Positions 1-64,000 of a DNA stretch of 64,000 nt are shown one piece after another. Position 1 is the first letter of the stretch; each line of letters begins with the position of its first letter. Origin of the DNA: Nothopassalora personata. Lineage: Eukaryota; Ascomycota; Dothideomycetes; Mycosphaerellales; Mycosphaerellaceae. The stretch lies in NCBI GenBank assembly GCA_033816765.1, contig CM066292.1, forward strand, positions 1,364,001-1,428,000, in the 5' to 3' direction. Both the position numbers and the translations under genes were made by a program. The notes beneath the pieces are model-generated. The model worked only from the letters and a program-made list of their open reading frames with translations. It had not been told where the DNA came from and ran no database searches.

Positions 1-329
1 CCCGATGGCATGCCTTGCGCCGGCAAGGCAATATCTGCCACTGCTCTGCTTCTGGGAGCTCCACAAAACGAAAGTCGCGCGGAAGCCTAGCGATGGCGTC
101 GTGCTGCATCGGCGCTAGATTGAAGAGGTTCGCATTGCATCTGACCTGTGTAGTATGCCGGTTCTGTGTCGAAAATCCCGGGATCGGTGCGTTGTAATGC
201 AGTTGAGCGTTAACTAAGTGGCACAAGAATGGCTGCTTCTCGAGTGTCCGGGAAAGGTTGATGCTTCATCGGGATAGTTGTTTCATTATCACGGGCGGGG
301 AGGCATGGTCGCGCTCAAAGAGACAAGCG
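1..329. other. No feature recognised
   Basis: Low-repeat DNA of balanced composition with no RIP signature. Only short overlapping open frames are present and none has a recognisable motif or intron structure. Confidence 0.4.
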
Positions 330-1058
330 AGTAAGTCTGCAGTGAGCTTGTATGCTGAATGTTACATCGTTCTTGCATCTTCTCGCATGCTATCCCTGGC
401 CCCAGAAAGGTGCTTCTGATGGCAGTGCCTATGATCGACAGGTAGTAGAGATGAGTTGTGTCGTCCCGATGATGCTCAGGATTGCTGTACAATCCGATAT
501 TGCTCAGTTGTTGGCAAAGCTGCAGATATGTGCAGGGCCGGAAGTGCTGTCCTCGACCTTGCTGCCTTTGAGCGGTAGCTGGCAGATGAAGTGATGCTAG
601 GATTCTGGTAAGCTCCCCCCTGCGGCTAGTCCTACGCCGATGGTCAACAACCATATAACCGTGATACAACTTGAGAATATGGCTGTAATGCAGTGCTACC
701 CTAGCTGAATAGGTAGATCTGTTGACCCAATGCTTCGGAGTCCGGTAGAAGATAGGTTGTTGCATGCCATGTTGTAACGATTACATGCCTTGACGCGAGA
801 GACGCTTGTGACTGTGGCGGTAGATTGCCCCAATACGCAACTGAGGATGAGATTCGTATATCTCGCGAAGAGCTGCTAGTCTGCTATAAAGACGTCGAGT
901 ATTAGGTCCCAGACGGTGTGACGAGGTGGGCCGAAGTCGGCTGCCGAGTGTATGCAGCAGATCGTAGCATAGCAATTCCAAACGGCGCCAGGTCCATTGT
1001 TGAATGTCGTTTCAATTGGTTTGAAGCAGAAAGCTCCTCGCCTGTTAAGAGTTGCCAA
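330..1058 (-). pseudogene. Decayed coding sequence, possibly membrane protein
   Basis: One minus-strand frame, read from about 1058 down to 330, gives protein-like sequence interrupted by several TAG/TAA stops (first at 878-876). The start of the frame includes the stretch VWDLILDVFIAD followed by a stop and QLFARYTNLILS. A second hydrophobic run (ITAIFSSCITVIWLLT) could be a membrane segment. No family is recognised. The stops fit CAG/TGG to TAG changes, so mild RIP or simple pseudogene decay could explain them. An overlapping 158-residue open frame at 289-765 looks like a shadow. Confidence 0.3.
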
Positions 1059-2282
1059 GCGTGGGTCACCTGGAAATGAGCTCTCTTGTAGCGTACAGTA
1101 CAGTACATCAGTCGTGGCCGTGCAGATTATCAGTCAGCGCCGTGACATGTGCCACATGGCTTGCCGTTGACTCTTGACCTCTGACGCTTACAAATGAGAA
1201 GTGGGAGGTCTCAAGGGTCCAGTGAGTATGCACCGAGGTCTCTATTTTCCTTTAGAGGAGATGTAGAGTTCGAACTCGCCGGCACATCACCGATGCCGGA
1301 CCTAGAGAGGTCGGCCAATTCAGAATATCGAACTTTGGTGGTGATGCTTTCTGCGAGGTCCCTAGGCCGAACAACCTGTTCATCTCCACAGCGACGAGGA
1401 CTGTCTTACGCTAGGAACTAGGGCTTCCATCCTAGAGATTCATCGACACTGCTCTAAATACTAGTCAGTACACCTAGTACGCGATCCGACGATCCATAGC
1501 TACCTGTCTCTGCTCGTTTCAATGAACCGTAGATCGGCAGAATAGAGCTCCATCGGAACCATCACCATGCTGAATTTGGTCAAGCGAGGTAGACGACGGA
1601 AGTCCAGTGCCCTAAGGAGACTCTCTACAGGACAGCTCAGTACGACGCCGAATCTGTCCCGATAGCACAACAAAGAGCGACAGCTTCCAGTGTAAAAGTT
1701 ATTCCACAGCTGCTACAGGCGGAGAGGAATCTGGATCAATGATTGAAGCGATACCGTGGAAGATGTGCTATCCGAAGCAGGAGCAAGCTTCGGCCGCCGG
1801 TCCTGTCGGAGAGCCCTCGCTCCTGCGTGGGAGGTGTACGTATAAGTGTTGTAGTATGAGTATGTCACACATTAGCTCATTAGATGAATGGTGCGACAGC
1901 CTTCTAGAAGAGTACTCTGTACGTACCGAAGGCTCACGGGGAAGATTTCTGCCCAACTTCGAGACGCTATTCAATTAATACCGTCCGTCCGCGCAGTCTG
2001 TGTACTCTGCAGGTGTTTGTAATAGGCATCTTCCGAATGAGAGCCATTGCTATGCGGGAAGCATGATTGCACTTGCTTCCAGATTGAGGGTGCGTGCTGT
2101 GCCCCAAAAGCCCGGGCAGGAAAGACGAACGTAATATGTCACCGACATAGCCTGCTTAAAGATCAAGCCTCATTACCATGGCCATCCGAATGAACAGAGC
2201 GCTGGAACCTCCTCCGTTCCGGGCATAAGGTGACTGACGCCTTTCCTCATGTGAGCAGAGCATTTGAATACTTGTCGGATCC
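1059..2282. other. Intergenic, no firm gene
   Basis: No RIP signature and no recognisable motif. A short open frame at 1739-1978 (+, 79 codons) is protein-like near its C-terminus but is matched by an open frame on the other strand, so neither is called. Confidence 0.35.
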
Positions 2283-2839
2283 CTAGCTGCACTCGGAGAA
2301 GTCATTGGTGTGGATTTTCAGTACAGAGTACGCCAGCTTGCGACATGTTTGGCGAGTCCAGTGATGAGAAAACATGAGTGGCCGTCCGTGGTTGGCATCT
2401 GTGCTGTTATTAAGCTTGGCCAGCATATCGCGGAGGTCGCCGTTGGCCTCGACCAGAGTGGGACCCTGCTTATATCCAGGATTCGTCAACAGTGTAGAGA
2501 TCAACGCTCTGTGTTAGGCTGCTGTTGGGACTTTGGCGTTTCTTTGTGCGTTTCGTTATCGAAGATAAAGAGGCCCGTAAGGAGGGCCTCCGGCCAACAA
2601 GGAGGTTGCATCTGAGGGGTCCATTGGGTCACAATCTTGGTGTTGAGGATTTTCCGAACAACAGGCATATCGTACTGCGTGTTTGATAAGCCATTGAATC
2701 TCTTCGTTGGAGGGGAGGTGGTCTTGATTATGATGTCAGCATTGTTCTGCTGTGACGCCGGCAACTCAACCGAGAAGTGGGATAGATCTACAATTTCGGC
2801 CTTAGGCCGTAAGCTGACGCGCTTATCCGAGGTGTTGTA
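2283..2839 (-). pseudogene. Decayed host gene, unknown product
   Basis: A minus-strand frame runs open from about 2839 to 2501, then continues after one frameshift near 2504 to a stop at 2283. The first part contains AEIVDLSHFSVELPAS and the second NPGYKQGPTLVEANGDLRDM, both with ordinary protein composition. There is no in-frame ATG at the beginning of the first part (the 2764 start is a TTG), so the true start is upstream or lost. No family recognised. The plus-strand open frames here look like shadows. Confidence 0.35.
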
Positions 2840-3097
2840 TCAATTCAACTACACGCTCGATCGACACTATTCTTTTGCTATCTTTCAAAATAGGTGTATG
2901 CGAGATAAAAATAATTATTGCGGCATTAATATTGCGTTGTGGTGTTGTAGTATTGTTAATGTGAAGCTGCGAAGCCGCATTCTTGGAGAGGCCTCGAAAT
3001 CCTCCCACTTTTTTCCGCGCCAAGACTCCTCGCACACTGGCTAGTCGGCAAATTCGGTCGCGAGTGTTTCACAACCTAGAACTATTTATCCGGTGTC

Positions 3098-3965
3098 ATG
3101 CAGCTGCACAATGCACAGTGCGTCGAGCAACAGTGGTTGAGCGAGGATGATCCTCGTTATGGCCGCATCGATCGCCCTGGCTCGTACGTCTCTCTCGTAT
3201 TCAGGCAGGTACAACTTACTACTACGTCGCACGGCATCCCTTGGTCTGATATTGTGATGGTCTTTTCAGGCGCAAATCGCGCTTCTTGGTCCACATGATC
3301 CCCAGCACGCAGGCACTTCTCCATTGCTCATCACATTGCACAGTACACAAGTCGCATGGTGTTGGATCTGTCACGGTATCTGCAGCCGCGCGATGGCGAC
3401 ACATGCAGCTTGGCCATATCACATTTCACACTGTAGCGGGAAGCCGCAGACCTCGCCTGCAGTGCTGGGACGCGACATTGTTGAGCAGATGCATGAGACA
3501 TGGAGAATGCGAAGGATGGAGGTAGGCCTGGAGATATATAGGTGCGGGATTCGTTGCTTATCTTCATGACCTTCTCGTCACTTCACCTCCAGCTCTTTCG
3601 CGCGTAGCAGACCACCGAAATGCATTCCTCTCCTCCGCGGCGAGACAGCGCATACTCTGTGCCCATGGGCGAAGATCACAGCTATGGCGGACTCAGCATC
3701 AACGTCGATCCACCTGGTGACGCACGAGTGACCGGCATGAGCTTCGATAACGGATTTAGTGTTCCGTGAGTGCGGGTCTGCCTCTACATCCTCACTGTAC
3801 ACATGTTTCCTAACACTTCTAAAAAGAGTCGAGCAGGTCGAACCGGTGGATCTCGAGATCGATTTAGTCCACCACAGCCAAGACTATGCCGACAACGCTT
3901 CAGACGGACCACCCAAGTCTCCAGGCCTGGCCCCTACCGAAACGAACGTCTTGTCTCGTGATTAG
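3098..3965 (+). CDS. Spliced hypothetical protein with Cys/His cluster (4 exons)
   Basis: Four exons join in one frame: 3098-3208, 3270-3521, 3608-3765 and 3827-3965, giving 219 residues. Introns are 61, 86 and 61 bp, each GT..AG, with a CTAAC-like branch site before the last acceptor. The sum of exon lengths (660) is divisible by three and each junction keeps the frame, which is hard to get by chance. Exon 2 contains a cluster beginning WCWICHGICSRAMATHAAW and ending in HxxHC, a possible metal-binding site. The last exons are acidic and Ser/Pro-rich, probably disordered. Function is not recognised. The terminal TAG at 3963-3965 could be a mutated CAG, because the same frame stays open beyond it. 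Intron 2 has an alternative acceptor that would end the protein within a few codons. Confidence 0.55.
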
Positions 3966-4403
3966 GAGACGCGAGATCTACATGCGGCCTTGGCCAATGG
4001 CAATGAAGAGCGTACATCCGTCCAGCAGGATACACCCTCCAAAGTGCTCGATAGTCATCACCAAGCAGCGTCTGGAGAGTCGACGCAGCCCCTCGGACTC
4101 TCGACCAACACCCTTGACAACGCCGATCAGGACACAGATCTTCTCATGCTTCTAGAACTTCTCACGCTTCAGGAACAATCCTTTGGCCTACGGTCCTCCG
4201 CACCTCTGCGCGGCCGTCTCCCATCACGCCGTCACACAGGCATTTTCACGGCGGCGGACGTCCTTTTGCACAAGGTATGCGTGGCGGGGACGCGTGGTCC
4301 GGAGACCCGAGGAGCGCGTGTCGTCAAGACACGCCGGGTCGCTTGTCCTCGGCCACTTCGTCCTGCTCCTAGCTTGGCACTGGCGAAGATTGGGGAACTG
4401 TGA
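3966..4403 (+). pseudogene. In-frame continuation of the preceding gene
   Basis: The frame of the last exon at 3827-3965 stays open after the TAG for about 146 more codons, with Gln/Ser/Asp-rich sequence such as LLMLLELLTLQEQSFG near residue 55. This suggests the TAG is a nonsense change and the original protein was longer. Downstream of about 4200 the residues turn Arg/Pro-rich and other frames look equally plausible, so a frameshift or another intron is possible. Confidence 0.3.
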
Positions 4404-4636
4404 ATGGCAATGACGACTGTTCTACGCTACGCTCCCTCTCGGACTACCATCCTTAGCGTCCCCTACGGACTGTACCTGAAGCTTGCGAGTATAACGAAGA
4501 ATGGTCGCCATCGGGAATGCGGAAAGTTCAGTGACGCAGTGCTGCTGTGAGGTACGGCGTGCTGGCAGCTGGTCGAGACGTGGAGGGGGTTCTTGTAGTA
4601 GTCGACACGAAGCGCTGTAGTCAACTTGCCTGCTCT

Positions 4637-4692
4637 AACAGCCATAACTCTATGCAACAGCCATAACTCTATGCAACAGCCATAACTCTATA
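4637..4692. repeat. Short tandem repeat, 19-bp unit x3
   Basis: Three consecutive copies of a 19-bp unit (aacagccataactctatgc); the last copy differs at its end. No gene overlaps it. Confidence 0.85.
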
Positions 4693-4980
4693 CACCCTGT
4701 GCTTCCAATATCCTTTTTGAACATCACTTCCACTCCAACCAACAATCCCCGCACTCTGTATGAAGGATTACGCGACCGAAGTTGGCGGCTGTAGCTTAAC
4801 CGCGGGCAAATCCCGCTCTACTCCACGGCTGACGTTGGGAGCCAGAGCATAGTGGACTGCGATCCAAGGATCCTGCATGGCAAACATGCCCGACTACGAT
4901 CGGGCCCAAAGACGTCTCGGGCAAAACCTGCATGGTGGTAGCGATTCTTCGCGCGACCAGCAGCTCCTGTTTTCGTCTAA

Positions 4981-5104
4981 GGGCAGCTCACATTCTCCAT
5001 TCTCCTCGCTAGGCGGGCAAGCGCATTTTGGTACGCTACAGGGCTAATCAAATCTTGAATAATGACTAAGATCGGAGCTGCCCCTAGGCGAATTCGTGAG
5101 CTGC
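4981..5104. repeat. MITE-like element, copy 1
   Basis: A 124-bp segment bounded by inverted GGGCAGCTCAC / GTGAGCTGC ends. Its interior (including caggcgggcaagcgcatttt-like sequence and gactaagatcggagctg) recurs in opposite orientation at 21591-21700. Length and inverted ends suggest a non-autonomous DNA transposon or the end of a larger one; no TSD was identified. Confidence 0.45.
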
Positions 5105-5116
5105 GACTCGCCCGCG

Positions 5117-5250
5117 AGTTATCACCCATGTTCGGGGAGTTATCACCCACGTTCGGCGAGTCGCGGGTCTGGTATCACCCATGTTCGACGAGTCAACACC
5201 CAAGTTCGGCAAGTCGCAGCTCTGATATCACCCAAGTTCGGCGAATCGCA
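5117..5250. repeat. Degenerate tandem repeat around ATCACCCATGTTCGGCGAGT
   Basis: Five or so imperfect copies of a roughly 20-bp unit (atcacccatgttcggcgagt), some joined by a tcgcagctctg spacer. It lies directly beside the MITE-like repeat at 4981-5104. Confidence 0.75.
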
Positions 5251-5784
5251 GCTCTGCTGACCTTGCACAAGCTGGCAGCTAGCACCTTGTACTCGTTCTG
5301 TAAGTCTTTACGTCATGATCATCTCGTTACTGCCATCTGCCAAGAATACTTCCCGAAGTCCGTACACTACAATGGCGTTCTAGTAAGCCAATGGTAAAAC
5401 GGTATCAGTGAAATGCAGTCCGTGAGCTTCTGCTACAGGCCTGCCTCTAGAGTCGTTCTCGCATCTGCGACCTGCGCTCGATTTTCGAGTCTGATTAGCA
5501 TTGATGCAACACCTCCAAGACATACCGCACGATGCTAGGTTCGTTAGGAATGGCCAGACTTCAAGTGCTCCGTCTGCCGCCTTCTGGGAAGCCGAAGGCT
5601 GTGCGGCCGACTTCCTCTCGTGCTAGGTGAAGATACGCCCGCGTATGATGGGTACTCGGGCTGACAGGTCGGCGCGTGGCACCACGTTGTCGTCGCTGCG
5701 ACGGCCATGATCCACGTTGAACGCCCGTATATCTTCATTCGTTTTCTACAAGGTATTCCACACTTCCTTTAAGTAACTATGTCT
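5251..5784. other. Intergenic, nothing recognised
   Basis: Balanced composition, no RIP signature, only short open frames without motifs. Confidence 0.35.
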
Positions 5785-6020
5785 CTACATTCGCAAGAAG
5801 GCAACGCCAGTTGTCTCGGAGAGTCGGGCAACGTTAGCAGGAATTGCATCAACCCGCTTTGCGGGAAGATCTATGGCCGCTTGCAAGCCAGCTTAGAGGC
5901 CTCGGATGTCCTTATCGTCTCTGGAGTCATCTTCTTTAAGTGCAATTCGTCGTGCCTCCTCGACTTCCGCTTTTACCTGTTCTTCCGTGTAACCTTCTCA
6001 CGCGCTGCTGCCTGCAATGC
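5785..6020 (-). pseudogene. Decayed host gene, 3' part, split by Copia-1
   Basis: Minus-strand coding sequence enters from the far side of Copia-1 (20381-20709) and continues here. After a small frameshift near 5998 it contains TEEQVKAEVEEARRIALKED, an acidic helical stretch, then a TAA near 5898, and the frame ends at 5787-5785. The protein is not recognised. Removing Copia-1 and one AATGC duplicate brings the two halves together as a continuous Gln/Ala-rich segment across the insertion point. Confidence 0.45.
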
Positions 6021-6197
6021 TGTTGTGAATCAGGTGACCAAGGTCCATGATTAGTCAGGACTTGGCACACACACACTATATCACACTGTTTTCTGTAGCC
6101 AGATAGTCTCACACCTTGTGGCAATTCATAAGGGTTACTAATCCACCCTATCGTTTTAATCTAGAAGCTTATACTCGTTAAATACCTATTTACAATA
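6021..6197 (+). repeat. Copia-1 5' LTR
   Basis: 177 bp, TG..TA (mutated CA). The outer part, facing unique DNA, is unmutated. The inner part from about 6120 shows G-to-A and C-to-T changes relative to the 3' LTR. One base shorter than the 3' LTR. Confidence 0.92.
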
Positions 6198-6220
6198 GGT
6201 TATGAGCCCGGGTGCTCCTC
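6198..6220 (+). other. Copia-1 primer-binding site (half-tRNA-iMet type)
   Basis: Directly after the LTR is GGTTATGAGCCCGGG. This is not complementary to a tRNA 3' end. It looks complementary to an initiator Met tRNA anticodon arm (loop CUCAUAA), as in Drosophila copia, where a 5' half tRNA-iMet fragment primes synthesis. Copia-2 has the same site. Confidence 0.7.
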
Positions 6221-9200
6221 TGCCTATCCAATTTGAAACCTAAATCGTTATCGAAGTTCTATTAAGGATTAGCTTGCCTTGCTAGTAGACTCAACCCTGC
6301 ATTTATTTTACGGACAACTACCTAATCGATTTAAGAACTACTATAGGAGATCGGCACTAAGCACTAGTACTATAGTATAGCATCTAAAAGAGCTAGACTA
6401 GGTATAGAGTTTAGAAACAACACCTCTAGCAACCTAGTAAGATCCGCTAAGGACAACTAGGTGCTTAGGAAAGGCGTGTAGTTCTAGGCATAGAAATCTA
6501 TGCTAATTAGCGCACTGCTAGAGAAGGATCTAGTTAGATACGTGATCTATAATCTAGACTAGGTTAACCTAAAGTACGCTCTAAACAGGGCAGCTTATAA
6601 TCAACCCTAAGATGTAACTAAGAATGTCTAAGAGAAGACTACCTAGAATAAAGCCCCTTAGGACATTACTAGTAGTGCAAGATACAAAGCTGCCTATAAG
6701 CGATAGAAGAAAGAGGACATGCAAGCATATAGTATTATTATAGCTAGATTAGATTCTACCCTAAGGCTAAACTTTAGAGATGTAGACAAGTTAGCTAAGG
6801 AATCGTATAATTTGATTAAGGCAACATACAAGCCAGTTATTACAATTGATCTGTATATAACACTCTAAAGGTAGTTAGGCACATTAAACTAGATGCTACA
6901 AGACCTAATACATTAAAGTACTATAAAGACTTTTAAGCATAGGTAAATAACAATAAGACTACTCTAGAGCAATTTATTAGATCTTCCCTAGTTAATAACA
7001 AGTTAAGGCTTAAATCCTCTTTTGTCCTCCTAGATAGTATCTATAGATTGTACTTTGTTAAAGGTCTAAACCATGTCGAATAGCTTAGGACATAGAGACA
7101 TAACAATCCCCTAGAATTAACTACCCTAGAGAGAATATTTATAACTCTTAGGAAGGAGTAAGTACCTACCACCTATAAGCCTAGCAATAGCTTTATTAGA
7201 GCATTCTTAAGTAAGAATAATAATAAGCAGTGCATATAGTGCTTACATAAGCACACTAACGCGAACTGCTACAAGTAGCATCTAGAGAAGAATCCTAGGA
7301 ATAGGTCTAAGAAGGGTAAAGATACCCTAAAGGATAGGGTAAAGAAGGTAAAGGGTAGCAAATCCCCTAGGAAGAGGATTGCTGCAGCAATTAATGACTA
7401 GTTAGACTTATTATCTAATTAGGAGCACAGCTCTAACAGTAATAGGGACTAGAGATAACTACATAGGAGGTCTAGAGTAGCTGTTACAGTTACACAACTA
7501 GTGTACATGGGAAGGACAGCAGCTACCGCATTAAACCTAATCTTAATAGACAAAGTCTATAACATAGGCACATCCTTCTATATCTACAATAATCTTATAG
7601 ACCTTTAGAATGTTAGGCTAAGACTAAGGCCTACATGCTTCTTATAGGCCGTTAGGCAAGGATCTCTTATAACTAAAGGAGAATTGGAGTAGGTTATAAA
7701 GAACCATCTTAGCTAAGAGACTACCCTCCTCCTTCGTAATATGCTTTACTTACTAGAGTTAGATACGACACTAATCTCTATAGAACTCCTATATAAGAAA
7801 CATAGAGTTTACCTAGATAGACTATCTAAAATGCTATTCTAGAAGGACAAGCCGGTAGGCTTAGTTAAGATAATAAAAAATGTTATTGTCTTTAGGAACC
7901 TTAGGGTAAAGAGGGGTTCTAGGAAGGATAAAGACAGATTAGCACTAAAAGGACTTGCTACTCTTACATTTGCTAAGCTAAGAACTAACACAGTTAGATA
8001 GCATTAAAGGCTTAGGTATATTAGGAGCACATTACTTAATACTACAAAAGAAGCAGTTAAGGGCCTAGAAGATGTTAATACTACAGAGTTAGGGCATTGT
8101 AAGACTTGTAAGCTTATAAGGTTATAAAGAGTTGTTTTAAGAATCCCTAGGAGACCTGCACTAGAGGCATTAGATAAAATCTATGCTAACCTAGTTAGTC
8201 TAATCACTCCACTCTCTTATAATGGTTACGCATGTTGCCTTATACTTACGTGTGCTAAAACTAGGATAAGGTAGTACTTGCTACTTCTAAAGAAAAGTGC
8301 TGCTCTAATAGCAATTAAGACTTAGCTTACTATAATATAGAACTACTATAAGAAGAAACCTAAGATCTAGTTCTTGGATAGTAGTGGGGAATTTAACAAC
8401 ATTAAACTTAGAACACATGCCTAACATAAAGGAATTAGATAGGATTTTGCATCACTATATACACCTAAGTAGAATGGAATTGCTAAAGCTTCGAATAAAG
8501 TTATTATTAACAAGGCTAGAGCTATGCTTATAGACTCTAGCTTGCTATAGAACCTCTAGCCCTAGGCTATGGATTTTGCATGCTATATCACGAACCGCCT
8601 CTTCAACTTAATAACAAAAAATGTACTATAGATTAACTTTAAGAAGGACCTAGGCATTAATATTAAAGAGATAGACTTAAGGAATGTAAGGAGGTTTAGA
8701 TGTAAAGCATACAAACATAACAACAATTACACTAAGTCTAAAAAGTTCTCTACAAGGGCGGACATATAGTAGTATATAGGATTCTAGGGTAGTTCATTAA
8801 CTAACTACCTACTGTAGAAGCTATGGTAGGAGAAAGGAAAATAGGTCTATAAGACGACCTATTCCCCCTATGTAACTTTTAATAAAGATTTCTTATAGAA
8901 CTCGCAATACTAAATCGCTATAGGTAAGCAGGTCGCTTAGGGGGAGTAGATAGGGCAGACTGTTAAGAGCTCCTAGCTTGCTGCTAGTAATGAGCATACT
9001 GTCCTAGATGACGAGATCACCTTCCTTAGACATCCCTATAATAACCCTAAGGACCCTTACTATAAAGGTATTTACATGCCTTATAAAGGGCTACACGAGC
9101 TAGAAGCGAGTCACTAACCCTATAAACCTTTAAGGGGAGCTATGTAGCTAAAGGGGGAGCTACTGCAGCATAGTAACTAACCTAAAACACAAAGGGCTTC

Positions 9201-10792
9201 GTAATAAGACTCCCCTAACTAAGGTTAGTCTTAGGGGGAGTATAGGACAGAAGATTCACGTCTACTATTTAGAGACACATCCCCCTAGCTCTAGGAATAG
9301 TCTCCTATAGAGCACACCCAGCTCTAGGAACAATCTCCTATAGAGTATACCTAGCTCTAGGAACAATCCCCTATAGAGCATAAGCCTTAGACTTTACAGT
9401 CTAAAGAGCTACACTAAGAAGACACAGCTCTAGCTGTGTAAGAAGACCCTAATTAGGCCATAATACTATTATACCCTACCCTACATATTAGTAAGAGGAA
9501 GAGAGATAGGACTTATAAGCCTATAAAGACTAAACAAGCTAAGGTCTATCCTAAGCCAACTAGGAGAAGTTCAAGACAGAACAGATCCTATTATAATTAC
9601 AGTAAACTTGAGAAAGTATTCGCTGCAATAGCTATAGATAATGTAAAGAAGGGGAAGCTTGCAGATCCTGCCACCCTAACTAAAGCATTAAACAGACCTA
9701 ATAGAGCTAAATAGATTAGGGCAATTAGAAAGGAATTTAACTCCTTAGAAGACATAGAATGTGTTACATAGATCCTATTATAGAAAGTCCCTAAGGGCAG
9801 GAAACTGCTTATAGGAAAATAGGTCCTACACTACAAGTATCTTCCTAATAGGTCTATTAAGAAGCGTAGAGCTAGATAGGTAGTAAAGGGGTTTACTTAA
9901 AAGCAAGGGACAGACTGTATTAAAACCTTTGCTCCAACCCTAAGGCTACTAATAAGTAGGATTCTCCTAGTCCTATGCACAGTTCTTAGCTAGAAGAGGA
10001 GACAGATTAATGTTAAAACAGCATTTATGAACCCTAACATTAATAGGCCTTTGTACATTAAACTACTAGAAGGGGCAGAACTTATTAAGAAAGATCTATC
10101 TAACAAAGTCCTAGAAATCAAGAAGGGACTATATAGATTGAAACAAGCTACAAACCTCTAGTACTATAATGCTAAGGAAGCTCTAGAAGAATTAGGCCTA
10201 AAGAGACTTAATTCTAATACATGTCTTTTTTAGGGGGAGAATCTTTTAGTTCTCCTATATATAGATGACTTTTAGATCTTTAGCGACAGTAATTAGAAGA
10301 TTGAGAGGTTTATTGCTAGACTAAAGAAGAAGTACTCCATTAAAACTATTAACACCAACCTTTTCCTAGGCATGCAACTAAAGAGTGAAAAGAATAGAGA
10401 TCTCTATGTCTCCTAAAAGCACTATACTTTAGAGAAACTTTAGAAATATAGCCTAGACTCAGCTAAAAGTATTAAGTATCCCCTTAACCGCCTATATAAA
10501 GCTTATGAAGAGCAATGTAACATATAGGATTATAATCTGTTTAACATATTAATTAGGGAACTCTAGTACCTAGCTAACTAAACTAGGCTAGATATCTCCT
10601 ATGCAATAAACCACTTAGCTAAATTCTTAGCTAATCCGGCAGTAGAACATATTGCTGTAGCAAAGCATGTTTAGAGATACATTGCTAGAATAATTAACAA
10701 GTGCCTAATCTTTAGAAAAACACAATCCCTAAAGCTAGAGATCTACATAGACTCTAATTTCTCTAGAGATCCAATAGGCAGATCCACCTTAG

Positions 10793-11201
10793 TGTTACGG
10801 TTCTAATCTAGGGCTGAAGGAAGCTAACTAATTAGACCTCCACGATTGGCGGGCGCTTTCGCCCGAGAAGTGCTCTCTCACCCGTAGGAATGAAACTAAG
10901 GAACCGAGAGAGCAACTAAAGTGATCTCCTTAACCTCGTTTATCTCGGTGATCTCGAGAGAGCATAGAGAGCATGGAGAGTACGGAGAGTAAACGCTCTA
11001 TCTCCTTTATATTTAGGAACGCTAGAAACCCTTATGGTTCTAATGCGTTTAACTTATGTTACTATCTTACTAATTAGAATACAACTCTTATTCCTGTTAT
11101 TTATCTTCGCTTAGCTTACTTTAGCCTCTCTAAAGAATAATACCGCTACGTGACTTGACTTATCTCTCTTTTAAGACTAGCCCTAGAACGAGACAATAAC
11201 A
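10793..11201 (+). repeat. Gypsy-1 5' LTR
   Basis: 409 bp. U3 carries GAGAGCAT-type repeats and an inverted GCGGGCGCTTTCGCCCG. The region downstream of about 11010 (R-U5) is shared with the Gypsy-2 LTR, whereas U3 is not. Confidence 0.9.
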
Positions 11202-11218
11202 CTTTAAACGCCCTTAGG

Positions 11219-12400
11219 ATAAGCGCTACTCAAGTAGCTAGTAGGGGAACACCCGCCCCTAGCGAAGTAGGAAGCATCCGCCGTACGCTACTACAATAGA
11301 CTACTACGAAGGACGATAAGTCTAATAACGATAACGAGCCTACTCTAAGGAGGAACGACGTTAAGGCTACTAAGCTAGACCTCTTCTATAGAGACAGAGC
11401 CAAGTTCGACGACTGGATTAATTAGATGGATATGTACCTTATGTTTAACCTAGTCGATGCCGATAAAAGAACTATCTTCGCCATTACGTACCTTCGCGGA
11501 AGTGCGTAGAACTAGATCAAACCTTACCTTAAAGAAAACCTTAAAGGTATAGGACGATTAGACCCCACTAGAATGTTTAGGAGCTACACCCTTTTTAAAG
11601 AGAAGATAAAATCAATCTTTGGAACCTCGAACGAAGTCTAATAGGCTATACGAATCATTTAACACCTAAAGTAGAAGACGTCTACTTTAGAGTATGCCGC
11701 TAAATTCGAAGAATACGGACAAATCACTAGATAGGACTAGACGGCGTTAATAACTATATTCCGACGTAGACTTAAAGACTCCGTTAAGGACGAGTTAATA
11801 AGACACGGGGGACAGATCACTAACCTCGAAGAGCTAATAAAGGCGTCGATTAACATCGATAACTAGCTCTAGGAACGACACTAGGAGAAGAAATACGACT
11901 CTAAAGTAGGAGGAATAGTAGGATACGCTCCGGACCGTAGACCCTTAGGAGGATACATTACGAAGGGAAAATTCTTACGATAAAGCCAGCCCTACTATAG
12001 ACTATAGCCAATGGAACTAGACGTTACCTAACGAGGACGGAGGATCGACAAGAGTAGGGGCTACGGAAAGAAGCCCTTTAAAGGAAAAGGAAAACTTACA
12101 TACCATACCTATAGTAAGGAAGGTTACATAGCGCGGGATTGCCGCGGTAAAAATATAGTGCGCCGCGAGCAATTTAATATAATGCAACCCCGAACTAGTA
12201 AATCTAAGAGTAGCGTTAGATCTCGAGGAGATACCGACTATACTCGGAGAGTAGGGGAGAGAGCTAGCAATAGAAGCACGACGCCTCTCCTAGACCCCTT
12301 AGAAGAACGAGGAAGATACTATAGGTAGCAAATGGTAGTTATTCTATTTAATGCGAAGAACCAACTACGACAGTTCAATATAATAACACGAAGAGTTGAC
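11219..12400 (+). pseudogene. Gypsy-1 gag remnant
   Basis: Starts at ATA (11219-11221), the RIP-mutated form of the ATG that survives at the equivalent place in Gypsy-2 (34678). The start reads SATQVASRGTPAPSEVGS. A retrotransposon gag core follows, with MDMYLMFNLVDADKRTIF and an ITYLRGSA block. A mutated CCHC knuckle at about 12090-12144 has the two first cysteines converted to tyrosine (Y-H-T-Y..GYIARDC). Homologous in layout to the intact gag of nonaut-A. Confidence 0.85.
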
Positions 12401-13299
12401 TACGGGACCGAATCCGAGTCTCGAAATGGTTATAGAAGCCTTTATTAGCGATTCTGTTACTAAGACTCGTGTTAAATCTACTACGCCGCGAAGTTAGGCG
12501 TAGGGTATTAGCCTTAGTAACTACAAGGAACCCTAGGAGCGACGCATAGGTAAGACGCCACGCTCCGAGAAGTGGACATCGACGAATCCTACTTCGATAA
12601 AGATAGAAGCGACAAAGAAAATTAGGACCTAGGATAGAACGGATCGTAGTTACTAGAACTATAAGAAGAAAGTTAAGAAACTACCGGGCTAAGTACTATT
12701 AAGGAAGACTAGGATCCGGAAGAATTAAGCGAAGAAGATTCCTCCGAAGGAGAAGAGAGCGATACTAACAACGATAATAAACAACTTACCTTTACGGTAG
12801 ATGTACCTAAGAAACTATACGACATAATTATCTACCTATAAAGAAGGCACGAGGAATTCCTACCTAAGATAGGCGGACGAAGGAAGCTACATTCCATTAA
12901 GTTTAATAAGACACTCGACACCCTACGAGGCATGGCCTAGGGATACCTACTTATAGAAACGACCGAGAATCTAGCAACCGCCGTTATAGAACGACTACCG
13001 ATAGGAAGCCGAATAACAGGAACCGGATATCTTATACCGTTAGGAACATTTATATCGAATAAATTACGTAACATAGTGCAGTACGTACGCGTACTCTACT
13101 TAGAAACGTAGAACATCTAGGAACGCAATAGACTACAAGTGTGGACACAGGGCAACGGGCTACAGGTTCTAGCCGAAGCCTCTAGGCACGAAGTATAGCG
13201 AACTACATACCATTCGGGAAAAGGATTAGCTCCCTAGGAATAAGCGACCGGAGGGAGTTATGTAATACTTAGGCTTATGCATCGACATTAAACACAGTT

Positions 13300-16200
13300 T
13301 TCTAGACATAAGCAATCGTTAACGGACATAAGACTAGTGTTATAATCGACTTAGGAGTAGCGGGGAATTTTATCTCCGAGTCTTTTATAAGAAGAAACGG
13401 GTTAGCTACCCTAAAGAAGAAATAGGGTTACGAGTTAATCGCGGTAAACGGATTATCGTTACCTAGCGTAGAATAGGAGACGACACTATTGCTACTAGCT
13501 ATCTAACAGTACTACGAGAATATTACCTTAGATGTTACTAATATAGCTAGTTATAACATAGTATTAGGTATGCCTTAGTTAAGAAAGCACAATCTAGTAA
13601 TTGACTAGAGAAGAGGAGTACTTACATTTAGGGAATGCGATTGCGTTATCGACATTTAGCCTACGTAGTAGTAGCGTTCACTAGTAGATAAGGTAAGGAA
13701 ATAGCTAAACGAGATATAGCTTACGCCGACTAGAAGGATAGAAGAACCGCCTTCGACCGGGATAGACACTAGCGTAGGGCCGCCGGGTTACGAAGTCACT
13801 AGAAGTAATAGAAGTAACGTACTATCGAAGAATACTAACATCTTAGAGTTAAGTATTCCTAAGGAGTATCGCAAGTAGTCGCGACTCTTTAAAGAGGAGA
13901 GAGGCAAAACCGCCTTACCTAAGCACCGCCTATAGGATCATAAGATTAACATTTAGCTAGGGAAAGAGCCTCTATAGGGAACCCTATATTAAATGTCTAA
14001 GAAAGAGCTATAGACCCTACGAGAATAGCTAAAGGAGAAGCTAGCTAAAGGATAGATAAGAAGATCCACCTTAAGTGTAGGAACTCTATATATGTTCGTT
14101 CTAAAAGCAAACGGGAAGTTACGACTCGTATAAGACTATAGGAAGTTAAACGAGATTACGATTAAGAACCGATACCCGGTACCTAATATCGAAGAAGTAC
14201 AAGATAGATTAACCGGATCGGACTAGTACACGAAGATTAACCTACGAGATGCCTTCTATGCTATACGGATAGTAGAAGGAGAAGAATGGAAAACCGCTTT
14301 TAGAACAAGATACGGACTCTACGAATTCTTAGTTATGCTAATAGGATTAACTAACGCACCCGCATCCTGCTAGGACCTTGTTAACGAAACACTTAGAGAC
14401 CTACTCGACGTATGCGTTATCGCCTACATAGACGATATACTAGTCTACACGAAAGGATCCCTATAGAAACACATAAGACAAGTCTAAGACGTCTTCGAAC
14501 GACTTACGCAATTAGGATTTAAGACGGCACCCGAGAAATACGAATTCCATAAGAAAGAAGTTAAATTCCTAGGCTTTATTATTAGCACTATAGGGATAAC
14601 GATCGACCCTACGAAGACATAGTTAATTAGAGAGTAGCTAGAACCGAAAACAGTTAAGGACGTACAATCATTCCTTAGACTAGCGAACTACAACCGGAAA
14701 TTCATTAAGGATTACTTAAAGACAGTAGCACTAATAACGATGCTTATAAGAAAGGACGTCACTTAGAAATAGGGAAAGGAACAGATTAAAGCATTTAAGA
14801 AACTTAAGGAACAATACGCTTTAGCCCCTACGCTTCGACTATTCGATAGTAGTAAGGAAGTCCACATCGAGACCGATGCGTCTAATATAGCAATAGGCGC
14901 GTGTTTAACATAGATACACGATAGGTAGAGACACCTAGTAGCCTATTACTCCCGGAAAATGACTATAGCGGAATAGAACTACGACATCTATAATAAAGAG
15001 CTTCTAGCCATTATTGCTGCTATGTAACATTAGAGAGTATATGTCGAGGGCCTACCGAAGTTAACGATTCTTTCTAACTATAAGAATCTTACGTACTTCA
15101 TAACGACGAAAGAACTTACCCGAAGGCAAGCCCGCTAGTCGGAGCTGCTAGGACAGTATAAGTTCGAAATTAAATATACTCTAGGACGAGAGAATAGCCG
15201 CGCCGACGCGCTAAGCCGAAGAAGCGATTATATAGAAGGAAAAGAACTAGTGTAACATAAGATATTAAAGACGAACCCCGACGGAAGTCTTAGTGCTAAT
15301 ATAAGAGAATTTAATAATATCGTACGGATATTAGGCGACAGGGACGAACAATTCCCTATATCGCAAGGAAAATACTAAGTACTAAAGGATCGAGAAGAAG
15401 AATACATACGACAACATTACGACGGACTAACTTATAGACACCCTAGAACTTTAAAAACAATGGACCTAATATAACGTAGCTTCTTATTTCTATAGATGAG
15501 ACTTAAGGTGTTACGCTACATTAAATAATGCGTACACTACTAACGAAACAAGGCTACGAGACATGTAAAATACGGTTACCTACAGTTCAGGACACTACCG
15601 ACGAAACTATAGGACGAAGTTACAATGGACTTTATTACGAAACTCCCACCGTTAAGAGATTAAGTTACGAAACAACTATACGACATAATACTAGTTATGG
15701 TTAATAGGCTCATAAAATACGTATACTTCATTCCTACATTAGAAACGTACAATGTAGAGCAGCTCGGATACCTCGTACTAGATAGACTTATCCGATACTA
15801 CGGATTCCCTTAAGCGTTTATAACGGACAGAGATAAGCTATTTATATTAAACTACTAGAAGACGCTTATGGGAACGATCGGAATTAAACATAAGCTATTA
15901 ATAGCATATTATCCGGAAATAGACGGACAAACCGAAAGGATGAATTAAACGCTAGAACAATACCTACGACACTACATCAATTATGTATAAGACAACTAGG
16001 TCTCATTACTGCCAATGGCGCAGATTGCACTAAATAACTACAAATTAGAGACAACTTCAACGACGCTATTTTATGCGAACTTTAGTAAAGATCCTAACCT
16101 ATTCGGAACACCTAGATCCTATCCACAGGCCGAGAGAGCAATCGTGACGACGGATACTCTTAAGGAAGTGCATAAAGAAACACGTAAGGCGATCGAAGAT

Positions 16201-16640
16201 ACATAACGAAAACTGTCTTAACAACGGTAGGACACGAGAAAAATAGCACCTCTACTAAAAGAGAGAGATAAGGTCTATCTCCTTATAAAAAACCTAAGAA
16301 TAAGAAGATAGACTAAGAAACTAGATTACGTTAAGGTCGGACCATTTTTAATCGACAAAGTCGTAGGACTAGTTAACTATCGACTACGACTACTACCTAA
16401 CGCAAAAATCCACCTAGTCTTCTATATCTCTAAGTTAGAACCAGCGGACGCCGAAACACCCTACTAGGAGAGCTTCTATTTCGAGCCGGAAGTAGAAAAC
16501 GAATTTGAAGTCAAAAAAATCCTAGATAAAAAGGGTTAGCGATACCTTATTAAATGGAAGGGATACGACGAATTAGAAAATACCTAGGAACTAAAAGAAA
16601 ACCTACGAAACTGTTAGTAGAAGATTCGGTAGTATTAAAA
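13300..16640 (+). pseudogene. Gypsy-1 pol remnant (PR-RT-RH-IN-chromodomain)
   Basis: Protease trace near 13338 (IDLGVAGNF in place of the DSG motif). Reverse transcriptase from about 13850, with AYIDDILVYTKGS near 14428. RNase H from about 14870, with TDASNIAIGACLT and later SRADALSRRSDY near 15190. Integrase from about 15480 to 16250. Chromodomain near 16500-16620, with YLIKWKGYDELENT, which marks a chromovirus that would target heterochromatin. Interrupted by many TAG/TAA. A stretch at 16010-16200 is strikingly free of RIP. Confidence 0.9.
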
Positions 16641-16697
16641 CGGCGCTTGCTTAAAGTTACTATACTATAAGACATGGTAACTTTTAAGTAAACGGAT

Positions 16698-16770
16698 GAC
16701 TAGAGTAGGAATCGAACCTACGACCTTAAGAGTATAGACAGCTTGCGCTCTACTACTGAGCTACCTAGCT
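16698..16770 (-). tRNA. tRNA-like sequence (probably pseudogene)
   Basis: 73 nt on the minus strand fits tRNA geometry. The D arm pairs perfectly (GCTC / GAGC with loop AGTAGTA, an A-box). The T arm also pairs (GTAGG / CCTAC with loop TTCGATT; GGTTCGATTCC is a consensus B-box). A partly paired acceptor stem is present (AGCTAGG with TCTAGTC, with wobble and one mismatch). The anticodon arm does not pair well as it stands, so the identity cannot be assigned; RIP changes may have disrupted it. It sits between the Gypsy-1 chromodomain and the antisense ORF and has no counterpart in Gypsy-2. Confidence 0.55.
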
Positions 16771-16825
16771 GATTAATAAGAACAGGGACATAACTCACAA
16801 ATAAATACCCTTACGAAGAAGACGG

Positions 16826-17374
16826 CTAAGCTACCGACGGTACCGTCTTGCTAGAAGGAGAAAGCTAGAAGTCGTCCGGAAGACCTTCGATAGCACTCTA
16901 GGTCCACGGAGATAAGGATAGATTAGGAGCACTAGGATCCGCGTCTACTATAGCGTACTTCTACACTCCTAGATCCTCGTCTAGTAATAACCGATCTTCT
17001 AACGAACGGCCCTCCGTAACCTTCTAATCAACCGCATCTAATTACTTACGAAGGCGCATTTCCTTTACATACGCTTCTATTAAGGCATCCTACCTTTTAC
17101 TAAGAATTCTCTTCGCGGTATCTAGTTCCTATAACAATTTCTTCCGCTAAAGCGATAAGCGCTTCTACTCGCCCTCGGTTGCCCTCGCATTGCAACTCTT
17201 TAGATTCCGCTACTAGTACTCGGAACAGCGACTAGATGAGATGTGCACCTTGCATACACGGCCCTCCTTTTAATAAGAATTATACGGACGCATCGCGGTA
17301 TCGCCGTCACGGAAGATCTACTAGGCTTTCTTCTTACGGCGAGCGGTAGATTTAGATTAGGAGAAAGAAGACAT
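16826..17374 (-). pseudogene. Gypsy-1 antisense ORF: Zn2Cys6-like plus coiled coil (RIPed)
   Basis: Read on the minus strand from ATG 17374-17372 to TAG 16828-16826 there are 183 codons with no frameshift, broken only by TAG/TAA stops. The N-terminus is basic (SKSTARRKKKA). Cysteine positions follow C-x2-C-x6-C-x8-C-x2-C-x7-C when TAT/TAC codons that fit mutated TGT/TGC are counted; surviving residues include GRVCKVHISSSRCSE. A charged helical region with KRILSKR and KEMRLRK follows. The start lies 75 bp inside the 3' LTR and the ORF converges on pol. Same position, length and motif as the antisense ORFs of Gypsy-2 and nonaut-A. Confidence 0.8.
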
Positions 17375-17449
17375 CGTTACGAGACACGAAAAGGAAGTAT
17401 AACATAACTTATAAAGCTCTAGGACAGAGCTAGACTAAAAGGGGGATGG

Positions 17450-17867
17450 TGTTACGGTTCTAATCTAGGGCTAAAGGAAGCTAACTAATTAGACCTCTAC
17501 AATTAGCGGGCGCTTTCGCCCGAGAAGTGCTCTCTCACCCGTAGGAATAAAACTAAGGAACCGAGAGAGTAACTAAAGTGATCTCCTTAACCTCGTTAAT
17601 CTCGGTAATCTCGAGAGAGCATAGAGAGCATAGAGAGCATAGAGAGCACGGAGAGCAAACCCTCTATCTCCTTTATATTTAGGAACGCTAGAAACCCTTA
17701 TGGTTCTAATGCGTTTAACTCATGTTACTATCTTACTAATTGGAATATAACTCTTATTCCTATCATTCATCTTCGCTTAGCTTACTTTAGCCTCTCTAAA
17801 GAATAATACCGCTACGTGACTTGACTTATCTCTCTTTTGAGACTAGCCCTAGAACGAGACAATAACA
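17450..17867 (+). repeat. Gypsy-1 3' LTR
   Basis: 418 bp, preceded by a polypurine tract at 17437-17449. Contains one more GAGAGCATA repeat unit than the 5' LTR. Its U3 would face and could promote the antisense ORF. Confidence 0.9.
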
Positions 17868-18299
17868 CTTAGGACTCCTAGTTAAAATAGCTGGAAGTCC
17901 TATTATCTAGAAATCCAACCTATAGAAGGAGATAGTGCTGTTAAGCACTAAAGTAGAGAATGTAGCCTTAACTAAATGCTATAGGGAAGTAATGTGGTTA
18001 AGAAATCTACTCTATAAAACCTAGAAAATGACTAACTACAAAGCTTAAGCCTTTAAGATCTTTATAGACAACTAGTCTACTATTAAGCTAGTTAGAGATT
18101 ATACTAACTATAGAAGAACTAAGTATGTTAGACTAAGGAACTACTTTTATAGACATGCTTATAAAGAAGGCTTAATTATAGTTAAGTATATCCCTACTGC
18201 ATAGTAGCTTGTAGATTGGCTTATAAAGCTAAAGTCACTAAACTACATTCTCTAAGGGAGGCTTCTAGAGACTAACTACACTTTCATTTGTATATAGTA

Positions 18300-19715
18300 A
18301 GACCTTTATTTGTTCACAAGTATTTATAAAGCAATATCTTATTTGTTTAGAGACAGTAGAGGAAAGTTTTTATTAGCCTTAAGGGCTAGATTCATTTAGG
18401 GTATCGTATATCTTGCTATGCTTATGCAACTAGACTATAGAGAGGCCTACTTTAGAACCGCCTTTTAAGGCAAGATCTAGTTTATTATTATAGACTATAA
18501 TTTAGGGGAGCCATAGTATTAAAACAAAAGGAAATAGAGAAGTAGACCGCCCTTACTTATAACGGCCTTTTTATCCTTTAGCCCCAACTAAATTACTAAG
18601 ACCTAATATAAGTACACTATCTAGACTACTACTTACTACTAAAACTACTAGAGCCTCTAGAACCCCTCTTATAGGAACTCGAGTTTAACATAGCACCCTC
18701 CTAAAAGTCATTATCAGTACCTAAGCGCTGTAGGAACTAACGAATTAAGGTGGTAACCTTATCCTAAGAGAGGGAGTTAGAGAATAGGAGGCGAAGCTCT
18801 AGGAGGACAGTTCTAGAACCATCACTAGGAGCCCTAGGGATGCTTAGGCGCCAGTCTACATCGCTAGGAATAAGCTAGGTAGGTAGCATCTAAAGACTAT
18901 ATCTAGAGGTACTTATGCTAGGAGAGTATAGAACTAGAGATAGGAAGCCCTTACGTAGAGGACTGCTACGCATAATAGGAGGAGATCGACTATACTATAC
19001 ACTACCCTAGAATGTAGCACTAGCGGAGCGAGTATAACCTATACTAGGCTGCCAGTAGGTTCTAGATGGACTAGCGGCACTCTACTATAGGGTCCGTAGA
19101 GAGAAGAAGCTACACTTATCGTAATGATTGTTAAGAGCGTAGTTAGTACAGTAGCCCTTAAACTATCCTAGAATAGTATAGCAACTAGAAAAGGGAAGGT
19201 TAGATCTCTCCTTATAGCGGTTGTAGGCGCTGCCGAAGTGCTAAATAAGATAGTCTATAGCGGAAGCCTATAAGGCAGGAAGGTAGTTCTAACTACTATT
19301 AAGGTTTATAGTAATAGAGTTAGAAATACGACCTTAAGGGTTAACTGTTATATAATCAAAATCCTAGGCAGCCGCGTTAATCCAACCCTAGTTCGGTAGA
19401 TTAGTAATACTACCCTTAGTAGTTAGAAGCTTCTTCTTATAGAAGGTAACCTTAAGGGATGCTATAGTAAGCTATAAGGTTATATTCTTCTTAGTAATCT
19501 TACGCCTACTCTCGATAATCTACTTAACTAGTCTAAGTACCTTAATAAGGGTCTCACGTTTAGAGATCCTACTAGATGTAGGCAGACCCTTTCTACTATT
19601 ACTAGGAGGACGCTTATTAGGATCTTAATCGTTACTAGAGCTAGATCCACCACTAAAGACATTACTAGTACTACTAAACTAGTTTATAGGAGTCCACTTA
19701 ATAACATCTACTATA
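18300..19715 (-). pseudogene. Copia-1 antisense ORF, unknown product (RIPed)
   Basis: The extra sequence between Copia-1 RNase H and its 3' LTR reads best on the minus strand from about 19715. The frame begins with a Ser/Asn/Pro-rich part (FSGGSSSSND, KRPPSNSRKGLPTSS). A basic helical part follows (SKRETLIKVLRLVK, IIESRRKITKKNITLQL), then further sequence such as HFGSAYNRYKERSNLPF near 19230. Only TAG/TAA stops interrupt it. No domain is recognised and no Cys cluster is visible. The limit near 18300 is a guess; the frame is convincing only to about 19000. Confidence 0.5.
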
Positions 19716-20197
19716 ATGCTACTTACAAGTTAGCAACACCCTTAAAACACTATTACATATACAGCATACCTTGCTAAAAGCTTCTTAAAAAGCTTTAAGA
19801 ATGTGTATATAGTGGTTGTTAGGGTATGTAAGTGTGTAGTAGTCCAAAAAGGTAGGAAGAGAGGTATAAAGTAGTATAAAGTAGAGAGAGTTATTTAGTA
19901 AAGAACTGGCTTCTTTTATGCGTACCTACGAGGTTTGTGCGTTGCTGCCTAGTTAGACCTTCTTAAGCCGAGAGAACCTTCTGTTCACTTCTAAAAGCGG
20001 AAAGATAAGGCCTAAGTGTGTCTAAGAGTAGGTCTCTTACACATGCAAATCTAACAAGATTACTGTCCTTAGTATGTGCTTGCTTATGGCAGAAACCTAG
20101 TATCTAGAGCTAGTGAAGGTGTTCGAGACTAATATAGTAATATAGGTGATATTAAGTTGATTAGACTGTCTTTATAGTAGTTAGTCTGAAGGGGGAG

Positions 20198-20375
20198 TGT
20201 TATAAATCAGGTAACCAAGGTCTATGATTAGTCAGGACTTAGCACACACACACTATATTACACTGTTTTCTATAGCCAGATAGTCTCCACACCTTGTGGC
20301 AATTCATGAGGGTTACTGATCCACCCTATCGTTTCAATCTGGAAGCTTGTACTCGTCAAATACCTATTTACAACA
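20198..20375 (+). repeat. Copia-1 3' LTR
   Basis: 178 bp, preceded by the purine tract tgaagggggag. Here the inner (5') half carries the RIP changes and the outer half next to unique DNA is clean, the mirror image of the 5' LTR. Confidence 0.92.
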
Positions 20376-20380
20376 AATGC

Positions 20381-20709
20381 CTCGTACTGATCGTCGATCA
20401 TGATTCATCGGTCCGCCGGCGAGAACTTTATCGCCTTTGTTCCATGGAGATGGTGCGCCTTTACTACTCTGCTACACGATGTATTCCACCTCCTGCGTCT
20501 TGCCGTTGAACATTGTTTTTAGTCCGCGGTTAGTGAAGCTAAAGCCCTGTTTGAGATAATTACGGAGTCCATCCGGCTGCAGGATGGGGTTCTTACGTTT
20601 TCTTGCCGAAACACCTAGAAGGTGGGGTGTGCCGGCTGGACTGGCAGCGATGGTGGTCGCCAGGGTGTTGCGTTTGGAATAGTCGGTGAGAATAGTGGAG
20701 GTCGATGTG
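20381..20709 (-). pseudogene. Decayed host gene, 5' part, split by Copia-1
   Basis: Minus-strand frame from about 20709 reads with normal protein composition: NTLATTIAASPAGTPHLLGV, then KNPILQPDGLRNYLKQ, GLKTMFNGKTQEVEYIV, a TAG, and GAPSPWNKGDKVLAGG. It then needs a frameshift into the segment beginning IDDQYEAL that ends at the Copia-1 target site. The rest lies at 5785-6020. Product not recognised. Confidence 0.45.
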
Positions 20710-21285
20710 CGTTAGAAGGATATAGCTAACGATGTCAGACCTGCTGAGCACATAAAATTAGTATGGACTCAGCTCCAGCTATCGCGAACGGCATCTTATA
20801 ATGTAATAAGTTACTGGCTGTGGCAGATGGCAAAGCGTTGAGCTCGGTCCCGGTTAATGAATCTAGGAGGTGCCTTCCTACGAGGGGATTTCCGGAACCA
20901 GAATCTGTCGCGCACGAGGTAGTTTATAACAATTGAATCGCTATCATGACAAAGCTCTAGCATAGGCCATATGATCTTGTTGTCTTTGCTAATGTGTTTC
21001 TTTTTCCGTTAGACCGCCGGCCGGTACGTGTGTTGCAAGCATTACGTATGTCCCAGTCTAACGATACACGGGGCTCAATCGTGGGACGATACTAGTGGCA
21101 TCGAAGCTCGAGAGATTTATGCTGGATTCGGTGATGATAGGTTCTGGCCGTCTTATGTGCAGCTGGGTGCCACCATCTTCCTCAAGACCACGGCCCTTTA
21201 GCAGCCTAGAATTTGGCCTGCGAACAAACTTACTGTGGTAGATTCTATCTAGACCACGCCGACACAGGGGTCTGCATCGCGTATT
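20710..21285. other. Intergenic, no firm gene
   Basis: Little RIP signature. Short protein-like traces on the minus strand only, with no start, splice structure or motif that supports a call. Confidence 0.3.
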
Positions 21286-21750
21286 GTGAAGCTTGAGATT
21301 ACTACGACATCCATGGCACCGCAATACCTCTCCTTTGTTAGCCACAAGCAAGAGTTTATGCCTCGGGTCTACAACACCTTGACGCTGAATCCCACATCAG
21401 CTACAGTTGACGGATCGCTCGGCACTGTGGGTACAGTCAGCGCACATCGGCCGCCTTTGACGGTTCCAAAGACCGAGAGACCTACGCCGAGCGATTCTTT
21501 AGCAAGCACAGAACCGATGGGCACACATGGATCGACGAACAATGGAGCAGGCCTAGTGAAATTCGAGAGCTGGGGTTTGGTGTTGTTCACGGGCAGCTCA
21601 CGATTTCGCCAAGGGCCAGCTCCGATCTTAGTCATGATCCAAAATTTGATTAACCCTCTAGCACACCAAAATGCGCTTGCCCGCCTGGCGAGCGCGAATA
21701 GCATCTATATTTCCTATGGCCGAAGCAGACTTGGGAGTGTTTCACGGTAG
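21286..21750 (+). pseudogene. ORF fragment running into a MITE-like repeat
   Basis: Open frame of 154 codons with Thr/Ser/Pro-rich sequence (TVPKTERPTPSDSLASTEP). From 21591 it lies in the repeat shared with 4981-5104, so the C-terminal part is not original coding. There is no convincing ATG context and a 111-codon frame is open on the other strand. Probably a host remnant or chance. Confidence 0.25.
21591..21700. repeat. MITE-like element, copy 2 (inverted relative to copy 1)
   Basis: Starts GGGCAGCTCACG and contains the reverse complement of the 5003-5104 interior, including cttgcccgcctggcgag and the GATCTTAGTCAT block. The second terminal inverted repeat seen in copy 1 is not evident, so this copy may be truncated. 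Confidence 0.45.
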
Positions 21751-22209
21751 GAGGGGCCCCCCGAAGGAAGGGACGGTCCAGAGCTCTAGAGGCTCTCACT
21801 CGTTTTGCCCTACCGTTGTCACGACATAATACCAGTTCCTCTTGCTCAGTCCATCTCGATATATGAGCTACGAGGCAGAACCCCGAAATCCGCGTACCTA
21901 TTTACACGATAAATGGACGAGCGTATATCACCTATTGCGGCTGGACTTTGAAGAGGCGTATAATATTAGAGCACGGATAGAAAGAGCTCAAGGTCAGCAT
22001 TGGTGTCTAGACAGCGATCGAGAGAAGCACGCAGTATCGACCGCATGTAGAAGTCTTTCAGCATCTCGGCGGGCTACAGGGTATACACAACATCAATCGA
22101 CGCTGTACGTTCAGCACGCCGCCTCGGTTACAGATTCTCTACGTTCTGGCCTGCCGTTGCTCCTCTAAGACTGAACTGCTCGTTAACTTGATAGCGTGCC
22201 ATTCGAGGC
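21701..22209. other. No firm gene
   Basis: An open plus-strand frame at 21842-22168 (108 codons) has no motif, intron or clear start; not called. No RIP signature. Confidence 0.3.
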
Positions 22210-22666
22210 CTCAAAACTTGGTTCTAGCGATCTTTTGCGCTGTTCCTGTCGAGGTGGAGTTGGTATTGTTGCTACATCTGCTGTCCGCCTTAGTCAGAAG
22301 TGCTATGTAGAGGCAGCCAGATTGTTTTCTTACATCGATCTAGCGTTGGATATCGTGCGCCTTTAGTATGTGGACCTCCTCGACAAGCTTTACAATTCTC
22401 TGAAACATCTTTACTCTATCCGCGTTGTAACGGAGTAGGTCCTGGTTATAGTCCGTCTATGCGCTAACGTAGGAATTCAACTCGCTCTGCAGCTTCAATA
22501 TCTGGTTCTCACGATCGAACAATCCCTGTAGCAGCGGCTTACATGACCAAGTACTTAAGTCGAGGAAGTCCTTCGAGGTCTCCTTATATGCGGCGAGTAG
22601 GCTGGCGAGTGGGCTGTCGTGCGAACGCTTTGCAGCGTCCAAGCTAGCATCAGGCCGCAAGTCCAT
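22210..22666 (-). pseudogene. Decayed coiled-coil protein gene
   Basis: From ATG near 22666 the minus strand reads 69 codons, then TAG (22459-22457), then stays in the same frame through another TAG (22342-22340) to about 22210. The protein is helical and heptad-like (GLFDRENQILKLQSELNSYV; MFQRIVKLVEEVHILKAHD). Both stops fit single C-to-T or G-to-A changes of CAG/TGG. No family recognised. A small number of stops in a low-repeat setting suggests recent inactivation or RIP leakage. Confidence 0.5.
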
Positions 22667-23407
22667 TATCGAGGTGGCGTGTAGCTTGCCGCTGTTGCGA
22701 GCACCTCTCTTATGGTAGGGACAGGGAACGTCAAGATGGTTAGAATGGGAATGCCATATCTAAAGCCGTCTAGACCACCTTAGCTTTTATCTATCGATTC
22801 TAACCCAACTGTCGTCTAATCATTAATCAGTCACAGGTGGCACGTCGGCAAGCATGACGAGTGCCTAGGAGCTATCGGCAACAGACCAAGAGCACGGACT
22901 TGATGATTAGCCGCCGGGTGCATATTGATGTGCAGTTCATCTATCGCTTCAGTCGATGACCCTAACACGGTGCAGGAATGTGAAAACTCCCTCGCCTAGA
23001 AAGCTATCCGCCGCTAATACACGGAAGGGAACCTGGTAGAACTTGGCCGTAAACATGGAGACATCAAAATGTGTTTGCTATAACGATGCGCGCAACTAAG
23101 GACAAAGAAGCGCCGAGACTGCCGTTTAGTGAATCAGGTCTACGGTGTCTAGAACGTCATGATCGCATTTAACTGTCGCTTTCGCGAGGAGATTTGGACG
23201 ACTGTTACAACCTACAGGATATTTCTCTTCCAGCGTTAGACAGAGTGTTGAGGCGGCGCAGACACAATGACCCCTGTTCATGACGCTTTTATGTATCAAG
23301 ATCAGCGCCAACAGCCTCGACTAAACTAAGTTGGACGGATGCTCCAAGCGACGGAGTGCCTCTCGACCCAGGTATCTGCCAATTCGTTGAGGCGGCGCAT
23401 GCAAGAT
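22667..23407. other. No firm gene
   Basis: A minus-strand open frame at 23126-23311 (HCVCAASTLCLTLEEKYPV) looks protein-like but lacks support. Otherwise nothing recognised. Confidence 0.3.
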
Positions 23408-23965
23408 CTACCTGGTTGTGACGCTTTTCTTAGGGACGATTAGGTAGGACCAACAAGACATGGCATTAGCCGCGAGCCGAAGGGAAGGCTTAGCAACCCA
23501 ACGAGACTCTATAGTCCGTAAAGAGATGTAGAACTTGTTTTCGGGTTTACAAGCCGTAGAGTCGAATAGACACCGACCGTTCCTTCCTTCTGCTTTGTAA
23601 AATGGCATCGCCCTTTCTCCTTCCTTGTACAACAGCGTACGATCAATGGCTGCAAAGGACTCTGAAGCAGGCTTTGAGAAGATGCTCTAAGGACATTCAC
23701 AACCACAACTACTAAACTTACCACGCCCGTCCCAAGAAACTTCACAACACAGGCGCTCCTCACTTGTGAATCTGAACCTGCAGCCGTCATGGATATCGTC
23801 CCATAGCTCGGCCAGAACACCTCCAGAAATGCGTTTAGGGCCACCGAGAAACCTACCAGCGGCGAAGGCAGGACTTAGCGATTTACTTGAGCTGGGCACG
23901 CTCGCTGAGAGCACTGGAGAGCTCCTAATGTACCACAAGCGGCAAGATCCATCTTCACTATGCAT
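23408..23965 (-). CDS. Small spliced hypothetical protein (2 exons)
   Basis: Exon 1 is 23965-23722 and exon 2 is 23649-23408, separated by a 72-bp intron (23721-23650) with GTAAGT donor and TTTGCAG acceptor. Exon lengths 244 and 242 sum to 486, giving 161 residues and a stop. The junction fuses a DGR end to an AIDRTLLYKEGER start without breaking the frame. I chose the ATG at 23965; a GTG lies five codons upstream and an in-frame TAG just before that. The protein has no signal peptide or recognised domain; Ser-rich N-terminus, then a segment with scattered Cys and aromatics. An overlapping plus-strand frame (23766-23996) lacks comparable support. No RIP-type stops. Confidence 0.5.
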
Positions 23966-24027
23966 GCTCAAGCTTTCCACATGTACTGGTTCCTAGGTTC
24001 GTCGTTTCGACGGAAGCTGGCACTCTG

Positions 24028-24590
24028 TTAGGGTACGACGATGTACGATTCACCCTCGAAGAGATACTTAGCGTCCATCGTCTTCCGGAAGCTACTTATG
24101 TACATGTCATAGCTGCTTCTATAGGTTCCTTGCTGCAGTGTATGTGCCAGGCTAACAGTAGCGACAGATATTTGACGCATTGAGATACCTGCATGGGCAA
24201 GAAGTATGTTATGGGACCATCTCATCACATACGGTACGGATCTATGGAAGAACCGGCCAGATCTTTCTAGGTAAGCACGATAATCTATTAGTAATATGCG
24301 CTTGTTCACGATGTTTAGGTAGTTGCGAGACCGACCTTAGCCACGCCGATGCGTAGAGCGGTACGAGAGATGTTGAGGATCTCGCTCTAATGTTGTTGCG
24401 CGCCATGGAAGTGCCTCCGAAGCGTAGGAAACAAAGTGCCCAGCAGGTCTGCACGCATCTCCTCGAGAATCGAGTCTTCGGCCGTCCCAGTTCCGATTGA
24501 GTGCACAGGTGCTTCCCGCTCTAGCAAGCGGCCCGCCCCGTCATCGAGCCATATGGTAGAACCTAGGGATTTAGCCGCCCACGCACTGGA
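24028..24590 (-). pseudogene. Decayed host gene interrupted by the MULE
   Basis: Minus-strand protein-like sequence starts at the MULE target site (24591-24599) with STIWLDDGAGRLLEREAPV and EEMRADLLGTLFPTLRRHF. It passes a TAG, changes frame near 24310, and continues as an open 93-codon stretch including RFFHRSVPYVMRWSHNILLA, ending at 24028. Upstream sequence on the other side of the MULE (38340 on) reads in the same frame for a short distance. Product not recognised. Confidence 0.4.
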
Positions 24591-24601
24591 GGGTAAAAGG
24601 C

Positions 24602-24644
24602 AGATACTATTCGCTAGGCGGTAGATTGCTATTTACCAGGCGGT
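24602..24644 (+). repeat. MULE left terminal inverted repeat
   Basis: Matches the reverse complement of 38283-38325 nearly base for base over AGATACTATTCGC..ATTTACCAGGCG; the right copy has a C-to-T (RIP-type) change. The two ends differ by 2 bp in distance from the target duplication. Confidence 0.85.
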
Positions 24645-25777
24645 GAGGTAATTCACGATATTACCCTGAGTTGATTTGAGAAGGTGTTTTCATGTGATAA
24701 TCTCATCGTTGCTAGGGTGTTTCCTCATTAACTCTAGGTACGTGGTGACGCACCTTACTGTCGCAATTGTAGAAAATAGTAGCGTTGTCCGTTCATGGTA
24801 TTTCTTCTTTTAGAATGCTCGTAATGATGTTGCGAAACTGTTTCTTAAATAATATATCGCGATACGTAATGTGGTAATGTTGTTTCGTAATGGAGAATAA
24901 TTTTATGTTTATGTTAATAGAGTTAATGGCAAAGTGCGGAAGAACCCGCGCGGTGTCGGAGCCTTAGCCGTGTCCGCCGACGATTACATGTCAATTATTA
25001 AAATGCGAGATCTATAAGAAAAGAAGGCTCTTAAGATTAATTCTAAAGCCGTAAGGACGTAAACTCCTCCGTCCTGAAAAATACTGCTCGAATTCTACGT
25101 TCTACGCGTTAATTTGTGTAGAGGTGTTATTACCTATAGAGGACTCACCTACCTAAGTGTTTTAGAAGCAATTGCTTACCCAAATCTCACTTCTAAATTA
25201 AATCGAGGCCTCACGAGCGCCAAGCCTTCGAGTTTAAGCTTATAAGCTTAGCTCTAAAGTGGATTGAGGCCTTAAGCTTACTAGCCGGCTGTCTCTAAAC
25301 GCCTTAACTTCATAAAAATCTCGAAACTTCGCGGTACTACATCTTACCCAATTCTTAATATATTAATACTATTCTTAATGCGAGCTAAGACAGTTTAATA
25401 CGCTCTACAACTCTATTATACATTATTAAGCGATACATGTAGTGGTTAGGGTCGATGTTAATACCCTAAGGAAAAATCTAAACCTCCGCTTATTAACACC
25501 CGAGAACTCCGCATCCCTAGCGCAAATAGATACTTAACACCCCTTACAAAACCCCTAATACACTTCTAAATCGCTCAAAACTGGCCTTAAATATGTCGGC
25601 TAATGAGAGCGCTAGAAACACCTAATAGTCTACACCTTTAGAACTGGTTGCCGTACCCTAACTACTAATATTGCCTTAGATGCAATCGTAGCTCCTCGTA
25701 CGGCGGAGCACTCGCATTCGGTATGCTCTAGAGCATGTTACTCGCCTATTAAAACGACATGCCGAAGCTCTATAGCG
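24645..25777 (-). other. MULE 3' non-coding part
   Basis: AT-rich RIPed DNA between the left TIR and Gypsy-2. No open frame and no motif. Its last five bases (TAGCG) are the Gypsy-2 target duplication. Confidence 0.55.
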
Positions 25778-26164
25778 TGTTATTGTCTCGTTCTAGGGCT
25801 AGTCTCAAAAGAGAGATAAGTTAAGTCACGTGGCGGTATTATTCTTTAGAGAGGCTAAAGTAAGCTAAGCGAAGATGAATGATAGGAATAAGAGTTGTAT
25901 TCCAATTAGTGAGATAGTAACATAAGTTGAACGCATTAGAACCATAAGGGTTTCTAGCGTTCCTAAATATAAAGGAGATTCGCGGCGTAGAGCCTATAGC
26001 TTAGTATAATCACCTTAATCAGTCCTACTAAGCATACTAATCACACTGATCAGTCCGTGAAGTAATTAGTGTTACGTACGTCTAGATAATTAGTATTACG
26101 TGTCTCTAAGTGATTAGTGTTTCGTATGTCTAGTCGGGGCTACCGTTTAGACCGAACCGTAACA
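25778..26164 (-). repeat. Gypsy-2 3' LTR
   Basis: 387 bp, TGTTATTG..CGTAACA as read on the plus strand. The left half (R-U5) matches the Gypsy-1 LTR. The right half (U3) is unrelated and carries repeated TGATTAGTGT / TGATCAGT motifs. Confidence 0.9.
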
Positions 26165-26255
26165 CTATCCCCCTTCTAGCCTAGCTTAGTCCCTTAAGCT
26201 TACTTATGACGAACGGTATCCTCTATGTATCCGCGTATAGCTTCTTCCCTTTACG

Positions 26256-26813
26256 ATGCCTATCCACTAACGCCCTTCTAGCACTATCCGTCGCCGCCGT
26301 CTCTACGAGTTCGTTAAATCCGCGGGAGAAGTCATAGTTAAGAAATGCTTAACGTGTGAAAAGCATAGTCGCGTATGTAAGGTGCACATTCGTTCCGGGA
26401 AGTATAGTGAGTGTCTTCGTCGCGGCTAAAGGTGCGATGTAAGAGTAACTTAGTCGGAGTTTAAGAGGTTAGTAGAGGAGAAGGCTCGTCTTTGTTAGAA
26501 AATCCAGGAGTCTCGGTCCGCTTAGGAGGAGGCGATGCGGGTTTATAAGAAGGCTCTCGAGGATCTAAAGATTGCTCGCGCGCGCGAGGAGCGCTTACGT
26601 TAGTAGATAGATCTAGTAGATCGTCGTGCCGAGGAGGCGATTTCCGTTAAGGAAAGGGAGATTGAGGAGTAGGAGATAGAAGAGGCTTCTTTACTTCCTT
26701 CGGATATCCCTTATAAGGGTCTAGCTCTTAACTTGTTACTAGGCACATAGGGTACTATTAAGGGTCTCGGTAACGAGTTCTAGGAGGTACCCGAACTACT
26801 CCCTACTAGTTGA
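26256..26813 (+). pseudogene. Gypsy-2 antisense ORF: Zn2Cys6-like plus coiled coil (RIPed)
   Basis: From ATG 26256 to TGA 26811-26813 there are 186 codons in one frame, broken only by TAG/TAA. Arg-rich N-terminus (STIRRRRLYEFVKSAGEV), then KCLTCEKHSRVCKVHIRSGK followed by a tyrosine (TAT, fitting a mutated Cys codon), SEC and a final C. The spacing is C-x2-C-x6-C-x8-C-x2-C-x6-C, the Zn2Cys6 pattern. A Glu/Arg/Lys-rich helical region (KKALEDLKIARAREERLR; EEAISVKEREIEE) follows. It is antisense to gag-pol and starts 91 bp inside the 3' LTR. Counterpart of 16826-17374 and 28842-29396. Confidence 0.82.
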
Positions 26814-28435
26814 CTTGTAGGTCTTTGTTTTTCTTATAATATTCTCGGATCTTTTATTAACAGTTTTATAGGTTGTTTTCTAGTTCCTAGGTATTTTCTG
26901 ATTCGTCGTATTCTTTCCATTTAATAAGGTATCGCTGACCTTTCTTATCTAGGATTCTTTCGACTTCGAATTCGTTTTCTACTTCCGGCTCGAAATGGAA
27001 GCTCTCCTAGTAGGGTGTTTCGGCGTCTACGGGTTCTAACTTAGAGACATAGAAGACTAGGTGGATTTTTGCGTCTAGTGGTAGTCGTAGGCGGTAGTTA
27101 ACTAGTCCTATGACTTTATCGATAAAAAATGGTCCGACCTTAACGTAATCTAGTTTCTTGGTCTATCTTCTTGTTCTTAAGTTTTTTGTAAGGAGATAGA
27201 CCTTATCCCTCTCTTTTAGTAGAGGTACCATTTTTCTTATGTCCTGCCGTTGTTAAGACAGTTTTTATTATGCATCTTCGATCGCCTTACGTGTTTCTTT
27301 ATGTACTTCCTTAAGAGTATCCGTCGTCACGATTGCTCTCTCGGCCTGTGGATAGGATCTAGGTGTTCCGAATAGGTTAGGATCTTTACTAAAGTTCGCA
27401 TAAAATAGCGTCGTTGAAGTTGTCTCTAATTTGTAGTTATTTAGTGCAATCTGCGCCATTGGCAGTAATGAGACCTAGTTGTCTTATACATAATTGATGT
27501 AGTGTCGTAGGTATTGTTCTAGCGTTTAATTCATCCTTTCGGTTTGTCCGTCTATTTCCGGATAATATGCTATTAATAGCTTATGTTTAATTCCGATCGT
27601 TCCCATAAGCGTCTTCTAGTAGTTTAATATAAATAGCTTATCTCTGTCCGTTATAAACGCTTAAGGGAATCCGTAGTATCGGATAAGTCTATCTAGTACG
27701 AGGTATCCGAGCTGCTCTACATTGTACGTTTCTAATGTAGGAATGAAGTATACGTATTTTATGAGCCTATTAACCATAACTAGTATTATGTCGTATAGTT
27801 GTTTCGTAACTTAATCTCTTAACGGTGGGAGTTTCGTAATAAAGTCCATTGTAACTTCGTCCTATAGTTTCGTCGGTAGTGTCCTGAACTGTAGGTAACC
27901 GTATTTTACATGTCTCGTAGCCTTGTTTCGTTAGTAGTATACGCATTGTTTAATGTAGCGTGACACCTTAAGTCTTATCTATAGAAATGAGAAACTGCGC
28001 TGTATTAGGTCTATAGTTTTTAAAGTTCCGTGGTGTCTATAAGTTAGTCCGTCGTAATGTTGTCGTATGCATTCTTCTTCTCAATCCTTTAGTACCTAGT
28101 ATTTTCCTTGCGATATAGGGAATTGTTCGTCCCTATCGCCTAATATCCGTACGATGTTATTAAATTCTCTTATGTTAGTACTAAGACTTCCGTCGGGGTT
28201 CGTCTTTAATATTTTATGTTACACTGGTTCTTTTTCTTCCATGTAGTCGCTTCTTCGGCTCAGCGCGTCGGCGCGGCCATTCTCTCGTCCTAGAGTATAT
28301 TTGATTTCGAACTTATACTATCCTAGTAGCTCTGACTAGCGGGCTTGTCTTCGGGTAAGTTCTTTCGTCGTTATAAAGTACGTAAGATTCTTATAGTTAG
28401 AAAGAATCGTTAACTTCGGTAGGCCCTCGACATAT

Positions 28436-28765
28436 TGTTAGGAACCGCTGTACGTTATCACAACTCGGACTTGGATCTTTGCAGGGATGTCTCAATCAGT
28501 TATGAAGGTAGTGGTTCCAAACAGTATATAGTGTATACTTAAAATGAGTTGAGCACGAGGCTCCTATCTATACTCGTAAAGAAGCGTCGTCTATATAGTG
28601 CCATGTCTTGGCGTGACTGATCAGTCGGATCAGTTGATCTGTCCTGCTCTCTCTGCTCTGTTACAGAGCACGCAGATCGGAGAGAGCACTCTGCATATCG
28701 GATCCTTCCACTAGTGTGTAGGCATCGATTGGTTGGCTGGAGCTTCTCCGGATCGATCCGTAACA
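28436..28765 (-). repeat. Nonaut-A 3' LTR
   Basis: 330 bp, next to polypurine tract (complement of CCATCCCCCCTTTA). The U5 side is shared with nonaut-B; the U3 side differs and contains an AGAGCAGAGAGAGCAG-type repeat. Confidence 0.92.
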
Positions 28766-28841
28766 CCATCCCCCCTTTAGCCTAGCTTCGTCCCGAAGCT
28801 CTTACATAATGAATGTGTCCCTAATTCATGTTTCGTCAACG

Positions 28842-29396
28842 ATGTCGTCCTCTCGCAAACCATCCTCCAAGATCAGTTCATCCGTCCGTCGAACCCGCCT
28901 TGCTGACAAGATCGAGTCACTTGGGGTCGTCATGGTCCAAAAATGCAGTCGCTGCGTGGCAAAGGATATCGCCTGCCGCGTGCATATCTCATCTGGAAAG
29001 TGTGATGCTTGTGTTCGTTCAAACCACAAGGGTTGCGACATTGTTGTGTCGGAAGGCGACTGGTCCCGCCTGCGAAAACAGCGCGCCGCTCTAGAGGAGA
29101 AAATGTCGTTGCATCTGCGCAGAATGCGCGAGTTGCGGGCGACACTCCAGCGCCTCCAAGAGGAAGAAGCTGCCGCGTGGGAAAAGAAGTCCCGCCTTCA
29201 GAAGGAGATGGATCTGCTCGAGAGCCGTGAGGCCGAAGCGTTGTCCGTCGAGAAGTCCCTTCTCGAGGAGCAAGAGTCGGCAGAGCCTGGTCGTGCTCCC
29301 GCATCACCGGTTCCCATCCTTCCTTGGTCGTCCCTCGAGGAAGTGCCGGATACCTTCTGGTCTGATCTCTGTTTCGATCCAGAAGCCGTATCGTAA
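28842..29396 (+). CDS. Antisense accessory ORF: Zn2Cys6-like coiled-coil protein (intact)
   Basis: 184 residues from the second ATG (28842), chosen because its Met-Ser-Ser start matches the Gypsy-1 counterpart; an upstream ATG at 28809 would add 11 residues. The N-terminus is Ser/Lys/Arg-rich. Counting from 28809, cysteines are at residues 46, 49, 56, 65, 68 and 76, i.e. C-x2-C-x6-C-x8-C-x2-C-x7-C, which satisfies the fungal Zn2Cys6 (GAL4-type) spacing. Residues about 85-165 are rich in Arg, Glu, Leu and Gln and should form a coiled coil (LQRLQEEEAAAWEKK; SVEKSLLEEQE). The C-terminus is Pro/acidic. Known Zn2Cys6 proteins are nuclear transcription factors that dimerise by coiled coils; a DNA-binding role here is inference. 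It starts 76 bp inside the 3' LTR, so U3 may act as its promoter. Confidence 0.8.
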   Translation: MSSSRKPSSKISSSVRRTRLADKIESLGVVMVQKCSRCVAKDIACRVHISSGKCDACVRSNHKGCDIVVSEGDWSRLRKQRAALEEKMSLHLRRMRELRATLQRLQEEEAAAWEKKSRLQKEMDLLESREAEALSVEKSLLEEQESAEPGRAPASPVPILPWSSLEEVPDTFWSDLCFDPEAVS

Positions 29397-29501
29397 GTTG
29401 TTGTCCCGTAGCCTGTTCCGTGTCGTCGTGTTGACTTCTGTGTCCTAGGTCATCAAATCAAGAAGCCGCTGTTTGATGCCTTTATCGTCAGGTCGTTTCT
29501 G

Positions 29502-30500
29502 CTATGCAGATTTCGAGAGAAAGCTCTCGCATTCCTGGTATGCATTCTCTTCGCGAATCATTGCGTTGAACTCGCGGCTAACTATGTTCTTTTTCTTGCA
29601 GTTCCTTGCATAATGGCCTTGCTCGCCACATACGTAGCAGGTGGAACCTTTGCTCTTCAGCCCCCTTCCTGTCCTACGTTCCGTTACGTCCAATTCCATT
29701 GGGTCTCCGTAACCATTAGGGTCCTGACTTCTGGCCTTGAAGCCCCCTCTTCCGCCCGCGGCGGGTCTCTGGTATCCAGGCTGTACGTGTCGGTCGTACC
29801 TCAACTCCTGGAGCCTTTCGTCGATCTCCTTTGCTGCCTTGATCATCGCCCCTAGCGTAACGACGCTGGCGTTTCGGGATAGTTCGGCTTTGACGTTGTC
29901 TTTCAGCCCGAGGTAGAACTGCGATCGCAAAGCTGCGTCGTTCCATTCCAGGTCGGCGGCATATCCTTGGAATTCTGAGGCGTACAGCGCTACAGAAGTA
30001 GTCTGTCGAAGTTGTCGGATATGTCGGTCGGCGTATACCTCCTCATTTGGTATCCCGTATAGATCATCGAGTTTCGTCTCAAACTCGTCGTAGTCGTGGA
30101 AAATTTTTCGAGTTTCCGTTTTCGGTGTTTCTCCCTCGCCCTGGTTGTGTAGCCAGTCCTTGAGGTATGGTCGGAATCCTCTAGCTGCTTTTCCTCGTAG
30201 GAAGGATGCGGCGTACAAGACTTTAGAAGCCTCGCCTTGAAACTGGTGTGCGTTGAAATGAAGGTACAACTGAACCTGCAGTTGAAAAACCTCCAGTTTG
30301 TCCTTGGTCCCGTCGAACGTCTCCGGCGTAGACACCTTAGGTGCACGGTGGTGGTCTAGTGGGTTCAGCATACCCATAGGAGTGTTGTTGTTCTTGCTGC
30401 TTCCTGTAATCGACATTTCGCTCATTCGTTCCGTAATGCCAGTTGACTGTGGCTGTTGTCGTGACGGACTCCGGGTAGCGTCTCTCCCAGACATATGCAA
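29502..30500 (-). CDS. gag: Nonaut-A Gag protein (intact)
   Basis: 332 residues, uninterrupted. The N-terminal 45 residues are Ser/Gln/Asn-rich. A Ty3-type gag core follows (AASFLRGKAARGFRPYLKDW near residue 100; FYLGLKDNVKAELSRNASVV near 195). Arg/Gly-rich linker, then a CCHC zinc knuckle near residue 290 (CYVCGEQGHYARNC) that would bind the element's RNA in virus-like particles. The ATG lies 27 bp inside the 5' LTR junction. Nearly identical to the gag of nonaut-B. No pol follows; the remaining space before the 3' LTR holds the antisense ORF. Confidence 0.92.
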   Translation of the reverse strand: MHMSGRDATRSPSRQQPQSTGITERMSEMSITGSSKNNNTPMGMLNPLDHHRAPKVSTPETFDGTKDKLEVFQLQVQLYLHFNAHQFQGEASKVLYAASFLRGKAARGFRPYLKDWLHNQGEGETPKTETRKIFHDYDEFETKLDDLYGIPNEEVYADRHIRQLRQTTSVALYASEFQGYAADLEWNDAALRSQFYLGLKDNVKAELSRNASVVTLGAMIKAAKEIDERLQELRYDRHVQPGYQRPAAGGRGGFKARSQDPNGYGDPMELDVTERRTGRGLKSKGSTCYVCGEQGHYARNCKKKNIVSREFNAMIREENAYQECESFLSKSA

Positions 30501-30526
30501 AGGGCCCTGGTGGTGGTGCTCAAAGT

Positions 30527-30856
30527 TGTTAGGAACCGCTGTACGTTATCACAACTCGGACTTGGATCTTTGCAGGGATGTCTCAATCAGTTATGAAGGT
30601 AGTGGTTCCAAACAGTATATAGTGTATACTTAAAATGAGTTGAGCACGAGGCTCCTATCTATACTCGTAAAGAAGCGTCGTCTATATAGTGCCATGTCTT
30701 GGCGTGACTGATCAGTCGGATCAGTTGATCTGTCCTGCTCTCTCTGCTCTGTTACAGAGCACGCAGATCGGAGAGAGCACTCTGCATATCGGATCCTTCC
30801 ACTAGTGTGTAGGCATCGATTGGTTGGCTGGAGCTTCTCCGGATCGATCCGTAACA
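30527..30856 (-). repeat. Nonaut-A 5' LTR
   Basis: 330 bp, apparently identical to the other LTR, which implies recent insertion. No obvious tRNA 3'-end primer site follows it. Confidence 0.92.
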
Positions 30857-33599
30857 CATATACTCTTTAATGTTGTATAGTAGCAACAATGGCTAGAAGC
30901 TCTTTATTATAGATGTCGCAGTTCTATTCCGCTATGGTTATTTTCCGGGAGTAATAGGCTACTAGGTGTCTCTACCTATCGTGTGTCTATGTTAGACATG
31001 CGCCTATTGCTATATTAGACGCATCGGTCTCGATGTGGACTTCCTTACTACCATCGAATAGTCGAAGCGTAGAGGCTAAAGCGCATTGTTCCTTAAGTTT
31101 CTTAAATGCTTTAATCTGTTCCTTTCCCTATTTCTAAGTAACGTCCTTTCTTATAAGCATCGTTATTAGTGCTACTATTTTCGCGTAGTCCTTAATGAAT
31201 TTCCGGTTGTAGTTCGCTAGTCTAAGGAATAATTGTACGTCCTTAACTGTTTTCGGTTCTAGCCATTCTCTAATTAACTGTATCTTCGCAGGGTCGATTG
31301 TTATCCCTATAGTGCTAATAATAAAGCCTAAGAATTTAACTTCTTTCTTATGGAATTCGCATTTCTCGGGTGCCGTCTTGAATCCTAATTGCGTGAGTCG
31401 TTCGAAGACGTCCTAGACTTGTTTTATATGTTCTTGTAGGGATCCTTTCGTATAGACTAGTATGTCGTCCATGTAGGCGATAACGTATACGTCGAGTAGG
31501 TCTCTAAGTGTTTCGTTAACAAGGTCCTAGTAGGATACGGGTGCGTTAGTTAATCCCATTAGCATAAGTAAGAATTCGTAAAGTCCGTATCTTATTCTAA
31601 AGGCGGTTTTCCATTCTTCTCCTTCTACTATTCGTATAGCATAGAAGGCATCTCGTAGGTTAATCTTCGTGTACTAGTCCGATCCGGTTAATCTATCTTA
31701 TGCTTCTTCGATGTTAGGTAGCGGGTATCGGTTCTTAATCGTGATCTCGTTTAACTTCCTATAGTCTTATACGAGTCGTAACTTCCCGTTTGCTTTTAGA
31801 ACGAACATGCATAGAGTTCCTACACTCGAGGTGGATCTTCTTATCTATCCTTTAGCTAGCTTCTCCTTCAGCCATTCTCGTAGAGTCTATAGCTCTTTCT
31901 TAGACATTTAATATAGGGGTCTCTATAGAGGCTCTTTCCCTAGCTAAATGTTAATCTTATAATCCTATAGGCGGTGCTTAGGTAAGGCGGTTTTGCCTCT
32001 CTCCTCTTTAAAGAGTCGCGACTACTTGCGATACTCCTTAGGAATACTTAACTCTAAGATGTTAGTATTCTTCGATAGTGCGTTACTTCTATCACTTCTA
32101 GTAACTTCGTAACCCGGCGGCCCTACGCTAGTGTCTATCCCGGTCGAAGGTAGTTCTTCTATCCTTCTGTTCGGCGTAAGCTATATCTCGTTTAGCTATT
32201 TCCTTACCTTATCTACTAGTGAACGCTACTACTACGTCGGCTAAATGTCGATAACGCAATCGCATTCCCTAAATGTAAGTACTCCTCTTCTCTAGTCGAT
32301 TACTGGATTGTGCTTTCTTAACTAAGGCATACCTAATACTATGTTATGACTAGCTATATTAGTGACATCTAAGGTAATATTCTCGTAGTACTATTAGATA
32401 GCCAGTGGCAATGGTGTCGTCTCCTATTCTACGCTAGGTAACGATAATCCGTTTACCGCGATCAACTCATAACCCTATTTCTTCTTTAGGGTAGCTAAAC
32501 CGTTTCTTCTTATAAAAGACTCGGAGATAAAATTCCCCGCTACTCCTAAGTCGATTATAACACTAGTCTTATGTCCGTTAACGATTGCTTATGTCTAGAA
32601 AACTGTGTTTAATGTCGATGCGTAAGCCTAAGTGTTGCATAACTCCCTCCGGTTGCTTATTCCTAGGGAGCTAATCCCTTTCCCAAATAGTATGTGGTTC
32701 GCTATGCTTCGTGCCTAGAGGCTTCGGCTAGAACCTGTAGCCCGTTACCCTGTGTCTACACTTATTGTCTATTACGTTCCTAGATGTTCTACGTTTCTAA
32801 GTAGAGTGCGCGTGCGTGCTGCACTATGTTGCGTAATTCATTCGATATAAACGTTCCTAACGGTATAAGATATCCGGTTCCTGTTATTCGGCTTCCTATC
32901 GGTAGTCGTTCTATAACGGTGGTTACTAGATTCTCGGTTATTTCCATAAGTGGGTATCCCTAGGCTATGCCTCGTAGGGTGTCGAGTGTCTTGTTAAACT
33001 TAATGGAATATAGCTTCCTTCGTCCACCTATCTTAGGTAGGAATTCCTCGTACCTTCTTTATAGGTAGATGATTATGTCGTACAGTTTCTTAGGTGCATC
33101 TACCGTGAAGGTAAGTTGTTTATTGTCGTCGTTAGTGTCGCTCTCTTCTCCTTCGGAGGAATCTTCTTCGCTTAATTCTTCCGGATCCTATTCTTCCTCG
33201 ATAGTATCTAGCCCGGTAGTTTCTTAACTTTCTTCCTATAGTTCTAGTAACTATAATCCGTTCTATCCTAGGTCCTAATTTTCTTTGTCGCTTCTATCTT
33301 CGTTAAAGTAGGATTTATCGATGTCCACTTCTCGGAGCGTAGCGTCTTGCCTATGCGTCGCTCCTAGGGTTCCTCGTGGTTACTAAGGCTAATACCCTAC
33401 GCCTAACTTCGCGGCGTAGTGGATTTGACACGAGTCTTAGTAACAGAATCGCTAATGAAGGCTTCTATAACCATTTCGAGACTCGGATTCAGTCCCGTAG
33501 TCAACTCTTCGTGTTATTATATTGAACTGTCGTAGTTGGTTCTTCGCATTAAATGGAATGACTACTATTTGTTACCTATAGTATCCTCCTCGTTCTTCT

Positions 33600-34678
33600 A
33601 AGGGGTCTAGGAGAGGCGTCGTGCTTCTGTTACTAGCTCTCTCCTCTACTCTCCGAGTATAGTCGGTATCTCCCCGAGATCTAACGCTGCTCTCGGATTT
33701 ACTAGTTCGGGGTTGTATTATATTAAACTGCTCGCGGCGCACTATATTCTTACCGCGGCAATTCCGTACTATGTAGCCTTCTTTACTACAGGTATAACAT
33801 GTAAGTTTTCCTTTTCCTTTAAAGGGCTTTCCGTGGCCCCTACTCTTATCGATCTTCCGTCCTCGTTAGGTAACGTCCAGTTCCATTGGCTATGGTCCAT
33901 AGTAGGGCTAGCTTTATCGTGAGAATTCTCCCTTCGTAACGTATCCTCCTAAGGGTCTACGGTCCGGAGTATATCCTACTATTCCTCCTACTTTAGAATC
34001 GTATTTCTTCTCCTAGTGTCGTTCCTAGAGCTAGTCATTAATGTTGATCGACGCCTTCATTAGCTCTTCGAGGTTAGTGATCTGTCCCCCGTGTCTCATT
34101 AACTCGTCCTTAACGGAGTCCTTAAGTCTACGTCGGAACATAGTCATTAACGCCGTCTAGTCCCATCTAGTAATTTGTCCGTATTCTTCGAATTTGGCGG
34201 TATACTCTAAAGCAGACGTCTTCTACTTTAGGTGTTGAATGATTCGTATAGCCTATTAGACTTCGTTCGAGGTTCTAAAGATTAATTTCATCTTTTCTTT
34301 AAAAAGGGTATAGCTCCTAAACATTCTAGTAGGGTCTAATCGTCGTATACCTTTAAGGTATTCCTTAAGGTAAGGTTTGATCCAGTTCTACGCACTTCCG
34401 CGAAGGTACGTAATAGCGAAGATAGTTCTTTTATCGGCATCGACTAGGTTGAACATAAGGTACATATCTATCTAATTAATCCAGTCGTCGAACTTAGCTC
34501 TGTCTCTATAGAAGAGATCTAGCTTAGCAGCCTTAACGTCGTTCCTCCTTAGAGTAGGCTCGTCATCGTCATTAGACTTATCGTCCTTCGTAGTAGTCTA
34601 TTGTAGTAGCGCACGGCGGATGCTTCCTACTTCGCTAGGGGCGGGTGTTCCCCTACTAGCTGCTTAAGTAGCGCTCAT
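33600..34678 (-). pseudogene. Gypsy-2 gag remnant
   Basis: Starts at ATG 34678-34676 (the equivalent codon is ATA in Gypsy-1). Reads the same gag as Gypsy-1 on the minus strand, with a mutated CCHC knuckle near 33790. RIP stops throughout. Confidence 0.82.
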
Positions 34679-34695
34679 CCTAAGGGCGTTTAAAG

Positions 34696-35496
34696 TGTTA
34701 TTATCTCGTTCTAGGGCTAGTCTTAAAAGAGAGATAAGTTAAGTCACGTAGCGGTATTATTCTTTAGAGAGGCTAAAGTAAGCTAAGCGAAGATAAATGA
34801 TAGGAATAAGAGTTATATTCCAATCAGTGAGATAGTAACATAAGTTGAACGCATTAGAACTATAAGGGTTTCTAGCGTTCTGTTATTGTCTCGTTCCAGG
34901 GCTAGTCTCAAAAGAGAGATAAGTCAAGTCACGTGGCGGTATTATTCTTTGGAGAGGCTGAAGCAAGCTGAGCGAAGATGAATGATAGGAATAAGAGTTG
35001 TATTCCAATCAGTGAGATAGTAACATGAGTTGAACGCATCAGAACCATAAGGGTTTCTAGCGTTCCTAAATACAAAGGAGATAGAGCGTTTGCTCTCCGT
35101 GCTCTCCATGCTCTCCATGCTCTCTCGAGATCACCGAGATCAACGAGATCAAGGAGATCACTTCAGTTGCTCTCTCGGTTCCTTGGTTTTATTCCTGCGG
35201 GTGAGAGAGCACTTCTCGGGCGGAAGCGCCCACCAATTGTGGAGGTCTGATTGGTTAGCTTCCTTCAGCCCCAGATCAGAACCGTAACACGTTCCTAAAT
35301 ACAAAGGAGATTCGCGGCGTAGAGCCTATAGCTTAGTATAATCACCTTAATTAGTCCTACTAAGCATACTGATTACACTAATCAGTCCGTGAAGTAATTA
35401 GTGTCACGTGCGTCTAGATGATCAGTATCACGTGTCTCTAAGTGATTAGTGTTTCGTATGTCTAGTCGGGGCTGCCGTTTAGACCGAACCGTAACA
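34696..35496 (-). repeat. Gypsy-2 5' LTR, split by a solo LTR
   Basis: LTR pieces 34696-34880 and 35295-35496 together with one CGTTC correspond to the 387-bp LTR at the other end; the solo LTR sits between them. Confidence 0.88.
34881..35289 (-). repeat. Solo LTR of the Gypsy-1 family, barely RIPed
   Basis: 409 bp, TGTTATTG..CGTAACA, flanked by CGTTC (34876-34880 and 35290-35294). The U3 has GAGATC and CTCTCCAT repeats as in Gypsy-1. Unlike both Gypsy-1 LTRs it keeps most CpA/TpG sites. Left by LTR-LTR recombination of a later insertion. The open frame at 35090-35287 is chance. Confidence 0.92.
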
Positions 35497-35879
35497 TAGC
35501 GTTAGCATCTACTACTACTATCTATACTAGTTTATTAGAACCTACTATAACTGTAGTATTGTCGATAGATTCGTTACTTATGGTCGCTACGGTGCCTGCT
35601 GCAATTTACGTAAACCTCGCTCTACCGACACGAAGTGAATGCGGTAGCTACTACGAGGTGGTACTACTACCGGAGCTATGCTTATAACTAATCGATTAAT
35701 AGTAGTATTACGATCCACGTACTTATAAGTACTCGGTTCTCGTGCATTGGCTCGACTATGTTACCTCGGTCCACCTCTCTACTTACGCCTATTGTCTAGT
35801 ATCGTAGATGGATCCTATGTTCGTAGTGTAACCTCGACAATCGTTACAAGCGGCGCAGTAGACTTATTAATATACTAGT

Positions 35880-38016
35880 GCCTTGTAAACTACTTAGGCT
35901 TCAGTTTAAGGTAACTAATATGCTCCTCTTACGTTATAAACTAGTGCTTACACTTAATGCCCTAAGAGTAAGTAAATTGGCCGCTATAATGAGACTTCGT
36001 AGTGCGTTTACCGTCTCGAATCTCCTACAACTCCTTATGTCTAAGCTGTCGTTATTTAATAGCTTTCTACATAGCCTTACGGTGAATATAACTATTATAT
36101 TGTTAATACTCGGGCTTGCGAAACGCTATAGGGATTCGAGCCTACTCTTAACTGTGTTTATACAGTATCTCTCGTAGTCTTAGCTGCTACTACGGTATAA
36201 GCTTTTAGAATAACGTAACGATATTATAACGCTTACTAACGAGCCATTTCTTTATAGTTAAGTACGTAGCCTCCGCTCGAGATGTTATATACTGTCCGTA
36301 CTAGGGGAACTTATTAATCTAGTAGTATAGTAAGCTCTCCTTATAGTACTAGTATTCACGTGCTAGATAAGCCTAGAGGTCTCGTACCTTCTTATTACTA
36401 TAGTTCTTTATGCTATCGTTAATCGCTTACTACTTATCGACTATCTTCGCCTATACTGCCTTACGAAAGGTCTCTAAGAAAGCGATAGTTTTAGGGGCGT
36501 CTTCGTAGTGCGTAATCTTACCGTTGTCGTTAAGCACTAGTTTCTATAGCTACTTCTTACGTGCCTAGGCCTATACGTTCTTTATAGTATGCTACTAACA
36601 TATAATCTTCGGAGTAGTTAGAAATACTCGGTCTAACGCGTTAATGAAACTACGATCTCTATCTATTACCTATAGTTAAGGCAATAGTAATAGAGTAGGA
36701 GGTTTTGCAATGCCGGACTTATTCGTACCCTAGCCACTACGACGCTCGAAGATTCGCTTTACTAATTGCAGTACCTATATAAATGCTAGTTCGTCTTTAT
36801 TGCCTATAATAGTATAGCTAAGAGGCACAGTTTCGTTAGCTCCTATGCCTCTAACGATGTTTAAGACTAGCCTCTTGTACTTATTCGTCTTATAGGTGTT
36901 GTTAACGATTAGATACTTAGGGTAATGCCGGTAGATTTACTTAGCTAGTTAAGGGTAAATGACTAGCAGTTTATCGATCTCTCCGGCTTCATTCTTATCT
37001 ATCTCCTAGTAGAATCCGAGGCGATCTAGTTCCTTAACAAGCGCTTTAGTAGCAGTTATATTGCCTTATACTACCTTCTTAGCATTCGCCCTAATGTTTT
37101 AGAGGTCCTTAAGGATCTATATGCCTATAGAAAACACGTTATTAGAAGAGATATTGTGCTTAATAAGAGGTTGCGGGTACAGCCGGAGTCGTTGTTAATA
37201 GAGCTACCTTACTACCGCCGGCTAACGTTACTTATAATCTTTCTTCTCAAGTAACTCTAAGTACGTCGATAAGACACCACAATTGCGCTTTATATTATTA
37301 ACAACTATCTACTTCATCCGCTTAGAACGCTACCGACGACGGTAAGTCGCGAAATCGCTAGCCGGCCGCGCCCTATAGTTATGTTAATAGCTATTATTCG
37401 TACGAATCTTCTACCTACCGTAAGGATTCTTCGTGTCGACGAGCCTAATAGCGATACTAACTAGACAGTAACACTTCATTAACGTAGCAGCCGGCCTTAC
37501 GCCTATTAACTTCCTCTTACGATTATCTGGATCGCCTCCTTACGAACACACGATCCACTTCGATATTACCTTACCGCTCTTATTACGGCGTAGGCTCTAC
37601 GTTATCTAGGCGAAGCTACGACGCGTAGCTTCGTGTTAAGTAAACGCGTACGCCTTCTCGAATGACGCGAAGGTTCGATCGAACGGTATAGCTAATAGAT
37701 TGCCTAGATGAACATTATCGTCGTCGACATCCTTACGAGCCGCGGCTACGGTAAGTTAACTAAGTTTCTACTAATCTAGTTATGTTGTAGGCGCCTATTT
37801 ATCGAACTTACCCTCTACTGCGGTATGCGAATCTACCTCCGAATCTACCTCCGAATCCCCCTCCGAAGTAGTATTACCCTTATTAACCTCCGTATCGTCC
37901 TTATCGTCCGCATTAAGCTACGTGTCTTAAAAGAAATCGCCGCCTGTTGGATCGTCTAGAAAACTAGTATCGTACGCGACTTGCGAGGCTATAATAGGCG
38001 CTTTAAGAGGTAGCAT
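35880..38016 (-). pseudogene. MULE transposase remnant
   Basis: From ATG 38016-38014 the minus strand has an acidic N-terminal part (TEVNKGNTTSEGDSEVDSEV). A FAR1-like DNA-binding segment follows near 37690-37500 (FDRTFASFEKAYAFTQHEAT, then SKWIVCSQGG-like sequence with Cys changes). The MULE transposase core runs from about 36990 to 36550, with YLIVNNTYKTNKYKRLVLNI, VIDRDRSFINALDRVF and a mutated C-x-x-H block before TIKNV. The C-terminal part is not legible. Many TAG/TAA stops. The family would catalyse cut-and-paste transposition with 9-bp duplications, as seen here. Confidence 0.82.
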
Positions 38017-38282
38017 AGATTAAGTAAATTCGAAGGCATTAACAGCCTATAAGGGCGTTATTTACGAGGTAGTAGTGAGTTTAAGAGATATAATAAACAA
38101 GCAATTATAGCGGCGCTAACAACACCTAGGATTTCGACATAAACAAGTAGTATAGCAGTAGGATGAGGTTTAAGACGCGTTGTACGGATAAGTGAGGTGC
38201 TCCCGCTAAGAGCACTTGTTTTAGTAAGTATATAAGGGTTATTTAGGAGCGGTAGGCTAACTAGTATTGCAGTTAATATGAG

Positions 38283-38325
38283 ATCGCCTAGTAAATAGCA
38301 ATCTACCGCCTAGCGAATAGTATCT
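38283..38325 (-). repeat. MULE right terminal inverted repeat
   Basis: Inverted counterpart of 24602-24644, followed by 4 bp and then the target duplication GGGTAAAAG. Confidence 0.85.
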
Positions 38326-38380
38326 ACTAGGGTAAAAGCGGCCGGCCCAATTCCGCTACTTTACCTTACTACCTTAGTAA

Positions 38381-38421
38381 GTGCACTAGCCAATCTACCC
38401 CGGGCAAGTTGGCTAGTGCGC
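38381..38421. repeat. Inverted repeat / hairpin
   Basis: GTGCACTAGCCAA and TTGGCTAGTGCGC form a 12- to 13-bp stem around a 15-base C/G-rich loop, next to a C-rich run. It could be the end of a small DNA transposon or a regulatory palindrome. Confidence 0.6.
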
Positions 38422-38429
38422 TTTCCCCG

Positions 38430-39150
38430 CTTAATCGCCCAACTGCCCGCCCCGTTTCACTGCCCGAGGCGTGCCGCTATAATCGCCGCGATATGCGATC
38501 GTTTATATAAAGATTGTTATAATAGCGGGGCTAGGCAGTAGCATTAATACTAAAGCTAGTATACTCTACACTCCCGTTCCCTCCCAATTAGGGATTTGCT
38601 TTCGGCGAAGCCTTATCCTACACTTTAACACGTTAGATAATGGGCACTACACGCTATAGGGAGGACTCGAAGGCGACACTAAGTTGGAGGCGGTAGAAAG
38701 TAAGACTTAGATAAGGGAGGGCAATATACCTTCTATGCACAATTCGCACAATGTCACTACCGCCGTACTAAGAGACTACTTTAAAGTGGACGACGAAGTT
38801 TGTTAAGACGTAGCATAAAGGCGGCTACTCCATTACTAACTGGGATACAGCATGGAAAATTGTGTACGGGATCTTAAATCTTAGATACGGACCTTGTCCT
38901 AATTAGTTAACACTTAACAACAACCCTTACGGTCGGAGATTAACTCTTTCAAAACACAAATCTCTCTAGTCTAAAGCAACTAAAACGTTCTAGCAGCTCG
39001 TTACCATAAGCTACAAAAGCATAATGAAGCTCTCTAAGGAATGTACGATTCCGTAAAGCATGACTTTAAAGCACTCAATACTCGCTCGCTACGAGAGTCT
39101 AGGCTAGATTAATCACACGACGTCGGTCGCTAAGGCTAACGAAGATGATG
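38430..39150. other. No firm gene
   Basis: Moderately RIPed DNA outside the MULE; no motif or open frame recognised. Confidence 0.35.
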
Positions 39151-40020
39151 CTTCCGGTCATGCTCGTAGCTATAATGTGCTTGCACGCTGTAGAGCACTT
39201 AAGTCTGCTTTTCGCGAGCTACGTACAATGCATAACAGCGTGGCCAGTTTAGTGCATACCCTTAATCTTAAGAACGACGAATTTGTATCCCGTTTACAGG
39301 AGCCCCTAGGGCATGTACCGGAACGACTACGAGAGGTCGCGGACTTTCTACACGAGCAATTCCCTCTAGCTCCTAGATTGAACGCTATGCAGTCACTACT
39401 TAGCCTAGAAGACTCATCTAACGGAGTATAGCGCCTCGGAATAGCCTCGAGGACCGGAAACTAGGATCTCAATACCTAGAAGAAAGCTCTTTAGCGCGGG
39501 AGATTTCTTATAGATATAACCTCATCGAGCAGTACTCCATTCCTATAGTAGATTAGCGACAATGTACAGGGGATTCCTCCAGTCTATTTACTTCTAAATC
39601 GAGCCTATCACTAGGATATCGCGGCCAATGTCCGATGAGGAGCTCTACTACGTAAATGACTTCGAGGAGCATAGTCGAAACTGTAGCATTTGCTCTAAAG
39701 CGCTTTTTACCTCTAAACGGCACCACTCCACGAATGTCGGTATACAGTTGTGCAAATATAGCGTTAAATTAGCCTAAGAAGTGTCTTACCGTCTACGAGG
39801 AGCGAGCGATGGCCACATATACACGGCCTCTCCTATACAACTCCGCTATATTAGGGTTGAGATGCCCGCGGTGCTTACATACACACAGTGGCTCATTGAC
39901 ATTAGCAAAGATCTAAGGCGTGATAGGAGAAGGAGCTCTAAACTAAAGAGTTTAGTAGGTAATACCGGAAGATATCGCGACGGGACGCTAACTTTCCGTT
40001 GTAGGCTTTCCGTATAGACA
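39150..40020 (+). pseudogene. Decayed host coding region with CxxC motif
   Basis: Two plus-strand segments in different frames. 39177-39431 is open and helical (CRALKSAFRELRTMHNSV; ERLREVADFLHEQFPLAPR). 39630-40017 contains ELYYVNDFEEHSRNCSICSK with a later LCKYSV (possible metal site), a stop at 39778, then an open stretch including HIYTASPIQLRYIRVEMP. Mild RIP-type stops. May be one or two genes; product unknown. Confidence 0.4.
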
Positions 40021-40617
40021 AAGGTAGTGCGTCGTCGTACAGATTGTTAGATAGTAGTCCTGAATATATTTGTCGTGCTTTTAACTATACCTAAAGTGTC
40101 ATGCGTACATAGGCAGCTCGAGTGATTATTCGCATCAAGTTCTACTTAGGCTCTATACCTCGGACAGCGGAGCACGTAATAGCTATGCTAATTGTATTGT
40201 ACAACAGCGCGATGTCGCGAATCCGGGTCGAGAAACTAGGTTTGCCCTCCTACGTCCCCTAACTAGTTAGGTATAAGAACGTGTCTTAAGCCGGATCGAT
40301 CACCTGTTATAGTAGTAGAGATGGTTACTTTAGCGGTTGATACAATCCCCGTGAGTTCGGGCATGAGACAGCTCGTATGAAGCTGAAGATGAAATGTCTA
40401 GGTAAACAGGAGCGAAGCTAGCTAAGGAGAAAGTCCATCTACGAGGAGCATACCCTCGGTAGGATCCTGGAAACCGTTAATGCGTTCGGTGGAATAAATG
40501 ACTGAACACGGGTCGCGCCTTTAGTCCATTAGGGCTACTATTACCTCTCGTGACGACAATATGTATATAGCCTGCTTTACATTCGGAATAAAATCACAAT
40601 GCTCGCAATATCCCACA
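40021..40617. other. No firm gene
   Basis: Mixed composition, mild RIP, nothing recognised. Confidence 0.3.
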
Positions 40618-41850
40618 ATGATTAAGATCTAGGAATATTATGAACCTACGCTAGCAGAACTTGTTCGCATTAGAGAACGACTTGATCGGATAGAGGATAC
40701 CTTAAACCTACTAATGCGATACGACAATGCATAAAACGACAAGGTCCAGCCGAGCACAGGTAAGAAGAGTAGAGTCTACCGACGATTAGCATTCTTACTT
40801 TTTAAGAAAGCTCTTCGCGACGATTCTTACGATCACAAGTTTAAGGGTGAGCGAACCCTTACAATACTGTCGGCGCTATAAACTAAACACGAGCAGCCCT
40901 AGCCCACGTTAGACTCCTAGCGGAGCGTGCTATGATCGAATTCGGGCGACTGTAAGCTGTAAGAAGCCATTGCAGTTCTAAGTAACGGGAGTTCGAATGC
41001 TTTACTAGAAATCGTGTTAAGGAACTTCGATTTCATAAGCATAGACGTCCGGGTTTCGGTTTATAGGATTGATACTCACGGGTTCGTACCTATTTGTAGT
41101 AACATACAATGCACAGTATATTTGTACCCACTTCTACTATAAGTTACCAATTAGTTTTATACACGAGTCCGTTATGTTTTCCAGCGCCTTATCTTGCCGG
41201 CGGACAGTCCGACTGTTCGACCTTACCCGAGAGTTTCGCGATGCAATCTACAATTGCGCGCTCGTATCGAGTTATGCTGTTCCTATCGGCAACCTAGCGA
41301 AGTTCCATTAGCGGCACAGTCCAAAGCAGGCCTTAATGGACTTAACACATTCGTTGGTACTGTGGACATTGCCTTGCACACGGCAGTGCGTTAGCTGGAC
41401 ATCTAGAGGGCCATCGACTTGCTGGACTTGCCGCCAGATTTCACCTCCTCCATAAGCTCCGACCGAGTCCACATGATTGATCAACCCTAGTATCGGCATT
41501 CTAACATGTTACTCATCGAGCGGGTAGAGATCAGATTACGAAGAGTCACACCGGGGGAACGGATAGTAGCGACCCTTACGTCAGGATCTTAGGATACGCT
41601 CCACGACCTTTACATTGCTATCGTAGAGCACAAAGATTTACAGCTGTTCATCCTAACAGTAGAAGGCGAGGTCTCGAAGGAAGTGATGCTTATTTCCAGG
41701 GATGGCGTGGCAGCACAGTAGGTACATACAACGCTAAGACACTGCTAGGAGCGGTACATCGAAAGGGTAATCCTCGCGGCAGCGCGACAACCAGGCCATT
41801 TTTGGATAGACAGCGCATCGGCGAGGAAGTATATCGATACACGAGCTACT
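40618..41850 (+). pseudogene. Decayed large host gene, unknown product
   Basis: From ATG 40618 one frame reads with TAG/TAA stops to about 41115: ELVRIRERLDRIEDTLNLLM (coiled coil), KKALRDDSYDHKFKGERTL, EAIAVLSNGSSNALLEIVLR and RIDTHGFVPICSN. After a frameshift, coding resumes near 41510 with ERVEIRLRRVTPGERIVATL and LHDLYIAIVEHKDLQLFILT, ending near 41850. This is clearly former protein sequence, but I do not recognise the family. Stops are mostly TAG, compatible with RIP. Confidence 0.5.
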
Positions 41851-43046
41851 TGTTAGTTACCCTTGCGGCGATTGGCGGATTCGGAGTGGCGAAGTACGCC
41901 TCGAGATAACAGTGCATGATCGCTACTAGGACGTCTAGCTTGTACAGGTCAACTAGCTACTAGAGGATCACATCATAAATAATAACATTAGACAGCCCAC
42001 GACTGTTGTATTACAGGTTCAAGCAGCCTTGCTAGTGGCCTCCATTTGCCCTAGTCGCGCGCGTTTGCTTAGCCGGGGAGATGCTTTCATTAGGCTTAAA
42101 GTGCTAAGGTAGCTATCTAGTACGTGCTTCTTCTGGTTGTAGACAACGGACATGTCGCGTAACGGTGATGATCTCCTCTTTCTCAAGGGCGTATGTACAG
42201 TCTCATTGTCGCTGTCGATCGTGATAGCTTAAGAGGGACGAATCGGACGATCGACAGTGCTTAAGCATGTAGATAATGGATGCCTCGACTTCACGAAAGT
42301 CCTCTACTCATCGTGATGTGATTTATCTAGTGGTAGTGGCCGCTTCAGCCCTATTGGTGCTAGTATGGACATATAATAAGCGCTGGGCGCGCTCGTACCT
42401 GCTCGTTAAATGCTAAGCAGGTTCATGAGATATGGCAGCCACCCCGGAGCATGGTTGGCGACAGTGAACAGGCCACTCGCGACGAGCGTACTTGCCGAGA
42501 AGTCGTGTGCATTGGCAGCGAAGGCTGACGTATAGCTTGCGGCTGTCCTGCTAGCCGGAACGAGGATTTCTTACGTGGTCCAAGTACCTAGAACTTTAGC
42601 CTAGGTTGTATTGCTCTAAGAGACCGATTGCATGATACATTGCAAGGCACGCCGTAATGCAGGGATATCATTCAGTCCTTTGAGGTTAAGCTTTCCGCCA
42701 ATGTTGTCCGAAGCCCGGCGCAGCAGCTCGAAGATATATCTCGCTCTTGCAAATTGTATCTCTAGCCTCTAATCCGAGCGACGGCTAGGAAGAGCAGGGT
42801 ACATGGCCGCTACTACTTCCAGAATCTCTATGGAAGCCTCTTAGGTGCGAATACCGGCCGAAAGCTCCCTACAGGAGGGTGACTTAGATAATGAGGTGGT
42901 AAGCTCGGTGGCTCCTCCGGAGGGCTCGAAGGCACGACACTGCTGCTTCGCAGCATAGGAGGCATGACCATATTCGTGCCAAAGACGCGCTTTCACTAAG
43001 CTAAGGTAGAAGCGTGTCCGAGCGATAGAAATCCGATAATTTGGCC
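41851..43046. other. No firm gene
   Basis: Patchy composition with short frames only. A plus-strand continuation of the preceding pseudogene is possible but not readable. Confidence 0.3.
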
Positions 43047-43292
43047 GCCCGTGCGGGTAAAAGACTATAAGGATCCTTTTACTACGGTCTTTCGCGAACC
43101 AGGTGCCTCTAGCGCCTATGCGGGCGACTTCTTACACGGCCGTCATCTAATATGGCCGTCGGCCTCCTAACCCTCATTTTCTAGATAATCTAGGCGCCCG
43201 CGCGGGCGAACGACCTTATGGACTCCGCGCGCTATAGTCTTCCACCCGTTATCCTCTTCTATGCTAGCCGATTGAAATGCCCGTGCGGGCGA
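43047..43292. repeat. Four dispersed copies of palindromic GCCCGYGCGGGC motif
   Basis: Near-palindromes at 43047-43057, 43114-43127, 43194-43208 and 43279-43292, about 67-85 bp apart, each followed by A/GA. They occur in a minus-strand frame where they give Pro-Ala/Arg-rich peptides (SPARA, RPRGR), so they could be decayed coding repeats or protein-binding sites. Confidence 0.55.
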
Positions 43293-43399
43293 CGCCGCAT
43301 AGAAGCTTTGTGATTCAGCAGCCGGCGTAGCTCGACCATGCAAGGGCACGTTGAATGGTTAGGAACCTCCGCCGAGTTAACAAGTAGACGATCGAGTTG

Positions 43400-43873
43400 C
43401 ATGGTTTTAGATTATGCTAGGCTTCATCGAGAGAGTCGAGACAAGGACCGCCACGTGGTGTCAGTGGCAAGTATGAGCTATGTGGCGTTGCCACAGTACA
43501 GCCTGTAACTGCTCGGGGCGGCTTCATCATAACGCAATCGAAAGCACAGAAAGTAGGAGGCGAGTATGCGCAGGTAACTCGCATTCTATTGTCTGTCGTG
43601 ATTCTACAAGTCTACGTAAAAATTTCCTTGCGTAATCATTCGATTAAGGCTGAATCTCAGCTTTATCGTCCTGTACTAGCGTCCCGCGGAAACTCTTCGA
43701 TGAAACGCCTTCTCGAGCGCTGCGGGATCCTGAAATCTCCTAATGCGAGCGTTTTGTAGCAGAGACATTCTTTGACCCGGTGCCAATTCCTGTACCGGGC
43801 ATAACGTGCTGTGGAGGCGACGGTGTGGGCGAATCGTCGTCGCTCCATTCATTCTACCAATCTGAATAATCAA
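43400..43873 (-). pseudogene. Decayed host gene fragment
   Basis: Minus-strand frame from 43873 includes QDPAALEKAFHRRVSAGR, a stop, and TIKLRFSLNRMITQGNFYVD before further stops. It lies on the same strand as the host reading frame split by the hAT and may belong to the same large gene. Product unknown. Confidence 0.35.
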
Positions 43874-44229
43874 GGGTTACTAACAAGTTTAGTAGATGAG
43901 TCGCGCACTAGACGACCCTCTCCTAGCTTAGCTTATCGTTCTTGTGCTTCATGAACTTCCTTATCCAATCCCGCTAGGGAAACCCTCATTCGCTGCAGCT
44001 GCTAATTGCGTACGTAGAATCGGCTCCATTAGAGCTTCCCAGGCCCAAGAGCCAAGTACGATGGGACGGGCTCCTATGTGTAATAAGGATGCATGTATAC
44101 ACTGTACTAAGCGCTACGCTTCCTTAAAGTGCTGAGTACCTCCATTCATGCCGAGCCCAAGGTCATTTATTAGGATGTCGAGGCTTGCAAAGAGCGCGCG
44201 ACAGCCCGTTAATCCTGTGCATCGTGCCT
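43874..44229. other. No firm gene
   Basis: Short frames only (for example 43944-44135 +), none supported. Confidence 0.3.
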
Positions 44230-44465
44230 CGCGCCTTTTGAGGCGGCTGGGTAAGCCGACGAGAGCATCCAGCTCAGTTCTTGCTTCCTAATCTCATCTC
44301 TCTAGAGGTTATACTCGGCGCATAGATATAGCACTTTCCTCGAGTGCAGCACGCGAGCTGCGAGAGATAGTGAAAGCAAGACCGTGTGGTGCGCTAGAGG
44401 CATAGTCATGTGTGGCGGGACGAACTCGCGTACCGCTGCCCTAATAAGGTGTACTGGCTGCAGTC
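44230..44465 (-). pseudogene. Host gene, 3' part, split by the hAT element
   Basis: Continues the minus-strand frame that ends at the other side of the hAT (53430). With one copy of the 8-bp duplication the frame is continuous: ..ITILNPT then LRLQPVHLIRAAVREFVPPH, HHTVLLSLSLAARVLHSRKV, and a TAG near AEYNL. The product is not recognised. Confidence 0.55.
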
Positions 44466-45606
44466 TTAGTGTGTAGTGTCCGCATCAACCAACCAACCCT
44501 TGAAGTTACCTATAGGCCAGTTGATCGATTGAGCTCACTGGCGCGTTGGTTGATTGGTTGAGGCCTCAGAGCCAACTAGTTAACTGGTTATAGGGTTGAT
44601 TAAGGTGAATGTTGTTGTTATTTATGTAATATCTCTACTGCCTCTAATATAGCTCTTTCTTTAGCCTCTTTCTAAGCCTGTTTTTTATTCACCTTAGCTA
44701 GTGTCGTCTATATAGCTCTACCGTCTACTAAGTCGTTTATTAGCAAATCCTTAAGGGTTAATGAAGCCTCTATCGTGTCTACCTTAATGTTATATCGCTC
44801 GTCCGTCACTACCTTCTTGCCGTGTAAGAAAACACGCTTACACTAAGTCGATATGCCGGGTATTGCGAACAGTCGATAAGCTAACTAAGCGACTGTTAGA
44901 TATAGCGCTTCACCTCGATCTCGCTACTACTCGAGTGGCCACTTAAGATAATAGTCCTTTACTACCTTGTTGTCGTCGTTATACTTAACGATATTAATGT
45001 CGTCCTTAAGGTATCGCTCTAGCTTAGTCTCTTGTCGTTGTCGCTTGCGGCGATGCTAGACGGCCGGCTACTAAACGACACGTGAAGTGAAGTCCTTAAA
45101 TATAGCTAACTAGTCTTCGTTAAAGTCTTGCTCTTCGCGTAGCGTTAGAGGTAGACGTATCGGTTCTATCGTTAGTTCGTAAGATAGTTCTTCGAGTAAT
45201 TCGGCGTAGAGGTTATAGACTGTCTACTTAGCCTTAGCGATTTTAGCGGCTCCAATATTAGTCTATACTTGTTCGAAGTAGGTGTGTCGGTAGTACGGGT
45301 AAAGGGCGATTGCGGCGCGGTAGATTCGTAACCTGTTACTTAGATTATAGTAGTCCTTTAGCTTAACGAAGCTATAGTTAAGACAGTAGCGATATCTGTC
45401 GGTAAACAAGTCGCTATAAGACTCGACTTCCTTTAAACGACGCTTAAGCGTAAGAAATAAGAAGTCTATAATAGGTAGGACTTCCTATACTACGCTATAC
45501 GTACCGGACGTCGCATTGCCTTCGACACGCTTCGTAGCCTACTCGAACGGTAGCAATAGCTCTTTAAAGTGTCTTAATTCTTCCTAATCGTCCGCATTAA
45601 GCGTAT

Positions 45607-45853
45607 TGTTAAGATGTAGCATCTTAAGGGGAGCTAACAGTTAGGTTATAATCTAATAGCCTAAGGCATCTACGATAACTTAGCTTATCGGAAGATACCT
45701 TCTCTCCCCTTTAGCTTAGATAGACATCTAACACAATTAACACATTAGTTCCTAGTATATTGCTACATGCCCTGTAGCTATTAGCTAGTTGAAGATTAAT
45801 CTCTTACTCTACTCCGCTGCTAACTACGTATCCTATAAGGTCTTAACTCAACA
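45607..45853 (+). repeat. Copia-2 5' LTR
   Basis: 247 bp. Differs from the 3' LTR only at a few positions that look like C/T or G/A changes. Confidence 0.92.
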
Positions 45854-45870
45854 GGTTATAAGCCCGGGTT
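45854..45870 (+). other. Copia-2 primer-binding site (half-tRNA-iMet type)
   Basis: GGTTATAAGCCCGGG, one RIP-type G-to-A away from the Copia-1 site; complementary to a Met tRNA anticodon arm rather than a tRNA 3' end. Confidence 0.65.
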
Positions 45871-46289
45871 TATGTAGGAGTAAGAGCAACCTATATTAGT
45901 ACAGGTTACTTGTATCCCTTGCTATTATAGCAGAAAACATCTAGGAAGCAGAAGTCTACCCCATCTGTCCTATTAAGGAGCTTAGTTTAATACTAAGTAA
46001 TAGGTAATCTAGAAAAGGACTCTATACGGCTTACTATAAGCCAATACCTTAAAGACACTCTATAGGCAGAACTGCATCGAGATACTATTAAGAAGGACTT
46101 TAAGTAAGTCATTTAGAACTCTGCTAGAAGAGACAGACCTATGTCCTAGCTCCGAGACTATACCGCTCTTTCTTTACCCTACTAAGCAGGCCTTAGTATC
46201 TACACCTACAAACCTTACTATTCTACAGTAAAAGCCTTAGCAGGACCTAAGCCACGACTTTGAAGCATATACACCTTGTTTTATTACAT

Positions 46290-49200
46290 TTAATTTATTA
46301 TAGATTTACACTAAGAGAAAGGAGAAGAGAAGGGAACTAAAATCCCAATTCTTAAGAGAGACAACTAGAAGAGATAGTTCAACCTTTAGAGATATAAGAT
46401 AGAGAGCTAGTTAGTATTCTTTACAATTGATAACCTGTTAGAAGTGTTATTTAACAACATTAAGGGCAAGAATCTAAAACTCTAGGAAGAGACTAAGATT
46501 AAAGAGATTCTTAATACACTAACATAGACAAAACAAAATGCAGCTTGCTACTTTAGTATCCTAAGTAGGATCACAGAAGAAGATAAATTTAAGCTTAAGG
46601 GCTCTTACGAATCTAGAAAAGCTACTAAGATATAGGTGCATCTCTAGAACAAGTATAGCTAGGTGTTACTAACCTATGCACATAAGCTCACAAAACAGTT
46701 TGTAAACTTTAAGATAAGTGAAGAATTCACTATTAGATCTGCATAGGCACACCTAGTGTCTCTTAGAAGGAGGATTACTAATGTTAACCTAGAGGGCTAG
46801 CACTATAGGAAAGCTAATATAAGAATAACCTAGCTTTTAAGCTCACTACTACCTAACTACCATGTAGCTAGAGATACTATCATAGCTTAGCTAAAGATAG
46901 ATTATAAAAGGACCTTAAAGATTCTTAAGGCTTAAGAGGCTAGATTAAATCCCTCTAAGGCTAAGTATAGTATAGCAGCTACCTAGGTTAGGCCCTTAGG
47001 TTAGGCAAGATTACTTTCCTGCCTTCTCTATAAGAAGGACTATCTTATTAAGGACTGCCCTAGTCTCTCTAAGGTAAAGAAGGTCCTTAGATCTTATTCC
47101 TAAGCACTATCCTCCTAGAATGCAACATATGTTAAGAAGAGAAGATCTCTACTACCATCTTTAAGAAGAACACTAAGAGAGAAGTCCTCTATAGAGGAAC
47201 TTAAGAAAATAGTAAAGAAACTTAGCTCTAATATGCTGTTACTCTAGAAGAACTAGGCCTAGTCTCCTTCCTCTAAAATAAGGAAGACTAGGAAAGGTTT
47301 ATCTGCCTAAGAGCTACCTAATTTATACAACTTATCCTAGAAGACAATGTCTAATAATAATAAGTATAATAAAGTGGCTTACTTAACTACAGAAGTCTAA
47401 GGCAAGTTCCCCTTATTAGAGTAGTTATTTAATTCTTGTGCTTTATCCTATATAACTAACTAGAACTGCCTCTTTAGATCTATAACTCCCTTAATAAAGA
47501 AGAAATGGATTAAAGTGGGAGGTAGGCATTTGTTAGCTACTTATATTAGGACTATAGAGATGAGTAGGAGATCTAGTAGGAAAGTTGTTTTAGAAGATGT
47601 TCTACTTATACCTAAGCTAGGGGTGAACCTAGTTTCTTAGAACTAGTTTAGTAAGCAGTTTAGTGTCTAACCTCCTTCATTTTCTCTTGTATCCCCCTCT
47701 AGCTAAACCGTTGTCTAGACAAGGCTCCTTAGGGGGGTTCTATTTATTAATAAGATTTCTCCTCTACTATAAGAAAGGGTACATCACTTATTATGTGCAC
47801 TACTAATAGAGAATACCTTTATAACTGCTAAATCAGAGACTAACCTAAAACAGTAGGAGCTTTAGCATAGAAGATTTGTACACTTTAGGAAGAACTTGCT
47901 CTAGAATCTTTATAAGGTAATAGACTTAAAAGAACCTATTCCTATTCCTAGGGATAGCTTCTACTAGTATAGAGTATGTTTAATAGCAAAGATAAAGAAG
48001 TACAAAGGCAAAGTTACTAAGAGAAGACCTAAAAGACTTGCCCTTATATCTATTGACATATATAGTCTACTGCTAACATTAAGGCTAGGGTTTAAATACT
48101 AGCTTAAGATTGTTGATAACTTCTCTAAAAAAAAGTGGACCTATCCTCTTAAGAAAAGAGAAGATGCTCTAGTTACTCTCTAGAACTAGAAGATTAAGGC
48201 AGAGAGGAAATCATTAGCACAGTTAAAAGCAGTTAGGCTTAACAATGTAAGGGAACTTGTTGCATTAGTTAAGTAGTAGGAGAAGGATTTAGGAATTAGG
48301 CTAGAGCATACTAAGGCATATAACTCGCTCTAAAATAGACTAGTTAAAAGGTTAATACAAACCTTAGAAGACTCTATAAGGGCAATGCTTAAAGAGGCCA
48401 AGATGCTAATTGAATTCTAGCCTAAAGCACTAGAAGCCTAAACCTACATAAGGAACAAACTACTAAATAGTCTAGACTATAATAGGTTTAAGGTTTTACT
48501 AGATAAAGCCTTTAATAGTATTAAGCCAACTATTAACTATTTAAAGGTTTAGGAATGCAAAGCTGTTGTCTATATAGACACAAGATCCTAGCCTTAATAG
48601 GCAAGAAGTAATAAACTAATAAACAGAGGTAAAGAAGTAGTGTTTATTAGATACGTTAAAAACATAGCTAAGGCCTAGCTCTTTTAGGAACTAGACATAA
48701 AAGCTATAAAATAACACACATATACAGACTTCTTTAAGGATTAACCTAGAGGTGATATGGATCTTAATGTTACAAAATTGAATCTATTAAGCAATGCACT
48801 AGCTAGGAGACCCTTAGGGAGGCTAAGGAAGGACATATCCTTAGAGCAACCTATTCACTATTCAATTATTCAGTAGAGTAGCCTAGTAACAGCCTAGCTA
48901 AGAAAGCTGTTTGTGCAACTTCCCTAGCCTCTAAAGAATATAGGGGAATTTTAGAAAATCGATGAGCTAATTAAGATAAGTTCACTAGATCTCTAGGAAA
49001 AGAATATTACTAGGACATAAGTAACTACTCTTAGATTATCCCTTAGTAAGAGGAGGGCTAACTATAATATTAAGGGCTATAAATGGAAACAGAAAGCCCT
49101 AAGATCTATAGTCCCTATACCTAAACTAGCTACTAAAGTGGGAGAAGCAATAGACCTCTTAGAGAACCTTGCTGCTTACTACTAAGCTTTCTTTACAGCT

Positions 49201-50900
49201 ATACAATTAGTGGATGATTCAGTACTATAGGATAGTGAATTCGTAGAAGAAGTTAAGGAGATAGCCTTTATAGCAACTATAGAAGTTATTATATATAAGC
49301 AAGAGATCCTAATTCCAAAGTCCTATAAGGATGCTATAAATAACAAGAAATAGGGACACCTTTAGAAGGAAGCAATCTAGAAGGAGCTAGATACTCTATA
49401 GAGTAACAACACCTAGGAGAATGCTGTTCTACTAAAAGGAGCAAACTTAGTTACGTTAAGATAGGTCTTTAATGTTAAAAGAAGCATTAGTAGAGCCATT
49501 AAAAAGTTTAAGGCTAGGCTAGTTATAAGGGGCTTTTTATAGAAGTTTAGTGTTAACTTTATAGAGACATTTACGCCTACAGTTAGATAGGACACCCTTA
49601 GGGTGTTTATAGCTATTATATGCAAGAAGGATCTCTATCTTCACTAAGTGGATGTGAACAATGCGTTTATAGAAAGCACCCTCTATAAAGACATCTTTAT
49701 GTTACTACTACTAGGAGTTAAGCTTCTACTAAACATAGTGTTCAAGATTCTTAAAAGCTTATATAGACTTAAGCAAGCAGCTAGAGATTGGAATCAACTC
49801 TATGTGTTAAAGCTTGGAGAGATTAGATTTATATAGTTAGAGGTAGATCCATGCCTACTTATTTATAAGGAAAAAGAGATTATAATTCTTATACATGTAG
49901 ATAACATTCCAATTACTGCACTAAAGTTAATAGATGTTCTCTAGTTCAAAAGAGAACTTAGTAAAGTCTTTAAGATTAAAGATCTTAGTGAACCTAAAAA
50001 GATCCTTAGCATAAGAGTTACAAGGGACAGGAGGAGAGGAATCCTAAAACTTAACTAGGGACACTTTATTAGGGACAACCTTACTAAGATAGGGATAAAC
50101 TATAAGAAGGCAGCACCTACACACTCACCTATAGACAGCTATAAGGCTCTAAAACCTTTAGGCTATATAGATAAGAGGTGTAACAAGGCAGAGTACTAAA
50201 GTATTAATAGTACATAGATGTAGCTAGTAACAATTACAAGGCTAGACATTGCTTTTGCCCTAGGAAGGATAAGCTCATTTATAAGTGACCTATCCGCCTA
50301 CTATATAAAGGCTTTAAAGAAGATTACAAGATATCTAAGGTTATATCCTAATCTTAGCCTTGTCTTCTCTAGGCATAGAGAAGGATGCCTAGTTAGATAC
50401 TGTAACTCTAATTATGTAATAGATAAAGTAGACAGAGTCTCTATCCTTAGGTATGTCTTCTTCCTCTATAGGGCACTAGTCTCCTAGATAAGTAAGAAGC
50501 AAAAGTCTATAGCAACATCTATAATAGAAGCTAAATACATAGCTATGAATGCATATATAAAGCAATCCCAATTCCTAGCTTCATTGCTAAGGGAGATAGA
50601 CTGTCTAGAGTTAGTAGGAGACTGTTCCTATTAACTAAGGATTACTAGAAACTAGGAGACTATGTTAAGCTTAAGACTAGTCTAATTAAGAGGTAACAAC
50701 TAAGCTGCCCTTACCCTAGTAAGGGATGCACATGTTCATAACAAGTTAAAGCACATTAACATTGCCTACAATGCTATTAGGAAACTTTAGTAGAGAAGGC
50801 TTATTACTATTAAGTACACCCTAACATCTAAGATAGTTATAGATAGGTTCATAAAGCTAAAGACTAGTCCACACTTCTAGAGGTTTGTAAGCTAGCTTAA
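46290..50900 (+). pseudogene. Copia-2 gag-pol remnant
   Basis: Plus-strand remnant with RIP stops. Knuckle-like Cys residues near 47020-47055 (CLLYKKDYLIKDC). Integrase zone about 47860-48720, with a mutated HHCC and IDIYSLL in place of the first catalytic Asp block. Reverse transcriptase about 49330-50000 contains an open stretch with VNNAFIESTLYKDIFM and LKSLYRLKQAARDWNQL, then ILIHVDNIPITA as the catalytic YVDD equivalent. RNase H continues to about 50870. Copia domain order. Confidence 0.87.
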
Positions 50901-50973
50901 CCTGTTATAGAGGTCTAAATACTACTAATAGGAGAAGAGTAGACTATAACCTCCTATGTAAGATAAGTAGGAG

Positions 50974-51220
50974 TGTTAAGATGTAGCATCTTAAGGGGAG
51001 CTAACAGTTAGGTTATGATCTAATAGCCTAAGGCATCTACGATAACTTAGCTTATCGGAAGACACCTTCTCTCCCCTTTAGCTTAGATAGACATCTAACA
51101 CAATTAACACATTAGTTCCTAATATATTGCTACATGCCCTGTGGCTATTAGCTAGTTAAAGATTAATCTCTTACTCTACTCCGCTGCTAACTACGTATCC
51201 TATAAGGTCTTAACTTAACA
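50974..51220 (+). repeat. Copia-2 3' LTR
   Basis: 247 bp, equal in length to the 5' LTR. The preceding purine tract is degraded to agataagtaggag. Confidence 0.92.
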
Positions 51221-53429
51221 CGTATCGTCTTTAATAGAGTAGTTCTATTCGTCGCGGCCTTTGCTACGCGTCTACCGCCGGTAGTATCGATCGATCGCTC
51301 CTTAAAGCTTAAGAGCGCGTCTTATTATAGCTAGCGTGCTGTTCTACCTTACTCCGCCGTCGCGGATTAAGCGAAGGTAATTATAATAGAGGGAGGTCTA
51401 TTCGTCGCGCTAGGCTTCGTTAAATGCCTCGATTCGTACTTCGGAGCGATAGATATAGGTAACGAGGTTATAAAGTTTGCTAATCGCGCCGGCCTTACGC
51501 TATAAGGTAAAGGACTCGTCGTCGCCTACGAGAAACAGTTAGATTACGACCGAGGAGTGTTGTTTTAATTAGGCTATAGACGCGTTTTAAGCGCGAATCT
51601 TCGTGTTAGCCTCGTAAGTTAAAGCAGTTCTTAGGCCTCTTATTAGCCGATAGATCTAAGGGTAGTTTTAAAAGATTAAGAAGTGTATTAGGGGTTTTAT
51701 AAGGGGTATCGCAACGCTAGCTTCACGGGCGTAATCTAAGTGTTTCTACTTACCTACCTTACGTAACTCGTCTTCGAGTCGCTTAAGTCTGTCGCTAAAC
51801 AATAGCGCTTTAACGACGAGGTTAATTATGTGTCCGAGGCATCGTAGTCGCTGTTCGTGCTCGTCGATAGGCTACTAGAGTAATGCCGCGAGCGCTCGAA
51901 TCGCCGTGTCGTTATTGTCCGTATTATCTATAACGAAGGCCCCTATCTTACCGTCTAAGTTAAAGTCGTTAATTACCTATCGCGCTACGGTCGCAATATT
52001 AACCCTATTATAATGTCCGCCGACCGGTCGCAATCCGAGTAACGCTATCTTAAACTACCTGTTCGCGTCGATAAAGTGCGCTACGACGGCGAGTAGCGAT
52101 AGATCGTTACTCGTCGCCTAGATATCTATACTAAGGTGGACCTTAGCGACGCGCTTAAGTTGTTTCGCGAGGTCTAGACGTCGTTCGCGATAGGCCTACT
52201 TAAGCTATTACGACATAGTTCGAGCCGCCGGTAGTAGATGTTTCACGGTAGGGCCTCCGCCGAGTATAACCTTTCGGAGGTTATCGCTTACCGCCTGTTC
52301 GAAGGTAATGTCGTCGCGGACGATCTAGTTAATAAAGTTAGTTAAAAACTGCTCCGTAGCGAAGGGGTCGAGTCGCTCGAGGTATATAGCGATCGCGGTC
52401 TCGTCTACTATCGGTAGCTTCGTCGCCGTCGCACGCGACGGTAAGATACCGTGTTTCGAAAGGAGGTAATCTATATAGCTAGTAGTCGAGCGACAAGCCT
52501 ATAACTGTCGCGTCGTATTGTCCTTATAGCAGTACCGGTAGAGCTAGTATCTACCCTTTGCCTTACCGCGTTCGAGCTTCTAGACCTCGAGTCTATACTT
52601 AAAGATAAACGATATCTTATTACCGAAGGTGTTTCTTTTATTACGGAAGCGTAGTACGACCCTATCGCCCTTTAGACGCGTATAATCGATGTAGAAGTAA
52701 CATTGCTCTAAGGCTGCGACCGTAGCCTACTCCGTGCCGCTAGCATCGTCGCCAGCGTCCGAATGCTCGCTATCTTCGGTCTATGTGTTTAGTGTATTGT
52801 TAGCGCTCGATTACGACGCTGTCGGCTACGTAGGAGGTGGTGTTTCTAGTGTTTTGTTCGTAAAGGGGAGGGTAGATTAGGATGTTCGCGCTCGCTTCAA
52901 TCGCGTAGCCTATGTCGTAGGTCTAGGCCTAGGAGTTTTAGGTTCGACTTAACTATGTTAGCGCTTACTTTTACGAGTCTATAAAGCTATATTGAGGTGT
53001 TAGTTGTAGTATAATAAGGGCGACAATATAGTAGTAGATCCTAAGTCTCCTAAAAGCTCTTCTCCGGAGTGCCGTAAGGTTTAGAGGTGTAGCTTCCGAG
53101 GAAGGGCCGCGCGGGTCGGAGCCTACTCTAGCTAACAGATGGCTGCGATCTAATCTACGATATCTAATTAACAACGGTTTTACGGGGAAATAACGCTTAG
53201 TATTTAGGTCTTTTACTAAAATAAGCCCTAAGAATCACATGCAATATTAAAGATTCACTAATAAACACGACTATATATACCTATCAACTGCTCAATTAAG
53301 TTGCCTATAATGGCCAGTTAAGGGTTGATTAATCTACAATAGTTAGTTGATTGATTGAGGCCCTTAATGCTAACTAAAGTTGCAACCCTTAGTTAATAGG
53401 CGTTAGTTAATGCGGACACTATTAGTATA

Positions 53430-53960
53430 GGGTTAAGGATAGTTATCTTAGAGACCGGACGCAGTAACAACGTCAATGTGGTGCTTAAGAAGCACGCGGC
53501 GTCTTTAGGACTAGTGAGATCCACGACGACTGTCTTGAAGCGTAGCGGGCGTGTAGTATCATCGTGCTCGAGCCCCTTCTTAACTTAGTTAGGATTCGTA
53601 GAGCTAGCGGCATTAGTATAGCCTAAGAAGCGACTAGAGGATGCATGCCTTTCATTCGTAAAGTTTGAATCTATAGGCAACCTAGCCACTGTAGGCGACA
53701 GTGTAACTTGCTTTATAGGGTTAGGATCTAATGCGCGAGAGGTGTCGCTAATAGTTAGTAGAATGTTAGACATACTAACGTTCTAAGGGCGGGTCTTGGA
53801 ATTATGTGGAGAGGAAGAAGAAGAATAAGAAGTAGACTGTGTAGGTTAAGCGGCTCCCTTATCTTCCTTTAGGTGTAACCGAGGGGCTGTGTTAGCTTAT
53901 TACATGTAAGAAGTAGCGCAACCTTTAGTTAGAATCGGATATAGTACAGTACGCTACTAG
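53430..53960 (-). pseudogene. Host gene, 5' part, split by the hAT element
   Basis: Minus-strand frame with a few TAG/TAA stops: RLHLKEDKGAA, TSYSSSSSPHNSKTRP, then an open stretch (53585-53773) including NILLTISDTSRALDPNPIKQ and SSRFLGYTNAASSTNPN. It continues through FKTVVVDLTSPKDAACF to the hAT target site. Joins in frame with 44230-44465. Product not recognised; the first part is Ser/Asn-rich and probably disordered. Confidence 0.55.
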
Positions 53961-56846
53961 CTTAGCGAGATGTTAGGCAATGTATATCTAACGAATCATC
54001 CTTTCTCTATGTCTTTAATAAGTATTCTCGACGAGCTCCTTATTCGGCGATACTAAGGCTATCACTTAGACTCCGAAGAGTAGCATCCTGTCTCGGTTAC
54101 GTAGGAGTCGGGTTCCACCTCCGGTAGCTAATACTAATGTCTAGGAGTGGCTACTAACTCCTTTACTCCGACGTAGTCCGGCTATTCGCTTGCCTTAAAG
54201 CTACCACAGTCTATCTAGTAGGGCGTCGACTATATCTTCGGCTTCCGAAGATAAGCTACGGTAATGTCGGTGTTAGTGCAAGAGTAACTATAGGAAGATT
54301 ACATCTCCCGTAATGACTGGATCTAGCGATAGTCGAAAATTGGCTCTCTCCTAGTACTTAGTCGCTAGGAGGGTGAAATCTAGAACAAAAGCCACTATAG
54401 GATAATAGTGGTCCTACAGAGCGTTAATGCTCGACTAGGGTAGCGAAGTTCTCTACTTACTAGCTTCGACATAAAAGTCTTTATACCGAACGCCGAGGTC
54501 TAGGATTAGTCTTCGTACGAGATAACGATAGTATCGTAAAATCTACATAGCTCTTCCTTCCTAGTTCCTATCCCGGATTGCATCGTAAATGGGGAGCACG
54601 AATGTGCAATAACACAAGACTATAGCATGGGTTTCCTACCTAATGTAGGAGCAAGTGTCGTCGAGGGATAGTCGGTACCTCTAGAAGCTTACCTTTACTA
54701 TTTATCGAACATAGTGCCCGTAGGGCTCTTAACAATAAGAACAGTATTAGACAGTAAATAAGCCCATATGATCGTACGGAGCTTAGCTAATAGCTTGCTA
54801 AACGGAGAGGCTTGCATAGTGTTAGAAGTAAAGGACGATTCAGCACGCTATAGAGTAGTAGAATTTCTAGAGTACTAGAATAGTAGGCCATAACCTAGTT
54901 CCTATACTTTGTTCACAATAGTGCGTAGTCAAAGCACGTGCCACGCTAAGGGCAGGGCTTCTAGTACACGTCATGGGCGCGGAGGCATAGCTAGTACAGC
55001 AAATCCTATAGGCTATGCCCCGAAGCCGGGAAGTCGACGGGACCGATGCCGACGGGAATATTAGAATCGTTAATCGTTCCGACCATACTTAACGTAGCGC
55101 GTGCGCAAGTGACCTACTAGCTTAGCGTAAGCTTCAGTCTTCCGCCTTTAACCAATTCTTAAACTGTCGTCCATGGACGACGCCGCCGCCCTAGCGTAGG
55201 TAAGATCACTTAGTAGGTAAGACTATGCTAACCCCCGCCATTTGCCTACAGTAGATGTAGTGTACCGTGCGCTAGACGTTACATTTTCCGTGTATATATA
55301 TTAATCACGCCATCACTCTAGGTCGTAGGTAGAGTGTTCTTTACTGTCCTTAGCAAGCACAACGTAGCGGTGTATAATCCCTAGTGTAGCAATTAAGTAA
55401 CGATGCTAATGGTTCTTATAAGCCGTATAAAGCTAATGATGTAAATTATGGACTTTCTCTTATACGGAGGTGGTAAGAAGTCTACGAGCGTGTAATAGTG
55501 TCACCGCCTAAGCATATGCTAAATTAGGTACTACGCTACGTAGAAGATGCTACATCTCTTTCCATTTACTAGGATGTTTAACTTAGTCGGGGACATGCAT
55601 AATAGTTACGTAACTCCGCATCTAGTTTAGTCTAGGGAAGGGCGAAGGGATCGCTATAGTATGATATCTCGTACTTAGATGTCGAGTTAATGCTAGCGTA
55701 GCCGAGCTAAAGCACATCCTATGCGCCATTTTACATAGTTCCGAATTGTCTAGGAGGTCGACATAAGCTAAGGTCTGTCGTAGGACGGAGGGCTTCTCGA
55801 CTAGTGTAATATTTAGAAAATATAACAGGACATGTTAGAGCGAGGGCGTGTCTCCACGAACTTCGCTACCTAAAGTAAACCCTCCGAGCGCTAAGTGGCC
55901 TTATCCTCGCTAAGGACATAGACTACGCCGAACCCGCGGGCTCGATTCTAGGGTCCCTAGATGCCACTACTTAAGTTAACAGATCCCAAGGGCCACGGTG
56001 CTAATGCATGTCGTACTTGTAAGTAAGAAATGTGTAGTAGAAGATCGTCGCGGCTACTGCGAATAGCAAAAACTAGGTGTACGTTATACTTCTCGCCATA
56101 ATGGTCTAATAGTCTAAAGGCGACGATGCGCATAGAGAGGCTTATAAAAATGCCAACGCGTTAGGTAAGACAGTAGCTAAGGTCTATTTATTAATGTTCC
56201 TAGAATCTAAGGACGCGAAGCGGAAACCCGGATTGAGGATTTCTTATAACGAAGATCTTCGATTGCCGCGTGATGTATACATAACATAACCTTACGTCGG
56301 TAGCATATCTATCCTAGCTGGTTGTTTTTAGCTTTGTATGCGGTAGCGTATAGCTTCCCTATTCCGAGTCCCTTAAGAGCTACGCGATAAAAAACCCGTC
56401 GACGTTCTCGTGCTAAAGAGATCGATTAACATGAATAGACTCCGCAAGTTTCCGAAGCAAGGACTCCTTCCTACAGTGTTGCTATACGTTTCGTACTAAG
56501 CATATTTTGAAGGCAGATCGATCTTACATAGCTAAATTATCTTTTCTCTCGATCTAATCATTTAGAAGAGAATTGGCCACGATACGATGCAGTAGCTAAC
56601 TTATCGCCCTAAGCCCGGCGCCTTTTGCCTTCCATGCGCTAGGAAACACCAGTACACGCGGTAGGACATACATTAGTCTAGGCTCGAAGAAACGGGAGGT
56701 GCTAGTAGCTAGATTGATGCTATTAGATACGTGCGGGATTTGCAGATAGCATTACGTCCTTACACGTTCATAGCGTAGCAGTCCTAGGCCTCTCGCTTCG
56801 TGGAATCTTAGACGATGCTAGACCTTCCATGTGGTAACCCTAGCGT
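53961..56846. other. RIPed or decayed DNA, nothing recognised
   Basis: Moderate TpA enrichment with many stops in all frames. I saw no transposon motif, LTR or terminal repeat. It may be decayed host coding DNA continuing the neighbouring minus-strand gene. Confidence 0.35.
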
Positions 56847-57054
56847 ATCACGTTACAAGTGGTTGGAAGTCATGAAATGGGTTCATAAAGGTGTTTCAAA
56901 AGCAGATAGTAGATTGCATGTGTCTAAGCTAGAATTGAAGGGGCTGCTTGTGAAAAGGCTGCAGGTGACTAATCAATGTCACCTGATTCTTGGCGGCTGC
57001 TGCCTCAGGTTTGATTGGGCTGCAGCGCCGGTGCACGCTTGGATCGTGACATAG
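56847..57054. repeat. RIP-free island, possible MITE
   Basis: About 205 bp rich in CpA/TpG inside RIPed surroundings. Its ends form weak inverted repeats (CACGTTACAAG and the complement of CACGATCCAAG, 9 of 11 matching). It carries an internal palindrome CAGGTGACTAATCAATGTCACCTG. A small open frame (56815-57054) spans it but is probably chance. Confidence 0.4.
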
Positions 57055-57925
57055 CGCCGCTAGCATATTTTCGCTTAATCTTCTAACATTAGAAACACTT
57101 ACGGTCCAGGTGCTCCCGAGGAAATCGATATCTAGCACAGCCGCTCACTAAGAGTAGCCCGTATCCATGCGGGATACCGTACGTTAGCGTAAAGATGTGG
57201 AGGGTGATCTTAAGCTAGCTCTCGACAACTTAGTGGATTTCGAACGTAGCTGTTCAGCCGTTGTCGCATTGGTTAGGAGGGGAAGTCCTCTTTAGTTAAT
57301 CCTAAGCTATATGAATAAGTTAGCTAAGATGCTACGCGGTTTTCTAAAGACCGGATTAATCGGAGGAGATTAGCTAGGCCGGGTCGTGTGGATGTTTTGG
57401 CGATAATATAGATAGTGTTTCTAGGTAGGATCTAGCGTCATGTATCATTTACTCGTAATAACAACACGTCGACATCTCGTGTTCATCTGTATCTAGAACG
57501 TGCGGCATACTTTAAAGAACGGAAAAGCGCCGCCCTGAGGCTGTCCCTAAAGTGTTCACCGATTTACTATAACGCTAGCTTTAGAAAAGATCGATAACGG
57601 TAGCGTAGACAGTCTTATTCCTTCGCTGTTAACAGATGCTTTGTAAAAGGTAAGTTCGAAATAGAGTGACTTCGGAAAACGCTTCGATTCGGGTTCAGCG
57701 CTTTTATTACCGTGTGTAGAAGTCCACGCTATACTACGCACCTTGGTCCGGAGTAAGGCCGTCCCTACATCTCTTATAGTAATTAGGTGTAGTAGCTGGG
57801 ATTCGAGTACTTATTACTACATATAGCACCTTACTGTCGTGTTATTAATATATAGCCCTCGTTACTAATCTAAGGTGTTGTTAGCGCTCTCGTTACATCT
57901 ATAGTTAGGCGTAGATTACCGCTGT
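57055..57925. other. Decayed DNA upstream of the Tc1-like element
   Basis: A minus-strand open frame at 57556-57741 (SKRFPKSLYFELTFYKASVN) reads like protein but lacks further support. The 5' end of the Tc1-like element probably lies near 57800 but no terminal repeat was found. Confidence 0.35.
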
Positions 57926-58163
57926 AGTAGCAGCACGAGATCGAGCGCCTGTTTCTCGATACCTCCTATAGCAATAATGCTATTACTAACCTTCTCAACC
58001 TAGGTAGGCGCGCTATAGATAAATATCGTAACAACTTTAGGTTGTATAGACAGGTGTATATAGATCTAGGGCCCGATAGTAGACCTCTAATCTTAATATA
58101 GATCTTTCGAGATCGTATATTCGAATACCTTAGTAATCGCCCTACCTCTTATTAAGACGAAGT

Positions 58164-58511
58164 TGTTACGGAACAGTGTTATCGGTGCAAATGGTTGGAC
58201 AACGGAGCAGGAAACCAGACGAAGCTGCAGACATGGATGCCTGGGGAGTCACGTGACAGAGCGATCAGGACTGATCGGTCCTGATCACTCTTGATCAGTT
58301 GATCAGACTCGCTCAGGGCAGAGCAGGACAGATCACGCCAAGACATGGCACTATATAGACGACGCTTCTTTACGAGTAGATAGGAGCCTCGTGCTCAACT
58401 CATTTTAAGTATACACCATATACTGTTTGGAACCACTACCTTCATAACTGATTGAGACATCCCTGCAAAGATCCAAGCCCGAGTTGTGATAACGTACAGC
58501 GGTTCCTAACA
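58164..58511 (+). repeat. Nonaut-B 5' LTR
   Basis: 348 bp. Its U5-side half matches the nonaut-A LTR; its U3 is different and is packed with GATCAG/CTGATC palindromic repeats. Confidence 0.93.
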
Positions 58512-58537
58512 ACTTTGAGCACCACCACCAGGGCCCT

Positions 58538-59537
58538 TTGCATATGTCTGGGAGAGACGCTACCCGGAGTCCGTCACGACAACAGCCACAGTCAACTGGC
58601 ATCACGGAACGAATGAGCGAAATGTCGATTACAGGAAGCAGCAAGAACAACAACACTCCTATGGGTATGCTGAACCCATTGGACCACCACCGTGCACCTA
58701 AGGTGTCTACGCCGGAGACGTTCGACGGGACCAAGGACAAACTGGAGGCTTTTCAACTGCAGGTTCAGTTGTACCTTCACTTCAACGCACACCAGTTTCA
58801 AGGCGAGGCCAGCAAGGTCTTGTACGCCGCATCCTTCCTACGAGGAAAAGCAGCTAGAGGATTCCGACCATACCTCAAGGACTGGCTACACAACCAGGGC
58901 GAGGGAGAAACACCGAAAACGGAAACTCGAAAAAATTTTCCACGACTACGACGAGTTTGAGACGAAACTCGATGATCTATACGGGATACCAAATGAGGAG
59001 GTATACGCCGACCGACATATCCGACAACTTCGACAGACTACTTCTGTAGCGCTGTACGCCTCAGAATTCCAAGGATATGCCGCCGACCTGGAATGGAACG
59101 ACGCAGCTTTGCGATCGCAGTTCTACCTCGGGCTGAAAGACAACGTCAAAGCCGAACTATCCCGAAACGCCAGCGTCGTTACGCTAGGGGCGATGATCAA
59201 GGCAGCAAAGGAGATCGACGAAAGGCTCCAGGAGTTGAGGTACGACCGACACGTACAGCCTGGATACCAGAGACCCGCCGCGGGCGGAAGAGGGGGCTTC
59301 AAGGCCAGAAGTCAGGACCCTAATGGTTACGGAGACCCAATGGAATTGGACGTAACGGAACGTAGGACAGGAAGGGGGCTGAAGAGCAAAGGTTCCACCT
59401 GCTACGTATGTGGCGAGCAAGGCCATTATGCAAGGAACTGCAAGAAAAAGAACATGGTTAGCCGCGAGTTCAACGCAATGATTCGCGAAGAGAATACATA
59501 CCAGGAATGCGAGAACTTCTTCTCGAAATCTGCCTAG
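58538..59537 (+). pseudogene. gag: Nonaut-B gag with one-base frameshift
   Basis: Starts at ATG 58538 with the same protein as nonaut-A gag. Near 58930 the run reads CGAAAAAATTTT, with one A more than the nonaut-A copy. The first frame then ends after 140 codons; the second frame carries the rest, including the CCHC knuckle (CYVCGEQGHYARNC), to TAG at 59537. Only a few residues differ from the intact copy, so the frameshift is recent. A programmed shift is conceivable but the nonaut-A copy needs none. Confidence 0.88.
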
Positions 59538-59814
59538 CAGAAACAACCTGAGGACAGCAAGGCATCAAACAGCGGCTTCTTGATTTGATGACCTAGGGAA
59601 AAGAAGTCAACACTACGACACGGCCACAACGAACAAGAATACCCACGATGGGAGGACACCACTGGGGGTTTCTAGGAAACCAGACCGGGAAATTTCGTCC
59701 AGAACGCGCTTGCGACGGTCAGTCGAGGACGGCATCGTTAGCAAGAGAAGGAAAGGACTCACAAGTCTTTATAAAATGGATTGTTGGGGACAACAATGCT
59801 GAAGGGGGGGATTA
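59538..59814 (+). other. Nonaut-B region after gag, antisense ORF lost
   Basis: The first about 80 bp match the same place in nonaut-A, then diverge where the antisense ORF would end. The remaining sequence up to the polypurine tract has no recognisable coding content. An open frame at 59648-59935 runs into the LTR and is not supported. Confidence 0.6.
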
Positions 59815-60162
59815 TGTTACGGAACAGTGTTATCGGTGCAAATGGTTGGACAACGGAGCAGGAAACCAGACGAAGCTGCAGACATGGATGCCTGGGGAGT
59901 CACGTGACAGAGCGATCAGGACTGATCGGTCCTGATCACTCTTGATCAGTTGATCAGACTCGCTCAGGGCAGAGCAGGACAGATCACGCCAAGACATGGC
60001 ACTATATAGACGACGCTTCTTTACGAGTAGATAGGAGCCTCGTGCTCAACTCATTTTAAGTATACACCATATACTGTTTGGAACCACTACCTTCATAACT
60101 GATTGAGACATCCCTGCAAAGATCCAAGCCCGAGTTGTGATAACGTACAGCGGTTCCTAACA
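59815..60162 (+). repeat. Nonaut-B 3' LTR
   Basis: 348 bp, apparently identical to the 5' LTR. Confidence 0.93.
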
Positions 60163-61011
60163 GAAGTCGCCTAGTACCTGTACGACGAGTAGGATGTAAT
60201 AGTCTCGAGATCGACGATATCGCGCGTGTTAACCGCGAGAGGTTAGAAGCGCGGAGTCGCTGTTCGTCGTACTAGGGAACGGAATCAAGAGCTTCGTAAC
60301 GCGTTCGAGATGTTATAGGGGGATATGCCGATAGATCGAGTCTACTGTGTTAATAAGAGCGCTTCGAATAAACGAACCGGTTAGCGTAAGAGAGGGTAGG
60401 CTCCTATAGGTATGCTATGCTTCGAAGAAGGATCTTATAAAAGAGAGGTGCGGTAGTTAGTCCTACCTACTATAACGACGAATAGATACCTCTATAGGAC
60501 CCTCGTGTTCTAAGGTAGTATTACCGCCGAGCTATTCGAGGCCTAGTTAGAGTATACGGTGCTACCGCAGCTCGAAAGAGGGATGTTTCTCGTTATAGAT
60601 AACGTATCGATTTATCGCGGTAAGAGGGTGCGAGAGCTATATAATGCGGCTAGTGTATACCTCCGCCTACTACTACCGTATTCGCTAGACTTTAACCCTA
60701 TCGAATTGTCCTTTGGGGTGCTAAAGGCTTAGATTCGGAGGCACGCCCACATCGCTAAGGTGTACGATACGTACGGCGGGTTTTTAAAGTAGGCGATCGC
60801 GGAGTTCGACGAGGGTATAGCGCGTGCGTAGTTCTAGAAGTGTAGTTATTGCTAAGGTAGTGTTAGTAATAAGAGAGCGAAGAATAAGGAAGTGCGGAAC
60901 TTCCTTAGTAGCGGCATTACGAGCGCGCGCTAGTATCGCGATGCCGCTAAGTAGGGTCCGGACATAAGCCGAGAGGAGCGCCTTAAAGCTTTACACGACA
61001 TTGTTTTATAG

Positions 61012-61429
61012 CAACGCAACACATTCTACACTTCTTTATATATCTTGGTAGTTCTATATATGCGCTATATCGTAAAAAAAGCGCGTACGAAACGGACTCG
61101 TAGTTATTAATCGTATGTATGCAATCCATTTTCCGGACCCTTCGATTACATGTCGCTACCGAGCTTCCGAGCACAGCCGTAAAAGTCCTAGGATTATTCC
61201 CGACCTAATCGGAAGACTCTCCGCGGAACTTCATTTACTTATTAGAGGGCGGCTTAAAAGCTTACTATCTAGACGACGATAGTAAGGTGCAACACTACAA
61301 TATATATGCACTTTATAGACTATAGATTGATAGTATAGGTATCTAACTACACCCTTAAAAAAGAACCGTGTAAAAATATGTATATAGTGTTAATTCGTCC
61401 TAGCCTAAAGTTTTTAGTCTCGATATAGC
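61012..61429. other. RIPed DNA after the Tc1-like transposase
   Basis: AT-rich with many TA dinucleotides; probably the element's 3' end plus flank. No terminal repeat seen. Confidence 0.35.
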
Positions 61430-61890
61430 TACTCGTCTCCTACAAAGTTACGCCGGGATGTGTATGCCGTAGTAAGTCGATATTTCCGAATACTGCTCTT
61501 TATCTTAGACTACTGTCCTTCCTTTAACCTATAGTCCTTCACCTATACTATTAGTTTAATATTGTAGATCTACTAAAGATTAAGATCCTTCTATATAACT
61601 AGCAGGTTATACATCGCGTCTAAGTCGTCGTGTCGATTCATCTAGAAAGCGGTGCTGCCCTTTATCTAGTTAAAGCAGTTCTTAACGATAACGCTAGTCT
61701 CTATATTAACACCTTAAGAACTAAACGGCTCTAGCGGTAACGGAGAGCGACGACGTTATAGACTCGAATAGTCGCTTACTACACCTCTAAAGTACTGCTT
61801 AATAACTAGAGTGTGTCTAACGACTATAGTAGCCTACTTCGTTAAGGCAGCGCCGTATAGATTTACCTTATCTTTCCCTCTATTCTTCTA
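61430..61890 (-). pseudogene. RIPed ORF of unknown function (gene B)
   Basis: A single minus-strand frame from about 61890 to 61430 reads as Trp-poor protein interrupted by TAG/TAA only: KDKVNLYGAALTK, VVRHTLVIKQYFRGVVSDYS, VNIETSVIVKNCFN, NRHDDLDAMYNLLVI, IRKYRLTTAYTSRRNFVGDE. Former Trp codons appear as TAG. The RIP level indicates a repeated sequence, so an unrecognised transposon protein is likely. Confidence 0.5.
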
Positions 61891-61899
61891 CAACTTAGC

Positions 61900-62640
61900 G
61901 TCGTCCTATAGAGAGCGCCTTCACGCGGCGGACGACGTAAGTATCTTCGTTACGACGAAGAGAAACCAAGACTCTCTCTCTCGAAAAATACAAGCCTACT
62001 CGACTCGAAACAAGAAAAGACAGGTCGGACGAACCGAACGAACGAGATACGCTCAAAATCTACAAACAAGAACTCCGGAACTGCGAGAAGGGAAAGCGAC
62101 GTACATAGCGTACACGTCGCTCGAACAACGAAGGCGCTGTCTACCTGTCGTCCCGGCAAACCACGTAAACTGCCGGCTGGAACCAAGAGAGGCGTTTAGG
62201 GGCGCAAACCACGTATACTGCACGGCTGGAACCAAGAGAGGCCGAGGGGGGGCCGACAGCGAGGCCACTGCGACCGAGGAGCTACACTCGAGACCGGAGA
62301 ACGCGACTGGATTGAAACAGAGGCAACGGGTGTTTCTTGGGATTTTGCTCGGTGCGTACGGGTACGGCCGGCTTGGCTTTTTAAAACAAGAACGAGACAC
62401 GGGCGCAAAACTTGTCTCGCCCGGGGCAAGGCGACAAACCGCAATTCTCGACAAGACACGACTACCGGGTACGCGCGTACTACGCCGCAATATATTCGAT
62501 TTACGTTTCGAATAGCGAGCGTTGCTCGCATCTTTTAAGGAGTTTTTACGTCCGGGGTACGACGGGGCTTTTCTCCTTCTCTCAAATTTTGGTCTCGCTC
62601 TCGAGACCCGTGTTGCATAGTCTTTGACTCAAATAGCACG
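61900..62640. repeat. GC-rich, little-RIPed island with direct repeats
   Basis: About 740 bp retaining CpA/TpG between RIPed genes. Contains two copies of a roughly 45-bp direct repeat (CAAACCACGTAWACTGC followed by GGCTGGAACCAAGAGAGGC) at about 62157-62250. A 234-codon plus frame (61811-62515) and minus frames overlap it but look like by-products of GC richness. It could be a solo LTR, a 5' region of an element or a promoter; no terminal repeat or target duplication found. Confidence 0.45.
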
Positions 62641-62656
62641 TTAATGGAATAATCAA

Positions 62657-63805
62657 TCAATCAATCTACAACTTAGCTACTAACGTAGAGCCTAGGTCCT
62701 TAATTGTAACACGCGGTACTGTTAGATCACGCTCTAAGGTAACGAAGGTAGCGTGCTACCTACGAGCGATCTCTTAATACACCTTATAATAGTCCTCTAC
62801 GTTGTCTAGACCGCTATACTAATAGGTGTAGCCGTAGTTCTTATAATATCGGTTGCTGTAGTGCTACTACGTATTTAGCTAATTAAGGAAGTTCGTGTTA
62901 GGTGTCTCTTTAGGCTCTTTACCTTCAATTCGACCTTTACCTTTAACACTACCTTACGAGGGTTAAGATCGACTATAATAACCGGTACGTAACTTACGAA
63001 GCTACTTACGCGTAGCAGTCTTACGCGCGGCTCTACGCTAGCTAGACGCTCTAACACTACCTCCTCGAGCCGGTGTCGATAGTACCGAACGATCTACCGT
63101 CGTTATAGTAATCTCGAGATAGAGCCCCTTTCTATTCTTATGCTACTACCGAGTGAGTTGCTTATAGGCGCGGTCGACATTATTAAGAGCTTCGTCTTTA
63201 TCGTAGTTCATAATCGACACGTAAAGGAGATTACTACAGCGCTCGAATCGAGCGACAATGCGGTAGCTAATTACTCGGTAGATATCGCTATTTAGCGCAC
63301 TACCTCGTTCGCGATTATAAGTCTTTATCCACGCGTAAAGAAAGCGCTTCCACTCGTTATAGGTATTATCCGACTCTACTACACCCGACTAGCTCTTTAC
63401 GGTAAGGTCCTCCTTACTATAGACAATACGAAAGGTTGCTAACCAGTTAGGCTCTTTAGGCTCTTTATCTTAAGCGGCATTATCTTCTTTAGCCTCCTCT
63501 ACCTCCTACTGTTCCTTATTATTAACACCACTCCGCGCTGGGCCTATAGATTAGTCGAGAAGCTAGTTATCGAGACGCGCCTATTTATCTACCTCCGGCT
63601 CTTTAACCACCGTCGAGAGGCGCTGCTTACCCTTGCCCTTATTACGCTTAGCCGGAGCCTTCGCTTTACGACGAGATAAGGACGACACTTCGGCCTAAGC
63701 TTCGAGCTAGCTATTATATGGACGCGACGGTGCGGTGCGAGAGCGCTTCGAAGGCTGCTAAGAGCGCGTCTTAGTAGGCGTGCTACGGGCTCGTTTTAGT
63801 AGCAT
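62657..63805 (-). pseudogene. RIPed 383-codon ORF of unknown function (gene A)
   Basis: From ATG 63805-63803 to TGA 62659-62657 the minus strand is one frame of 383 codons with no frameshift, broken only by TAG/TAA stops. The N-terminal 60-70 residues are basic (LLKRARSTPTKTRS; RRKAKAPAKRNKGKGKQRL). Then comes a globular part with NWLATFRIVYSKEDLTVKS, NEWKRFLYAWIKTYNRERGS and YRVISYRIVARFERCSNLLY. A basic linker follows, then a C-terminal part with SNRYYKNYGYTYQYSGLDNV and FVTLERDLTVPRVTIKDLGS. No family recognised. RIP implies it is repeated in the genome. Confidence 0.6.
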
Positions 63806-64000
63806 TACTAGTAGGTAAACAACACCTAGGACTGGCGACGGCGAGGTTATATCAACGACACAACAATATATAAGACTATTGGGACAATATATCGCTATTC
63901 CCAGATACTACGCGTGTTTACTATAAGGAACGCGGGACGGGCTATCTTCGGACCCTGTGCCGGCAGCATGGCGCGGACTTCTGCACACGATAGTACATTC
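63806..64000. other. Upstream of gene A, nothing recognised
   Basis: The sequence AACACCTAGGA near 63830 resembles one upstream of the MULE transposase (about 38129), a weak hint of shared promoter or element ancestry. The last about 100 bp lack RIP. Confidence 0.3.

Follow-up and report, generated by a model that had tools for sequence, protein, structure and literature searches.

The LTR retrotransposon nonaut-A lies at 28435-30857 on the minus strand of the window, i.e., the whole stretch of 64,000 nucleotides that was analyzed. It consists of two LTRs and a gag gene, with no pol. Repeat comparison places the 5′ LTR at 30526..30857 and the 3′ LTR at 28435..28766, both on the minus strand. 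The LTRs are identical at 332 of 332 bases, and the part of U3 upstream of the TATA box occupies 28598-28765 of the 3′ LTR (minus strand). The gag gene (29502..30494, minus strand) encodes 330 amino acids with a CCHC knuckle, matches Retrotrans_gag with an E-value of 8.5e-11 and is not followed by pol. A polypurine tract, reading taaaggggggatgg on the sense strand of the element, was recognized from the sequence at 28766..28779 (minus strand).

Between gag and the 3′ LTR, on the strand opposite to gag, lies an intact open reading frame for a 184-residue protein of putative Zn2Cys6 type (28842..29396, plus strand), which has homologues elsewhere in the genome. The original prediction had described an intact, antisense, LTR-proximal ORF here, and its coordinates, strand and frame were borne out. 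The ORF starts 76 bp from the edge of the 3′ LTR. A second in-frame ATG upstream, at 28809, would lengthen it to 195 residues and reduce this distance to 43 bp. The earlier statement that such ORFs begin 75-91 bp inside the LTR therefore holds when read as internal to the LTR edge (76 bp in nonaut-A), while an overlap of ORF and LTR is absent. By codon position, the six-cysteine cluster of residues 35-65 is encoded at 28944..29036 (plus strand), with cysteines at residues 35, 38, 45, 54, 57 and 65, i.e., C-x2-C-x6-C-x8-C-x2-C-x7-C. It is followed by a long helix predicted by AlphaFold2 as a coiled coil (residues 71-147; 29052..29282, plus strand) and by an acidic, aromatic C-terminal tail including Trp162 (residues 148-184; 29283..29393, plus strand), which resembles an activation domain in composition.

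Related elements in the window

Two further copies of the antisense ORF, in the elements Gypsy-1 and Gypsy-2, had been read as open frames. Both turned out to be relics. The Gypsy-1 copy (16814..17374, minus strand) contains 16 stops when read straight through, and the Gypsy-2 copy (26256..26813, plus strand) contains 11, namely ten internal ones and the terminator. Cysteines 1, 2 and 5 of the Gypsy-1 relic read as Tyr (three of six lost), as does cysteine 4 of the Gypsy-2 relic (one of six). The claim that all three copies in the window have the cysteines in common thus fails literally, but it stands for intact relatives elsewhere in the genome (L013 and L017), which keep all six. TAG and TAA are the prevailing stops in decayed copies. 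Repeat-induced point mutation (RIP) is known to yield TAG and TAA stops in repeats, and the excess seen here is what it would give.

Nonaut-B (58164..60162, plus strand), identified by repeat comparison, has a nearly identical gag region and identical LTRs, and the antisense ORF is absent from it. Direct repeats of 250 bp at 45607-45856 and 50974-51223, 97% identical and 5.4 kb apart, probably mark another LTR element.

Next to the polypurine tract of nonaut-A, sequence inspection and comparison revealed the inverted repeat AGCTTCG-n3-CGAAGCT (28784..28800). Twelve other elements have an inverted repeat in the corresponding position, with differing stems (e.g., TAGTTCCG/CGGAACTA, AACTCG/CGAGTT, ATTGTTG/CAACAAT) and a G-rich loop. 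Listed per sequence, 12 of 13 elements have a perfect stem of 5-8 bp before the polypurine tract; in L014b, inspection by eye reveals a stem of 5 bp and a loop of 9 bases. Nonaut-B keeps the repeat despite its missing antisense ORF. The repeat could serve plus-strand priming as an RNA hairpin or represent a palindromic DNA site.

The antisense ORF is carried by many element families

To assess the distribution of the ORF, the genome (54.5 Mb in 40 contigs) was searched with the window protein. The search yielded 724 candidates, and all 150 that were scored match. In the loci compared, intact ORFs lie antisense just inside the 3′ LTR. This applies to the pol-less elements, whose gag encodes 330 residues, and to Gypsy elements that possess long pol frames besides gag (L013, L016, L017, L019 and L026); in L019 the ORF has a different N-terminus and the first cysteines are missing. 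Across 11 intact types, the distance from ORF start to LTR edge is 73-107 bp, counted from 28842 for nonaut-A.

A corresponding search for gag gave 1049 candidates, of which 121 were scored, all of them at least 97% identical and 119 stop-free. One of eight ORF types lies downstream of gag in 97 of these 121 copies. Twenty of the 24 remaining copies were retrieved, and 19 carry an antisense six-cysteine ORF of further types; for the other four, judged by search matches alone, an ORF match lies at the expected place. When strands were recounted for the 97 and the four copies, every ORF match was antisense and none was on the gag strand; three of these matches are truncated and four carry one TAG. 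Altogether, a recognizable antisense ORF accompanies 120 of the 121 scored gag copies, eight of the 120 being truncated or stop-bearing. The sole scored copy without it is L038, whose LTRs are identical; nonaut-B, outside the 121, likewise lacks it. For some ORF types, hit identities are all that is available; the M9 type is represented by no more than a 27% match over 118 residues.

Autonomous elements were surveyed through 150 stop-free RVT_1 hits out of 1916 candidates. An antisense ORF lies 1.5-5 kb downstream of 99 of these 150 reverse transcriptase copies, in a few cases with a stop. Near the other 51, the queries used gave no antisense ORF match; these copies may lack the ORF or carry a more divergent one. 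Grouped by score and frame length, these 51 comprise 26 copies with frames of 1150-1408 residues, 18 with frames of 694-1718 residues and seven others. The expectation that the ORF occurs in LTR elements, pol-less ones included, and in other family members was thus confirmed across many families, nearly all scored gag copies carrying it. Since most copies have it between gag/pol and the 3′ LTR, the ORF belongs to the antisense aORF-3R class.

Several elements have a damaged ORF. In L011 (8026-8451) it is cut to 141 residues and in L047 (1558-1959) to 133 residues; both elements have identical LTRs, and both types are deletion derivatives. The shortened L011-type ORF was matched three times, including at C3:1886608 and C5:3639324. 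In the L017-type family, 24 copies of at least 97% identity, the antisense ORF carries one TAG in nine copies and one TAA in a single copy; elements with a broken ORF may thus have multiplied. We also observed a tandem array on C12 (G000:C12:1355698-1367583) with six gag copies of the pol-less element at a spacing of 2056 bp, and an arrangement in L028 (1050-5640) that reads LTR-gag-LTR-gag-LTR, as if LTRs were common to neighbors.

The antisense ORF encodes a protein under purifying selection

The ORFs of L036 and L041 belong to one protein type (97% amino acid identity) and differ at 58 aligned bases, 49 of them at third codon positions. By the NG86 method, 50 changes are synonymous and eight nonsynonymous (dS 0.417, dN 0.017, dN/dS 0.04). 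L029 compared with L036 and L041 gives dN/dS values of 0.16 and 0.12. For distant ORF pairs dS is at least 1.2 or infinite, and the finite dN/dS values of 0.21-0.52 are unreliable. A selected function had been claimed on the grounds that the ORF is kept in a pol-less element. The ratio among intact copies, far below 1 in L036/L041 as the one well-measurable pair, corroborates this claim: the antisense ORF is a real, selected protein.

The alternative that no protein is made, and that the frame is open by chance or through a constraint acting on the DNA or the sense transcript, finds some backing in shuffled sequence, as 4 of 2000 dinucleotide shuffles of the nonaut-A ORF segment contain an ORF of at least 184 residues. 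The length of the frame alone is therefore only suggestive. Near-identical copies are barely informative in this respect, having too few changes to judge (L017/L026 differ by four nonsynonymous changes and one synonymous change). The third-position bias in L036/L041 argues against a chance frame, as do six cysteines that stay invariant across types of 26-64% identity and 57 relatives of the protein in public data. With codon bias and cysteines as the grounds for rejecting it, we regard this alternative as very improbable. That the nonaut-A ORF is a genuine gene is settled by its conservation across families.

The protein is predicted to adopt a Zn2Cys6-like fold

Zn2Cys6 proteins follow the spacing pattern C-x2-C-x6-C-x5-12-C-x2-C-x6-8-C, which the window protein satisfies. 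In an alignment of 15 relatives (A1), none of the six cysteines varies, and in one of 55 proteins (A2) they are conserved to at least 90%. Fifty of these 55 fit a relaxed six-cysteine pattern and five do not; in 29 of the 50 the first loop has 13 or 14 residues, outside the canonical x6. AlphaFold2 gave a confident model of a zinc cluster followed by a coiled coil, with pLDDT values of 94-99 over residues 71-140 of the long helix, so that the predicted fold is of the Zn2Cys6 kind as well. When a 71-residue part of the model was compared with the PDB, all 16 matches were Zn2Cys6 proteins, each with a weak score, among them GAL4, PUT3, LEU3, HAP1 and PPR1. A sequence-profile search of the PDB found LAC9, LEU3 and PUT3 over the cysteine region (E 0.19-3.5) among 51 matches, many of which fall on the coiled-coil part.

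The Pfam profile PF00172 (Zn_clus), proposed earlier as a check, did not yield the expected match. A Pfam scan of the window protein gave no PF00172 match at E ≤ 10, and no match seen, for this protein or its relatives, reached the cut-off of 21 bits. Below the cut-off, PF00172 matched 7 of 15 relatives (E ≤ 10) and 18 of 55 (E ≤ 1); five of ten relatives scanned singly matched at 7.7-14.7 bits, and the best match of a relative had an E-value of 0.0038 (about 18 bits, estimated). Coiled-coil families also match weakly or below threshold, namely APG6_N in 13 of 55 proteins and Rod_CreS in one of 15 (E 0.00022). Because of these scores, we file the protein as Zn2Cys6-like in fold and not as a PF00172 member. 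The proposed Zn2Cys6-type cluster with a coiled coil is nonetheless supported by the predicted fold, the cysteine alignment and the PDB matches.

In the 55 proteins, the mean numbers of acidic, basic and Trp/Phe/Leu residues among the last 50 are 8.6, 1.7 and 8.4, respectively. Acidic residues outnumber basic ones in the tails of 53 of 55 proteins and of 10 of 11 genomic types, and Trp162 is near-invariant in alignment A1. A composition that is acidic and rich in Trp, Phe and Leu is typical of activation domains, and by this measure the C-terminal tail looks like one.

A candidate transcription factor acting in trans

The ORF probably encodes the element's own small, dimeric transcription factor, which would be transcribed antisense and act in trans on LTRs. 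Its N-terminus is basic and would be followed by a DNA-binding cluster of Zn2Cys6 type, a coiled coil for dimerization and an activation-like tail. Transcribed from a promoter at the junction of the 3′ LTR and the internal region, the factor would bind sites in U3 or at the LTR edge and would raise, which is more likely, or tune sense transcription of elements with matching sites. Gene-less copies could in this way be served by gene-bearing ones. Antisense transcription, DNA binding, dimerization, the LTR as target and activation over repression are what we infer from the features described above, and an activator or anti-silencer appears more likely than a repressor.

Nonaut-B and L038, which have no ORF, and L011 and L047, which have a short one, possess identical LTRs and therefore moved without an intact copy of their own. 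This fits a shared factor and equally fits dispensability of the ORF, and the identical LTRs of these elements count against a strict need in cis.

The protein might instead assist integration or nuclear entry, e.g., by tethering the pre-integration complex to DNA, with no part in transcription. Both a nuclear function and nuclear entry have been discussed for plant antisense ORFs (PMC7264820, in the passages considered here). The antisense strand and the LTR-proximal place, however, fit a regulator expressed apart from gag-pol, and the acidic-aromatic tail and the Zn2Cys6-like fold belong to transcription factors, so that we consider such a helper quite improbable.

The 3′ end varies on a near-identical chassis

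Compared pairwise, nine pol-less elements representing eight ORF types have gag DNA that is 98.2-99.8% identical (dS 0-0.052). The dS of their ORFs is 0.42 for L036/L041 and ranges from 1.2 up to saturation for the others, and amino acid identity of the ORFs is 26-64%, L036/L041 excepted. Their U3 regions are 54-78% identical, against 42% for shuffled sequence aligned likewise. The autonomous elements L013 and L017 agree to 98.1% over the first 5 kb of the internal region and to 99.4% over the last 180 bp of the LTR, but only to 43% over the first 170 bp of U3 and to 37.6% (amino acids) in the antisense ORF. This divergence on a near-identical gag(-pol), of which the original prediction made no mention, implies that the segment between the end of gag(-pol) and the TATA box has a separate history. 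At least 12 factor types occur on one gag chassis (four of them known from hit identities only) and at least two on the autonomous gag-pol chassis.

Both U3s of a new copy derive from the 3′ end of the RNA, so a template switch during reverse transcription could swap the 3′ end in one step. By itself, such a switch does not account for the persistence of many old versions on a young chassis, which could reflect either selection that keeps diversity or capture from other families. We put forward, as a tentative possibility, that the 3′ end, i.e., the antisense Zn2Cys6-type factor with the upstream U3, is an exchangeable cassette that recombination spreads and whose diversity is kept by selection through own-site specificity. 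R-U5-gag(-pol) would then stay nearly identical while recombination moves the 3′ end between elements, and each factor would mainly serve or exclude elements bearing its own sites, comparable to phage immunity regions and VANC-target pairs. In the pol-less elements, R-U5 (the final 110 bp of the LTR) exists in two versions, 88-92% identical between and 97-100% within versions, which cut across ORF types and hint at further recombination.

Hypervariable cassettes on one chassis are also the expected look of heteroimmune groups. The factor could accordingly be a repressor that binds U3, limits sense transcription and controls copy number, conferring same-type immunity as phage repressors do. Precedents are the antisense proteins by which deltaretroviruses are restrained (PMC10186651) and the subfamily-specific, self-encoded restriction factor of Ty1 (PMC12530519). 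A repressor is at odds with the acidic, aromatic tail, which resembles an activation domain, and with the great abundance of these families, which include many intact, near-identical copies. We therefore consider it unlikely and retain the activating factor as the preferred reading.

Similarity of the whole U3 does not correlate with ORF similarity among the nine elements (rho 0.08, p = 0.34). Among twelve elements, similarity of LTR positions 9-75 correlates weakly with that of the ORF (rho 0.24, p = 0.02), and that from position 75 to the TATA box does not (rho -0.05, p = 0.60). L036 and L041, which have the ORF in common, are only 45% identical at LTR 9-75, while their repeat arrays at LTR 75-150 are 84% alike ungapped and 68% counting gaps; nonaut-A and L012 are 80% identical at LTR 9-75 and 41% in the ORF. 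Zn2Cys6 regulators target CGG/CCG half-sites. Nonaut-A has CGGATCGATCCG at the start of U3, but not every U3 has such CGG/CCG pairs, and as operators they are not general.

Repeats in U3 bear on a further explanation, a sequence-specific anti-silencing factor like plant VANC that would target tandem repeats in the non-coding regions of the element. Repeated 7-mers exceed all 300 shuffles in 6 of 13 U3s, and RIP-like decay indicates that silencing pressure is present in the host. Against this, seven of the 13 U3s are not so clearly above shuffles, repeated motifs such as GAGAGCA and TGATC are common to several element types, and fungal silencing is unlike plant DNA methylation. On balance an anti-silencer of this kind seems improbable, even though the target spectra of VANC proteins have diverged and their tandem-repeat targets vary between related elements (PMC5735166).

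Comparison with known systems

For an antisense gene next to the 3′ LTR, the present results provide a predicted Zn2Cys6-like fold, strong signs of selection and a population pattern that had not been expected. Should the protein bind the LTR of its own element, fungal LTR retrotransposons would possess a transcription factor dedicated to them, and specificity could be tested directly on the numerous factor/U3 combinations that occur naturally in this one genome. A set of uncharacterized proteins of several filamentous ascomycete classes would then be candidate transposon regulators as well.

The present protein resembles GAL4, PUT3, LEU3, HAP1, PPR1 and Pho7 in cysteine spacing and register, in predicted fold and in the coiled coil after the cluster. 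Host Zn2Cys6 regulators have a large middle domain, which the present short proteins lack. The latter further differ in their length of 166-240 residues, in scoring below the Zn_clus cut-off, in a 13-residue first loop in many cases and in being encoded antisense in mobile elements.

HBZ of HTLV-1 is likewise an antisense, 3′-LTR-proximal transcription factor gene (PMC10186651), and its DNA-binding/dimerization and activation parts have counterparts here that are predicted. According to the passages considered, HBZ lowers HTLV-1 expression, APH-2 inhibits replication and APH-3 inhibits LTR activity (PMC10186651). HBZ is a bZIP protein of demonstrated expression (PMC10186651), whereas expression of the present ORF is proposed; the Pfam scan of the window protein gave no bZIP family, and no homology is claimed.

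VANC of Arabidopsis VANDAL elements is similar as a mobile-element factor that diverges between related elements, with variable tandem-repeat targets (PMC5735166). VANDAL is not an LTR element, and binding and effect are demonstrated there (PMC5735166), while for the present ORF they are proposed. Ty1 p22/p18 is an element-encoded, subfamily-specific regulator too, but consists of a capsid domain acting on particles (PMC12530519); the window protein matched no gag or capsid family in Pfam or the PDB.

Additional antisense ORFs located between pol and the 3′ LTR, with no assigned function, have been described from plants and Boty (PMC7264820). The plant representatives (aORF-3R) include gene23 of maize Grande, rice RIRE2 and Silene Retand; they agree with the present ORF in position and orientation, and the Grande product is nuclear (PMC7264820). 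As far as that description goes, they have no clear protein similarity except for an SMC domain (PvRetro13) and a transposase-28 domain (Retand) (PMC7264820), in contrast to the Zn2Cys6-like predicted fold found here.

The closest parallel in a fungal LTR element is brtn, which Boty-like Gypsy retrotransposons of Botrytis cinerea carry in antisense orientation (PMC7264820, PMC8365987, PMC4227169, PMC5987419), for which Zhao et al. 2011, Virology 417:248, is cited as the source (PMC7264820, PMC8365987, PMC4227169). Like the nonaut-A ORF, it is an extra gene antisense to gag-pol and located before the 3′ LTR. Among B. cinerea proteins, P0056 is distantly related to the antisense ORF protein (E 4.3e-8). 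The passages citing brtn mention neither a zinc-cluster fold nor cassette-like divergence, and among the papers listed from the open-licence literature, which does not include the brtn paper, we found none that joins an antisense LTR-retrotransposon ORF to a Zn2Cys6 fold. Compared with brtn, the present ORF is spread over many families and pol-less elements. An antisense gene by the 3′ LTR is thus already known from brtn and plants, whereas the Zn2Cys6 fold and the cassette appear to be new.
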